Below, piece after piece: positions 1 to 64,000 of a stretch of 64,000 nucleotides of DNA; position 1 is the stretch's first letter; each line of letters opens with the position of its first letter. The position numbers and the translations under genes were made by a program. Source of the DNA: Aurelia coerulea (lineage: Eukaryota > Cnidaria > Scyphozoa > Semaeostomeae > Ulmaridae). The notes under the pieces were generated by a model. It was given only the letters and a program-made list of their open reading frames with translations. It did no database searches and was not told where the DNA came from. Location of the stretch: the NCBI GenBank assembly GCA_039566865.1, contig CM076957.1, positions 12,409,896-12,473,895 on the forward strand, in the 5' to 3' direction.

Positions 1-1160
1 GCTATTCAAATATAACAATGGCAATTAATTAATAAGTGCAAATCTATGAATTGCAATACCCTGGATCACAAACTTTGTAAAATATCTGGTTCTGATGATG
101 TCGTACTTGAAAAGCCCGCAGACAGTTGTATTTGGCCCAGAAAGGCCAAAAATTGTTGCTTCAAAGGACTGCATTTATTCTTGATTTTTACTCAACTTTT
201 TCACAGCTTTCTTCACTTTACATTCACTAAATAACAGTTTTCCTGCCTTTTAATTGATATTGGAGTGAAACTGGCTTGTACTCAATTTTTATTATGTCAA
301 TTCTCTCAGAATATGTGGGTGCCCTATCACAAAGTATCTCAAATCTGTCCACAATCTGTTTTCAACAAAACAAAGCGCTTTTGGCCTAGCCTACAATCTG
401 AGGCCAAGCTACCTTTACTTATCAAACCATTTGCGAGGAACGATTATCTCACAAGCATGATATATTTTCGTGAATATGTAGCTGTATGTGAGTTTTTCCA
501 CAACACTGTAAACGATAAACGGTGAGTCTTGCAGAAAAACCGAAAGCAAAGCGGAAGTTGAAGTTGAAGTTCAAGTTTCATTCTAAAATTCAAACTGCAA
601 AAGAGCTAAACTAATTTGAAGGGAATTTGTTGCCCGCGCCGTAGCGCGCGAAGCAAGGGCTTCTAATTGGCTATGCGGACACGAGATTTTGGTAGGACCT
701 TGATTTTAGTTTTCGCATGATGAGTCAGCAGAATTCGTCAACAAAAATGGCAACGATTTGGAGGTCTGGGTCGAAAGAAGCCTGTTGTTGAAAAATCTTC
801 TGTTATCAAGCATACTGCTTTTGTTCTCACGCATCTCACGCACAGTTGAAAATAAACTTTCATTTCCGATATCTTTGATCGCTTCGCACACAATAGGTAC
901 CGATTTGTTGCTTCTTTCAGTGTGGAGGGGGGGGGGGGGGGGGGGGGGATTGGATACAGTAATTCCGAGCATCCAGTAAGAATTCTTTTTATAATAGGGA
1001 GAATCAAACGAACAAATTGCAACGGTTTATGAACTCTGAAACCACCAGGGTATGGTATTACTCGTAGTAATTTATTTTTTCAATTCACCTGTGTGGATTC
1101 TTTCAAACAATGATATATATCAACGGTCTCCATATCCTCCATACCATTACTCCGAAGATG
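1..1160. other. Unassigned flank with a G homopolymer
   Basis: I see no supported gene here. The open frames are short, lack family motifs and overlap one another on both strands. A 22-base G run lies at 927-948 and produces poly-Gly or poly-Pro in translated frames, so those frames are artefacts. Confidence 0.5.
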
Positions 1161-1164
1161 ATAT

Positions 1165-1290
1165 TGAAGAAAAAAATAATAAAATACGAAACGTCACCAT
1201 GAGGATTCGATCTCGGGCTTCGCGCGTGTAAGGAACAGTAGAAAATTGCTTCGCTAACAACCATTGGCGAGTTATAGGGCTGCAATCGTA
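1165..1290 (-). repeat. tRNA-derived SINE candidate
   Basis: On the minus strand a tRNA-like layout is visible. A D-arm-like stretch (TATAACTCGCCAATGG, 1262-1276) is followed about 60 bases later by GATCGAATC (1204-1212), which fits the pol III B box GWTCRANNC. A T-rich stretch follows. The A-box match is looser than the B-box match. It is not a functional tRNA because no clean acceptor stem is visible. A SINE head is the best reading. Confidence 0.4.
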
Positions 1291-1351
1291 TATATTGATC
1301 AACGACATATTTTCATCTTTTCATTTTTCGTTATTTTTACACGGTGGCCCC

Positions 1352-1656
1352 TAGTTGGGTCGAAATCTAAGGTCCCGTGACAACTTTTAGGAGACCTTGT
1401 TTTGAAAGTTGCATTTGGTATTTTAAAGTACGCTCTACAAAATGAGCCTGGGTACATTTTGATTTTTGATGGGCGTTGGCCGGAAATGACGTCATAAAAT
1501 TGGCACCTGGAAAATCTTTCTTACGGCCATAATTTGAGACAGGTATGTCTAATTCATCAAAGTAATACACCATTCGACTCCTCGTGAGAAAAGCTTTCGA
1601 TTGATATACATTAAAAAACATTTTGATGATGTCAACAAATTATGTTATGACGTCAC
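1352..1656. repeat. Left terminal inverted repeat
   Basis: Begins TAGTTGGGTCGAAATCTAAG and is the reverse complement of 7251-7556, ending inside at GACGTCAC. It contains several CRE-like TGACGTCA palindromes, as does the sequence just inside it, which could recruit bZIP factors (inference). An 84-codon frame in each TIR is conserved only because the repeat itself is conserved. Confidence 0.9.
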
Positions 1657-1991
1657 CACAGGTTGATGACGTCACAGACAGAAAACTGAGAAGACAGTTT
1701 TCATATTACCAAGAACGTTTCAAAATCTATCATGGTTGTAAATCTTGGCTATGATCTTAGCTGAGATTCCAAATTTCCGTATAAAATTGATACTCAGCAA
1801 TGTTACAGTGTCTATGTCACCTGTGATTTAGAAAATTTGTGTCAAGAGCATTGTTTTTATTCTAACAGCTGCGTTTATGTAAATAATACTTTGCTCATGA
1901 GAATATGATCCCTTGGTTAAAAATATTCACTCATACATGTGTGACACCTGTGCTGTTGCTGTGATCATGACGAGATGTAACTCCACTGGTA

Positions 1992-4900
1992 ATGTCGGAG
2001 CCTATTCTGAAAGCGAAGCCAGAGAGCGCCGCAAAAAGGCGCAAGGTATCACTTGGGGTATGTATTGCTTGCAAGGAAGACTGTTTCGATTCAAAGGAAG
2101 AGAGAAAAGACATCCGGGCTTGGAAAGATCTCGAAGCTATCGCTGAAAAATGGACGGGATTAGATCCATACGGCAGTATTCACGAAGAGACTAACTGGGA
2201 AAGCGGGCCTGAAGGTAATTTCATTCATAAGACATGTAGATTAAAGCTTGGAGATTCCAAAAGACTTGAAAGTGCTTTGTCACGAACAAGACAGGAAGAA
2301 GAATTTCCCGAGAGTACACAGTCAAATGATTTCACGCCGCATTCACAATTTCCAGCAAACATATCTTCTGTCCATCGACGGTCTCAGACAGGGAATTTGC
2401 ATGATAAAAACCTGTGCATATTTTGCATGAGAGGAGAAGATTCGAAGCACCGTGACAGGAAAACCTCAAATTTGCGCCTCTTGGAGCAAAAAAGTACATG
2501 GATGAAATTAAAATCTGCAACTATCTTTCTGAAAGATGAGATAGTACGAGAAAGGCTTCTTCATTTCATAAGGGAATGTGAAGACCCCTTTGCACGCGAA
2601 GTGAGGTATCATAAGAGTTGCTGGAATCAGCACATAAAGTATGGTAGAGAAGAAGAAGGAACATTGCATGTTCAGCATGTTAGGAAAGAAGAAGTTAACC
2701 AATTGTTTTTCGAACATGTAAGGGAATGTGTAATTAAAGATAAGGAGCCAAGAACATTGAAGGGCTTAATGAACGATTACAACAAACTTCTTGATAACTT
2801 CAATTATCCAGAATGTGATAGAACTTCATATATAAAGAAGATTTTAGAAGATACCTTTGGTGATGAACTAGGTTTCCACAACAGATTTCAAAAAAATGAA
2901 AGCACCATTGTATATGATAGCAAGAGCGGGGGGACGTACATAGAGGCAGCGATAAATTCATGGGGAATTGACAAGGAACATTTGATGAATAGTGTGGCGC
3001 GTCACCTACGAGACACGTTCAAAAACCACCCCATGCAAGAATGGCCCCCACATTCAGACAGACTCACAGAAGAAAAACAGCCTCCAGAAGAACTGAGACG
3101 ATTTCTTACATGGTTGCGTAATCCATCCACAAAAGACTTTGCTGATGATTGTGAAGACCCCATTATTACAGCTTTGAGTGATATTTTGTTGGCATATGTT
3201 ACAAAACAAAGGTCTCTCTTTCAGGTAATCAATCAGTTATTATTATTTTAGTTATTTACTTTCAGATAATTTTATATGAAAAAGGAAATCTATATGTTTG
3301 TATGTATACCAGTACTTAGTGTCGATTCTGTTATTTTACAGATTCAGCTGGCTGTTACAGTTCATGGACTAACAAGAAACAAGGAGCTAATTATGCTTTT
3401 GAAGAAATTTGGCCTCAGCATTTCGTACGATGATGTGCTTAACCTTTACAAGGCTTGGGCCGTTCATGAGGGAGAGGAGGTATGTTGATTAGTAGTTACA
3501 TTGGTCAACTTCCTGAGCCACCATGATGCTTTTTGCAGTGAAGTAAAAGTCTGACTTATTTCATTGAGCTGCATTGCAATGGTTTAGTAATTTTAGCATT
3601 TCTTTCATTCTAGAATCCAGTTTGTCCAGAACAACTGGCATCAGGAGTTCCTGGTGTTGCCGCGTTTGACAACGATGACTTCAAAGAGGATACCAGAGAT
3701 GGTAAGGAATTATCCACTCGCAGATTTAATCTAAAAGTGCATGAAATACTTAAAGAGGTCAATTTTGTACAAAATGATGAAATAGTTTACGAAATGAAGG
3801 TGCCGAACTGAGGTCTTCAAATTCAATTCTACTTTATTTCACAGCAAGGATAGTTTATGAATTTATTTTTTTGAAATTCTTGTTTTGTTTTGATCGCCAT
3901 AATTTCCTTTCTTCTTCTTAGGAGATGGTACTTCTCACAGGACTAACTTCATGTTTGTTCAGCAAGAGTACTTGGAAAACAAGACTGCTCACCAAGGACT
4001 GAAGTTACTTATGCCCTCGAAAGAAGCCATCAGGCTGCTTCCAAAAGAACAGCACACGATAGCTGGGTACAAAACAAAAGAGAGAGGCAATCCTCAGCCA
4101 ATCGCACGGTTCGATATATCATTGACAGAAGGTACTATGTGCCAGAAGTTACGAGGATTTACCCATGCTTTGGTTCGTCTAAACCACAATCTAGGAGCTG
4201 TGAGGCCAGAAGAACAAAATAATGGTGCATACTCTGGTTTTTATGCATCCATCCTTGATCCAATCAGCAGGAGTAAGGCATACTTCCACTTAACATTGCC
4301 AAAGCCACCAAACAAGTCGGTAGTAAATGAAGTCATGAAAAGATGTGTTAAAGCAGCGGAAGACAAGAAAATGCCATTTATACAGTTAACAGGAGATCAG
4401 CCGGTGTATGCACTTACCAAAGAAGTAAAGAGTGAGAACCCAGAAGAATTCAAACTTGTCCTTCCAATTCTTGGAGGTTTTCATATTCAGATGACCTTCC
4501 TTCGCACAATTTTTTCAAGATTCAATGGATCGGGCCTGGCAGCACTCGCTGTAGCATCTGGGATCATTTCAGCAGGCTCAGTTGAGCAAGCACTGAAGGG
4601 AAACCACTTTAAAAGAGGTATGCGCATGCACAAGCTTGTGTATGAATGCCTTGTACGGCGTCTCATTCAAAAAGCAATCACAATGTCCCCAAAACTGGAA
4701 GAAAAATTCCAAACCTTGCGTGATGCTAGCAACGAAAGAGGCCAGAGAAAGGATGCCCACGATGATATTCTGGAGAATAGTGAATGGAGGAAATCTGTTC
4801 ACGTTCTTTGTGAACGAATGCGATCATCTGAGTCTGAAATGGCAAAGTATTGGCTCTCATACCTGGAAATGATTGAAGTTCTCTTCATGAATTACCATGC

Positions 4901-7067
4901 ACTAAGATCTCAACATTGGGAAGAGTATCTATTGTCTCTTCGCTTGATGCTTCCATGGATGGCAGTGTATGATCGAATAAATTACACTCGATACATGACC
5001 TTGTATTGGGCAGATATGATGAATCTGACAGATGAGCAAAGAGAGTTCATGAAGAATGGCATGTTCTGTGCATCAATCAGTGGACGTCCATTCAGCGCAT
5101 TGCCCTTTGATCAATGGATAGAGATGACCATGAACAAAGGCTCTAAGATGAAATCTGGTTGGGTTGGGTTTACCAAAAACAAGAGCATGTTGTACACACA
5201 CACGAAAACGATCAGCAAGATTGAGTCAACACGTCAAGCTCTCCATGCTGCTGCAAACATGAAAGGAAAGGATTGTAGCCATTCTGAAAACTCTCCAGCT
5301 AAATTAAGGCTTGACGAGAAGCACGTACAAGATCTCAGCTGCTGCATACAAGAATGGAATTGTGATCCTTTTGACGAGCAACATATGGACCTTCAATCAC
5401 TTGAATCTGGATTGCTTGCATCCCCAAGTCTTGTTGAAGATTTCTCAAGTGCATACGAAGAAGGTGAAAAACAAGTCCAGTCTTTTTTAAAAGAAAGAAT
5501 TTTCTCATCAGAGAGACCAATAACAGAAAGAATAAAGAAGAATGGCCGATGCAATTTCACAACACAAGAGAAACCTAAAGGCGCAGCCTCTGAAAATCAA
5601 ATGAAAGCCAGTGTGATGGAAAACAAAGCAATGGTTGAATTGGTCATGTTGGCACAGCAGGCTCAATTAGATCTCATAAGAATCATGCAATATCGCTTGA
5701 CAGAGGTGCCACTAGCTCTCTTCAATGTGAACAGTACCCTACGCAAAACAGTTAAGGCAAAGTTAGTCGATGTGCTCATCCTTGAAGACGTCAAACAAGA
5801 AATATTGTCTGACACACAGATAGCTCTTCTCGACATGGGTTTGTACTGGCGCTTAGCAACTCCAACTCAAGAGGATAGAGACAAAGAAGATGGTGAACCT
5901 TTCACTTGGGCTGATTATGCTGCGAAGATATTTGGAATAGCACTGTCACGGCACAAGCATGCATCGACATTTCATTTCATAAATGACCGCTATGATGTCC
6001 CCAATTCGATTAAAGATATGGAGCATCAAAGAAGATCAATGAATTCAGCGTTCAATTCTGGAAGTTGCAACGTTTACATCAAACGCGACCAAGCTGTACC
6101 GAAATCCCAAGCCTTCAACAGCTTCTTTGCCAACAAAGGAAACAAACTGCGTCTTCAAGAATTTCTTTGGAAAGAGTTCAAGTCATTAGCGCTGGATAAA
6201 AGCCAAGAGTTTTACTACACAACCAGGGAGAAATGCATCAATTTGAAGACCTCAGCTGTGAGTCCAGAATTGGAATGTCATCATCACGAAGCTGATACAA
6301 GGCTTTTCTTTCATGCCTCTAAAGTGCTCTCACAATGCCAAAACCCGATCATAATCGACAGTGAAGATACGGATGTTGTTGCAATTGCTGCACAAGCTGC
6401 CCATGAGCTTCCTGGCCAAATGCTCTTATACCGGAAAGGCCATCTCTTTGATTGTCATCAAATGTGTTCTCCAGAGCTAGCTTCAGTCCTCGTACAACTA
6501 CATGCATTCACAGGTGCAGATGCAATCAGTGGTTTCTTTGGTCATGGAAAAGTCTCAGTGTTGGAGAAAGCGAAGAAAACTCCAGAGTTTGCCAATTTAA
6601 TTTCTGGCCTTGGATTACAGGTTGATCTATGTCCAGAGCTTATGCAAATGTTAACGAAATTCACCATCAAATGTATCTATCGCGATGTATCAAGCCAATC
6701 CCTTGCAGCAGCAAGATCCTCAAAATGGCTTTCAATGAAGAAAAAGAGTACAGAGAGGCTTCCTCCTGATGAAGATTCACTGGCACAACATTGCCGAAGA
6801 GCAAATTATCAATGTTACATCTGGAGACATTTTCACGAAGCAGAGCCTCCTCTATCTCCTTTATCGCATGGATGGAAGTTCAGTTCAGCAGGGCTGTTAG
6901 AACCAGTTATGTCAACATTGCAAGCAATCCCCGATGATGTGATAGCTCTACAAGTTAATCGTTCCAACGAACAAGATCTTGGGAACATCGCATATGAATC
7001 CGAATCAGAGTCAGAATCAGACAGCGAATCAGAACCAGATGGTGCAACTGATATTTTTGATGACTAA
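1992..7067 (+). CDS. Putative transposon nuclease-like protein, four exons, ~1,535 aa
   Basis: Exons read as 1992-3224, 3342-3479, about 3616-3701 and 3922-7067. Each intron has GT-AG ends and splicing keeps the frame, giving the junction segment AAFDNDDFKEDTRDGDGTSH. The N-terminus has two finger-like Cys/His pairs: C24-x2-C27 with H79-x2-C82, and C142-x2-C145 with H207-x2-C210. The C-terminal third has HHHEADTRLFFHA (about 6279-6317), a SEDTDVV block (6361-6381) and LHAFTGADAISGFFGHGK (about 6499-6552). It ends in an acidic Glu/Ser/Asp tail. The spaced acidic residues and TGAD motif recall PIN/FEN1/XPG-type nucleases; that is an inference from pattern. An ATTAAA lies about 70 bases after the stop. 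The frame is intact, so the gene may be functional. I do not recognise the middle of the protein. Confidence 0.8.
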
Positions 7068-7250
7068 ATATGGATTGACTAATTAACAGGATTTTAAACA
7101 ACATGTTTCTTCACATCATGAGCCCATCTGTAACAATTAAAAGATTTGCTTAGTTATTTCTGTTAAGACAGTGACTTCAACACATGATATGTTTTGGATC
7201 TCAATTATATCAGAGCGGTATACTCAATATATTGTTTGTGAACTCAATAA

Positions 7251-7556
7251 GTGACGTCATAACATAATTTGCTGACATCATCAAAATGTTTTTTTAATGT
7301 ATATCAATCGAAAGCTTTTCTCACGAGGAGTCGAATGGTGTATTACTTTGATGAATTAGACATACCTGTCTCAAATTATGGCCGTAAGAAAGATTTTCCA
7401 GGTGCCAATTTTATGACGTCATTTCCGGCCAACGCCCATCGAAAATCAAAATGTACCCAGGCCCATTTTGTAGAGCGTACTTTAAAATACCAAATGCAAC
7501 TTTCAAAACAAGGTCTCCTAAAAGTTGTCACGGGACCTTAGATTTCGACCCAACTA
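7251..7556. repeat. Right terminal inverted repeat
   Basis: Inverted partner of 1352-1656. The match stops at ...CGACCCAACTA; the next bases (CAAACTTTACAAT) belong to the 3' end of a minus-strand LINE, so the outer TIR end is truncated or displaced here. Confidence 0.9.
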
Positions 7557-8060
7557 CAAACTTTACAATATTACTAAAAATTACTAACAAATTACCTATA
7601 TTCACAATCTAAAATAAAAAAATAAACGAAAAACAATGGAGTTAGCCTGAGAGAGGCAAATTACTCTTCAGCATACTTTTAAAAATGCTAAGAGATGGTG
7701 CTTGTTTGACATCCAAAGGCAATTCATTCCAAGTCTTTGCACCCCGGAAAGATATCGCTTTCTGCCCATTGCAAGTTTTCATCCTTGGAACAAGGACATC
7801 GGCAATGGCATTCCGCAAATTCATACTGATATCACGCGCAGAGTTTTTCTTGAAAAGGTTTGAAAGATAGCCGGGTGCAAGACCTGACAATGCTTTGTAT
7901 GTAATAGTAGCTGTCTCGCATTTTATCATTTCCGTAACCGTTGGCCAATTTAGTTCCTTGATCAAATTTGAGGCGGATACATCATAGCTGATATTCAATT
8001 TTGATAGTTGAATAGGCCAAAATTTTCTGTACGTTTCTTGTAAACACAAAGAAGTCGTGG
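7557..8060 (-). pseudogene. 5'-truncated LINE fragment, RT C-terminal tail
   Basis: The minus-strand frame 8049-7642 (135 aa) contains the post-RT tail typical of the EEP-type LINEs in this window: a conserved Trp-Pro-Thr segment, an SLRNAIADV-like stretch, then a FRGAKTWNELPLDVK motif. The catalytic RT core is missing, so only the 3' end was copied. An A/T-rich 3' UTR runs to 7557, where it meets the right TIR of the upstream transposon. The bases from 8060 to 8324 hold nothing that I can assign. Confidence 0.7.
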
Positions 8061-8324
8061 AAACTGCAGAGTGGCTAATGTTAGATAGGCTACATTGGGT
8101 GAGAGATCGTAATTTTTTCTGAAGAGAAAACCAGGCGTTTAGGCCTATCTGAAACCCAAGCTGTTTTTCTGGGTACGTGAGGATTCCACTGGCAAATTTT
8201 TATTTGTTGCTTGTGTTTCTTTCTAATGCAAGACTTTTTTCTGGGGGTTTTCAATTGGATAAATTTTAATAGTCCTTTTCAAAAGCGTGGGCACTTTAGC
8301 AGCAGCTATTACTAGTGAGTAAGG

Positions 8325-9860
8325 AATTTCTTAAGGAGGAGCTCTCTCAATAGATAAACTAATCGAGGAAAGAGCAGCCCCTGTACTAAAGCCTATTATT
8401 TTATAGAAATAACGTCTTTAGTTCATTTGAAGATTGTAGAAATGTCCAGAGACATTTTAAACCTGGAAATTTGTGAAGAATATATAAGATTTGAGTTTAC
8501 GAAGAAAAATGAAAACTGAAGGAGATTGTTTGATGACATCAGTAATGCTGTTCCAGGATTTGGTGCCTGTATATCTAACAGATCTTAAACCATATTGCAA
8601 GGTATTTTTTACGAGTCATAAAAATATCACGTTAAGAAGCCTGCCTTGTATCATAACGATGAAAAAATGTCAAGGTTTCAAAAAAATTGTGGAAAAAGAA
8701 AGCAGAAATCTTGTTGACAGATTCATATACAAGAGTAAGCAGCTTTAAATCAAATAAATCATGTAACTTTAAGGACAAGTCCGGGGTTGGTATGATTGAT
8801 GATAAAATACGAGATAATACTGCAATGTATGATACTTTTTCCACTACTTTTTTGCCTTGTCCTTGTGAAATTACATATTCAAATAAGCAATTTGAGCGAA
8901 GTGACGTCATATCGCGCAAACGAAAACGAGGCTGTGGGATTGTTTTTTTCGCCTCTTTATCATAGCAAGCCTTTTTATCGTGTTCTCGTGCTATTTTCAA
9001 TGCATGAGCACACAATAAAGAGGCTAGCAGCGATTAAAAGGCGAAAAAACAATCACACAGCCTCATTTTCGTTTGCGCGCTATGACTTCACTTCGCTCAA
9101 ATTGCTTATTTGAATACGTAATTCCACAAGGAGAAGGCGAAAAATAGTGGAACAAAGTATCATACATCATTCAAAGCAGTATTATCTTGTATTTTATCAT
9201 CAATCATACCAACCCCGGATTTGTCCTTTGAAAATGTTTAAGTCGGAGAAAATTTGAGTAGGTGGAGATGTAAAATTTTTGAAAGCAATAGCTCTGGCAA
9301 CTTTCTTTTGAGGGAGATAAATTGGTTTAGTATGGGTGTCATAAGTAAGACCGCAGACAATGATTCCATACTGGAGAAAAGAGGAAAATAAAGAGTTATA
9401 TAAAGAGACTAGAACACTAGTTTATAGAAGATGCCTTACTTTGAAAAATATACCACAAGTTCTTGACAGTTTCTTGGAATGTTCACTTAAATGATACTTC
9501 CAGCTTAGATTTTCATATGAAAGGAGACCAAGGAATTTGACATATTTAGTTTGTTTTACATATTGATTACCAATTTTTTATATTGATGCTGTCAATTTTG
9601 TAGAGAGTGACAAATAACAAAGTTTGTTTGAGCTACATTTGAAGCAAGTTTGTTAGCATCTAGCCACTTTTTGACATGTCTGAGCTCTTTGTTCACCACG
9701 TTTTGAACATTAGCAAAACTGTGAGATTCAAAGTCAATGTTTGTGTCATCAGCAAAGAGATAGAAGGATAACTTGGAAGATGAGTTGGGAAGATCATGTG
9801 TCTGACCTTCCAGTGAGGGTTGTGCATCTCTGTAATGAGTCAAAAGTTTACCCATAATGC
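8325..9860 (-). pseudogene. EEP-LINE fragment (same family as 37177-44177), interrupted by a MITE
   Basis: The minus frame 9855-9592 carries the RT motif YLFADDTNI followed by the thumb segment ELRHVKKWLDANKL. After the foldback at 8773-9226 the LINE resumes with LHDLFDLKLLTLVYESVNKI and HRYDTRQAS. The 3' UTR block near 8330 (AATTTCTTAAGGAGGAGCTC) matches the 3' UTR of the LINE at 37386, confirming family membership. Several frameshifts and stops show that it is dead. The frame 9015-8632 fuses LINE and MITE sequence and is not a real protein. Confidence 0.75.
8773..9226. mobile_element. Foldback MITE, intact-arm copy
   Basis: Starts GGACAAGTCCGGGGTTGG and ends with its near reverse complement. 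The arms stay complementary for about 140 bases and the central part (GCGCAAACGAAAACGAGG with its complement) is also inverted, so the whole 454-bp element can form a hairpin. It sits inside a minus-strand LINE between TTTAA and TTTGAA, a possible short TSD. A related copy lies at 15265-15510. Confidence 0.85.
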
Positions 9861-10749
9861 ACCTGCGTATCCATGTCCCAAAGCTGATTGGTGTGAAAAA
9901 CCTAAACTGGCAACAAAATCTCTGTATGCTCCTTAGAACTGATTTGTCGCTAATATTAGTTGTTGTTGCTGATGGCTCATCGAGCTGGCCATCAGCAACA
10001 ACAACAACAACAGCGAAATTGAGGGATTAGTGTAGCTAGTCTATGAAACACCCACTTATGTGTTTCTTCAAAACAAAAGAGTTGCAAGCTCATCTCCCCA
10101 ACAACTCCTACAACACAATCATCATTTAGATGATATGACCAATGTTTTCCTTAATCTCCCCTACCTTTTCAACCTGCCATTTAAGCATTTTTCATCCTTT
10201 GCTGTCCACGTTCGCAAGTTGTTTGTAATGATGTCTTGTTAAGTAGAGCTGACCTAGCCTCACTCTACAAAGACCCTCAAATTACGCTCATCTCATCGAA
10301 TGGATGTTCTTGTAGTCATTCCAGTGAGGGCCTTATTTCCTTAGAGCTGTAAACCGGACAAAAATCTTAATCGGCGACAACTTTTCGTCACCCTGGAGAG
10401 CTAATCAGAATCTTTTGCAATTATGGCTTGAAAAACATTCATCTAAATACTGATAGCTAGTTTTATGGTAGAGTGGTTCTGGGAAACTGTTTTTTGAGGA
10501 ATTTTAGGCTAGGTTTAGGGCATAGGTCATATAGAATGAGCACGAGGCTAATCCGTTTTCGAAAGAGAAGGGAAAAGGGTCGAGCTTCTTTCTTGTTTCT
10601 CCTTCGCCTTTTCCTCTTAGTTGCCTATGCCCCGCAGGGGTTAGTATATTCTTTTAACTCTGAAAGACCACGGAATAGACTTGGAACAAGTCTAAAGTTG
10701 TATCCAAATTTCAATTTGGGTTTATAGGCTTGGGGCATGACTACAAACT
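9861..10749. other. Unassigned non-coding stretch with a hairpin
   Basis: No gene is supported. At 9961-10008 a hairpin is visible: GTTGTTGCTGATGGC is followed by its complement GCCATCAGCAACAAC with a ten-base loop. The rest is anonymous A+T-rich sequence. Confidence 0.4.
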
Positions 10750-11825
10750 CAGGCCCGTAGGAGCGTTTTTCAGATTGGAGGGGCACTAATTCACACCGAA
10801 GGGGTAAAGCTTCCGGGGGTCCGGGGGTGAAGCCCCCGGAAGAATTGCTCGGTCAATGCGGTCAATGCCCTCTTTTCTTTTGGCAACGCCCTTCTTTGCT
10901 TTGCTGAAAGGGCATTTTATGATCGGAGGTCCTGAAGAAAAATAGGAAATTTACGAATCCAAATTTATTTCCTAACAGGTTTGCTAAAATCAAACTACGA
11001 TAGGATAAGAATACTTTGTCGAGAGCATTGCGTAAGATTTACTTGATATTTGATTTACAAAAGTCATCACACAATTTTCATGGCGTCCTACGAAAGCCAT
11101 GGCATGGCCAGAGTAAATTAAATGGGCGGAATTGAAATGAGGGGGCCTGGGGGGAGCCCACAGGAAAATTTTTGGGGCCACGCCCTTCACTTTGGCTTAG
11201 AATGCATCTCCCAACATCATGCTTGCCATTAGCGACAAGGAATCTTTGATAGCGTTGTGACAGTTCTCTTATGAGTTGAAGCATGAAGAAAATTTTTGAA
11301 GAAACATCCTTTACTTTGGCTTAGAATGAATCCCCTGATTCCATATTTGCCAATGCTAAAATGGAAGATTTGACATTTCTTGGAAAATTCTTTCCCAGCT
11401 ATACCCAGCTTTTTTCTCTTCGGTTTTCAAGGATCTCGAGGACCACGCCACTGCTCGTTAGTTTAGATATGATTATTGATTCTTGAAGTCTGGGTACTTT
11501 TCGCCTCTCTTGACGAAGTGCTTCTGATGTCAAAAGGGTTGAGCTTTCCAAAGTGAAATTTTCTTGCATTGGAATCTATGACAAATTCGTTTACGATGCG
11601 GACAAGGTTGAGTTTATCAACTCTGTCGTTGTGCACATGTTTCACCATCAGGTGGTTGAGGCGTTAGTTTGCTGTTGTTAAACTTAGGTCTTGACTCGCT
11701 TCAGTGCCAAGGGCCTGTCACTGATGATCAGTTTTCTATGTTATTATGAAGAACAAAAAATTCAACTTCTGGAAATTATTGGGGGGGCCCGGGCCCGACC
11801 GGCCCCTATAGGTGCTACGGGCCTG
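10750..11825. mobile_element. hAT-like non-autonomous element
   Basis: The ends are CAGGCCCGTAGGAGC on the left and GGTGCTACGGGCCTG on the right, an imperfect inverted pair. The direct repeat CAAACT lies immediately outside both ends (10744-10749 and 11826-11831). CAGG(C/G)CCGTAG-type termini fit hAT elements, although hAT normally makes 8-bp TSDs, so the class is tentative. Inside is a perfect 10-bp hairpin, CTTCCGGGGG with CCCCCGGAAG (about 10809-10842). There is no coding capacity. Confidence 0.55.
11096..11362 (+). repeat. Left arm of dispersed inverted repeat
   Basis: Segments such as CCACGCCCTTCACTTTGGCT and AATCCCCTGATTCCATAT recur in inverted orientation at 13155-13440. The arms are diverged. 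They probably represent two copies of one old element family in opposite orientation, or a foldback of about 2.3 kb. Confidence 0.55.
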
Positions 11826-12206
11826 CAAACTTTGCATGGAGATAGATGAGATGGTAATTACTACCGTTGAACAAGTCAGAATACTGGGCGTTGTTATTTA
11901 CTCCAAGCTGAAATTTCAGGGACGGATTTAGCGTGAGTTCCATGAGTTCGAGAACTTAGTCAAGATTTCATAGATTTGTCTCTGAGAATAGAATTATGAT
12001 AATTATGAAAATGAAATCTGTGATGAAAAGAATAATAGAAAATTTAGAATCTTATCGAGCCAGCTGCCATGTCATTCTGTGTGAAAAAGGTTTGTTGTCA
12101 GGCTCCAAGTTTCGCACTGAAGAAGCCTCAGACCACTGCGGAGGTCCTTACAACAATAGTTCTAGGCTGAAATATCTCTATGATTTGTTGTTACTTTAAA
12201 TGTTTG

Positions 12207-12316
12207 CAACTGAGACCTTGATATTGTTTAGATTGTTCGGAACTGAGACTTCTTTTGTTCCCTTCACCGGGAACTGAGACCTCATCGTTGTTCGATGTTT
12301 GGAACTGAGACCTAAG
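12207..12316. repeat. Short array of GGAACTGAGACCT motifs
   Basis: Four occurrences of (G)GAACTGAGAC(C/T)T or a one-base variant are spaced 25-40 bases apart. No coding frame is associated. Confidence 0.55.
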
Positions 12317-12369
12317 TGTCTGCTAGAGACTGAGGCAGAAAAAAAATTCTGAGAACTTATGAGGATGAG

Positions 12370-12500
12370 GCCCCCTAAGGGATCTCGGGCTCCGAGTCTC
12401 CAGGGCATATTTCTATGGGCTCCGGGCTCCCAAAGGCAAAATTGCCGTGCTCCAGGGCTCCATTGCATACTTTTCAGGGCTCCAGGGCTCCACTTCTTAA
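12370..12500. repeat. GGGCTCC minisatellite, copy 1
   Basis: Imperfect units contain GGGCTCC(A/G)GGGCTCCA about every 40 bases. A related array is at 13804-13905. Frames read through it are not credible genes. Confidence 0.6.
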
Positions 12501-12782
12501 AATCAGCGAAAAAATGATTTTGTCAGTTTTAGCAAGCTGCGTAGTGCCAGACTGCACTCGTTGTTTCTTGCGCGAGAAAGTGCAGTTTGTGGTTTAAACT
12601 GGATATGCGCAACTAAAGCTGATAACAAGCACGAGTCCCCTAGAAAATACCGGATGTCTCAAAAAATGTATACAAATTTGGTTGACTCCAGCGATGTGAA
12701 TTTAGCTTTAACCAATGGCTAATCACTCTCGAAATGCTTCTCGATATTTACCTTGAACATAGATACCTCGTTTGTTGGTATT

Positions 12783-12947
12783 CAGGGACGTAGGAAGCAT
12801 CTCAAACTTTGAGGGGCACGACACTTCAAGGGCACCTTTTTCATTACTCTGAAAGAGCACTGCTTGAAAATAAAAATGGCACTTCTTTGTTTATTGCAAA
12901 ATCTTGGGGGGCACGTGTCCCCAGTGCCCCCGGTTCCTACGTCTCTG
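12783..12947. mobile_element. hAT MITE with perfect 8-bp TSD
   Basis: Ends are CAGGGACGTAGGAA and its partner TTCCTACGTCTCTG. The 8-bp direct repeat TTGGTATT flanks the element exactly (12775-12782 and 12948-12955). The 165-bp interior is non-coding. TSD length and CAG-type termini identify hAT. Confidence 0.9.
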
Positions 12948-13154
12948 TTGGTATTGGTGCTTCTTGAAAGCTCAAATTTGGGTGCACTTGCAAACCAAAG
13001 CTTTCGCCTTTTGGCCTAAGCAAATTTCTGAAGCACATTGAAATTAAGAACTGAAATTAATGAAAAATTAAGAGACTTCCCAATGGGTGATTGGGGGGGG
13101 GGGGGGGGTGAAGTGGCACAATTTCTTCTCAATTAGCTCATTTATAAGACTATT

Positions 13155-13440
13155 AATCCATCCATTTTAGCACTGTTAATTATGGAATCAGGGGATGCCT
13201 TCTATGCTAAAATATTAGATATATCTTCGAAAAAATTTTCTCACTCTCTGACTTATAGAATGACTGCCACTGTCACAAAATTATAAAAGTTTCCTAATCG
13301 CTTATGGCAAGTATGATATTGGGAGATGCATTCTGAGCCAAAGTAAAGGGCGTGGTCCCAAAGATATTCCTTTAGGCAAAACCTCATGTCAATGCCCCTT
13401 ACTTAATTTACCCTGGCTACGCCACTCCCTTGAAGGTCTG
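13155..13440 (-). repeat. Right arm of dispersed inverted repeat
   Basis: Inverted partner of 11096-11362; its outer part contains TGGCTACGCCACTCCCTTGA, a motif reminiscent of hAT-type termini. Between the arms lie the minisatellite and the hAT MITE. A G homopolymer sits at about 13093-13109. Confidence 0.55.
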
Positions 13441-13803
13441 AAAGTAGATTGATTGCGAATATCAATCTCCTTGCAACGTTATCTGTTTTTCAATTTTCAC
13501 TGCAAGTTCTGATCATTTTGCCAAGGGAAGAAATACGGTCTGACGCAATGAGCTACAAAAAGTATAAATTCCTAGCGGATAAGGATTGAAATTCTAACTG
13601 AAAGATTTCCAATCATAAAAAATGACCAGATTTCAAGAAACAATGTCTCGAAGAAACCTGGAAACTTCATAAATTCATTTCAAAGTTGATGTTGAGATCT
13701 ACTAACAAGCTCAAATAGTTTCACACATTATTCGTATAGTTTTCGTAATTAAATGTTGTCCGTGTTTTGCTTGGCCTTCACAAATAAAATTGTTTGAGAT
13801 AAA

Positions 13804-13905
13804 GGGCTCCTCATGGAGAAAACGATGGGCTCCAGTGCTCCACTATGGAAATCGTTTGGGCTCCGGGCTCCATGCTGTCCAAATGATGGGCTCCAGTGCT
13901 CCAAG
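13804..13905. repeat. GGGCTCC minisatellite, copy 2
   Basis: Three units of GGGCTCCAGTGCTCCA or GGGCTCCGGGCTCCA type, about 40 bases apart, related to 12370-12500. Frames crossing it on both strands are repeat artefacts. Confidence 0.6.
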
Positions 13906-14344
13906 GACCCCCCCTTTGGAGGCCTCGAGGATGATGGCTGCAAATTTGCAAGGAAAAGGACGAAGGTAAGATCTCTGAATGCAATTCTCTTTGATAAAGC
14001 AGCAATATTGAAGTATTCCGCTGAAAGCTTAGAAGAAATTGGAATCTTTTTAAGTAGATCTACAAACTAAGGCACCTGTATGTGCCAATAAGGCAAAATA
14101 TGGCTGTTTGAAGCAGAAGCATTTGAGGTAAACTTAGGCCTTATAATCATATGAAGGTCTACAATGATAAGTTTGGCTGGATGCCAGATTCTTTCATTTC
14201 AAAATGTTTTCCAATTATTAATTAATTAATTAATTAAGGAAAATTTGATAGCATTTTAAGTTGATCTAAAGGGCGTGGCTGCAAAACATTTTCCCTGGGG
14301 AGTACCCCCGGATCCCCTGGTTTTCCGCTCGCTTCGCTCGCCTT
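13906..14344. other. Unassigned stretch with (TTAA)n
   Basis: No gene is seen. A short AATT/TTAA microsatellite lies at about 14216-14236, and the sequence GCTCGCTTCGCTCGCC near 14326-14341 can fold into a short hairpin. Confidence 0.4.
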
Positions 14345-15130
14345 CGGTCTCATCATGGGAACTCACTCAAAAATCGGGCTAGATCCATCCCTGTGACTGT
14401 TTGAATCCATGTATCAAGGCCTGCTTCTTCTTTTGCAAAAAGCTTCAAGTCATCCATGTAGAGCATATAGTTGATTTTGTCTTTCCGTTCTTGCACTTTC
14501 TAAGGATCAGAGTAACTGGAATCAGAGCTATGACAAATATCAATGGAGAGAAGGAGTCTCCCTGAAAAAGTCTTCTTCGCATATCAACTTCTGCAAGAGT
14601 TTCTCTTCCAGAAGACAATTTTACTTTCGAAGATTTCATCGAATTTTCTACTGGACATGATACATTGCCAGCTACTTTCAGCATTGGTAAACATTCCATG
14701 ATCCAAGAATGAGGCACCATGTCAAATGCCTTACGGTAGTTAATCCAACCCATAGCGATATTCTTCCTCTTTGACTTTACTTCACTCCATATCTTTTTAT
14801 CTATAAAAAGTACATTATTTTCACCCCTAGATCCTCTTCGGCATCCTTTTGTTCCTCCGGTAGCATTTCTCTTTCTTCCAATGATGGATACACCTTTTCT
14901 GTGATCATACCCGTCAATGTCTTCCACATTAAGGGAGACATGTTATCGGGTGATAGGTGCTGGCAATATTTCCTTTGGTGACGTCTTTCTGTATAAGAAC
15001 TATTCTCCCTATTGTCATCTAGTCTAGCGCCTCACCTATCACAAGGCATTCATTCGACCTTGCAGCCATTTGAGCATGAAATGCTGAAAATTTCTTCTAC
15101 CAGAACCCATGACCGCCATCCGACCCAGTT
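14345..15130 (-). pseudogene. RLE-type LINE reverse transcriptase core fragment
   Basis: Reading the minus strand gives, in order, a finger segment with YHPITCLPLMWKTLTGM, then INYRKAFDMVPHSWIMECL, QGDSFSPLIFVIALIPVTL and YMDDLKLFAKEEAGLDTW. These are RT blocks including the YMDD catalytic motif. The style matches the other RLE-type LINE pieces here (C-termini at 44190-44660 and 20860-21046). Frameshifts split it. It is probably the continuation of the 5' part at 19160-20697, with three other LINE fragments between them. Confidence 0.75.
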
Positions 15131-15149
15131 GCTTTTTAGTTTGTCAATC

Positions 15150-16715
15150 AATTTTTTTATTTTTCATTTTAAATTATTTATACACGAAATCCCTTCAGCT
15201 CTAATACTACATAAATAAAAGTTTTACAAAATTAATACCATACACATATGAAAAAGACTTAGAAGGACAAGTCCGGAGCCGGTACGACCGACGACAAAAC
15301 ACAAGACAAAACCGCCACGAATGACGCATGACACATCCCCCCACTGCCCACCCTCTCCCCGCGAAATCACTCACCCAAATAAGCAACGCCCATCCGAACA
15401 CGCAACCCCACAAGGAGAAGGCGAAAAATAGCGGAAAAAAGCACCACACATCACCCACAGCAGCACCATCCCGCATCCCGTCATCAATCACACCAACCCC
15501 GGACCCGTCCTTTAAAATGGCATTGCTGATCTTCCAGGGAGTCGTGTTTTAATTGGCTTTCAGCTCATCAAGTGTGTTTTAGTTGTTTTCTGAATTGGCA
15601 CAAGGTAGGAAGCTCCCTAATACTTATAGGGATTTCATTCCAGACCTTAAGAGCTGAGTAGGAAAATCCTTCTTTGGCATACTCCAGATTGTACCTCGGA
15701 ATCTAAAGATCTCCACAGAATCGCGTGGATTTTCGTTGGAATTTGTTCCAGAGATTTTCCGGCCAGAGTCTGTTCATGATCTTAAATGCCATAACGGCAC
15801 GATCAAACATGACAAGTTGCTCAACATGAAGGAAATTATTTGACCATTCTTCTTTAATCCTGGACGATTCGATCATGGAGACGGCTCTGTCTTGAAGACG
15901 TTGAAGGGATTCCTTTTTTGAATTTGAGAGGCTACCCCAAATAACAACTGCATATCGCATGTGACTTTCTACGAGAGCACGATAAACATTGCTTAACTGA
16001 GATTGTGGGAGGATGTTTTTCAACTTTTTTAAAGATGCAAGACCTCCATGAACTTTGCCTTGACAGTTTTCAATTGTTCTTCCCAGTTGAGCCCTTCATC
16101 TACAATGACTCCAAGTGATTTGGTTTTTTCACTCGTTTAATATCTGAGCCATTAAGTCTCAATGTTTCATGTATCTCGACTTTATTAGTTCTACGAGGGT
16201 GTCCAATTATCATATACTCTTTTTTTTGAGGATTGGCACTTAATTTATTTAACCTCATATATTCAGAAATATGGGTCAATTCCTCTTGAGCGTTATGAAC
16301 TAGTTCTTCAATATTCATAGATGTTAAGGTCACATGAGTATCATCAGCGTACATACCCGCCTTAGAAACTTTCCTAAATTTTTTAAAGTCATTTAGGTAT
16401 ATTATGAAGAGAAGTGGGCCAAGACAGGAACCCTGGGGGATACCACATGTAACTGTCCTAGGCCTTGACTCATAACCGTTGGCGGCACAGTGCTGCCTTC
16501 TGTTTTCGAGGTATGATTTAAACCATTCTCCGGAGAGTTCTCGAATACCGTATTTTCTCAGTTTTTCTAACAAAATCTTATGGTCAACGGTATCGAATGC
16601 CTTTTTGAGATCGAGGAATATTGCTAGATTAAATTGCTTGTTGTCAATATTCTCATACCAATAGTCAGTACTATCAATCAATGATGTTATTGTTGAACAA
16701 ATTGAAGGTTGCTGC
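15150..16715 (-). pseudogene. 5'-truncated EEP-LINE with a hyperedited-looking MITE in its 3' UTR
   Basis: The minus frame 16726-16100 carries RT motifs FLDLKKAFDTVDH, CGIPQGSCLGPLLF and MYADDTHVTL. The frame 16023-15703 continues the thumb/connection region (SRIKEEWSNNF, AFKIMNRLWPENLW). A frameshift separates the two. The 3' UTR runs to about 15150 and ends in an A/T-rich stretch like the one at 38330. The foldback at 15265-15510 lies inside this 3' UTR, so it would be transcribed within the LINE RNA. The 5' end stops inside the RT at about 16715, where it meets a plus-strand LINE head to head. Confidence 0.75.
15265..15510. mobile_element. Foldback MITE copy with pervasive T-to-C changes
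   Basis: Homologous to 8773-9226: the first ten bases are the same and the right arm aligns base for base. In the right arm (about 120 bases) I count about 25 T-to-C differences and only 3 of other kinds. The left arm shows the same direction. Because both arms changed T to C on the plus strand, the arms no longer pair fully, whereas those of 8773-9226 do. Remaining Ts are almost all followed by C. Arms are about 120 bases with almost no loop. Confidence 0.85.
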
Positions 16716-18870
16716 AGTAAAGGCAAAATCTGAGCTACTTATGAGTGCCTACAGACAAATGCGATGCAAGGCCAATAATTTGAACTCTAAAATGAAAAGA
16801 GAATATTTTTCAAATAAGATTCAGTCTTGTGCTGGGGACACTAAGGAAACATGGAAGACTATAAACCAGTTGGTGAATAAAAGGTCCAAAACTACAGAAA
16901 TCTTGTCTATTAAAAATGGCGAGGATAAAATTACTAACCCCCAAGAAATAGCTGACACTATGAATATTTTTTTCTGCAATGTGGGGAAGAACCTTAGCGA
17001 AAATATACCTAACAAAGAAAACCCTCTTCTAAATGGTGATTATGGTGAAGGAAAGACTGATTCTACTTTTCTCTTTAAGCCTATTACCACTGAAGAGGTT
17101 ATAAAAGCATGTTCCAAGATCAAAAAATCAAATGGTTCTGGCACTGATCGCATTTCTAGTCACTTTCTTAAAGTAGGTATTGAGATTTTGGCTCCTTCGC
17201 TTGCCCAACTCTTCACATTGTCTCTGTCCGTCGGCTGCTTCCCTGACAACTGGAAAACTGCTAACGTAGCTCCAATTTTTAAGCAGGGCTCAAAAGATGA
17301 TAGGTCAAATTATAGGCCTATATCGGTGCTACCTGTTGTCTCTCGTTTATTTGAGAAGCTTGTTTATAACCAGCTGTAGGATTACCTTGACAAAGACAAG
17401 CTGATTGCTCTGATCAGTCAGGTTTTCGGGCCCTTCATTCGGTTCTCACGTCTCTGTTAAAGTGCACGAACGACTGGTACTTAAACATTGATAAAGGTAA
17501 ATACACAGCTGTCGTTTACATAGACCTCAAGAAAGCTTTTGACACAGCTGACCACGATATTCCTAAGGAAGCTTAACTTCTTTGGCTTGAAAGGAAAAGA
17601 ACTTGGCTGGTTTCGCTCATATCTCACCAGTAGACGACAATGCTATAAGGTGAATGGGCGAATTTCCGCTACAGACAGTATAACTTGTGGTGTACCACAA
17701 GGTTCATGTCTTGGACCACTTCTCTTTCTGGTCTATATTAACGATCTTCCTTGTTGTTTGAAAAATGCCCTTGTATCCATGTATGCAGATGACACAAGCA
17801 TTTACTATGCCTCTGAATCTGTTTCGGAAATTAATCAAGCAGTTAATGCTGACTTAGAAGCTTTGAAAGGATGGCTTGAAGGGAATAAGTTGTCTTTAAA
17901 CGTTGCAAAGACAGAAGCAATGATTATAGGGAGTAATGGTAAGCTGCGAAAAATTGACTCTGTTGATTCAACCAAACCACACGTTAAGATTGGTTCCGAG
18001 GATATCAAGTTGGTAAAGGAGGTCAAATACCTTGGTGTTCAGGTTGACCATCAACTTAAATGGACATCTCAATTGGCCCTAACAACTAATAAGATCTCTA
18101 GAGGTATTGGTGTGTTTCGTTATGCCAAGCAGTACCTTCCTATTTCAACTGTCAAGACAATGTAGAAGAGTTTAGTGGAGCCTTACTTTAGATATTGCTG
18201 TCCTGTCTGGGGAAATGCTGGGGTGACTGCCATTGAAAAATTGCAGAAACTTCAAAATCGGGCTGCAAAACTCGTAACCAACAGTCCTTTTGATGCTACT
18301 GCTTTACCAGTTATTCGGGCGCTTAAATGGCCGACTGTCAGGGAGCTTATTGATTTTGAAGCTCAGAAAATGGTCTTTAAATCCCTTAATGGGGACGTGC
18401 CTTCTTATATGAAAGACATGTTCACGAGAGTCAACAACTCTACCAGTCGTTCTCTTAGAAACGCCGAAGTCAATCTCAGGTTGCCATTGTTAAAATCGGC
18501 AGAGGGGGGCAGAAATGTTTTGCGTACCGAGGCGCCAAGCTTTGGAACAGTCTTGGCCCTGAGATCAGAAATACTTCAACCCTGAGAGCGTTTAAAAAGA
18601 AGGTGCAACCATGAATTTCTCACCAATTCTTTTCTGTTTTCTTTCATTTATTTATGACAATTTGTAATTAGTTTAGGTTTAGGTTTAGGTTTTATAGCAA
18701 ATTTCGTTTTTATTGTAAATTAGTAGTTATTTGTAAGTTTTTAGCATGGCCCCCTGTAAATCAATTATTATTATTGAGGGGCTACCATGGGTAAAAAAGA
18801 TAAAATGAATGAAATGAAATGAAATGAAATGAAAAATGAAATGAACAAAGTTTTGAAAAGCTGATTGACA
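16715..18870 (+). pseudogene. EEP-LINE RT copy with (ATGAA)n tail
   Basis: Frames 16681-17379, 17539-18165 and 18175-18585 together give a pre-RT domain, SNYRPISVLPVVSRLFEKL, CGVPQGSCLGPLLFLVYI, MYADDTSIYY, a thumb with LGVQVDHQLKW, and the tail LQKLQNRAAKLVTNSPFDAT. In-frame stops and frameshifts (for example an extra GG near 18507 compared with the copy at 45720) make it inactive. The 3' UTR contains three TTTAGG-like units and ends in (ATGAA)n at about 18801-18845. It is 5'-truncated at nearly the same place as its relative at 38320-40375 and lies next to a minus-strand LINE. Confidence 0.8.
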
Positions 18871-19155
18871 CATTGTTAGAACCTTATTTGCCTTGAGGTA
18901 TTCATAGACTTGATCATGCACGAGAACACAGCGATCACCGAGATAGGCCTATAGTTGTTAGCACCGCTTTTAGAACCTGATTTGAAAACAGGGGTGACCC
19001 TCGCCAGTTTCCAGATGTCAGGGAAAATACCCTTCCGTAAAGAAGAGTTGAGAAACATTTTCAACGGTTTTTATATGAGATCCGCTGCGTCCTTTATCAG
19101 CATTGTCGGAATCTTATCAGGCCCTGGTGCCTTGCCATTTTTTAATAGTCAAATC
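18855..19155 (-). pseudogene. LINE RT finger-domain fragment
   Basis: The minus frame 19064-18876 contains LRKGIFPDIWKLARVTPVF followed by KSGANNYRPISVIAVF, the RT finger region of an EEP-type LINE. Both ends are truncated. It adjoins the (ATGAA)n tail of the plus-strand LINE on one side and an RLE-LINE on the other. Confidence 0.65.
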
Positions 19156-19159
19156 TTCC

Positions 19160-20697
19160 TGCTTTAATAGTCAAATTCAATATTCAAATCTTCCTGTTGT
19201 TTTACATTGCAAAGCTCTTCTCTTAAATCCTTTAACCATTTTGCATCGCTTCGATGTTCTTTCGGGTTATCCCAGATATCACTCCAGATCCTTTTGACCT
19301 TCTCTCCATTTGGTCTCCCTTCTTTACTGCCGCTCATTTGTCCATTCAATTGTTTGTAAAATCCTCCTTCATTGTTTTGAAGGGTACAGTTTTCATCGTA
19401 TTGATTATTCCTGTTTTGGTATCTTTTCAGCTTTCCATCTTTGGCTATCATTCTTTGCCTTATTGTCTCCAATACTGTACTTTTCCCCTCTATATTTAGT
19501 TAATATTTTCATTCCAATCTATCAACATATTTCGTTTCGCCGTTTTATTTTCATTCAATGCTTTTATTCTGCTGTAATTCTGATTCAGCTCCTTGAGTTG
19601 TTGCTCTAATCGATGCTCCCAAGCGGGTTTTCATTTCTTCGCTTTTTTCTTAAACATGTTCCGCTTTTCTGTAACAAAAATAGGAACAGCATAAATCAAA
19701 AAATTAATTTTTGTCATTTCATCTGTCTGTATGTTTTGTAAAAGCTTGTTGAAATTTTGCCCTCTTTTATTCAGTTTACTTTTATCAACCGCTTGCATTG
19801 ATGCTAAACTTTCCCCATTTAATCTCATCTAGACTGCCTGCAAGCACTTTTTCATTGTCAGTTAAACTTTCTCCACTGATCATGCATAGTGTTTGTCTGA
19901 TTGTCAGTGCTGTTTGCTCCCTGGGCATCATTTTCATTTGCTGACTGTAGATTGACTGAAGATACCTGGTCCTGGATGCTAGCGATGTCTAAATTAATAT
20001 CAGTGCCAGTATCATTTCTCCTTGATTGCTCTCTGTTTTCTTCTCTTTCCTGCTGGATGTTCCCATATTCTATTCTTCGGATAATCTCTTCCAGTTCTAA
20101 ATCTGCTAGCCAACCGTTTTTTCTTATTTGATTACATTGATCAACCAGACGCTCTTCCGTTATAATAAACATCCCCATTCCCTCTACAGATCTAATCTTC
20201 GTTTCCTGTACCTTCGATGGCTTGGAACACTCCTGTAATAACACTCCATCACGAACATATTTTCCTTTTCTTCCTTATTCCTGTTCTGGCAGTAGCTTGA
20301 TGTCGACCGGGCCTGTGCTGCTCTTGCACAGGACACCTGCCGTGCGAGAAATCTTCACCATTGTTGGTTCCATTGACGCAGTTGTTTCTTATCTGGTTTG
20401 AAAATACTACACATAAGTATAAGAGTATTGAGTTTTAGGTTAAACAACCACCCGTGTTTTTCTTCGAGACACCATCTCTAGTGGGGCTGCCAACCAAGAC
20501 TGAAGAGTCCCCCCCCCCACCCATGAGAAAGACTAGTCCCCACCGGACGCCTACCTGGTATTTATTGGTCTCAAGGAGAGCTAACCGGCACTACACCTTG
20601 CTCAAGGGTTACCTGGAGGTAGTTGTGGCAAAGGGTAACCTCATTCTCCCACGTCGAAACTCCACAACCGGATGCAGTTTATAGTCATGCCTAGGAA
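19160..20697 (-). pseudogene. RLE-type LINE, 5' UTR and N-terminal region
   Basis: The minus-strand order is a 5' UTR (20697-20440) shared with 36497-36225, then a broken N-terminal ORF. The ORF includes ITEERLVDQCNQIRKNGWL (compare ITEQRLADQSRAIRTNGWL at 35.9 kb) and then an Asp/Asn-rich segment. Further on, frame 19472-19164 has WSDIWDNPKEHRSDAKWL, a pre-RT block. Frameshifts occur near the start. The 5' end abuts an ATT/ATC microsatellite. It probably continues at 15130-14345 after other insertions. Confidence 0.7.
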
Positions 20698-20699
20698 CA

Positions 20700-20815
20700 A
20701 AATATTATTATCATCATCATCATCATTATTATTAATCTTTTATTATTAGATTCCTCTCTTTTATTATTATTATTACTATTATTGTTGCTATTATTATTAT
20801 TTTTATTTCATATTT
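20700..20815. repeat. ATT/ATC microsatellite
   Basis: Interrupted TTA/TCA triplets mark the junction between the 3' tail of one minus-strand RLE-LINE (ending about 20815) and the 5' end of the next (20697). It looks like a microsatellite used as an insertion target. Confidence 0.7.
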
Positions 20816-21046
20816 TCTGCTTTAAGCACTGGCAGTTCTCATCGCCGAATTTACATCCCAAGGGAGCTGGTCAAAAACCCATGACCAAGCGTCCCTTGGG
20901 GTCATTCTCTTTCAGTACCCAAGTACTTTTCTCAATATCTTGGCTGTTCCTAATAATGTCGTCTTCTGTAGAATTGCTGTATTCATTGTGATATCCAGTT
21001 TTTGTAGCCATTCATCCAGTTTCTTGGTCATACTTCCGATTGCACC
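20816..21046 (-). pseudogene. RLE-LINE C-terminus and 3' UTR (partner of 32101-33110)
   Basis: The minus strand from 21046 reads VGAIGSMTKKLDEWLQKLDI and then a segment ending in LLGTAKILRKVLGY and a stop. This is the conserved end of the same LINE family seen at 44590-44659. Joining across the 9-bp repeat GATTGCACC (21038-21046 and 32101-32109) restores the frame with the piece ending at 32101, so one LINE was split by the element at 21047-32100. Confidence 0.85.
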
Positions 21047-21097
21047 CAAGGAGGATAAGCTGTGCTTCCCACAATGCAACGCACTTTACTTCGAGAT

Positions 21098-21840
21098 GGA
21101 ATCGGAGGACAGAAGCAATGGCGGCGAAACCGAGGAAGCCATCGATACGTTTTGTACCCGCAACACATTAACGTAAAGGGGAACGAGCAGTTACGTATTG
21201 AGTGATTAACTTTGTTTTGTCTGCTATTATCAATAAATACATGAAAATGTAACTTAATGGACACGGGCCTAAGGTAATCCAATCCTTGAAAATGGGCAAC
21301 AGTTTTTGGCTCTGTTTGGCTTAACGTACGGGGACTTAAGGTTATCCTCTCGTTTCAAGTAAGATTAATACTCAATGATGCTACAATTTCTTAAGTCCCC
21401 TTAAGTCCCCACGATAAAGTAATTTTTTCGAACTTTGAAATTTGGCATTTTTGGTGATCTTTTGTTCGTGATTATGCCTGTTTGACTGATTTGAAGAAAA
21501 CTGCAGCAACATAATGCTGCTTGAAAAGCTGTCTCTTATCGCTGGCCTCGTGATGTAAGATCTAGGACATTTCTAAACAGTTTTTGTCAGAAGTTACACA
21601 CTTTTATTAAATCTGTTATCAACATCAAACTCTGAAAAATTATTTGCAGGAAGAGGAAGATACTGCTGGTGCCAAGTTTCACATCAACTCCAAGTGATTC
21701 AATGGAGAAAAATAAGATGGTAAAGATCATTGGTATACCACTCGCCCATCAGTCCAACACAAAGAAACGAACAGCCCTCCAGTTCCAGAAGATAACTATG
21801 CTATGTAGAACTTGTAAATCATGGTACTTTAAATTGTAAG
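21098..21840 (+). CDS. Unrecognised short two-exon gene inside the 11-kb element
   Basis: An ATG at 21098 opens a frame beginning MESEDRSNGGETEEAIDTF. A GT donor (21174, AC|GTAAAG) and a TTTGCAG acceptor before 21651 keep the frame and extend it with a Lys/Arg/Ser/Thr-rich segment and CRTCKSWYFKL before a stop near 21839. I recognise no domain. The ATG lies only about 50 bases inside the TIR. It may be a captured host exon or the start of a longer spliced gene. Confidence 0.35.
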
Positions 21841-22915
21841 CAAGGGAGAGTTGCAGAGCCAGGCAGTGATATTAAAGTGGTATCAAGTAAAAATCTTCAA
21901 GCTGGGATGGGGGTTAATAGGTGCACACAGACATTTTATTGCCTTTTTGATTGGGAGGCACCCCGCATCCCTCCCCTAGCCCTACCACTGATACATCATC
22001 TTGAGACAAATTATACTTTCAAAAGAGCTGACATCATTGTGAGTAGGGTCTATATCTACAATATAGTTAGCAAATATTTCCTTTGCTCTTTGCATAAAAA
22101 AACACAGGAGATAGAGTTGATAATTGGAAGTCACCCATGTTCAGAGATACCCATTGTATTGTGTAGCAGCACATACAATCTGACTGGCAGCACACTTGCA
22201 CATTTGACTCATTAGCAAATGCTCATATTACAAGAATTTTCCACTGCTAAAACCTGCAGCCTGAACGTTCTTTGCTTTATGGGTATTCAAGAAATCAATG
22301 TGAATCTATTCAACAGTTGTCCACTAATGAAAAAGGCAGTAGTATGCGTGATCATTCGCAAGTAAAATGCTACACTTTAATTGCTAAAGAGCCTACAGTT
22401 TTTTTCTAACAAATATTGTCATATTATTTTCTTTGCTATTGATTAGAAATATGCTTTAGTTTATGATCTTTCATGAATAAATATTCTGAGTATACAGTAG
22501 TTATCTAACCTGAAAATTATTGTTTATTGAAAATTGATATACTGATGATCTTCTTTCTCATTGTTGCTCCAAATTCTAATGAATCTTATTTTTCAAAATT
22601 TTGCACAGGTTGCTAATGCAGCACTTGATAGAAGAAGTAAGTTCCCAATTTCAAACTGGTATAAGTCAGTCTTGCAAAAGCTAGATTTTCCACAGTGTCA
22701 GACAAAAAAATGTCAGGCTAGGCCATAGTAAAACATTTTAAATTTTTGCCTCATTCAGATTTTATGTGTTGGATATGTGCAACTTGCTTCCTTTTGAAAT
22801 CCCTATTGTAAATAAGGCAAAATTGTAGTAGTTGGATTAATTGTAGAAGTTTTGTTTGATTTGAACTGATACCTTGTGAGAAGCACACAGGCAAACAAAT
22901 GTAGCTTAAGTTTAA
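21841..22915. other. Unassigned A+T-rich part of the 11-kb element
   Basis: No supported gene. A possible acceptor-exon-donor pattern (GCACAG|GTTGCTAATGCAGC near 22610) could be a small exon but is too short to judge. Confidence 0.3.
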
Positions 22916-22922
22916 TTCAGTT

Positions 22923-22962
22923 GATTTTGTTTGTTTTTGTTTGTTTGTTTGTTTGTTTGTTA
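22923..22962. repeat. (TTTG)n microsatellite, LINE 3' tail
   Basis: Ten or so TTTG units; on the minus strand this is an (ACAA)n tail at the end of the CR1-like LINE. Confidence 0.8.
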
Positions 22963-24165
22963 TCTTATTTTTATTCGATTTTTTACACCCAGCTATACAT
23001 ATACCGGGTGAGTCAGAAAAAAGTTCCCACTTTCGACAGGCCAGGATAAATCACACACTAGGCCAATTCTAGTTGTTTCTGTATTAATATTTTTTCAATA
23101 CCCTATATTATTCAGGGTTATTTTTTGTAGATATTTCGGACACCAATTTATCGATATATGAACGATTTCTTGACATTTTTTGGCCTGCAGACTGCCCAAA
23201 AAGATAAAAAAACAGTGATCAAATTTCTTACTGATTGAGCTTGGCAGAACAAAGGGAGTGCTCTTCGAAATGACTAGGGAATTTGGAAATGGATTACGTA
23301 CAATCTGTCGCACGAGCGGTCGTTCAATGATTGCGCAAGTTTAATGTCATTTTTATTAACACAAAGACTCTCAGTTGCTTTATCATTTCTTTGAAATTAT
23401 ACTTGATAGCTAATGTAAATTAATGCATGTTGGGAATTGAAAAATATTTCAAACAAGCGTGTAGATTTAGGACTTTGTGACGCGAAGACCTGCTAGCCGC
23501 TCGTTATTTTAACTATTCTTGACGCATTCAAGCCTTTCATTCAAGGCGCCTAACAAGTGAAGTTCTTCCTTGAAGCATTTCAAGAACATTTCGCTTTATT
23601 GAAGCGTTATTTGCTCTCATTTATCCCTCATTTATACTCGAGTTCACTTTCTGTTTTGATATTCCTGTCGGCCTAGTAGCGGCAAATATCACGTAGGCCA
23701 AACTTGGCCAGTACAAGTTTTTTTTATAAGAAACTGGTTTATAAGAAACTAAGTACTACGATGACTAAAATTTAATGAAACTCTGGCACTGTTGCGTGTG
23801 TAAACATAAAGTTTTGACTGCCAAAATTAGCAACTGTTTGCCTTTATGTGCATATGGCTTATTAGTGGTGACAATATCAATGCAAAAAAGGACAGCCTTT
23901 TGTTGAAAAGAAGGCTCAACTTCGAACCAGAACGCAATTTTAGACCCCAAAAATAAGAAACTAACCAAGAAACTTTTAACACTAAAAAACCGAAATTTTC
24001 ATGCGAAATTAAGAAACTTCTAATACTATGTGCTGATCAAAGTTTCTTAAAAAAAAAACGTGTAGCAACTTTTGAAAACGATACTTCTCTAGATTGGGCA
24101 GCGAGAAGCGGAGGGGCACAACTGATTTTACTGTAGAAAAAACGGATGAAAAGCTGGGTAAAGGG

Positions 24166-26026
24166 TAGACTTGCCCCAAGTCTATTTCGTCAAAAAAAAT
24201 TCGTCAAAAAAATTGAAGGGAAAAGTGAAAAGCGAAATAGACTTGTATATCTCCGGACCTCATGAATAATTAATGAGATAGCTAATCTCTTGTGGTCAAC
24301 TGAAAAAATAGGGGGTTGCGTTCAAAAACGGAAGCTGACCAAAGATGACGGCACGCAGCGACATGTTGTGAAGATCGAATAACAGAGTATCTCTTGAAGA
24401 TCGAATAACAGAGTATCGAATAACAGAGTATGTACTGTATAATTCATCTAAATCCCAGGAAAAAATGTTGAGGGAGGGGTGAGATTTTACTGAAGTACTT
24501 TCGGTACTTTTATTTCTTGTTTCTTATGGAAAATTACTTGTAACTTGAGAGCAGGCTGAATCACTAAAAACATTTGATGTTAAAATGTTTAAAGAGTAGA
24601 GCCTCGGTGTTTCCCAATTTTTGTTTTGCAGGATTTCCTATCAATTTCTATTGAAAATTCCTGAGATTTTGCAGTAGCATTCGCTTCTTAATGCTGATGG
24701 GTGCTTGAAGGGTGTTTTCTAGCTGTAAAGAAGGCGTTTGTTTCCTGCGTTTCCTAGCAGCAACAATGAGATAAGACCCAACATTTTACGCGTATATCAT
24801 CCCATCAACTGCACTTCGTAAACTGTATGGGCCAAAAAGGGTGTGGTGGCCTGAAATCATGGGGGGGGGGGGGGTTCTTGGCTAAATTTTGGGTAGGGGT
24901 CTGCCTTGAGCATATTCAATATCATACCCTTGGCCAGACGAATTTTTACGAAAATGGTACCCTTGGCTAGACCAATAATGTTGGCCATTCTCTGGACCAA
25001 TATTGTCAAATTTGTACCAAATATGATATCATGACCTCTCGCTAGACCAATATTGTCAAAAATGATACCCTTGGCTAGACCGTTGATGAGCCAAAATGCA
25101 AATGAGTATACTCTTGGCTTGACTAGATTTCCGAAAAAGTATACTCTTCATTGCGACACATCCCCAGGTACCCCCCCCCCCCCCTCCGCGTGCCTGAAAA
25201 TATTTACAAAACAACTGCTGCCTGTTCTAATTTCAAACCGTATCATTTAAAGTTATCTTTGTCCCCTTCTGATGACGCCCCTGGCTCTGAGGAATACATC
25301 ACAGGTTATATAACCAAAAAACTGCAGAGTTTTTTTTCTCTTGCAATTGGTCATGTCTTTTTCACAAGCTGCTCTTTCTTCTACTCTCCCAAGCTCTGGT
25401 CATAAGGGTAATAAAGAGAGAATGTGTAGATTATTAGGCCCAAATGCTGCCATGTGTCTGTCAGTCTGTGCTTGTTTGCACGAGGAATTGTCCATCCCTT
25501 ACAGGCAGTACCTTTAAAAACTTCCCAAGGCATTTACTGTCTTCGCAGCTTTGTGCAAACATTAAGAATTTTGGTGACGATATACAAAGCGATTTGCCAA
25601 AGCCAGTTCACCGTGCTACAAGCATATTGCGACCTTGCATGTATCCTAATAGGGCATCCACTTGATAGGATCGCAGTTCTTCGATGTTTTTCAAAACTGT
25701 CTTCGAAGCTTCGATTGCTCTCCGTTACAAAATTCAAACTTGTACTGTTGTTCGTTGCTCAGTCAGTGAGAAGAAGTGCGCAACGTGCAACACAACACCC
25801 CGATCTCCTCTTCAGTGTGGCTTGCCTATTGTATTCTTCTGTTTCTAAGAGCTCAATGATTGGCTGAAGTCCACATCAAAAGTACCGACAGCGTCCCAAA
25901 TGTGAGACGCTTCGGATCAAATTACTCATTAATTATTCATGAGGGCCGCAGTTCAACAAGTCTGTTTTGTAATATACTTTCCGGTAGACTTATTACAGTT
26001 GACAAAACAGACTTGGGGCAAGTCTA
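24166..26026. mobile_element. Nested TIR element with perfect 9-bp TSD
   Basis: Starts TAGACTTGCCCCAAGTCT and ends AGACTTGGGGCAAGTCTA. GGTAAAGGG is repeated exactly outside both ends (24157-24165 and 26027-26035). A second inner inverted block, CCTCATGAATAATTAATGAG (24260-24279), pairs with 25923-25942, giving about 115 bp of TIR. The interior has a G run (about 24860), a C run (about 25171), and imperfect repeats of CCCTTGGCTAGACCAATA (24926-25090). The frames at 25444-25867 have no family motifs. This is probably a non-autonomous MULE-like element. Confidence 0.85.
24370..24435. repeat. Tandem GAAGATCGAATAACAGAGTATC repeats (22-bp unit, described as GATCGAATAACAGAGTAT core)
   Basis: Three overlapping occurrences of the core CGAATAACAGAGTAT within 66 bases, inside the nested TIR element. 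No function is evident. Confidence 0.6.
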
Positions 26027-27130
26027 GGTAAAGGGCAACTGACAAAGTTGTTTCTCCATTGGAAAATTTCTTAACTTTTTGCTGCAGTGCAGACAATAAT
26101 GAATGATTATTTTGAACCGAAAGTTGACGAAAGAATAATCAGATGCCCAAATTTAGTGTAAGGAAAAGGGCACAATTTCTTGATTATTTTCGTCTGGGAC
26201 TGGTCACATCAAATCGATAATAATCATAATTTTCGAGTTCAAAAATTGCTACTGGCCAATTTTGGCCTACGTGATATTTGCCGCTCTTAGGCCAACAGGA
26301 ATATCAAAAACAGAAAGTGAACTTGAGCAAATAACGCATCAATAAAGCAAAATGTTCTTGAAATGCTTCACGGAAGAACTGCACTTGCTAGGCGCCTTGC
26401 CTTGAATGAAAGGCTTGCATACGTCGGGAATAGTTAAATAATGCGCGGCTAGCAGGTCTTCGCGTCACAAAGTCCTAAATCTACACGCTTGTTACTATCA
26501 AGTATAATTTCAAAGAAATGATAAAGCAACTGAGAGTATTTGTGTTAATAAAAATGACATTAAACTTGCGCAATCATTGAACGACCGCTCGTGCGACAGA
26601 TTGTACGTAATCTATTTCCAAATTCCCAAGTCATTTCGAAGAGCACTCCCTTTGTTCTGCCAAGTTAAATCTGTTAGAAATTTGATTACTGTTTTTCGAC
26701 GTTTTTGGGCAGTTTGCAGGCCAAACAATTTCAAGAAATCGTTAATATATCGATAAATTAGCATCCGAAAAATTTACAAAAAATAACCCTGAATAATATA
26801 GGGTATTGGCAAAAGATTAAATCAAAATTAACTAAAATTTGCCCAGTCTGTGATTTATACTGGCCTGTTGAAAGTGGGAACTTTTTTCTGGCTCACCCGG
26901 TATATACAAATATATACACATACAACTAATCTAAATCGAATCTACTAACAAATGGAAAAATAACTTTAAGGAAATGAATACGTATATACAGAAGATAAAT
27001 ATCAAAACTACATGGACATAAATGGACAAAATCTACATGATATCATTATATTTACAAGCGTTGCATTTACTGGTTGGGCCATTCCATTGTTTTATCATAC
27101 CCTTGAAACTGTTTAGATTTTCAGCTGATT

Positions 27131-29192
27131 TTAGTTCATTTGGCAAACAGTTCCATTCCAAATCTGAGGTCCCATAGCTTTAAGGCTCTTGGAACCAAAA
27201 GTTACCTGATTTTGTCGAAAGTGATTTAAATTGTTGGGATTCCGAGATGGATGCTTTGAAGTTCTTGAACTAAAAATGTTATGCATAAAAGATGGATTCA
27301 AGTTTCTTATTGTCTTAAATATTTGAACACAGAGGGTTCTCTGACGAGCAACTTGCATTGTGCATTTTTTTGACCTAAGAAGAAGATCATCATAGGAACT
27401 TTTATGATCATTGTACAAAAATCTTAGCGCACGTCCCTGTATTCTTTCAATTTTCTGAACTGATTTTGAAGATGAAAAAAGTACCAAACTAAAGGACAGT
27501 AGTTAAAATTTGAGTACACGAAACTTTGAACCAAAACTTCTTTTTCAGCAAAACCAATAAATGACTTAAGCCGTTTAAGAACGTTTAGTTGTGCCGCGGC
27601 TTTTTTGCAAAGGTTTGATATGTGTGGGTCAAAGTTCAATTTGTAATCTAGTGTTACACCTAAGAGTTTAACAGTGTCCTCAGATTTGATAGAATGTCCT
27701 TGGAAATCAAGATTTATGCCACAAGTGTTTGTCTGGTCTTTTTTAACAATAAGTGCATGGAATTTGTTAGGGTTAGCAATCATTTCATTTTGTTCAAGCC
27801 AAGAGAGAGCGCTGCTTGCTTCACTTTCCAAAACCTTGACAAGATCCGGCAAGGATTTGGAGAAGAAAGCCAGCGTGTTATCATCAGCATAATTGTACAT
27901 GGTTGCTTGCTTTATGAAATAGAAAAGATCATTTATATAGAAATTGAAAAGAATAGGACCTAACACTGATCCTTGGGGGACTCCTGATACTATTTCTTGA
28001 AAAGAACCGCAGACATTATTTATCCGGACACTCTGCTTCCGTTTTTTCAGATAGGAATAGACAAGAACCAATGCATTTTCATCAAAGCCATATGCATGAA
28101 GTTTGGCTATTATTAAATCATGCGGGATGCAATCAAAAGCCTTTGACAGATCCATCAAGACGGACCCTACAATGACGTTATTGTCAAGTTTATATTTCCA
28201 CTCTTCTACAAGTTTAATCAAAACATGCTGTGTACTGTATGCTCTTCTATACGCTGCAATAAAGATCGAAAGGGTTTGTCAAGGAAGGGGCTAAGCTGTT
28301 CCTTTAGATTTTTTTCAAAAATTTTGGAAAAAGTGTTAAGTATACTGACTGGACGATAATTTCTCTCCACAGTACGAACGGGTTCACCTTTGTCTAAAGG
28401 GCAGACTGCTGCAGTTTTTGCATTCTGGGGAAATATGAAATTACGAATGCTACAATTGATAGCGTTAGTAAGAGGGACAGCTAAATCATCGCTAGCCAGA
28501 GAAACAAGCTTTGGTGGAATTTGATCAACACCTGTTGATTTACTGCCATCGAGCATTTTCAATTGGAGCCATATATCTCTAGCAGTAACCTCATAGAAAG
28601 AAAAGGATTCAAATGTATGTTCAGGGTCTGCAAGTATAGCCAGAATACTCGGATGATCTTTGTATTTATCAAGAATTAACTTGACAATGTCTCGATCATC
28701 ATCAATCGAAGTCTTATCTGCAATGCTGGAAGGTTTCTTACCGGAAGTATTTTCGACGATATTAATGTAATAATCGTTAAAGATTTCACATAAATCATGA
28801 TCATTAGTAACTATTTTGTCATCTTTAACCAATGAGATATCAGTACCAGCTAGGACACCCTTATTTGAGAGAAAAGGTTTCACCAGATCCCAGAATACTT
28901 TATTTGACATGAGACCATTGCTGGTGACTCTCTTGAAGTGATTCTTTATGGCTTTTTTACGTAGGGCAACACAGCGATTTCGTTGCTTCTTGAAAGCCAT
29001 TTCATTTTGACTTGAAGGGAGTTTATTTAATCTTCTTTTAAACCTAGAACGAGTATACATGGCTTTTTTCAGCTCTGGATTCATAAAGGGTGCATTATTT
29101 CCCCTTAGAAACTTTGTTTTGATGGGAGCGTGTTTGTCCACTATATTTTTGAAAGTATTGGTCAGATGATCGTAGGATTTATCTCGTTGCAT
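27131..29192 (-). pseudogene. CR1-like LINE ORF2, reverse transcriptase portion
   Basis: Minus-strand pieces 29192-28218, 28221-27424 and 27487-27131 form one RT broken by frameshifts. Visible motifs are NYRPVSILNTFSKIFEKNL, VLMDLSKAFDCIPHDL, SGVPQGSVLGPILFNFYI, YNYADDNTLAF and LLGVTLDYKLNFDPHI. The tail has FNYCPLVW and ALRFLYNDHKSSYDDLL. The C-terminal end matches plus-strand LINE pieces at 49243-50085 and 61592-62645, including the Cys-containing terminus near 27060-27100. Only the missing frame keeps it from being a full RT. Confidence 0.85.
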
Positions 29193-30180
29193 TCAAATTG
29201 GGCATGCTTTACATCATTCAAGAAATTTTCAGGAACAAACTTTTTGTAGCTGCGATATTTTATTTGTTTCGGTTTTAGCCTAGGAACAGTTGATTTCATA
29301 GTGGTAGCTACGAGACCATGATAGTCACTTAGCCCTACTTCAAAAACGGAAGTTTTCTGGAAAGACCTGGGTCTATTCGTTAGAATAACGTCAATAGATG
29401 AGCTATGGTTCTTTGTGAAACAAGTTTTCGACGTCACTAAATTGGACAAACCGAACACATCACAAAAAGAAGCCAATTTGTCAAAACCGGGATTTGTTTT
29501 ATTCAGAGTGTCAATATTGATATCGCCCATCAAAATGATGTTATCGTACCGATCTAATGCACGATTTAAAGAAGTGGACAGATCTGAGAAAAATGTTTCT
29601 ATATTTACATTCGGGGGACGGTAAATACTATATATTATCCATTTCTTTTTTGCAACTACTAGTTCAGAACATAAAAGTTCAAGAGATTGGACCTCAAAAG
29701 TGGGCACCCTGTTGCAAATAATGCCATTCCTTGAGTATTGCATGAGACCTCCTCCAAATTCAGACCTATCCAGACGTATTGGACTTTTGTAATTATTAAT
29801 AAGAAACAATTCAGTTTTAAAATCCGAGTTTAGTTTTGTTTCTTCGATGAGTAATATATCAGGCAAACATCTCTCAGCGATCATTCTGAGATCAGTGATT
29901 TTATTTCTGAGGCTGTTTATGTTTAAAAAACCTATGAGCAAATTCCTGGCACATTCCACCCTTAGACTAAACAATTTGTCGATATCATTACTTTCAGACT
30001 CGCTAATCGATCCTGATGAATTATTTGCTGATGAATCTTTGCTAGAGTTTGAAATTAGAGAAACGGATGCTGTTAAACTAATAGGCGAAAATGGCGTTGA
30101 TATATTTTCCGAAGATATGCATAAGATGTCTGAATCACTCTCAATAACATTTGTGTTCGTTGATTGCTCTACATTGCTAA
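29162..30180 (-). pseudogene. CR1-like LINE ORF2, EEP endonuclease portion
   Basis: Frame 29974-29162 (270 aa) is an apurinic-like endonuclease: LLIGFLNINSLRNKI, a LLIEETKL metal-binding Glu block, IYSIYRPPNVN, ILMGDINID, SSSIDVILTNRP and a terminal LSDYHGLV. It nicks target DNA to prime reverse transcription. An acidic Ser/Asn-rich leader extends upstream to about 30180. The overlap with the RT frame at 29162-29192 is a frameshift. Confidence 0.85.
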
Positions 30181-30238
30181 TTAAAAAAAAAAAAAAATCG
30201 GGCTCCTTAGTCGTTTATAAAATCTTTCCATTATACAG

Positions 30239-30895
30239 TCAAGTCTCATTTAAAAATTCTATGAAATTACCTGTCATCATTTTAGTGCCAGAAAAGTTCA
30301 AGTGTAACCCCCATTTGTCCAAATGCTTCTGTTCAATGTTGTCATGATTTATGAATTGTAGGGGCAAATCTCTCAGGGCTCTCTCTATGATTGTATTCAC
30401 TTCCTTCCGTTTTGCCTCCAGCTCCTCCGAATCACTCCTTCTAACCAGACTTGATATAGCTACATCCCTAACCCTTCTCTTTGCTGTCATAGCAAGATCA
30501 ATGATCTTATTTGCAGTGTCAGCAGGTTCTTCATTCCTTAGATTGTTTGTCCCACAGTGCAGGATGATTCCATCTGGATTTGTGCTGATTGTTGGCTCCA
30601 TGTAATGCTTCATATGATCCACTGTTGCCCCTGGAAACGACTTCAAATATAAATTTACGCCACTTACTTCACGACTCATGTCCTGTCTCCTAATCCTCTT
30701 TATCATTGAGTCTCCGGTGATACAAATCCTGGGCTTTCTTCCCTCTGATCGAAATGGCGGGTTGTCTCTTCCACGGTGAAAAGGTGGTCTTACGGCTGAA
30801 ACTTCTCGCTCCGTAGCTCTGCTGTATCTTGTGTCATCTGCTTGTAACCGCGTAAGACTGTTTGCAGGCCTGCTCCACCGTTGTTGTGCACAAAC
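30239..30895 (-). CDS. CR1-like LINE ORF1 with SGNH/GDSL esterase domain
   Basis: The minus frame shows SGNH blocks in order: ICITGDSMIKRI (block I with the nucleophile Ser), ILHCGTNNLRNEE (the G-x-x-N block), and a terminal D/H pair within NHDNIEQKHL...GLHLN. The annotated Met at 30706 lies after block I, so the real start is upstream, where an Arg/Pro-rich leader is open to about 30895. Esterase ORF1s are known in CR1-group LINEs and may help with lipid or membrane interaction, though the role is unclear. It precedes ORF2 by about 60 bases. Confidence 0.75.
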   Translation of the reverse strand, partial: VCAQQRWSRPANSLTRLQADDTRYSRATEREVSAVRPPFHRGRDNPPFRSEGRKPRICITGDSMIKRIRRQDMSREVSGVNLYLKSFPGATVDHMKHYMEPTISTNPDGIILHCGTNNLRNEEPADTANKIIDLAMTAKRRVRDVAISSLVRRSDSEELEAKRKEVNTIIERALRDLPLQFINHDNIEQKHLDKWGLHLNFSGTKMMTGNFIEFLNET

Positions 30896-30897
30896 AG

Positions 30898-32065
30898 ATC
30901 AGTGCTTTGTTATATCAGTGCTTTGATATTCAAGATGAAGATAGGCTGAGCTGAAAGAAATTGACTTGACAGATTCTTTTCTTTGAACTGAAAGTTTTGG
31001 AGGAACATAAAGAGTTTGCATAACATCCAAAGTACCAACAAGAGCCATTTTTGTTTCTTCTGCCAAGGTTAACCTGAAAGGAAATGACATAGCTTTTGAG
31101 TTACAAGCAAAAACAGTCTGCAAGCTTTCAGTAGCCTTACTGAAACACAAACCATTCACAACCAGTTTAAACTGACCTTCTTAGACAGATTTTTACGTGA
31201 TCTGGATTGGTGCTAAAATGACATTATAAGCTAAGGTGGGACTCTCTCATCATCATTTGCCAAAGCCTAGTGGCCCAAACTATGCATGCACTTTAGTTAC
31301 GTTGTAAATCAAGAGCAAAGTTGACAAAGGTCTTCATCATATATATATTCATATGAAACAAAAAAAATGAGTTTAAAATGTTTGACAGTTGTAAGAATAG
31401 TTTGCTCAGGTAAATTTTCAGTCTTCTTGATTTTGATGGGTCTAAAATAGAAAGAGGTAAGGTTCCAGTAAAATCGAAGCAAATTCCATAGCCTGGGTTA
31501 TAACTCAATAACAATGATCATCTTACTTGATACTATCAGCTCGAAGGCACCTCGATTGAAGATGAAGGAAGTTGGCACAGTTCATTTACATCACTGTCAA
31601 GCAACAACAAATCTTCTCTGACCCTGGTCAGCTTTTTCGTAAATAACATGTCAGCAAAAGCAAGATTGAAGCTGACATCTAATATCATTGACTTAAAAAT
31701 GTTATCAATTGCGATAGACTGGGGATAAATACAGCTATGATCTGAACACATTGCTCCATCCGTGATTGCCATGCAGAACTTTCCGCCTCTCTCTTTAAAT
31801 TTGCTTAGGCCCATTCACGAAATGGTGCGATCTTTCCAAGATATTTCGTCCAGCTGGGTCAATTTTTCTTGCTCAAGAAAACATTAAACGAGCTCTGCGA
31901 GCGCAATAGCCAAGATCCGAGCCTCAAACTTTGTCCAAACTATTATTAAAGTGAACATTTCACCAGTAGATGTTCACATGGAACGAACAGCTGCTAGCCC
32001 GACGCTCTCTAATCGCAAATGATTGGAGAATGCGTGCGCCTCGGTTTGTATAGTTGAATGATCGC
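30898..32065 (-). other. Unrecognised ORFs in the right part of the 11-kb element
   Basis: Minus frames 31814-31536 (92 aa; GKFCMAITDGAMCSDHSC region) and 31159-30899 (86 aa; FPFRLTLAEETKMALVGTL region) have ordinary amino-acid composition and could be exons of a decayed or captured gene. I recognise neither. The first is followed by TCAAGTAAG, a plausible splice donor. Nothing links them to a transposase. Confidence 0.3.
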
Positions 32066-32100
32066 TGTTGCATTGTGGGAAGGACAGCTTATCCTCCTTG

Positions 32101-33110
32101 GATTGCACCCACAATCACAGGGGAAAACATAGAAAATTGTTTGTCAAAATTCGTTTTTCAACTAAATATATCACACTTCTCATCTTCCAAATCCTCTTGA
32201 TTTCCCTTTTCAAATCCTGATATTTCTCCACTTTCTCTTTTTTCTTGTCACCAGTCCTACTACCCTCCTACTATCACCTGGCACAGCAATGTCAATGATA
32301 ATGCATTTTCTTTTTCCTTTATTCACAACAAATAAGTCCTGTTTCCTTGCCTCGACTAAATGATCACATTGAACATTCACATCACATAGTAGCTTTACCT
32401 CGTCAGTTTCAACTACACCCTCAGGGGAATGCTCATACCATTTTTCTGTCCTTTCTAGATTGTATTTCTTGCATAAATATCAGAGCACTAACCTCGCAAC
32501 ATTATCGTGTCTTCGTTTATATTCTTTCTGTGCCATCTTCTTGCACTCACTGACAATGTGATGTACAGTTTTGCCTTTCTCTTCGCACATCCTACAATAT
32601 GGTGACTCTGCTGATTTGTTAATATGGTGTTTAACATTGTTTGCTCGGAGAACCTGTTCTTGTGCTGCACACAAAAGTGACTCCGTTTGTATCTTTAGAT
32701 CAGCTTTTCTCAGCCACTTCCATGTCTCCTTTGCATCGATTGATTCCGGCATCTCTCTAAAAAACTGACCATACACTCTTTTTTCCTTCCATCCTTGTTC
32801 ATTTTCAATCATCCATATCCTTTTGAGCTCATCCTTACTGATAACATCTTCAGTGTCCATCACGTTAGCAAGCCTAACACCTCGAATCAATGACTCAAAG
32901 GAATTCCTGACATACCACCCCAAGCTAGTCTCCTCACCTCGAACGCAACCCTCGCAGCTAATCAGTTCACGTCTTTCTTTCTCTCTGGTCAAACATAACC
33001 TGTCTGTATCACTCTTAGGGTGAAATGCACCATCTTTGAAAAAATATTTTTTGATGGAATATACAGACATCTTAACGAAAATGGACTTAAAACTTGGCAA
33101 GACAGTCTGG
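32101..33110 (-). pseudogene. RLE-type LINE C-terminal half (partner of 20816-21046)
   Basis: Frame 33133-32480 carries DTDRLCLTREKERRELISCEG, then WKWLRKADLKIQTESLLCAA, a CCHC knuckle YCRMCEEKGKTVHHIVSEC and EYKRRHDNVARLVL. Downstream in shifted frames, the restriction-like endonuclease stretch is visible (CIIIDIAVPG near 32280) and reaches PVIVGAI at 32101, where the 11-kb element interrupts it. The family is the same as 36541-37177/44178-44790. It is 5'-truncated next to an AAT array. Confidence 0.8.
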
Positions 33111-33112
33111 CT

Positions 33113-33192
33113 TTCGACCAGGTGACTCAACAATTAATAAAAATAGTAACAATAATAATAATAATAATAATATTAATAATAATAATAATAAT
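33113..33192 (+). repeat. Direct repeat copy 1 plus (AAT)n
   Basis: About 80 bases starting TTTCGACCAGGTGACTCAAC and running into AAT triplets recur at about 34663-34742. The two copies flank the LINE at 33194-34666, so they look like an unusually long target duplication that includes the microsatellite. Confidence 0.7.
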
Positions 33193-33193
33193 A

Positions 33194-34666
33194 AATTCGT
33201 GTTTGCCCTAGTGTCCGAGCTGACAGCTCAGTTAACATAATACTTATGTTTACTAGGCATACGTTATCCACTACATTCATAATCAGTTCATACGGTGTAA
33301 GACACAAGATTTAGAAGTCATTCAGTATGAATATTGTAATATAGAACTTTAGTGTATCTGATCATAACAAGGACCGAAAAAAAAAATTCAACTGAATAAC
33401 TTCTTCACCCTGTGTCTCCATATATAGTTGGCCATTATTAAATTTGATACTGAGCACCACTGTAATGTGTTCTTTACAATTAACTTATCTACTGACAATG
33501 ATCTCATAACAGTCCAAACATCCTTTTTGATACAACCAAGTGAGCCAAAGCAAAGCACTTTCAGATCTACATCCCAACCTAACAACTGTAGTAGACTGCA
33601 CAGCGGCTGATACCGTTCCTGTTTGGTGTTTAGTGCTTGTTCAAAATACAGATCGTAGCAGACAGTCACCTCTAAGATAATGCATTTACGTGACTGATTG
33701 TCAATGACAAGGATATCAGGTTTACGATGCGTAATCCTCCGTAGTTCATCACCATAGTCTGTCATTATTGATTCTGCAAGTTTGTTTGCATGAAACTGGA
33801 AACCACTTAAACTTCCTGAGATCACCTCAAATATTTTGTCAGCAATGCGATTGTGACGTCTACTATAAAAGTTGTGAAACTCTCTACAGCCATTCATCAG
33901 ATGTGCGACACTTTCCGTATGCTGATGGCAAAAGGGGCAAGAAGGGTCATTATGACGATTCCATATATGCTTTGTGAAGTTTGTTGGAAGTAGACTCAAA
34001 CGTGCTTTTATTGCAAACTTCACGAGTAAATCACTTACTTTCCAGTTGTAAAAGATTGAATGGGAGGATTTCAACTGAACATCAATCATACAGAGAAAGG
34101 GGCCTTGAATTGACAATCGATTTGCTTTTTGCACATCTCGATTAACTGTCTGTTTGAATAGCAACTTTTGGAGTGGAGCACCTTCATCAAAAAATTCACC
34201 ATTAATAATCACTCCAGCCTTCCCTTGCCTGAACTCAATGGAAACGTCTAGCTTTCTAGCATATCTGAGAAGATCTGGCCAATCTGATTGACACCCAAAA
34301 TTGGTACGATTATTTAGATACCCGTCTTCACTAATCTCAAACCCAAGAAAATTCATATCATTATCTGTTGCAGCAACTTTCCGTTTTTTCATATCTAAAT
34401 CAAGAGATTGACGTGCAATGTTCTTGAACTGTAACTGGGGATGATTCAACATCTTAATGAGAAATGCAACCCTTGTTGACCTATACACATCTGACACACG
34501 TTTAACTCCAATCCCTCCGTGCTCACGTGGTAAGAAGATTATGAGTTGTGTTGTTGTTTCATACAAATCATACATATTTCGAACTGCCTTCACCAAGGAC
34601 TTATCCATGAGCTCCAACTGCTCCTCTGTAAACCTCGTATTGTAAAAATGGTGGAGAAACTTTCGA
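33194..34666 (-). pseudogene. Second RLE-type LINE, C-terminal region with CCHC and endonuclease
   Basis: The minus frame from about 34666 to 33388 (about 425 aa) is open. It contains REHGGIGVKRVSDVYRSTRV, a C-x2-C-x8-H-x4-C knuckle (CPFCHQHTESVAHLMNGC), and the nuclease block RKPDILVIDNQSRKCIILEV with its PD...E spacing, as in R2/R4-type restriction-like endonucleases. The RT core is missing (5' truncation). It differs from the other RLE family in this window. The poly-Leu extension up to 34824 comes from the AAT array and is not part of the protein. Confidence 0.75.
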
Positions 34667-34742
34667 CCAGGTGACTCAACAATTAATAAAAATAGTAACA
34701 ATAATAATAATAATAATAATATTAATAATAATAATAATAATA

Positions 34743-34799
<57 letters not shown>

Positions 34800-34802
34800 T
34801 TA
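34663..34802 (+). repeat. Direct repeat copy 2 plus long (AAT)n
   Basis: Second copy of the 33113 repeat, followed by about 100 bases of AAT triplets to 34800. Confidence 0.8.
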
Positions 34803-34842
34803 TAAAAACTAAACCATCATTCACAAAAAACAGAACATGAAA

Positions 34843-35028
34843 TAAAAGAAATTAAACTGTTTTCATAAAAATACGTTTCGATTAAAAATCTTCATCAGTC
34901 TACAACTTTACTGGGCAGCCGAGAATTTATACAGAAGAAGTTGTTTACAAACAAAAAGTACATAAAAATGTTAAATTTACAATTAAAAGCAATAACATCT
35001 TTTCCCACTTATGCCACTCTACATAATC
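34843..35028 (-). repeat. Penelope-like terminal sequence, left arm of a 186-bp inverted repeat
   Basis: Essentially perfect inverted copy of 35115-35300, separated by 86 bases. It contains a hammerhead-like core on the minus strand and resembles the end of the Penelope-like element at 54095-54250 (shared CGTTTCGAT...AAATCTTC). Confidence 0.8.
34876..34898 (-). ncRNA. Hammerhead-ribozyme-like core
   Basis: On the minus strand CTGATGA is followed by A, a 4-bp stem GATT/AATC with a TTT loop, then GAAA. These are the CUGANGA and GAAA boxes of the hammerhead. Hammerhead motifs are known in Penelope-like elements. I did not locate stems I and III or the cleavage triplet with certainty. Confidence 0.6.
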
Positions 35029-35114
35029 TCACTTGGGGTGACTGCAGAGTTGCCAAGGTAGCCTCAAACTTTAAAACGCCTCCAATCCCTTCTCAAATTT
35101 AAAAAGGACAAAAA

Positions 35115-35297
35115 GATTATGTAGAGTGGCATAAGTGGGAAAAGATGTTATTGCTTTTAATTGTAAATTTAACATTTTTATGTACTTTTTGTTTGTAAAC
35201 AACTTCTTCTGTATAAATTCTCGGCTGCCCAGTAAAGTTGTAGACTGATGAAGATTTTTAATCGAAACGTATTTTTATGAAAACAGTTTAATTTCTT

Positions 35298-35300
<3 letters not shown>
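35115..35300 (+). repeat. Penelope-like terminal sequence, right arm of the inverted repeat
   Basis: Inverted partner of 34843-35028, followed directly by an AAT array at about 35301-35331. Confidence 0.8.
35245..35267 (+). ncRNA. Hammerhead-ribozyme-like core
   Basis: Plus-strand CTGATGA (35245-35251), stem GATT/AATC and GAAA (35264-35267). It is the mirror copy of 34876-34898. Confidence 0.6.
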
Positions 35301-35331
<31 letters not shown>

Positions 35332-35333
<2 letters not shown>

Positions 35334-35427
35334 TGAACTAAACCACCATAAAAAATTAACAGAAATAAAATGAATAAAAGCACAACTGTTAAAATCTTGG
35401 AACGTTTCGATTAAAAATCTTCGTCAG
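35332..35427 (-). repeat. Third Penelope-like terminal fragment
   Basis: Contains AACTAAACCACCAT and CGTTTCGATTAAAAATCTTC, as in the ends at 34810 and 54105. On the minus strand the core reads CTGACGA (35421-35427), a GATT/AATC stem and GAAA (35405-35408); position 7 of the hammerhead box may be any base. AAT arrays flank both sides. Confidence 0.6.
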
Positions 35428-35429
35428 CA

Positions 35430-35595
<166 letters not shown>

Positions 35596-35599
35596 AATA

Positions 35600-36497
35600 A
35601 TAATCTCTTTTAACTTTTTCCTTTCCACATTTCAAAGGTTTATTGGTGTTTCTCCCTTGGTTATTTCCTCGGCTAGCTCTTGTAACAGGCTTTTCCTCTC
35701 CTTGCTGACTTCATTTTCTATCAGCCTTGCCAGTACCATTGCCATATTGATCTCATCATCCGTCGCATCTTCACCAGTAGCGTCCATGTTAATATCTTCA
35801 CCACTATTTTCTAAATCATTCTCCATGTGCGCTCCTTCTGTGTCTTCATCAATATGCATTTCTCTTTCAATCTCTCTCTGTATTTCTTCCATCTCCATTT
35901 CTGAGAGCCACCCATTGGTTCTAATTGCTCTACTTTGATCTGCTAGTCTTTGTTCTGTGATATCAAATACTCCTATCTCTTTCCAGATGTTAATCATTCT
36001 TTTACGGTATCCCCTCTGGTTTGGGTCACTTTTATAAAAACACTTGATGACAAGCTTGTTAACCTCCTTTGTCCATTTCATTCTTGCAGTAGTGGGATAA
36101 CGACCGGGCCCACGCTGCGTCACCATGGGGCACCTGCCGGGCGAGAGACCTTCACTTGAAGCTCCAGCTTCATTCACGCCGTTGTCTGATAAATTATCAT
36201 TTGACATTTTACACTCTTAGTGAGGTTAGTGGATTTTAGGTTACACAACCACCGGTGTGTTTATCGAGAACACCATCTCTAGGAGGGCTACCAACCAAGG
36301 CTAAAGAGTCCCTCCTACGCATGAGACAGACTAGCCCCCGCCGGACGCCAACCCGGTATTTCATGGTCTCGGGGAGAGCTTACAGGTACTACACCTTGCT
36401 CAAGGGTGACCTGGAGGTAGTTGCAGCAAAGGGTAACCTCATTCTCCCACGTCGAAACTCCACAACCGGATGCAGTTTCACGTCGTACCCAGGACAT
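35600..36497 (-). mobile_element. RLE-type LINE, 5' UTR and N-terminal ORF
   Basis: The minus strand starts at 36497 beside a TTA/TAT microsatellite with a 5' UTR nearly identical in blocks to that at 20697-20440 (for example AACTGCATCCGGTTGTGGAG). It continues into the ORF at 36207 and is truncated at about 35600, next to AAT repeats. RLE-type LINEs of the R4/Dong group are known to target TAA repeats, which fits the setting. Confidence 0.75.
35632..36207 (-). CDS. RLE-LINE N-terminal protein with Myb-like segment
   Basis: 191 aa beginning MSNDNLSDNGVNEAG. Residues about 43-110 (MKWTKEVNKLVIKCFYKS and then ITEQRLADQSRAIRTNGWL) have the spaced Trp and basic pattern of a Myb/SANT-like DNA-binding unit, which R2-type LINEs use upstream of the RT. 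A strongly acidic region follows (EDTEGAHMENDLENSGED). The frame is open but ends by truncation rather than joining an RT. The copy at 19858-20350 is frameshifted. Function is an inference from family layout. Confidence 0.6.
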   Translation of the reverse strand: MSNDNLSDNGVNEAGASSEGLSPGRCPMVTQRGPGRYPTTARMKWTKEVNKLVIKCFYKSDPNQRGYRKRMINIWKEIGVFDITEQRLADQSRAIRTNGWLSEMEMEEIQREIEREMHIDEDTEGAHMENDLENSGEDINMDATGEDATDDEINMAMVLARLIENEVSKERKSLLQELAEEITKGETPINL

Positions 36498-36540
36498 TTA
36501 TTATTATTATTATATATATATTATATATATTATTATATTG

Positions 36541-37177
36541 AAATCGAGATTGAATGGGGGGAACGTCATTAATGCAATAAACGCACGTGCTGTTGCAATA
36601 ATAAGATACGGAGCTGGCATAATCAAATGGACAAAAGAGGAATTGAGAAATATCGACCGACAAACAAGGAAGCTTATGAATTTGCACCGAGCACTTCACC
36701 CTCAAGCGGATGTTGATAGATTGTACATTAAAAGGGCAAAGGGCGGAAGGGGTATGATAAGTGTTGAAGACTGTGTTGAAATCGAAACAAAAAAAGTTTA
36801 ATCAAATACATAGAAGAAAGCGAAGAGATGTTACTCAAGGCTGTGAAAGATGAAGGGATCCTTGGCAGAGGCATGGCTAAAGAAGAGGTTGAAGAGAGAC
36901 GAAGAAATCAATACGAAGAAAAGGCCTTACATGGGCAATATGTGAGGAGCACAAGAGAGATCAGAGATCACAAGAGCTGGAATTGGCTGAAAAGAGGAAC
37001 TTCAAAGAAAGAGGCAGAAGGAACACTGATGGCAGCTCAAGACCAGGCCTTAAGGACAAATGCAATTAAGAACAAAATTAACAAACAAGATATATCACCC
37101 ATGTGCAGGCTGTGTGGGGAAAGAGAAGAGACCATCAGCCATATTGTTGCAGAGTGTACGAAACTTGCACAGAAGCA
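36541..37177 (+). pseudogene. RLE-type LINE, post-RT region (continues at 44178)
   Basis: Frames 36421-36801 and 36828-37214 give RAVAIIRYGAGIIKWTKEEL, then RTRKLMNLHRALHPQADVDR-like sequence, KGGRGMISVEDCVE, and a CCHC knuckle MCRLCGEREETISHIVAEC. A frameshift lies at about 36800. At 37177 the 3' tail of a minus-strand LINE interrupts it after KLAQK. The frame resumes at 44178 with HDRVAVVIHWTLCKRFGF. It is 5'-truncated next to TTA/TAT repeats. Confidence 0.8.
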
Positions 37178-37206
37178 ATTCAGTTTCAGTTTCAGTTTCA
37201 GTTTCA
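37178..37206. repeat. (CAGTTT)n, LINE 3' tail
   Basis: About four TTTCAG units; on the minus strand this is the (TGAAAC)n end of the 7-kb LINE. Confidence 0.85.
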
Positions 37207-37516
37207 TATTTTAAAATTCCACTACCTACAATTCTATAAACACAACTAAACATATACCTAATACAAAAGGAACAACATCAGAATTAATATAACTATTGAG
37301 CTAAACACAACTGAAGAAAATTACATTTGGGAAATATACAATAGATTCTAAATCAAATTAACAACAAGAAGAATTGTAAGTGGGGGAATTTCTTAAGGAG
37401 GAGCTCCCTCAGCAGCTAGGCTAATCGAGGAGAGAGCACCCCCTGTTTCAAAGATAATTATTGAAAATTATTAATTCTTTCATATTGTATAAAAATTTGC
37501 AAAAATATTGATATTT

Positions 37517-38317
37517 CTATGGTTGGTAATTGTTTTCAAAGAAAAAAGCTTTGAGTTTTCGACGAAAGCTATAAGCAGATGGTGAACTTTTTATCTCTAC
37601 AGAAATGTTGTTCCAGCACTTTGCTCCATGGTAACGCACTGATCTGAGACCATATTGCAGGGTATTTTTCTGACAAACAAAAATACAATTTTTTGTGGCT
37701 TGCCTTGTACCATGTTGATGAACAGATTCAACTAATGGAAAGAAAGAATGAAAACAAGCAGGAGAGATCTTATTGATACTATCATAGACAAAACTAAGCA
37801 ATTTTAGCTGAAAGAGATCATGCAGCTTTAAGATCTTTAAGTCTAAGAAAATAGGCGAAGAGGGTGAAGTAAAATGTTCAAAAAAAATTGTTCTTACAAC
37901 CCTTTTCTGTAAGAGAAAAACAGGGTTGATATAAGTTTCATAGGTAAGACCCCAAACTAAAATACCGTACTGAAGGAAAGGTGAAAATAAAGAATTATAG
38001 AGGCAAATCAAAACGTTAATGGGTAAAAAGTGTCTCACTTTGAAGATCATACCACAGGTTCTAGCAAGTTTTTTTGAAAGCTCAGTCAAGTGATATTTCC
38101 AGGAAAGACTCTCATCCAAAAGAACGCCTAGAAATTTGACATAAGAGGATTTTTTGACAGGGAGGCTACCAATTTTGATGCTAACGGTTTCAGTTGAGGA
38201 ATGTTGAGGGGACTTAAAGATAATGAAATTAGCTTTATCAATATTCAGTGACAATTTGTTAACATCAAGCCACATCTTTACTTTTTTTAGTTCTTTGTTA
38301 ATTTTCATTTCATTCAT
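37517..38317 (-). pseudogene. LINE ORF2 thumb and C-terminal part
   Basis: 266 aa that continue the RT at 40527 after removal of the inserted LINE (VINKELKKVKMWLDVNKLSL). It contains NFIIFKSPQ, VKFLGVLLDESLSWKYHL, YGILVWGLTYE, LHDLFQLKLLSFVYDSINKI and a terminal YHGAKCWNNISVEIKSS. There are no internal stops. The Met start is accidental because this is an internal part of ORF2. Confidence 0.85.
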
Positions 38318-38319
38318 TT

Positions 38320-40375
38320 CATTTTTAATTATTTATACAGGGTAGAAGCATCAATAAATATATAAATACTGCTTTACAGCTTGCCCTGTCAACAAAAGAA
38401 AAAGAATATAAACCCTATTTACAGTGTTATTTCAAACCTAAAGTAATAAAAGAAAGGAAATGTAGAATCAACATATCTTTGTGTTCACGTGACAGCTTTC
38501 TTAAAAGCCGAAAAGCTATTTGTGGTTTTAGCTTCAGAACCCAATTTGTTCCAAAGTTTGGCTCCCCTGAATGAAAAGCTCTTTTTTCCTAGGGATATTT
38601 TCAACAGCGGAAGGTTCAAATCCAGTTTGGAATTGCGTAATTCCCTGACGCCTTTATCAGAGACCCTTGTAAACAGACCTTGCAGATAATCAGGCACTTC
38701 ATTGTGCAGTGACTTGTGAACAATTTTCGTTGTTTCAAAATCTATCATTTGTTGTATATTTAGCCAACCGAGTTGTTTGATAAGGGGTAGCGAGGAAGCG
38801 TCATAGGGGCTATTCGTGACTACCCTGGCTGCTCTATTCTGCAGCTTTTGCAATTTTTGAAGAGCCGTAATACCACAGTTACCCCAAACAGGCGAACAAT
38901 ATCTTACGTAAGGCTCTACGAGGCTCTTATACATCCTTTGAATGGTCTGTAATGGGAGGTATTTTTTTGAGTATTTCAGCATTCCTATTCCTCGAGAAAT
39001 TTTTTTGGTAACGATGCTCAAATGCTCATCCCACAGCAAGTGCTGATCAACCTGAACACCCAAGTATTTCGCGTGTTTAACCATAGTGATTGGCTCGTCT
39101 CCTATTTTTAGGGCTGGTTCCGGGTTTTCAGACTGGCCGATCCTTTTGAGTCTATTTCGGCTACCAATAAGCATGCTCTGTGTTTTCGCTACATTTAGTG
39201 ATAACCTATTACTCTCCAGCCAGTTCTTAAGGCGATCTAAATCTTCATTGACGGCATCATTGATATCTGTGATGGAGTCCGAGGAGTAGGAAATGCTGGT
39301 GTCATCTGCATACATATTTACCTCCCCAAACTTTAGTGAGAGGGGAAGATCATTAATATATATCAGAAATAGTAAGGGCCCAAGGCAAGAACCTTGGGGT
39401 ACTCCGCATTTAATTGATTCCATGCTGGAAATGTGTCCATTAACCTTGCAACATTGTTTACGATTCTGCAAGTAAGATTTAAACCAACTCAATTCTTTCC
39501 CAGCCACTCCGTAAACACTGCGTTTTTTAATCAATATTTGGTGATCTACAGTGTCAAAAGCCTTCTTTAAGTCTATGAATGTGACAGATGTATACTGTCC
39601 CTGATCGAGGTCCAGGTACCAATCATTAGTACATTTTAACAAACAGGTTAGTACGGAATGAAGCTTCCGAAATCCTGATTGTTTTGAAAACAAACTACGG
39701 TGTTCAGTGAGGAAAGAATAGAATTGGTCACAAATTAGTTTCTCAAAGAGGCGCGAGACTACTGGGAGCACCGAGATAGGTCGATAGTTTGAATCCACGT
39801 CAGTCGGGCCATCCTTGTAAATTGGTGCAACCCTGGCAATTTTCCAGTCATTTGGGAAGAGGCCTTTAGACATGGATAAGTTGAATATTTGGCTCAGTGA
39901 GGGAGCCAAAATAGGCATTCCAACTTTAAGAAAATAACTGGAAATATTGTCTACACCAAAACCATGAGATGTTTTAAATTTGTTGGCAGCTTTAAGCAGA
40001 TGTTCCGGTTGAAGTGGCGCAAAAGTGAACCTATTGCTTTCGGTACTATCAGCAGAGGCACCGCTCAGAAAAACATTTCTAGTATCAGGTATTTCCTTGC
40101 AAAGCTTCTCCCCAATATTACAAAAGAACTTATTCATTGAGTCTGCTATCCCCTCAGGGTCAGTTACGACCGAATCACCGTTTTTTATCGCCGATATAGA
40201 AGTAGTTTTGGACTTCTTGTTTATTAGTTTGTTGATGGTAGCCCACGTTTCTTTGATATTTCCTTCACAAGAATCAATCTTATTTGTGAAGTACTGCCTT
40301 TTTAAACGGGTATTTAGAGAATTGACTTTATTTCGAACTTTTCTATATGCTTCCATTAATAGCTCTGATTAATCA
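38320..40375 (-). mobile_element. 5'-truncated LINE inserted in the 7-kb LINE
   Basis: Runs from about 40375 to an (ATGAA)n tail at about 38310-38330 on the minus strand. The host LINE reads ...AAAAGTGATTA before it and ATTAACAAAG after it, so the duplicated target is about ATTA. It is of the same family as 16715-18870 and the copy at 44920-46008. Confidence 0.8.
38485..40356 (-). CDS. LINE reverse transcriptase, 623-aa open frame
   Basis: An uninterrupted frame with all RT blocks: SNYRPISVLPVVSRLFEKL, the palm block FIDLKKAFDTVDHQI, KCGVPQGSCLGPLLFLIYI, NMYADDTSISY with the catalytic YADD, then LNVAKTQSMLIGSRNRLK and YLGVQVDQHLLWDEHL. The C-terminal tail has LQKLQNRAARVVTNSPYDAS and FRGAKLWNKLG. 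The endonuclease and ORF1 are missing because the copy is 5'-truncated, so it cannot move alone. The intact frame suggests recent insertion. The first Met is internal to the original ORF2. Confidence 0.85.
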   Translation of the reverse strand: MEAYRKVRNKVNSLNTRLKRQYFTNKIDSCEGNIKETWATINKLINKKSKTTSISAIKNGDSVVTDPEGIADSMNKFFCNIGEKLCKEIPDTRNVFLSGASADSTESNRFTFAPLQPEHLLKAANKFKTSHGFGVDNISSYFLKVGMPILAPSLSQIFNLSMSKGLFPNDWKIARVAPIYKDGPTDVDSNYRPISVLPVVSRLFEKLICDQFYSFLTEHRSLFSKQSGFRKLHSVLTCLLKCTNDWYLDLDQGQYTSVTFIDLKKAFDTVDHQILIKKRSVYGVAGKELSWFKSYLQNRKQCCKVNGHISSMESIKCGVPQGSCLGPLLFLIYINDLPLSLKFGEVNMYADDTSISYSSDSITDINDAVNEDLDRLKNWLESNRLSLNVAKTQSMLIGSRNRLKRIGQSENPEPALKIGDEPITMVKHAKYLGVQVDQHLLWDEHLSIVTKKISRGIGMLKYSKKYLPLQTIQRMYKSLVEPYVRYCSPVWGNCGITALQKLQKLQNRAARVVTNSPYDASSLPLIKQLGWLNIQQMIDFETTKIVHKSLHNEVPDYLQGLFTRVSDKGVRELRNSKLDLNLPLLKISLGKKSFSFRGAKLWNKLGSEAKTTNSFSAFKKAVT

Positions 40376-40607
40376 CTTTTTCCAGCTGATTGAGATTTTC
40401 AGCTTCATAGTAAATGTTAGTATCATCAGCAAATAAATAGAATGTCTACTGTCTACTGCCTTTTTAAACGGGTATTTAGAGAATTGACTTTATTTCGAAC
40501 TTTTCTATATGCTTCCATTAATAGCTCTAATTAATCACTTTTTGCAGCTGATTGAGATTTTCAGCTTCATAGTAAATGTTAGTATCATCAGCAAATAAAT
40601 AGAATGT
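40293..40607. repeat. 162-bp tandem duplication at a LINE/LINE junction
   Basis: 40293-40445 and 40455-40607 are the same sequence apart from two substitutions, separated by nine bases (CTACTGTCT). The unit spans the 5' end of the inserted LINE and the adjoining RT of the host LINE, so the duplication happened after the insertion. Confidence 0.9.
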
Positions 40608-41855
40608 TAGTTTTGAGGATGATAGTGGTAAATCGTTGATGTAAATTAGGAAGAGAAGAGGGCCAAGAACAGAGCCCTGTGGGACCCCACAGGTAACATT
40701 GAGATGGCTAGAGTTAGATCCATTTACAGAGACATATTGTTTCCTTTCTGAGAGATAGGATGTGAACCAGTCTAGAGAAATTCCCCTGATTCCATAATGT
40801 TCAAGCTTTGTCAACAGAATATCATGATTCACTGTATCAAATGCCTTTTGCAAATCAATGAAAATTCTACAGCCAAATTTTCTATTATCCAATGAGTTCT
40901 TGATGGCTTCTGTTAGACTAACCAGAGCATGGTTAATTGAATGGCTTGCACGGAATCCAAATTGCAAAGCATATAGAATTTCATATTTGACAAGAAAGTT
41001 GTAGAGACGTTCATACATCACTTTTTCTGTGATTTTGCTAAACACAGGGAGAAGAGAAATCAGTCTATAATTGGATGCAGTTAGTGGACAAGCTTTCTTG
41101 AAAAGAGGAATTACTTTGGCCAACTTCAACTTGTCAGGGAAGACACCAGATTGAAATGACTCATTAATAATTTGAGAAAGTGGAGAAGATATCAGTGACG
41201 AAAGAGATTTTAGAATTTTCATAGGAATGCTGTTGGGTCCAAGTGATTTTCCAGATTTTAAAGTAGAGATAATGTCAGATATTTCATAAGGAATTGAAGG
41301 CGCAGTGAAAAAAGAATTTCCAGTTCTGTCAGCCATGAAATTTACAGGTGACTTGTTGGGTCTTGGTAAATTTTTTGTGATATCATGAGAAACATTCACA
41401 AAGTACTTATTAAAAATGTTGGCAATAACTGCTGGATCTGAAGTAATGTTCCCATTTTTATCCTTTAGCTTATTTATCACATTTACATTACTTGATTTCC
41501 TAATACTTATAACTGATTTAATTCCTGACCATAGCTGTTTCATGTTATTGCTGTTCTTATGAAAATAGTTGTTGAAATAGCTTGCTTTACCTTCTCTCAA
41601 GGACTCTGAAACCCGATTTCTGAACTTTTTGTAAAGATCCATAAGAGATTGATCCTTGCTTTTTTTAAGGTTCCTAAGCAATCTGTCTCTGATGCGCATC
41701 ATTTTTTGTATTTTGCCATTAATCCAGGGTTTGTTCCTAAATTTGATATCATTCTTTGAAAGTTTCTTTAGAGGAGCATGCTTTTTCACCAATTCATCAA
41801 GGCAGGTTAAAAATCTATTGAATTTAGCATTTATATCTAAAGCACTGTCATTCAA
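40527..41855 (-). pseudogene. LINE ORF2 reverse transcriptase part
   Basis: 442 aa with a pre-RT helical domain, then KVIPLFKKACPLTASNYRLI, FGFRASHSINHALVSL, IDLQKAFDTVNHDIL, VTCGVPQGSVLGPLLFLIYI and YLFADDTNIYYEAENL. It is separated from the endonuclease part by a frameshift near 41856-41886 and ends where another LINE is inserted; the thumb is at 38317-37517. Confidence 0.85.
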
Positions 41856-41885
41856 GTAATTAAGGTCAAGACTTGCAAAGTCTTG

Positions 41886-43034
41886 TTAGAGAATTTCTTC
41901 ATTAAGGTTAGAGAAATCATGTTGGAAATATGATAGATTTTTGTAGGTGATGCCTGCATGCTTGACGATTAGAAATTGAGGGAAATGATCTGTTATTTGA
42001 GTCATAATGTTACCACTTACATTTTCATTATCTGTGATGTTAGAAAAGATATTATCAATAAGTGTGGAAGAATTCCCAGATACTCGAGAAGGATGAATGA
42101 TGTATGGGAGAAATTGTTTGGAGAAATGGAAGTTAACATAGTTTGTGGTAGGTGTGTTGGAGTTATAATTCAAAAGGTCAATATTAAAATCGCCAAGAAG
42201 AAAAACTTGTTTATTACATACAGCTGGATTGGAAAAAATTTCTTGCAGATACTCACTGAATGTAACAACAGATGAGTTTGGATGACGATAGGCACAGCAC
42301 AGCAGATAATTTTTACCATTTTTGTTTTCAACTTCAACCCAGACAGACTCAAAGTCAGTGTTATCTTTGCTAAGTTCAGGTCTAGGAATTGGAGTAAGTC
42401 CTGTCTTCACATAAAGTGCAACACCACCATTTTGACTATGAGATTGGCAGGGAAAGCAATTATAACCAGGAATTTCCACATTTGTCTTAATAGGATTATC
42501 AAAAGAGTTCCAAGTCTCAGACACACCTATAACATCAAAGTTAATTTTTGAAATTGCAAGAGTCGAGATAAGCTCATCAAAATGAAGTGAAAGACTTCTA
42601 GTGTTCATATGAAATAAAGAAAAATCTTTTCCTGAAGAATTTAGAGTTGACAAGTCCTGTAGAGTATGATAGCTTGAGTTAATATTAGAAGGTAAATGTT
42701 CATCAATATCGTAATCATCCATGTTCGGCAGGTTTGTAAGACCAGACGTTATTTCAAAAGATGGCACTGAATCAACATGAGATGGAAAATCAAAGTTATA
42801 CAAGTTTGAAAGTTCATCATTATCCAACTGACCAAAAGGAAACATGACTTTTGTACATTTCAAACAAAACCAAGGCACATCGTCATGTTCTTTTTGTAAC
42901 TGTTCATATTCCGGATTAGAAATATTGTTACATTTTATGTGGACCCAGAAATTGCAATTATTACAATAAACCAATTTTTTATGGTTAGATGTGTTCTTAT
43001 GGCAGATGCCACATGGGAAATCTGGAGGATTCAT
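41886..43034 (-). pseudogene. LINE ORF2 N-terminus: PHD finger and EEP endonuclease
   Basis: 382 aa. Residues about 8-60 form a PHD finger (CGIC..., YCNNCNFWVHIKCN, WFCLKC), a Cys4-His-Cys3 arrangement. From about residue 135 an endonuclease follows: FSLFHMNTRSLSLHFDEL, VIGVSETWNSFDN, CAYRHPNSS, LLGDFNIDLL, IDNIFSNI and ITDHFPQFLI. PHD fingers are known in CR1-like LINEs and may guide binding to chromatin. ORF2 loses its frame just after this part, before the RT. Confidence 0.85.
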
Positions 43035-43145
43035 TTGTTATTTATATGAAACTAACTGAAAAATTAAGATATATACTCATCAATCAAAACACAATAAAGT
43101 ACTGAATAGAACACAAAAAGTAGTTTATTAACCTTCCTTGGACCT

Positions 43146-43988
43146 TCATGTAGTCTCTGATATGTTCCTAATGAAAACTTCACTTTCACTTCCATTATTT
43201 GTGCTGCGTTCATGTTCATTTTGCTTTTCATTTGCAGTTCCAGGTTCCTTTGACTCAGGTGGTTTACTTTGCTTCCTAACAATCAAGCGATCTCTCACAA
43301 GGAAAGCCTGCTTTCCCTCTTGCCTTGCTGCTAGCATTTCTGGAATCAAAGCTGCTCTCCTTGCTAACACTCTCTCTGAGAAATCATCTCTGAATGAAAC
43401 ACCCTGAGGGCGCATCTTCCCTGCTGCTTGGATTATGGAATCTTTCTGTTTCCAGTTTAACAACTTTGCTATAATAGGTCTTGGCTCATTTGAATTTCTT
43501 CTTTTGTGACCATTACGTGTTGTTTTGCTACCTCCATCTTTAGGCCCAACCCTGTGGGCTCGTTCGATGATAATCTCATCTTTTATGGCTAATTTGTTAG
43601 CAATAGCTGATTTCAATTTTGCCTCTGAAGCAGCATAATCTTCAAAAGAATCTTCAGGAATGCCAAATACCTTAATGTTGTTCCTACGACTGCGGTTTTC
43701 TAGATCATCCGCTTTCTCGATAACTGTATCTAGATCTCCAAGAACGCCACTGACCATAACAGACTGCGTTGCAATTTTTTGATCAACACCATTGAGTTTC
43801 ACAATGATTTCCTCAATGTCTTTTTGACTAAACTGCAAGCTGGTCTTTATATCACTAACTTCATTCTTCAATAATCTGAGTTCTGATTTGACATCGTTTA
43901 CCAACATTTCGACAACAGTTCTGTAGGCCTTAGCCTGCATGTCCATCATTTCACGAATAAACTCTTGAACTGGAGTTTCTTTATCCAT
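43146..43988 (-). CDS. LINE ORF1p, L1-like coiled coil, RRM and C-terminal domain
   Basis: 280 aa, open. Residues about 30-95 are a heptad coiled coil (LRLLKNEVSDIKTSL, DIEEIIVKLNGVDQKI). LENRSRRNNIKVFGIPE starts the RRM, ERAHRVGPK ends it, and PIIAKLLNWKQKDSII with FRDDFSERVLARRAALIPEM form the C-terminal domain. This is the layout of L1-type ORF1 proteins, which bind LINE RNA as trimers and act as chaperones. It lies about 110 bases upstream of ORF2. A Ser/Glu-rich tail follows. Confidence 0.88.
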   Translation of the reverse strand: MDKETPVQEFIREMMDMQAKAYRTVVEMLVNDVKSELRLLKNEVSDIKTSLQFSQKDIEEIIVKLNGVDQKIATQSVMVSGVLGDLDTVIEKADDLENRSRRNNIKVFGIPEDSFEDYAASEAKLKSAIANKLAIKDEIIIERAHRVGPKDGGSKTTRNGHKRRNSNEPRPIIAKLLNWKQKDSIIQAAGKMRPQGVSFRDDFSERVLARRAALIPEMLAARQEGKQAFLVRDRLIVRKQSKPPESKEPGTANEKQNEHERSTNNGSESEVFIRNISETT

Positions 43989-44130
43989 TGTACTGAATGA
44001 TACTGATTTAAACTATTTAAACTGAACTGAGAAACATTATTTTGATAAAACAACCATAAAAAACATGCCGATAACCAGCGTAGAAACTCAACGAACTTCA
44101 GTTTCGTGCACACGTGCAAAGGCATGACCG

Positions 44131-44142
44131 TCCGCCATATTG
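44131..44142 (-). promoter_or_regulatory. YY1-like site near the LINE 5' end
   Basis: CAATATGGCGGA on the minus strand lies about 36 bases from the LINE 5' end. It resembles the YY1 site (CAAnATGGC) found at the very start of human L1, where it sets transcription start. Match by eye only. Confidence 0.5.
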
Positions 44143-44177
44143 AACGAACGAAAAAGATCAATATCGCCACTGGCGCC

Positions 44178-44730
44178 ATGACAGGGTTGCAGTGGTTATA
44201 CACTGGACATTATGCAAAAGATTTGGATTTCCCCATAGTGATCAGTGGTATCAACATATTCCAGAAAGAGTATTAGAAAATGAAAATGTAAAGCTGCTGT
44301 GGGACTTTTCAATTCAGACGGATCACCACCTTGAACACAATCAACCTGATATAGTAATACACGAAAAAACTAACAGGGTATGCTATATCATAGATGTTGC
44401 ATGCCCATTCGATACAAGAGTAAAGATGAAAGAGCTCGAGAAGACTGAACGATATCAGGACTTAAAAAGAGAAATTAGTAAAATCTGGGAATGCAGAAAA
44501 GTATTTGTGGTTCCAATTGTGATTGGGGCATTGGGTACATTGAGCAAGGATTTCAGTTCATGGGCAGCAAAGATAGAAGTGGAAGATAAGACTGACATGA
44601 TGCAAAAAGCTTGTGTGTTGGGAACGGCAAAGATTATCAGGAACGTTTTAGATATCTAAGGTCAAGGGTATTGACTTGATATTTAGCTAAACAACAGACC
44701 ACTAATGACAATGATATGGTGTGCGAAAAA
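44178..44730 (+). pseudogene. RLE-LINE C-terminus with restriction-like endonuclease
   Basis: Continues the piece ending at 37177: HDRVAVVIHWTLCKRFGF, then WDFSIQTDHHLEHNQPDIVI and RVCYIIDVACPFDTRV. The PD...D spacing fits the PD-(D/E)XK-type nuclease of R2/NeSL/R4-group LINEs, which cuts the target site. The C-terminal VPIVIGALGTLSKDFSSW and CVLGTAKIIRNVLDI are conserved with 20860-21046. The stop is at 44657, followed by a short 3' UTR and an AAT array. Confidence 0.8.
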
Positions 44731-44732
44731 AC

Positions 44733-44735
44733 AAC

Positions 44736-44788
<53 letters not shown>
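44733..44788. repeat. (AAT)n array at the RLE-LINE 3' end
   Basis: About 18 AAT units directly after the LINE 3' UTR. From 44790 to 44920 nothing is assignable. Confidence 0.9.
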
Positions 44789-44794
<6 letters not shown>

Positions 44795-44919
44795 ATGGCC
44801 AGTATATCCACAGAGTGGCTCTTCATCTGGTCGCTAAAAATACTTTACAAGGTTAAAATTTCTAACATGATACTGTATTTCCAAGGAAATATACAAAAAG
44901 CAAGAAACGATGTTCATTT

Positions 44920-46008
44920 CATTCATTTTCATTTTCTTTTTTACCCATGGTAGCCCCTCAATAATAATAATTGATTTACAGGAGGCCATACTAAAAACTT
45001 ACAAATAACTACTAATTTACAATAACAACGAAATTTGCTATAAAACCTAAACCTAAACCTAAACTAATTACAAATTGTCATAAATAAATGAAAGAAAACA
45101 GAAAAGAATTGGTGAGAAATTCATGGTTGCACCTTCTTTTTAAAAAAATGACAAATGCAGCCATATTAGAGAATTTCTCCATAGTTTACAATGAAAACTA
45201 CTTTGATGATAAGTGATCGTTGCATACTTCGTTTTTCCTTTTGAAACTTTTGTTTTGATTATTGCAAAAAATGCTGACATCAGCATTTTTTCCCAGTAGT
45301 AAGCAAATGAGTTGGAAGGAAGAAGGAAGGGGGAAAAGGGGGTTGAGGATAGTTATTTAGTGAAATTTTGATAATATCTTGACAAACTAAACACTTTCAA
45401 GTCAAAAAAGTCTCACTGTAAAACAGATTCTCAAGATATGCATGAAAACTGACCGTTAATAGTACTATGTGAGGATACCCCCGGGGAATCTTATGCCTTT
45501 TGCGGCCAATGATGCACAAAATTCAAACAAAATTACACAGCTTAGGTGGAAACAACCCTGTTTATCAGTTTTAATCTATTTATTGCCGCTGTAAAACATT
45601 TGGGGTCGAAATATCCTTGCAGAAAGTCCGCAAACTAATTTTTTTAAACGCTCTCAGGGTTGAAGTATTTCTGATCTCAGGGCCAAGACTGTTCCAAAGC
45701 TTGGCGCCTCGGTACGCAAAACATTTCTGCCCCTCTGCCGATTTTAACAATGGCAACCTGAGATTGACTTCGGCGTTTCTAAGAGAACGACTGGTAGAGT
45801 TGTTGACTCTCGTGAACATGTCTTTCATATAAGAAGGCACGTCCCCATTAAGGGATTTAAAGACCATTTTCTGAGCTTCAAAATCAATAAGCTCCCTGAC
45901 AGTGGGCCATTTAAGCGCCCGAATAACTGGTAAAGCAGTAGCATCAAATGGACTGTTGGTGACGAGTTTTGCAGCCCGATTTTGAAGTTTCTGCAATTTT
46001 TCAATGGT
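44920..46008 (-). pseudogene. LINE 3' end, near-identical copy of 18175-18870, with an insertion
   Basis: The minus frame 45996-45580 repeats the C-terminal tail LQNRAAKLVTNSPFDATALP and, unlike the 18.5-kb copy, keeps the frame through FAYRGAKLWNSLG. The 3' UTR (45140-44930, with the same TTTAGG-like units and a short (ATGAA)-type end) is separated from the coding part by about 490 unrelated bases (45150-45638). TTTTTAAA occurs on both sides of this insert. The 5' end is truncated at about 46008. Confidence 0.75.
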
Positions 46009-46029
46009 TACATCAAATCTGAAAAGTAA

Positions 46030-47910
46030 GGGTTAAAATAGTTTAAAATTTAATTTAAAATAACTTAGATTTAAAAGTTATGTTGTTCTCAAACGAACAG
46101 CCTCTTCTTTGCTTCAGTAAAGAAATGTTCTTTGGATTTTGATGAGAATGTGGCTTTTGTCTTCGAATTTCTTATTGCATTTGGCATCCTGTTAAAAATA
46201 TCGGCTGCATTGTTCCTCAAAGTTTTAGAATCGGTTGAAGTTGCAATTAGTGGTGCAGAGCTTGATCGCAGATGTCTGCTGTTTTCTTTCAGTGATATGT
46301 CTATGTATTCTGGCTTATTTCGATCTGATATGTATTTAAAAGCTAGTTTCACAAAGTGTCAGTCCCTTCTCTCTTTCATAGGCAACCAGCCGAGTGATAC
46401 GACATCTTTTTCTTTAGCTTAACGGCCAAGAACAAAACTTGCAGCTGCATTTTCAACTTTTTGTAATCGTTTTTGTAGTTTCAATGAAAGAGGTCGAAAT
46501 ACAGCATCAGCATAATCCAATTTCGATAAGATTAGCAGCTCTGCGACTTGCTTTTTCAGTTTCAGCGACATGATATTCTTGAATTTTTGTAGTATAGAGA
46601 GAGCTCCAAAACAGGGTGATGTTACCTTGTTTACGTGATCTTCCCATAAAAGATGCTGGTCTAAGATGACACCAAGTAATTTTGCTGACTTTTCAAGTTC
46701 AGTTTGTTGTTGTCCAATTTTGAGTGTGGGGCTAAAATCATCGAGGTTGTGATGACGCGATAGTTGCTTTGTGCTAAGGACCATGACCTTCGTCTTCCTT
46801 GGATTCAAGGCAAGATTAGCAGATACCGACCATGAATTTAGCTTCACTAGGTCATTATTCATGGCACTTTCAAGGGAGCAACAATTCTTTGGTCTGACTT
46901 GTGCGACAATTGTTGTATCATCAGCGTATTGAAAAAAAGGCTGTTCCATTTCTCCTTGAAGATCTGTTACGTACAAATTAAACAAAACAGGGCCTAGAAC
47001 TGATCCCTGTGGTACGCCGAATCTAGTCAGCATCAGTTCCGACATCTTATCATCCACTTGAACGAACTGGTGACGGTTATCAAGGTAATTTAACAACCAT
47101 TTCAAGAAAGAGTTTGAAAACTTGAGAGCATGCATCTTGTATAGCAAAGTTATATTATCAATCGTATCAAAAGCTTTGGAAAAGTCTGCAAGAACCATAA
47201 GTGTAATCTTACCTCTTCCCATGGCCTGGACAATCATATCTTTAATACCGAGTAACGCAGTTACCGTTGAGTGTCCTTTCCTGACTCCTGTATCCGCAAA
47301 CGTTTTCGTTTAGAATTTGCTCTTTCTCAATAAAATCAACAATCTGATTCATTACCAGGCGTTCGAAAATTTAAGACAACACTGGCAATATTGAAACAGG
47401 CCTGTAGCCATAATTTGCTTTTGCATCATCTACCTTTGGATTCAGGGAAATTCAAGCTGTTTTCCATTTCGTTGGAAAAGCTGACGTCTGAATACAGGTG
47501 TTGATGATATGACACAAAGGCGATGCTAGAAACTCGGCAATCGGTTTTATAAATTTCGTAGGGATCTGGTCAGGACCAGTCGAGCAATCATTTCTTAGGG
47601 ATTTTATTGCATTTGAGACTTCATTTTAAGTAACAGGTGCTAAAGTAAAGCTGTTATCCTGGCATTATAATCCTTCTACCGTTTTAAATAAGTCGTCCCT
47701 GTTTGATGGTGAACATTCCAGAATTCTTTCAGCTGTGCTGTTAAAGTGCTTATTGAGATCATTAACATTCGCTTTTATTAGTTGAGGGCTAGGGCTTAAC
47801 ACTCTGTGAATTGTCTTCCATACATCTTTTGGCCATCTTGATGAGAGAGCAGATTTTAGGAATTTACGCTTGGTTTCCTTTATTTTGGTTTTGAGTTCAT
47901 TCCTCACTTT
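46030..47910 (-). pseudogene. LINE D reverse transcriptase (distinct YADD family)
   Basis: Minus pieces 47907-47665, 47237-46419 and 46352-46089 cover a pre-RT segment, then VLADFSKAFDTIDNITLLYK, FGVPQGSVLGPVLFNLYV, FFQYADDTTIVAQV, LNPRKTKVMVLSTKQL, LLGVILDQHLLWEDHV and a tail with AADIFNRMPNAIRNSKTKAT. Stops and frameshifts between 47237 and 47665 and at about 46400 inactivate it. The family differs from the other LINEs in its VLADFSKAFD block and tail. Confidence 0.8.
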
Positions 47911-47939
47911 TCTACGATTAATCAGTTATTATCTATAAC

Positions 47940-49242
47940 TCACAAGATCTACAGTGTGTTCGAAGGAATTCCCAGCCATGAAACTAGAGCTCTCTTTTTT
48001 GACTTGTCGAAAGCATTTGATAGGGTCTGGCATGAGGGTTTACTATAAAAATTGCAATGTAGTGGCATAGATGGAAACCTTCTCTCGTTGATTCGGAATT
48101 ATTTGGCAAATCGAAACAGCGTGTAGTACTGTATGGCAAAAGCTCACAATGGGCATCAATATCTGCAGGAGTGCCTCAAGGCTCAGTATTAGGACCATTA
48201 TTTTTTCTAGTGTACATAAATGACCTTGCCGATAACTTTCACTGCGATGTGAGAATGTTTTCGGATGACGCATCTCTTTTTTCTGTTGTAAACGAAGTCA
48301 ATAAAACTGTAGGGGACTTAAATAGGGACCTTGAGACGGTACGTTTGTGGGCATGGCAATGGAAAATGCAGTTCAATGCGGATAAAACTGAAGAAGTTAT
48401 TTTTTCTTGCAAGATACGTAAGCCCTCCTATCCTCCCCTGTTTTTGGGATCCAACGAGATAGATACAAAATCCGAGCATAAACGCCTGGGACTAACTCTT
48501 GACTCTAAATTGAATTTTGAAAGCCATATCTGAGAAGCTAGTTTAAAAGCAAGAAGGGGTATCGGTATGATAAAATATCTTTCAAAATATGTTTCTAGAA
48601 ATGTGCTCGATCAGGTATATAAGCTCTGTGTGAGCACCCACCTGGATTATGGAGACGTCATATACCATAGATATGATCCTGAAATGCAATCTGCTTTCAC
48701 TCAAAGACTGGAGCATATTCAATATTCAGCTGCCCTGGCAGTCACTGGAGCATGGAGAGGTACGAGTAGACAAAAGACTCTACGAGGAATTTGGTTGGGA
48801 AAACTTGCATCAGAGAAGATGGTATCGACGTTTGTGTCATTTTTTTCAACGTGAAAAAGTCACAATCCCCTCATTACTTGTTTGCGGAATTTCCAGATGA
48901 ACGTGAACTTACCTACAATCTTAGAGCAACACGCGCTTACAACCAAAATTTTGGGCGAACTGTCCGTTTTTCGAATACGTATTTCCAAAATACTCTTCTT
49001 GAATGGAATCTTCTTTGTGATGATAAAAAGTATCATATATGCATTGTTGAATTCTAACGTAAACTTCTTGCAACCATACGACCATTAGGAAAACATACGA
49101 CCATGACAATGACATTGAAGGTGTTAGATATTTAAGAAAACTTCACTTGAATTTTAGTGCATTAAACGAACATAGATTCCGGCATAACTTTGACAGTCTA
49201 AACCCGATTTGTAATTGCGGAACTGGAAAAGAGGACAATGGT
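47940..49242 (+). pseudogene. LINE E reverse transcriptase, first part
   Basis: Plus-strand pieces give LFFDLSKAFDRVWHEGLL, MPQGSVLGPLFFLVYINDLA and a degenerate catalytic block MFSDDASLF (usual FADD). After an in-frame stop at 48532 it continues with KARRGIGMIKYLSKYV and HLDYGDVIYHRYDP. Then come a shifted LYEEFGWENLHQRRWYRRL-like stretch, FSNTYFQNTLLEWN and a zinc-knuckle start CNCGTGKEDN. At 49242 a second LINE interrupts it; the rest is at 50085. Confidence 0.8.
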
Positions 49243-50085
49243 CTGTTAATTAAAAAAGACCAGACAACTACCAGTGGTGAGAAAATAAGTACTCAAGGAA
49301 AAACAATCATGTCTGAAGATTCAGTCAAACTTCTCGGGATTCAACTAGACTATAAACTAAACTTTGATCCACACATTGCAGTACTTTGTAGAAAAGCTGC
49401 AACTCAACTTAATGTCCTAAAGAGGCTTCGAGTTTATATTGGTTTTGATGCGAGAGAAGTCCTTGTTCAGAGCTTTGTTTATTCTAATTTCATTTACTGT
49501 CCTTTAGTATGGCATTTTTGTTCAGCTAAATCAATGCATAAGATTGAGAAGGTACAAGAATGTGCACTTAGGTTCCTTCATAATGATCATGTCAGTTCAT
49601 ATAATGGCCTTCTACTGAAATCACAGCGATGCATCATGCATGTTTACCGACTTAGAGCTATCTCCATAGACATTTTCAAGACTCTAAATGGTCTGAATCC
49701 ATCCTTCATGAAAGACATTTTTCAAGTTAGATCCTCTAATTATTCATCGCGAAATCCTAATAACCTTACTCATTACAGACCAAACCAAGTTACTTTCGGT
49801 GCTTGCAGTCTCAAGTTCTTAGGACCGCAGATTTGGAATTGCTTACCAAATGAGCTAAAATCGGCTGAAAGCCTTAATATTTTCAAAAGGTTAATATCAC
49901 AATGGGATGGCCCCACGTGCAAATGCAACGCCTGTCGTTTTACTGTAAATAATGTATAAACCGTTTAAAAAAAATTATTTATTTTATTCTAATTACTGTA
50001 TCCATCGATTTTGATTAGTTTCCATGTACATATGTACATAGTAGACTAGATGATTTTTTCAATCGATGTAAAATGAAGATACAAC
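49243..50085 (+). pseudogene. CR1-like LINE 3' fragment inserted in LINE E
   Basis: The plus frame up to 49959 carries KLLGIQLDYKLNFDPHIAVL, SNFIYCPLVWHFCSAKS, HRPNQ-type YRPNQVTFGACSLKFLGPQI and the terminal CKCNACRF knuckle, the same family as 27131-30895 (minus) and 61592-62645. The ORF that appears to start at 49147 fuses LINE E to this fragment. AATG on both sides may be the short TSD. The 3' UTR ends with (CAA)n. Confidence 0.8.
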
Positions 50086-50500
50086 AACAACAATGAACAC
50101 TATCTCCTGCACTGCCCACAGTTTGATTTGATGCGTGCAGATCTCTTGGTCTGCTTTCAGAAATCCCTGCCCTGGACATTAATGATATTGATACAACAGC
50201 CTTGTGTGATCTCCTTTTATATGGCAGTTCACACTTTAATACAATTAGCAATAGAATGATCATGGATGCCACTATATTATACATTAAGACTACTCAACGC
50301 TTTAAGTGAGACTCCAAACAGCAGCTACCCCCCTCTTATTTTTGTTGTATATCTTTGTAATGGATTGTTTATTGTAAGTGTCCCTCATAGTTGGAACACG
50401 ATGACCTTGGGTCTTTTCCCGCTATGTGGGGCACAGTTGAATGTAAATATTAGAGCTGTAGTTGTTTTAAGTTGATATAGAAAACAAAATAAAGAAAAAA
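50085..50500 (+). pseudogene. LINE E C-terminal end and 3' UTR
   Basis: Resumes with NEHYLLHCPQFDLMRADLL, completing the CNCGTGKEDN...HYLLHC knuckle cut at 49242, and continues to about 50310. An A-rich 3' end with AATAAAG at about 50488 follows. The homologous C-terminus in LINE L (63110-63350, minus) has HFLLHCPQFGLEHIDLFRQL. Confidence 0.75.
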
Positions 50501-50504
50501 TGCA

Positions 50505-50995
50505 CCATGTATTGTCATAATCTTCCTTGATTTCCTATCCATGTTCTTCAATTCATTCTCTGTCCATTTCAGGATACCTGCTCCATATCTCTATAGTGAT
50601 ACAGCCCACGTGTTAATTGCCAAGATCTTATTCCTGCCATTCAATTTCGATTTCAAAACCAAGTTCAACCTCATTTTGTATTCGCTTGCAATCTTGTCTT
50701 TCATGTCCGTTTCTTTGATCTTATGGATTTCCACAATACCCAGATACTTGTATCCACTTTCATCGATTTCTTTCATCATTTGCCCATTCGGAAGTGCAAT
50801 ACCATTTTGCTTCACAACTTTTCCCTTCTTCAATTCCAGCACTCCACACCTTTTTAATCCGAATCGCATCCCGATGTCTTCGCTGAAGAGATGTACAGTT
50901 TGTACTAGTGAATCTATTTGGTCCTGATTCTTGGTAAACAATTTGAGAAGCAGGATAACTTTTGGGTAGTATTGAACATAAATGGCTGGAAAGTT
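50505..50995 (-). pseudogene. RLE-type LINE fragment just after the RT catalytic block
   Basis: The minus strand reads IDSLVQTVHLFSEDIGMRFG, LKRCGVLELKKGKV, YKYLGIVEIHKIKETDMKDK and INTWAVSL, continuing below 50590 with LKWTENELKNMDRKSRK. This overlaps and extends the stretch seen at 36541 onward. Both ends are truncated, against LINE E and a foldback. Confidence 0.75.
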
Positions 50996-51039
50996 GTTAC
51001 TTACCTGGTAATGATTTATGATATCATACCGCATGCGCC

Positions 51040-52365
51040 AAAAAAATATATACACTTTTGACAGGCCACGATCAATCGTATACTGGACCAATTTTGAAGA
51101 TTTATGAGGTAATCTTTAGCTAAGATCCTCAATTAGATGCCAGTATTTTTGTACCTTTTTTAGTCTTCTAATGATGGAGCTACAAGCGAGTTTCTTAATT
51201 ATCTTATTTCGAAATCACTGAAAACGGTCAAGAAACGTCGATCAAGTTTTCTAAAGGATCAAAATTTATGGACAACGAGAGAACGTTTTCGTGATGATTT
51301 GGGGATTTAGAAATTTATCAGCGAGTGTTAGTTCTAAGTTGGAGGAAATGTAAAAATACTTTTAATGACACAATTAAACGTATTCCTTTATAAGTTTCAT
51401 TGAAATTATGCTTTGGTGCATGTTTTATTCGTGTCTCAAGGGGGTTAAAGAGATAAACAGGGGAGCATCTTGAGGCCAGCAAGCATTAAGTCTCGTTGAA
51501 TTTCTGATTTTGTGACAGCTTGGGTGGCACTTTATTGAATTACTAGAGAATTGCGCAACAGGCCAATCTTAGAAATAATGCTCGTGCAGAAGTTTACACT
51601 AATCAACTTCCAAATCCCCAAATGACGCCGAAAAGGTCTCTTCTTTCTCTATTCATATTGAGTCTTCAGAAAATTTGATCGACGTTTTTTGATCGCTTTC
51701 AGTGTTTTCGAAAACGAAAATTTTAAGAAACTGACTTTTAGCTCTGAAAATTGAGAACAAAAAAATTGCAAAAAAATCCTAGAATCTAATTCAGGCTTTC
51801 TACTAAAGATTAAGTCTTCAAATTCGGTCCAGTGTACGACTTATCGTGGCAGTGGTGGAACAAAATGTTGCCTTCCTGCGAAGCAACGTCAAACTAAAAT
51901 TTTCCTTTCTTTGTTTTATCAATTTTGTCCGTGCCAGATTTCAGTTAAACTATTGCACAACATACATTTCAGTTTCGTAGGCTTGTTTAGAGTCATTTGG
52001 AATAGTCTAGCATTACTATTAATTGCTTCCTTGGACCTCATAACTTTGAATGGACAGGGCACAAGCCAAGCACTGTTTTCCTAGTTTCTATTCAATCTTT
52101 CCTGACATTATTCCTCCCTTTACTGTTTACATTTGAATCTTTGTTTTCTGTTAAATCCTACCTTCTTTCCATCCTTCGTTCTTTCCCTTTTCCTTTTTAT
52201 GTCCTTCCTTCTTTCTTTTATTTCTTCTTTCCTCCCTTTCTCCTTCCCTCCCTTTTCTTCCTTCCAGACAAACAAACTTCCTGCGAAGCTGCTTTATGGC
52301 TTCACGCATTTTTTGTCCACATCTGTATCGTGGCCTGCCAAATGGGCATGGTTTATCTTGGCGCA
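51040..52365. mobile_element. Foldback element related to 23003-26903
   Basis: The left end ATGCGCCAAAAAAATATATA...GACAGGCCACGATCAATCG (in two separated blocks) pairs with a right end carrying CGTGGCCTGCC and TTGGCGCAT. A second inner pair (CACGATCAATCGTATACTGG with CCAGTGTACGACTTATCGTG at 51825-51850) also folds. The block GACAGGCCA(C/G)GAT(C/A)AATC is shared with the 23-kb element. No ORF is supported; CT-rich sequence at 52180-52265 gives false Ser/Phe frames. Confidence 0.65.
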
Positions 52366-52578
52366 TAATAATTTATGTATCATGTTATGCATGTGAAATG
52401 ATTTACTTACGAGAAAGTCACATCTGAAACAGAATTCTCATCTCCTAGAGCATCCATCATCTAAAAAATTAACAAAGAAAACATAATTGTTGAGGATATC
52501 ATGGATAACGAAACTCTGAAAATGATTGTTTGTGTGGATATCTAAAAAAAATAAATTTGAATGTACTAATTGTTTTAA

Positions 52579-53436
52579 ACCTATTTGGACCCGGCTGAAA
52601 TTTTGATATTTTTGACAAGGGGAGGGGGCGTTTTTCACCCCCCTCTTTTTCTTCAAAACTACAAGAGTTTTAACAATGAAACTTATGCCCATCGTTCTTT
52701 GGACAATTAGCTTTAAAAACAACAATATAAATTTAATTGGTCACGTGGGTCGTTGCTAGGCAACCAAAAACAATGGGAAAATGGACAAACATTGAGCTAC
52801 TGCATTAAAAAGCAAATTTCGTCCAAATCAACATGGGATAACAGGCGGAATTGTAGCCAGAAGTATCAAATAAGAGTAGAGAAAGATATTTAGGCAAACA
52901 AATTTCAATTTAACTTGCAACTCTTGCTAATTAAGAGCAATTAGCAATTGAATAGACTAATTGAGATTTCTATTGTGAATTATTCTCTATTTTTAGACTT
53001 CCAATTAATGAAAATAGATAGTAATAAGGAACCTGACATTGTTTTCTGCAAGTTTTGAGATCTATAGCCTTTATTCATTCATTATATGACGTCATAAATA
53101 TAAATGACGTCATGGATATCAAAATCTGTTGATGTCAGCAAATATAAATAAACTGTATATCAAATTAAAATTTTTCTCTTAAAATTAAAATTTAAACTCT
53201 TCAAGACAAGTCGAATGGTGTATATAACTTTATCATTAGCCCTATTTGCAACAATTTAACGAGGATATTAAGATTTTCTTTGTGATCAGTTTCCGAATAA
53301 GGGCATCTGGAGGTCACGTGGTACAACAATGGACCATGAAATTTTTAAAAGTTTGCAGCACCATATCTACAATAGCGGTGGAGATATTTGAGAAAGTTTG
53401 GTAGGGGGGCGAAAAACGCCCCCGGTCCAAATAGGG
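52579..53436. mobile_element. TTAA-flanked MITE
   Basis: A 13-bp TIR, ACCTATTTGGACC on the left and GGTCCAAATAGGG on the right, is flanked by TTAA on both sides (52575-52578 and 53437-53440). TTAA target duplication is the mark of piggyBac and Kolobok groups. Just inside, GGGGGCGTTTTT(C)CCCCC-type stems lie at both ends. The right half has short matches to the TIR of the 1352-7556 element (AGTCGAATGGTGTAT; GATGTCAGCAAAT), which may be chance or distant kinship. Confidence 0.85.
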
Positions 53437-54161
53437 TTAAAATTCGACCCCCCCCCGATTTGGATGAGATGATCAGACGATTCAAGAGAGAACGCTGAGA
53501 ACGCTGCGAACTGAGCAGGCGGAGAATGGGGATAGGGTCCCCCTCCGGGGAAGTAATTCAAATTATGTAATTCTAGGTAATTTTGGGGTGCTGATTACGA
53601 AAATCAATGTTATACTGGCAAATTCAGTGGCTTTCGGCCTCTGTATCATGTCAAATTCTCATTTTCATGCAAAATAGACGCAAATGCCTTGTAGGGTCCA
53701 TCCTCTGGGGAAGTAAGTCAAATTAAGCAATCTCGTCCCCAGAGTGAGTTCGTTGCTCTACCTCTACTCTGGGATACAAGAGGCCGTTGGGCAATTTGAT
53801 TGGCTATTCAAAAACAATAACAAAATCAGATTATAACTGGCTCCCATTCAAAAATGGCCTTTATTGAATCGGTAATTTCACAAAATCAATGGGGTGTATG
53901 GGGCAAGTGATGAGTTTAAGAGGGGTAATGGACCACGGCGCATCCGAATTTCGGAGTTTCTGGAAAAGTTGGGGGTCATTATGACGTCATAACAGGGGGT
54001 TGAAAAAAAAATGTTGCGATTTTCCGACCCGAGGTTACGATTTGAGTTGATGCTCCATTATTATTATTATTGTTATTATTATTATTATTATTATGTAAAC
54101 TAAACCACCATCATTTTAACAGAAAATAAAATATAAAAACACCACTGTTTATTTGAATACG

Positions 54162-54183
54162 TTTCGATAAAAATCTTCTTCAG
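54162..54183 (-). ncRNA. Hammerhead-ribozyme-like core of the Penelope-like element
   Basis: Minus strand CTGAAGA (54177-54183), a short GAT/ATC stem with T-rich loop, then GAAA (54162-54165). It is the fourth such core in the window, all in Penelope-like ends. Confidence 0.55.
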
Positions 54184-54633
54184 TTAAACTAAACCAGAGG
54201 ACAGCCGAGTGTTTATACATTTTAAAAATCTTATTTACATGACAATATATTTACACAACCTAAGCAAAAATCATGCCAAATTATATTACAAACAATGAAA
54301 TAGCATTTACCGCCACCACTGTTAAAAGAAAGTTTTTAAGTTTTAGATGACTCCGAGTAAACAACCATTTTGAGATATATGCGTGGCACCATTACTTAGC
54401 ACACCTGGGACTGGAAACTCTTCTGTTATTGGAGCCAAGACCTTTGAGAAAAGACACCCGCCCAATAGCCCTCTAAGGATTTGCAGAACAGCTAAAAACT
54501 ATTTTAGCTAATGTTAAATCCCAGATGGCAAGGCAGGGGATTCCACCCTACCACCATGTGCGTAAAAACACAAAGCCAAAGGTTGAAGTGCCCCACCCAT
54601 GCAGATCCTAGCTTCTAAATGTAACGATAGAAT

Positions 54634-55010
54634 TTATGCCGACCCGCAAGCAAACATATCGAGTTCAATATCTGCTGCTCTTTCGTTCAGGCCAGCAGGT
54701 GAAAACGTACCAAGTTTGTATTGCCAAAACAACTCTTTCCTACGAAGGGAAAAGACATTATCTGCCCCATCGATTATCCTAATACTAACCGAAAAGTTAC
54801 CCCCATGTTGTTCCTCGAAAAAATGGCTGAAGAAACCAGCCTGTGGAACGGGCTTTCCCGTCGCCAGACTTCCCTCGTTATGTTTGCGTGCATATGTCCT
54901 AAAATACGATTTGTAGACATTGAACCTTTGTCGAAACTTGTTTTTGGTGCTGCCAATATATTTTTTATTGCATTCTTTGCAAGAGCTTTTACGGTATTCT
55001 TCGTAAAGGA
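54634..55010 (-). pseudogene. Penelope-like GIY-YIG endonuclease domain
   Basis: Contains CKECNKKYIGSTKNKFRQRF (GIY-YIG motif with the YIG and the following Arg), then a helix with HFFEEQHGGNFSVSI and RRKELFWQYKLGTFSPAGLN with the late Glu. This nuclease makes the nick that primes reverse transcription in Penelope-like elements. Residues upstream of the Cys block in the same frame (above about 55010) come from the inserted sequence and are not part of the protein. Confidence 0.85.
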
Positions 55011-55756
55011 AAACAGTTTTGGTGGATACATATGAAAGGTACATTTCTTGTTCGCTGTTTAGGGAACAGTCAAGCAAGATATAATATCTGACCAGAGCTG
55101 GATGGATTGGCACTTCTTTTAGGTAGAAGTTTGAAAGAAAGCAGCAGTATTCATCAAACAAAGTGATGAAAAATATATTTAGGAGATTGAAAGAATATGA
55201 AAATGGCATTGACTTGTCTCTCCTTCCACCATACCAGACAGCAAATTTTGTTACAAAATGTGGTGAAATGCATCAAATCCTGATCGCAAGGTTATCCAGG
55301 CCAATCAGGCTGATTACCAGATATAATGATAAAATTGGACAGAGGAAGTGTATTCAGAACAGATACATTGGCATTGGCATAAGAGTCGGGTGGCTGGGGT
55401 GTGCTGCATAGCCCCTCTAATCAGGCAAAAGTTATTTCACTTCAGGCGCGATTCAAGCACTATTAAAGCAACGAAGCCATCATATTGGGCACTTTCCATG
55501 AAATAAGCCCATCTAAACATTAGGCTGCACCTAAGTCCAGGAAAGGATAGCAGAGTTGCTGATTAATGCCAGCAATGGAAGAGATGGTCGAGAATAGTGA
55601 CAATATCTTAAGTTCTGATTTGTTAGCCCATTGCTAGTTCCTTTGGATTTAGGATTTGCATCCGAATCTTTTGCTCACCGATCGGCAGGTAATTGCATCC
55701 GAATTTGACATGTAAGGAAGGATTCCAAACGGAAATGTCTCAATGAAAGATGCAAA

Positions 55757-56263
55757 TCACAATAATGCAGCCGAAAGTGCAAACGGGCAGTCACATTGCA
55801 ACATGTAAACCACACTTTCTGTATTGCAATGATAGGCCCCCGAAAATATTTTGAATGTCCTTGAATCATTTGCATTGGCAAACGTATCCCCCTCTCGTAT
55901 CAAAGGACATATTTGACAATTTCTTCTACCGTTACATTTAAATGTTCCCCTTTCCACCAACTCCTCCTCTAATGGTTGCAGTTTTGCCCTAACCAAATTA
56001 TCCTTGAGACTTTTTGCTTTCCTAAAAGATACAAAAATTTTGTCTTTGAAAAGATTCCTGTGTTCCGCATCCGCAAAAAGGATGTTCTGAGATTGGCGTA
56101 AAACTTCGTACACCTTATGCAAAGCTGGATGATATGTTAAGACCAATGGGATCCGTGTGTCCTCCTTTGGTTGTTGTTGCCGGGAAAGTAAGGAAGCACG
56201 ATCCAACCCTATAACCCTGTCCACCTGCCCATCTATGTCCCCCTCTGTATAACCCCTATCCAA
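55757..56263 (-). pseudogene. Penelope-like RT C-terminus and Cys-rich linker
   Basis: 168 aa with IPLVLTYHPALHKVYEVLRQ, FADAEHRNLFKDKIFVSFRK, NLVRAKL and the linker FKCNGRRNCQICPLIREGDT ending YHCNTESVVYMLQC. These are the conserved C-terminal RT and Cys-rich segments before the GIY-YIG domain. The RT catalytic part is absent upstream. The last residues after MLQCD belong to inserted DNA. Confidence 0.8.
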
Positions 56264-56265
56264 GA

Positions 56266-56380
56266 GCCAAGTTTTTAGGTCTTACAGACCTTACAGACCT
56301 AAGTCTTACAGGTCTTAAGTCTTTAGGTCTTACAGACTAAGGAAGGACATATACAGAGGGGGACATAGATGGGCAGGTGG
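56266..56380. repeat. TCTTACAGACC repeats between inverted duplicates
   Basis: Iterations of AGGTCTTACAGACC and AAGTCTTACAGG fill 56274-56340. On either side, CCACCTGCCCATCTATGTCC (56220 onward) and its inverse (56351-56378) form a palindrome of Penelope-like sequence. It looks like a filler repeat at a rearrangement or template-switch junction. Confidence 0.7.
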
Positions 56381-56394
56381 ATGGGCACTATGGG

Positions 56395-57055
56395 CACTAC
56401 TGACAATATCAACAAATACATTTCCAATATCGAGAACAATATTATCATTTGTCTTCAAACCGAGTAGCATAACTTGGAATTTTGATGGATTGGCTACCAT
56501 TTGATTAGTTTTGAACCAAGAGATCGCTTGAGACATATTTTCTTCTAAGTTTGAAGCCAGACTTTCAAAAGTGTCATCACAAGAAAAAATGGTATTATCA
56601 TCAGCAAAATTGCACACCTCCGAATGTTCGACGATGTAGATGAAATCATTGAGAAAAATATTGAATAGTAGTGGCCCTAGCACAGAGCCCTGGAGGACAC
56701 CAGTTTTTGTTTGTAACCAGTCACTATATGTTGAGCCAACCTTTACTTTCTGCTTTCTATCTGAGAGGAAATTTGCAATCAATCTGAGACGAGCTGAGAC
56801 CCTGCAGACCAAAACCATACGCATTTAATTTAGCAATAAGTAAATCATGTGGCATGCAATCGAATGCCTTTGATAAGTCCATCAAAATCATACCAGCAAC
56901 ACCTTTCTTATCGAATGTCTTGCAAATAGCTTCAATAAGTCGAATCAGGGCATGTTGTGCACTATGTCCTTTTCTATAAGCACATAATAGATTTGATATC
57001 TTTGCAGTCACAAAAGAATTGATCTGTTTAGCTATCAAACGCTCAAAGACTTTCC
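56395..57055 (-). pseudogene. CR1-like LINE RT fragment
   Basis: Minus pieces 57038-56757 and 56824-56330 give ISNLLCAYRKGHSAQHALIR, ILMDLSKAFDCMPHDLLIAK, TGVLQGSVLGPLLFNIFL and NFADDNTIFSCDDTFESL. A frameshift near 56770-56820 splits it. It belongs near the family at 27131-30895 and is truncated at both ends. Confidence 0.75.
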
Positions 57056-57692
57056 ATGGTTACAAACCCGATTTCAAAACGGAAAAAAGTTTTCAAGAGA
57101 CCATTCGTCTGCAAGTCTAATAACGCAATTTGGGGCTCAATATTGCCCCCAGAAGTGGAGTGCGCGCCCCCAAAAAATGGGGAATAATTTTGGCCTACCC
57201 CATTTTTCGCCGTAACTCCGTTTTTGCGAGGAGTAAACGGCCGCGGCATGTCAAAAATCGACGGAAAACTGTATTCTTTCACTAACACACTTTAATCTCC
57301 AATTTATCTCTAAAATTCGCCGAATAACGAGCCATTCTGTTTTCAAAGCTGTGGGGGAAATTCTCGAAAATTTCAACTTAGGCCCTTTTTCCACCCAAAA
57401 GGATCGTGCTTGTTTTCCCACTAAATGCACTTGCTAACCCCGGATGAATGATTAAATACCTTAAAAAGGGCTAAAATTGGATCTTCAAAGTGTTTGTTTT
57501 TAATTTCTCAATGTATATACTTCAGAATTAGCGCTAGAGCAACGGCCATTTTTCGTCGATTGTCGTAGCCTAGCAAACTGCAAATCCATAATGGGGCGAA
57601 TCTTGCCTTATTTTGGCAAGATTCATGCCAAGTGTACCAGGGTGTTCATTCGGTTTCGTGACCAGCGTATGACGTCAGAACGCCCTGGGAAC
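57056..57692. other. Unassigned sequence of the inserted segment
   Basis: No gene recognised. Contains CCCCATTTTTCGCC and CCCCCAAAAAATGGGG stretches and ends in the inverted terminus near 57675. Confidence 0.4.
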
Positions 57693-58057
57693 GAGGTTGC
57701 AAATTAAGTAGTGTTGGGTAATTTTGGGGATTTGATTATGAAAATCGATGTTATACGGGCAAATTTGGTGGCTTTCAGCCTCTATCTCATGTCAAAGTCT
57801 TGTTTTCATGCAAAATAGACAAAAATGCCTTGCAGGGTCCATCCTCCAGGGAAGTAAGTCAAATTAAATAGTTTTGGGTAATTTTGGGGTATTGATTCCA
57901 AAAATGAATATCATTATATGGGTACATTAGGCGTCGTTTTGCCTTTACTTCATGTCAAAATCTCGTTTTCAAGCAAATGATACTTAACCATTTGCTTCTA
58001 TGAAACTCAATAGAATCTATGTACAGAAAATAAACTCGTCATTGAATATCTAAACGA

Positions 58058-58993
58058 TCAAGCATCGTAAAGATATATTATCTCTTCATCAAAATCGTTA
58101 TCACTGTAATCGCCATCCATTAGATTGGCCCCATCGTCGTCATCGTCATTCTGAATTTCGTTGGTCAATGGCAGTTCTGCAACATCATCCAGGTAGCAAA
58201 CATTACTCCAAACATCTGATCTCCTCTTATCCCATCCATTATTTGCTGGATTGTCCAGATCCATCATTAAGCAGCCAGCTTGCTAAAAATAGATGTCACA
58301 TAATTTGATCGCAGGATGTGATACCTTAAATTTGACTGACAAGGTGACAGCAAGCTTAAATCGGTTATTCTCTTTTCATTCTCGAACTTCTGCAAAAAAA
58401 ATTTTATTCCTCACTTTGTTAACAAATTGAATCCTTTCATTTCCATATATGGTGCATAGGAACTTTTCCAAGCCTGCCTCGACGTCTTCAGGTACCTGAA
58501 GACTGGTCACCAAATCTGCAAATAGATCTACATATTCTGTCTTTTTAACCATTCAGCTCCAAAAAGGTACTTTCCTCTTTGTAAAGAAGTTAGAAGCATA
58601 ACCATTTTCAGACGAAAGCATGAAGGCCAACGAGTGCTTTTCGATCTCCATGTTTGAAGATGTTGCATCATTTATTTTACTATTGAGACCTGTTCCGTTG
58701 TCAATCAATACTTAGACTCCTGGAAAATGATGGGCAACGAAAAGGGCCACGATATGGATGTCCCCAGAAGGTGCTCTGACCATCACGGAATCTCCAGTTG
58801 CTACATTTGCTGCCTGAACTAGAGCAATCAGCTTTGTATCGGCTTCTTCGTGGTTTCTTTCTAATCTTTCATCAATGAGAACTTCGTCTTCCAAGACTTT
58901 AGTGAAGTGGTATTCGTCAGAGAAGAAGATGGTCTTTCCTCGTAGCTTGGTTTTATCTTCTTCTATCGCTCTTTGGAATAAATTGAATAACAA
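58058..58993 (-). pseudogene. Remnant of the HEADTR-family transposon protein, left copy
   Basis: The frame from 58993 has FFSDEYHFTKVLEDEVLIDE, NHEEADTKLIALVQAANVAT, then APSGDIHIVALFVAHHFPGV. After stops it continues with SSENGYASNFFTKRK and LFADLVTSLQVPEDVEAGLE, and ends in MDLDNPANNGWDKRRSDVWS and a strongly acidic tail (NDDDDDGANL...DNDFDEEI). The order HEEADT, GDIHIV (for DTDVV), SSFF-x-KGK and an acidic tail is the same as in the gene at 1992-7067. Stops and frameshifts make it dead. Confidence 0.75.
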
Positions 58994-59059
58994 TATGCCT
59001 GATTGTCTCCATTCTGAAGGAAACTTGTGAAATTATAAGAAACCTTTACATCATATCTG

Positions 59060-59860
59060 ATCGCTTTAGTTCAGGCAGCAAACGTAGCAACTGAGGATTC
59101 CGTGATGTTCAGAGCACCTTCTGGGGATATCGATATCGTAGCCGTCTTCGTTGTCCATCATTTTCCAGGAGTCCAAGTATTCATTGACAACGGAACAGGT
59201 GTCAATAGCAAAATACACCCGTACCGCTTCTGATCCTGCACCCCTAAATAGATGCAACATCTTAAAACATGGAGATCGAAAAGCATTCGCTGGTTTTCAT
59301 GCTTTCTTCTGAAAATTGTTATGCTTCTAGCTTCTTTAGAAAGGGGAAGTAGCTTTATGGAGAATGGTTGAAAAGACAGAATGTGTAAATCTATTTGCAG
59401 ATTTGGTGACCAGTCTTCAGGTACCTGAAGACGTCGAGGCAGGCTTGGAAAAGTTCCTATGCACCATATATGGAAATGAAAGAATTCAATTTGTTAACAA
59501 AGTGAGGAATAAAATCTGTTTGCAGAAGCTCGAGAATGAAAAGAGAATAACCGATTTAAGCTTGCTGTCACCTTGTCAGTCAAATTTAAGGCTTCACATC
59601 CTGCGATCAAATTATGTGACATCTATTTTTGGCAAGCTGGCTGCTTAATGATGGATCTGGACGATCCAGCAAATAATGGATGGGATAAAAGGGGGTCAAT
59701 TGTTTGGAGTGATGTTTGCTGCCTGGATGATGTTGCAGAACTGCTATTGACCAAAGAAATTCAGAATGACGATGACGACGATGGGGCCAATCTAATGGAA
59801 GGTGATTACAGTGACAATGATTTTGATGAAGAGATAATAGATCTTTACGATGCTTGATCG
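59060..59860 (+). pseudogene. Remnant of the HEADTR-family transposon protein, right copy
   Basis: Inverted copy of 58058-58830. It reads SGDIDIVAVFVVHHFPGVQV and FIDNGTGVNSKI, then, with a frameshift, AFAGFHAF followed by SSFFRKGK, MVEKTECVNLFADLV, LEKFLCTIYGNERIQF, MDLDDPANNGWDKRGSIVWS and the acidic tail with DNDFDEEIIDLYDA. Some positions are closer to an intact family member than in the left copy (for example FFRKGK versus FFTKRK). Confidence 0.75.
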
Positions 59861-60424
59861 TTTAGATATTCAAAGAGGAGTTTATTTTCTGTACATAGAT
59901 TAATTGAGTTTCATAGAGGCAAATGGTCAAGTATCATTTGCTTGAAAACTAGACTTTTACATGAAGTAAAGGCAAAACGATGCCTAATGTACCCGTATAA
60001 TGATATTGATTTTTGGAATCAGCACACCAGAATTACCAAAGTCTACCAAATTTGACAAAATTCCCTTATGGGGAGGAATTTTAACTATTAAGGTATTTTT
60101 GTCTTTTCTGTATGAAAACGAGATTTTGACATGGAATAGAGGCCAAAAATTCCCCAATACGCCCTTATGACATTGATTTTTGGAATCAGTACCCCAAAAT
60201 TACCCAAAACTGCTTAATTTGACTTACTTGCCCGGAGGATGGACCCTACAAGGCATTTGCGTCTATTTTGCATGAAAACTAGACTTTGACATGATACTGA
60301 GGCCGAAAGCCACCGAATTTGCCCGTATAGCATCGATTTTCGTAATCAGCACCCCAAAATTACCCTAAATCACCTAATTTGAATTACTTCCCCGGAGGGG
60401 GACCCTACCCCCATTCTCCGCCTG

Positions 60425-60726
60425 GTCGAATTACATTTCATGGCGCCCAACGTTTCAGAAGCCGAGGAGAGAAAGAGGTTTGCACCGTGCTGCTGTGGTA
60501 TGTGAGTGAAAATATCTGCTTTTGTTGAATTTCTTCGATTCAATTTGGTTCGATTACTTTCATGATACTTCCGCATGCAATGAAATTGGTGTCGTTTTCT
60601 CGCTGAATTTTCGATTCTTGTGTATTTGTTCTTGCCCGTTGTTGGTTTTGATGTTTTGCAGGCTATTTCGAGAACATTTTGATCGTGTTTATTTTGTGAG
60701 TGGGAGGCCTGAATCATTTGTCGATT
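60425..60726. other. Flank of the TIR element; possible small exon
   Basis: An ATG at about 60440 opens a 20-codon frame (MAPNVSEAEERKRFAPCCC) ending at a GTATGT donor-like site, but the next plausible exon brings an early stop. I cannot support a gene. Confidence 0.3.
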
Positions 60727-60948
60727 ATGGCTGAGGAAACGTATGAAGCCCTGGACCTGTTGCTGTTTAGCACAGATGAACAGACTTTGAGCGATTTTTC
60801 TAGCCCTATTGGACTTGATACAGCCCAAACTGACGATTTAAACAAGCGAAAATTGCTCAAACAAATTCGTGACTTTGTGGGGGATTTCCTCGATCAAAAC
60901 AATGAAGCTGAAACTGTGAATTTGAATGAATGGCTTAGGTTCTTTAGT
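60727..60948 (+). pseudogene. Broken acidic ORF of unknown function, first part
   Basis: Starts MAEETYEALDLLLFSTDEQT and runs through LLKQIRDFVGDFLDQNNEAE and LNEWLRFFS until the foldback at 60949. An acidic continuation (NDHEDQSEDGSDDLQNENG) follows the foldback at about 61440-61590, then a LINE, then a Pro-rich end (62645-62730). The frame between the first two parts is off by one, so an intron or small indel is needed. I do not recognise the family. Confidence 0.45.
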
Positions 60949-61425
60949 GCCTGTTTATATGAGGCGAGCTGGCCCGTTAGCGAGCTGGCTCGCCTGCAGG
61001 TGAGATCCTACTATACCTGGTCACAGCTTTGTAAACAGCAGTTTGCGTTTATATGTTTGCCGGGCTGGCCCGTCTTGCCGAGATCCCGGTTATCGAGTGC
61101 CGGGATCCCACCTCAAACGGGCTGACTTTTCTCATATAAACGGAAGAAACAGGCCTGTAACGCACGCGCAGAACACAGTTGATTTGCTAAGTTTCTAAAA
61201 GTGGAGGACCCTTTGTCACATTTGGTGCCAAGGCTGTAATCTTTCTTTTGTAAAAATGAAAGAACAGGAAAATATTTCCTCATTCTTTCAAATTTACACA
61301 AAAGAAAGACTGCATGGGGCACCAAAGGGCCGGGCTAGCTCACTATCGAATCTCTCATATAAAACCGAGCTGGTTTGGAGGTGAGCCAGCTCGCTAACGG
61401 GCCAGCCCGCCGCAAATAAGCAGGC
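60949..61425. mobile_element. Foldback MITE with ~45-bp TIR
   Basis: Left end GCCTGTTTATATGAGGCGAG and its inverted right partner share GCTGGCCCGTTAGCGAGCTGG. Flanks TTTAG and CTTAG may be TSD remnants. The interior contains further inverted blocks (AAGATTACAGCC-type and TTTCTTTTGTAAA with TTTACACAAAAGAAA). It interrupts a coding-looking frame. Confidence 0.75.
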
Positions 61426-61439
61426 CCTTAGACGGGGAC

Positions 61440-61591
61440 CAATGATCACGAAGACCAAAGTGAAGACGGAAGTGATGATTTGCAGAACGAGAACGGTCCT
61501 GGAGGAACGGGATTAGGGATCGATGATATTTTGCGGACCGGAATAGTGGATCAGGAGCCAGGAACTTCAGGATTAATAACAGATAGACCAG
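61440..61591 (+). pseudogene. Broken acidic ORF, second part
   Basis: Frame NDHEDQSEDGSDDLQNENG followed by GTGLGIDDILRTGIVDQEPG and GLITDRP. The LINE at 61592 interrupts after TDRP; removing it joins TDRP to GNREWTPKP at 62648 in frame. Confidence 0.45.
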
Positions 61592-62645
61592 CACGCCTGG
61601 TTTCTTCCTCTAAAAGCATGTCCGTCTTACTGAAGGTATTGGAGGGGGAAGCGAATATTGCTCTTAAATGGTTGGAGGAAAATGAGATGATTGCAAATCC
61701 AAAGAAATTCCAGTCTATTTTGATCAAGAAAGACCGTTCAGATACCAGTGGTTTTGACATTAGCCTTCGTGATAAAAACATCAAAACAGAAAAAACTGTA
61801 AAGCTTTTAGGTATCAAACTAGACAACAAGCTAAATTTTGATCGACATATTTCAGATTTTGCAAGAAAGCTGCCACACAATTGAATGTACTAAAAAGGCT
61901 TAAACAATTTATTGGTTTTGAAGAAAGGAAGACACTTGTTCAAAGTTTCGTTTATTCCAACTTTAATTACTGCCCTTTAGTATGGCATTTTTCATCTGCA
62001 AAGTCGCTGCAAAAAGTCGAACGTATACAAGAGAGGGCATTAAGATTTCTGTTCAATGATAACAATTCTACATATGAAGAGTTATTGACCAAATCAGGTA
62101 AAAATTATATGCACGTTTCTCGTTTAAGAGCTCTTTGTATCGAAATCTACAAAAAACTATGAAGCAACTAAATCCTGTTTTTATGCAAAACATATTTTCT
62201 TTCAAATCATCTGCTAATCTGAGTCGCTCTCAGAGAAATCCACATGATCTGTTACATCATAGACCTAATCAAACTAATTTTGGTACCAATAGCCTATGAG
62301 CCTTAGGGCCTCAAATATGGAATGGACTCCCGAATGAAATGAAGTCTGCTCAAAATATACACATTTTTAAGAGATTGATAAAACAATGGGATGGAATGCA
62401 ATGCAACTGCAACGCATGTCAATTTGAAAAACACAATATCGATCAAAAGTAATTAGAATAAAAGATCCATGAAATAGTATTATTGAAACAGTGTGGCATT
62501 TTAATTAGTTTAGTTATATTGTATATTTGAATAGTTGTAAATATTTTCGAAATTGATTAGCTTCTCATATTTTATATATTTAGAAGCTATTTGTATTATG
62601 CATTTTTTTCGAAATAAAATAAGATGACACACAGCAGACCGGGAA
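61592..62645 (+). pseudogene. CR1-like LINE 3' fragment
   Basis: Plus pieces 61592-61884 and 61881-62162 give LKWLEENEMIANPKKFQSIL, LLGIKLDNKLNFDRHI, then after a frameshift LKRLKQFIGFEERKTLVQSF, NFNYCPLVWHFSSAKSLQKV and ALRFLFNDNNSTYEELL. Downstream stop-ridden sequence matches the tail at 49740-49959, ending CNCNACQF. The family is that of 27131-30895. The 3' UTR ends AATAAAATAAGATGACACAC. Confidence 0.8.
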
Positions 62646-62735
62646 ACAGGGAATGGACACCAAAACCTGATAGTAGAAGACCAGGAAACAGGGAATGGAC
62701 ACCGGAACCTGGGAATGCAGGACCCTAATTCCCAA
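62646..62735 (+). repeat. Two tandem ~46-bp units encoding RPGNREWTPxP
   Basis: GGAAACAGGGAATGGACACC occurs twice. In the frame that joins the acidic ORF across the LINE, it encodes RPGNREWTPKPDSRRPGNRE-like repeats and stops at 62730. From 62736 to 63110 nothing else is supported. Confidence 0.6.
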
Positions 62736-62957
62736 GTAATTTCTTGAAAGTCAATTGCAAGGGATTCAAGATGTACCCCAAGGAGCAGAAGAAAGGCAAA
62801 ATCAAAGAGATATCATTGGAAAACCTAAGGCAAAGTTATCAAAAGAGCAAAGATGGTCACCCATAAATCAGCCTCGTATAAGCCCAGGAATAGGAAAAAG
62901 ATTTTTCTATATACAAGCAAATCATAGCTAAATACAAAACAAATATACATTACTTTC

Positions 62958-63017
62958 ATGCCATTCACAGCGGGAAAAGACACGTGGTCATCTAGTTCCC
63001 ACTGTGAATGGCATTTA
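62958..63017. repeat. Perfect-stem hairpin
   Basis: ATGCCATTCACAG(C)GGGAA is followed, after about 20 bases, by TTCCCACTGTGAATGGCAT; a roughly 19-bp stem. It may be a small foldback remnant. Confidence 0.6.
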
Positions 63018-63109
63018 CATTTCTCTAACAATTCAACAGTTAAAAAAAAAAACAAAAAAAGGGAAAGGGGAGTCGCTGCCACGGTATTATTATCATGCGC
63101 ACGGAGAAA

Positions 63110-64000
63110 CATTCGCAGGCAATATTTACAGCATTGTTATTCGAATCGCTTCGTCTTTTCAATGAACGAAATTGTAGCTTCAGTTAACATTCGGTTTGTT
63201 ATGATATTCAGATCAGCATTTCCATATAAAAGTAAATCGCACAAAAATTTGATTCCATGTCTGTAATATCTAAATCTGGGACTTCTGCAAGCTGACGGAA
63301 GAGATCTATGTGTTCCAGACCAAATTGGGGGCAGTGCAGGAGAAAGTGCTAATCATCTTCATTTTCGTTTTCAACAACCGAGAAGAGAGAAGTGTCATCA
63401 GCAAACAATTTAACTCCACCAGCTACATTTTCAGTGAGATCATCGATATAGATAAGAAATAATAAGGGACCAAGAACCGAGCCTTGCAGAACACCTGCAG
63501 ATACTGCTACCCATTCCGAACTTCTCCCATTTAATAACACGTGCTGTTTACGATCTTTTAGATAGTTCATCACAAGGTTAAGAAGATTCCTAGATATACC
63601 TTTACACTCTGGCTTGTATATCAATCCTTCATGCCAAACCCTATCAAAAGCCTTTCACACGTCTAGAAATACTGCCCTAGTTTCCTTGCTTGGATTTGCC
63701 TCGAAAGCACAGTAGATCTGATGAGTTATTGATAGCCATTGGTTAATACCAAAATCATTAGGCCGAAATCCTGATTGGTTAGGTGTGATGAGACCATGGT
63801 TGCAGAAATGCTCATACATTGAATCGAAAATTAATTTTTCAAATATTTTGCCAAATATTGGCAGAAGCGAGATAGGACGATAGTTTTCCTTACATTGCCT
63901 GCTATTTTTTTGTGCACGGGTAATACATTAGCTCTTTTCTAAATGGAAGGGTAGACTCCTGTTTAGTTTCCAAGCACTTCTCAAAAATTAAACACAACGG
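63110..64000 (-). pseudogene. LINE L reverse transcriptase (LINE E family), runs off the window
   Basis: From 64000 downward the minus strand shows SNYRPISLLPIFGKIFEKL-like pieces in shifted frames. It then gives LLNLVMNYLKDRKQHVLLNG, SAGVLQGSVLGPLLFLIYID and VKLFADDTSLFSVVENEN (63624-63349). After an internal deletion it jumps to HFLLHCPQFGLEHIDLFRQL and ends at about 63110. Compared with LINE E (47940-50500) it lacks the thumb region. Confidence 0.75.

Follow-up and report, generated by a model that had tools for sequence, protein, structure and literature searches.

How did a foldback in the 3' untranslated region (UTR) of a LINE come to have two arms that disagree with each other almost exclusively in one direction? 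A sequence-only reading had proposed that ADAR edited the hairpin in LINE RNA and that reverse transcription then fixed the edits in the genome. The element lies in a 64,000-nucleotide stretch of Aurelia coerulea DNA, referred to here in its entirety as the window, and has the following parts.

15155 to 16701, minus strand: 5'-truncated LINE copy with an RVT_1 domain and the hairpin in its 3' UTR; its 3' end near 15155 is common to most copies
15565 to 15570, minus strand: tandem stop codons at the end of the LINE reading frame
15265 to 15510, minus strand: putatively hyperedited foldback hairpin of 246 nt, C-rich on the plus strand and G·U-rich on the LINE-sense strand, with 58:1 directional arm mismatches
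15265 to 15384, minus strand: left arm on the plus strand, which in LINE sense is the hairpin's 3' arm and pairs with 15388 to 15510
15385 to 15387, minus strand: hairpin loop (fold prediction)
15388 to 15510, minus strand: right arm on the plus strand, which in LINE sense is the hairpin's 5' arm (fold and arm alignment)

We aligned the element's own two arms with each other, a comparison that needs no reference copy. The transition mismatches between them numbered 58 in one sense and 1 in the other (symmetric transition scoring, P value = 2 × 10−16). Each of the 58 is an A·C mismatch on the plus strand and thereby G·U in LINE RNA, and the edited sites split evenly over the arms of the hairpin (30 and 28). 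The predicted fold had an energy of −150.9 kcal/mol on the minus (LINE-sense) strand versus −40.3 kcal/mol on the plus strand. Reverting all G·U pairs to A-U brought it to about −189 kcal/mol on either strand, and the reverted arms, compared by eye, were nearly identical to the consensus of an intact foldback family, one member of which is also in the window.

8773 to 9226, no strand assigned: intact, unedited foldback family member with complementary arms and a fold of −304 to −307 kcal/mol

Against this member, about 25 of 28 differences in the right arm had been read as T to C on the plus strand; our recount gave 28 T-to-C changes among 31 substitutions, and the left arm showed the same excess, as had been claimed. 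Over the whole alignment, T-to-C changes accounted for 55 of 75 substitutions when the scoring tolerated transitions and for 45 of 69 when it was strict, both counts including short flanks and a poorly aligned stretch of the left arm. The arms were indeed complementary in the intact copy and not in the hairpin, with mismatches of 12:12 in the former versus 58:1 in the latter. In the region 8632 to 9300, the intact foldback lies within another minus-strand LINE reading frame, in its KLHDLF region (ORF list).

Next, we used the intact family as a reference. It occupies at least 40 places in the genome (the best 40 of 1413 candidates), which, apart from 8773 to 9226 itself, are 90 to 92% identical to that copy. 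From 8773 to 9226 and 20 of the other 39 listed places (21 copies in all), we derived an intact consensus, a near-perfect palindrome of 461 bp. Most of the 21 copies have TTAA, or a sequence close to TTAA, on both sides, and two intact foldbacks (L048 and L056) have flanks in common, which suggests duplication of a single locus. Scanning viral and prokaryote contigs for the arm pattern yielded 1 and 20 matches, respectively, all of them short hits at the arm end that we ascribe to chance. The inner part of the intact foldback, about 210 nt, is absent from the window element (213 gap columns in the consensus alignment).

When the consensus of 21 C-rich copies was compared with the 21-copy intact consensus in LINE sense, we found 60 A-to-G, 2 T-to-C, 2 A-to-T and 1 C-to-T differences. 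A to G thus made up 60 of the 65 differences and affected 60 of 80 As, with 0 G-to-A changes; this is the strand-specific excess on the LINE-sense strand for which a check across copies had been proposed. Among the 21 intact copies themselves there was no such strand bias (A to G 40 and T to C 33 of 334 substitutions). We also rejected the idea that inverted repeats throughout the window share a strand bias: a search for mismatch skew in inverted matches longer than 60 nt found 22 in the window, 19 of them testable, and only the intact-edited pair was skewed (16:2). Another foldback, at 34843 to 35300, has 187-nt arms that are 100% complementary, and its whole palindrome shows A·C to G·T mismatches of 10:3 (P value = 0.09).

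The changed As also differed from the unchanged ones in their neighbors. On the minus strand of the window element, a G preceded 7 of 58 edited As and 9 of 18 retained As (P value = 0.0015); in the consensus comparison, it preceded 6 of 60 changed and 8 of 17 unchanged As (P value = 0.0016), so that G is depleted 5' of the changed As by either measure. The sequence-only reading had described the retained Ts of the plus strand as almost all followed by C. This fits the right arm (6 of 7) but overstates the left (3 of 11); the overall proportion is 9 of 18, and the enrichment is significant (P value = 0.0015). ADARs have a weak 3' preference as well, with U disfavored and G favored. Depletion of a 3' U at edited sites was seen in the window element (P value = 0.024) versus a P value of 0.40 in the consensus comparison, and 3' G at edited sites of the window element gave a P value of 1.0. 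According to the accessible text of one paper, a 5' G is disfavored by ADARs in all metazoans studied (PMC9989829), and the available part of another gives an upstream G as 5.8% versus 24% in Xenopus (PMC2873906).

That the hairpin is part of a minus-strand LINE's 3' UTR was borne out: it lies about 54 nt past the stop codons at 15565 to 15570, and an RVT_1 domain match (16100 to 16738, E value = 2.3 × 10−24) lies upstream of it in LINE sense. A protein search returned 5789 RVT_1-type relatives. Copies of the LINE mostly end near 15155 at their 3' side and have varied 5' ends, as in LINEs; at 10 loci compared for target-site duplications, the longest shared flank words were 3 to 7 nt, none of them clear. 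At 41886 to 43037 of the minus strand, the window also holds a LINE ORF in which a PHD finger and an endonuclease domain are joined.

A query from the 3' region of the LINE reached 14 new places, of which 4 contain all or part of the C-rich hairpin and 10 have no foldback match. Of these 10 foldback-free sister loci, 7 had both flanks matched and were used as empty sites; their insertion site reads ACTGAAGGCTAATGGC or ACTAAAGGCTAATGGC. The corresponding positions beside the hairpin are the following.

15259 to 15263, no strand assigned: TTAGA, the apparent left copy of a TTAA target site in altered form (read from the sequence); two other copies (L096 and L102) have TTAAA there
15512 to 15515, no strand assigned: TTAA, the apparent right copy of the target site; a diverged edited copy (L083) has TTAAGGCTAATGGC there, equal to AAGGCTAATGGC of the empty sites

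Since that diverged copy, L083, retains TTTAAGGCTAATGGC beside its hairpin, the target site of the foldback is probably TTAA. The empty site in sister LINEs shows that the foldback, as a DNA transposon, landed in the LINE first. We then counted substitutions flank by flank between the consensus of edited copies and that of the empty sites. The filled and empty consensuses differed at 2 of 127 sites in the right flank and at 13 of 89 in the left. On the plus strand, 2 of 81 Ts in the LINE flanks had become C, compared with 60 of 80 Ts within the hairpin (P value = 4.6 × 10−24, with the left-flank alignment imperfect near the junction).

The window copy is one of many. The first query, consisting of the hairpin and its flanks, found at least 40 C-rich copies including that of the window (40 of 1067 candidates scored), and three queries together gave at least 52 hairpin-bearing copies of this LINE 3' UTR. 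In that count, two pairs (L076 with L093 and L095 with L105) were merged as single copies, apparently split by a later insertion, judging from their coordinates. For scoring we kept split pieces separate (54 rows) and used the 58 sites at which T in the intact consensus corresponds to C in the majority of copies. All rows in which 20 or more of these sites could be scored, 53 in number, had C at 91% or more of the edited sites. Divergence from the copy consensus was 3.2% of sites in the hairpin, 3.7% in the left flank and 2.2% in the right flank. Because the edits are common to at least 52 LINE copies, the window copy would have inherited them from an edited founder, and so the edits appear to predate the amplification of this LINE subfamily. 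Editing of the window copy alone was rejected on the same ground. The proposal of an edited hairpin in LINE RNA, fixed by reverse transcription, is therefore supported, except that the edits were not made in the window copy itself.

Seven of 10 further LINE copies end at or near the tip of the hairpin (L096, L098, L099, L100, L102, L103 and L104; hairpin positions 109 to 141), three of them stopping exactly at the loop (15386). A recount gave a P value of 3 × 10−5, which is based on a rough denominator and on ends at which truncation and later insertion are indistinguishable; L097 has an internal deletion and so falls outside the count. These ends may reflect reverse transcriptase stopping on entry to the second arm, or later insertions.

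Taken together, the strand-specific A-to-G change, the avoidance of a 5' G, the confinement to the hairpin, the unbiased intact copies, the empty site and the non-complementary C-rich arms make it the best-supported reading of these sequences that LINE RNA underwent A-to-I editing and was then reverse transcribed. We consider it very probable that a TTAA foldback entered the LINE 3' UTR, that one LINE RNA was hyperedited by ADAR and reverse transcribed, and that the resulting founder was amplified to at least 52 copies. First, a TTAA-targeting palindromic DNA transposon inserted just past the stop codon, as the empty sites and TTAA flanks show. LINE transcripts would then have borne a long hairpin, as their sequence predicts. 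The signature, context and boundaries of the changes suggest that ADAR deaminated about three quarters of the duplex adenosines in one LINE RNA. That RNA would have been reverse transcribed, with inosine read as G, and integrated. The inner part of the palindrome would have been lost before or during the editing and reverse transcription event, the foldback being either short on arrival or deprived of its core when it was reverse transcribed. The edited copy, still able to retrotranspose, would have given rise, presumably as a single founder, to the subfamily of at least 52 observed copies with essentially the same edits, of which the window element would be one inherited, 5'-truncated example. 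One could go further and suppose that the 3' UTR hairpin, pre-edited in that A-U had become G·U in the DNA, escapes double-stranded RNA sensing, dicing and re-editing and that the lineage succeeded for this reason, an RNA modification having been written into the germ line and selected; we regard this as distinctly unlikely.

Editing may instead have come in several rounds, with a partly edited founder gaining more edits in later retrotransposition cycles, which we think unlikely. Two positions speak for such a course: across the 54 rows, at 15329 and 15481, T prevails where copies are more diverged, the other, younger copies having C. Two more, 15393 and 15506, go in the opposite direction, from C to T, between the same groups of copies and are likewise diagnostic of older versus younger ones, and all 53 scorable rows are already more than 90% edited, with no partly edited copy seen among them. 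Within the hairpin, across 40 copies, T to C was found in 24 of 657 T cells versus A to G in 26 of 3304 A cells, an excess that on first inspection resembles continuing editing, but 17 of the 24 T-to-C cells fell in two columns that split subfamilies, 15506 and 15393. We read the differences among copies at 15329, 15481, 15393 and 15506 as ordinary subfamily change; a second, light round of editing among the copies is possible.

Editing of the hairpin itself is also to be set against editing in a duplex of the LINE RNA with antisense transcripts of other foldback copies, after which all later steps would be unchanged. The large intact family (at least 40 places, the best 40 of 1413 candidates) makes such partners plausible, and editing in that duplex would likewise stop at the ends of the foldback. 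A hairpin that pairs with itself, at a much greater local concentration, needs no such partner, however, and editing affected its two arms to a similar extent (30 and 28 sites), so that an antisense duplex seems quite improbable to us.

APOBEC and RIP change C to T, the wrong direction for what is seen here. This weighs against hypermutation of the palindrome at the DNA level, whether APOBEC-like, RIP-like or through repair or replication error at a cruciform, as does the lack of strand bias in 21 intact palindromes elsewhere. The changes, in addition, track LINE sense and ADAR context; thus, even though palindromes are unstable and DNA deaminases also give clustered changes of one type, we hold this explanation to be very improbable. 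Finally, a separate C-rich foldback subfamily without editing has virtually no chance of being correct. A multi-copy C-rich family does exist, but we rejected a palindromic subfamily because the arms of this family are complementary only through G·U: they mismatch 58:1 on the plus strand, and it is in LINE sense alone that the family consensus folds (−159 versus −45). In a palindromic subfamily, changes would appear on the two strands equally. Among matches to our queries, all of which contained LINE sequence, there were no C-rich copies outside this LINE.

The effects of RNA editing are commonly assumed to stop short of the genome. In the present case, an edited RNA seems to have been turned back into DNA, which then multiplied, so that marks of an RNA-editing enzyme, normally made on short-lived RNA, would now be fixed in DNA in dozens of places. 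The founder's edits, frozen in 50-odd copies, would provide a readable record of past germ-line ADAR activity and of its neighbor preference. Other genomes can be searched for the footprint by looking for LINE palindromes in which every arm mismatch is a G·U pair in the sense RNA. As for the element itself, TTAA-flanked palindromic foldbacks or MITEs are a general class, which the near-perfect 461 bp palindrome with its TTAA flanks resembles; the window element differs from that class in being inner-deleted, apparently edited and now spread by a LINE.

In a search of full-text literature that included few subscription journals and no preprints, we found no published case of LINE RNA that had been edited by ADAR and then fixed and amplified in a genome, the nearest being APOBEC marks in retrotransposons and a suggestion on CpG retention in Alus, nor does the available portion of a review on editing and retrotransposons mention ADAR-edited LINE RNA fixed in a genome (PMC5974252). 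Related systems share parts of the pattern. The proposal that editing helped Alus retain CpGs, as given in excerpts of PMC526178, likewise has edited retrotransposon RNA feeding back on the DNA of the element, but it concerns single CpG sites, whereas here the footprint spans a whole hairpin. ADAR hypermutation of Drosophila sigma virus resembles our case in that A-to-G changes are passed on by a replicating RNA; sigma virus, however, is a rhabdovirus without genomic fixation and the present element a retrotransposon (accessible part of PMC2790459). The "DNA editing" marks of APOBEC3 in retrotransposons are also a deaminase signature of one retrotransposition cycle that became fixed in the genome, but APOBEC3 acts on C in cDNA and leaves G-to-A clusters, in contrast to the A-to-G changes limited to an RNA duplex described here (available part of PMC2873906). 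ADAR hyperediting of inverted repeats in transcripts, such as Alu pairs and long hairpins, also gives, in the accessible text of PMC9989829, clustered A-to-G changes on one strand of a long duplex with a 5' G disfavored. That hyperediting is confined to RNA, whereas the changes in this hairpin are part of the genomic DNA, and at least 52 LINE copies have inherited them.
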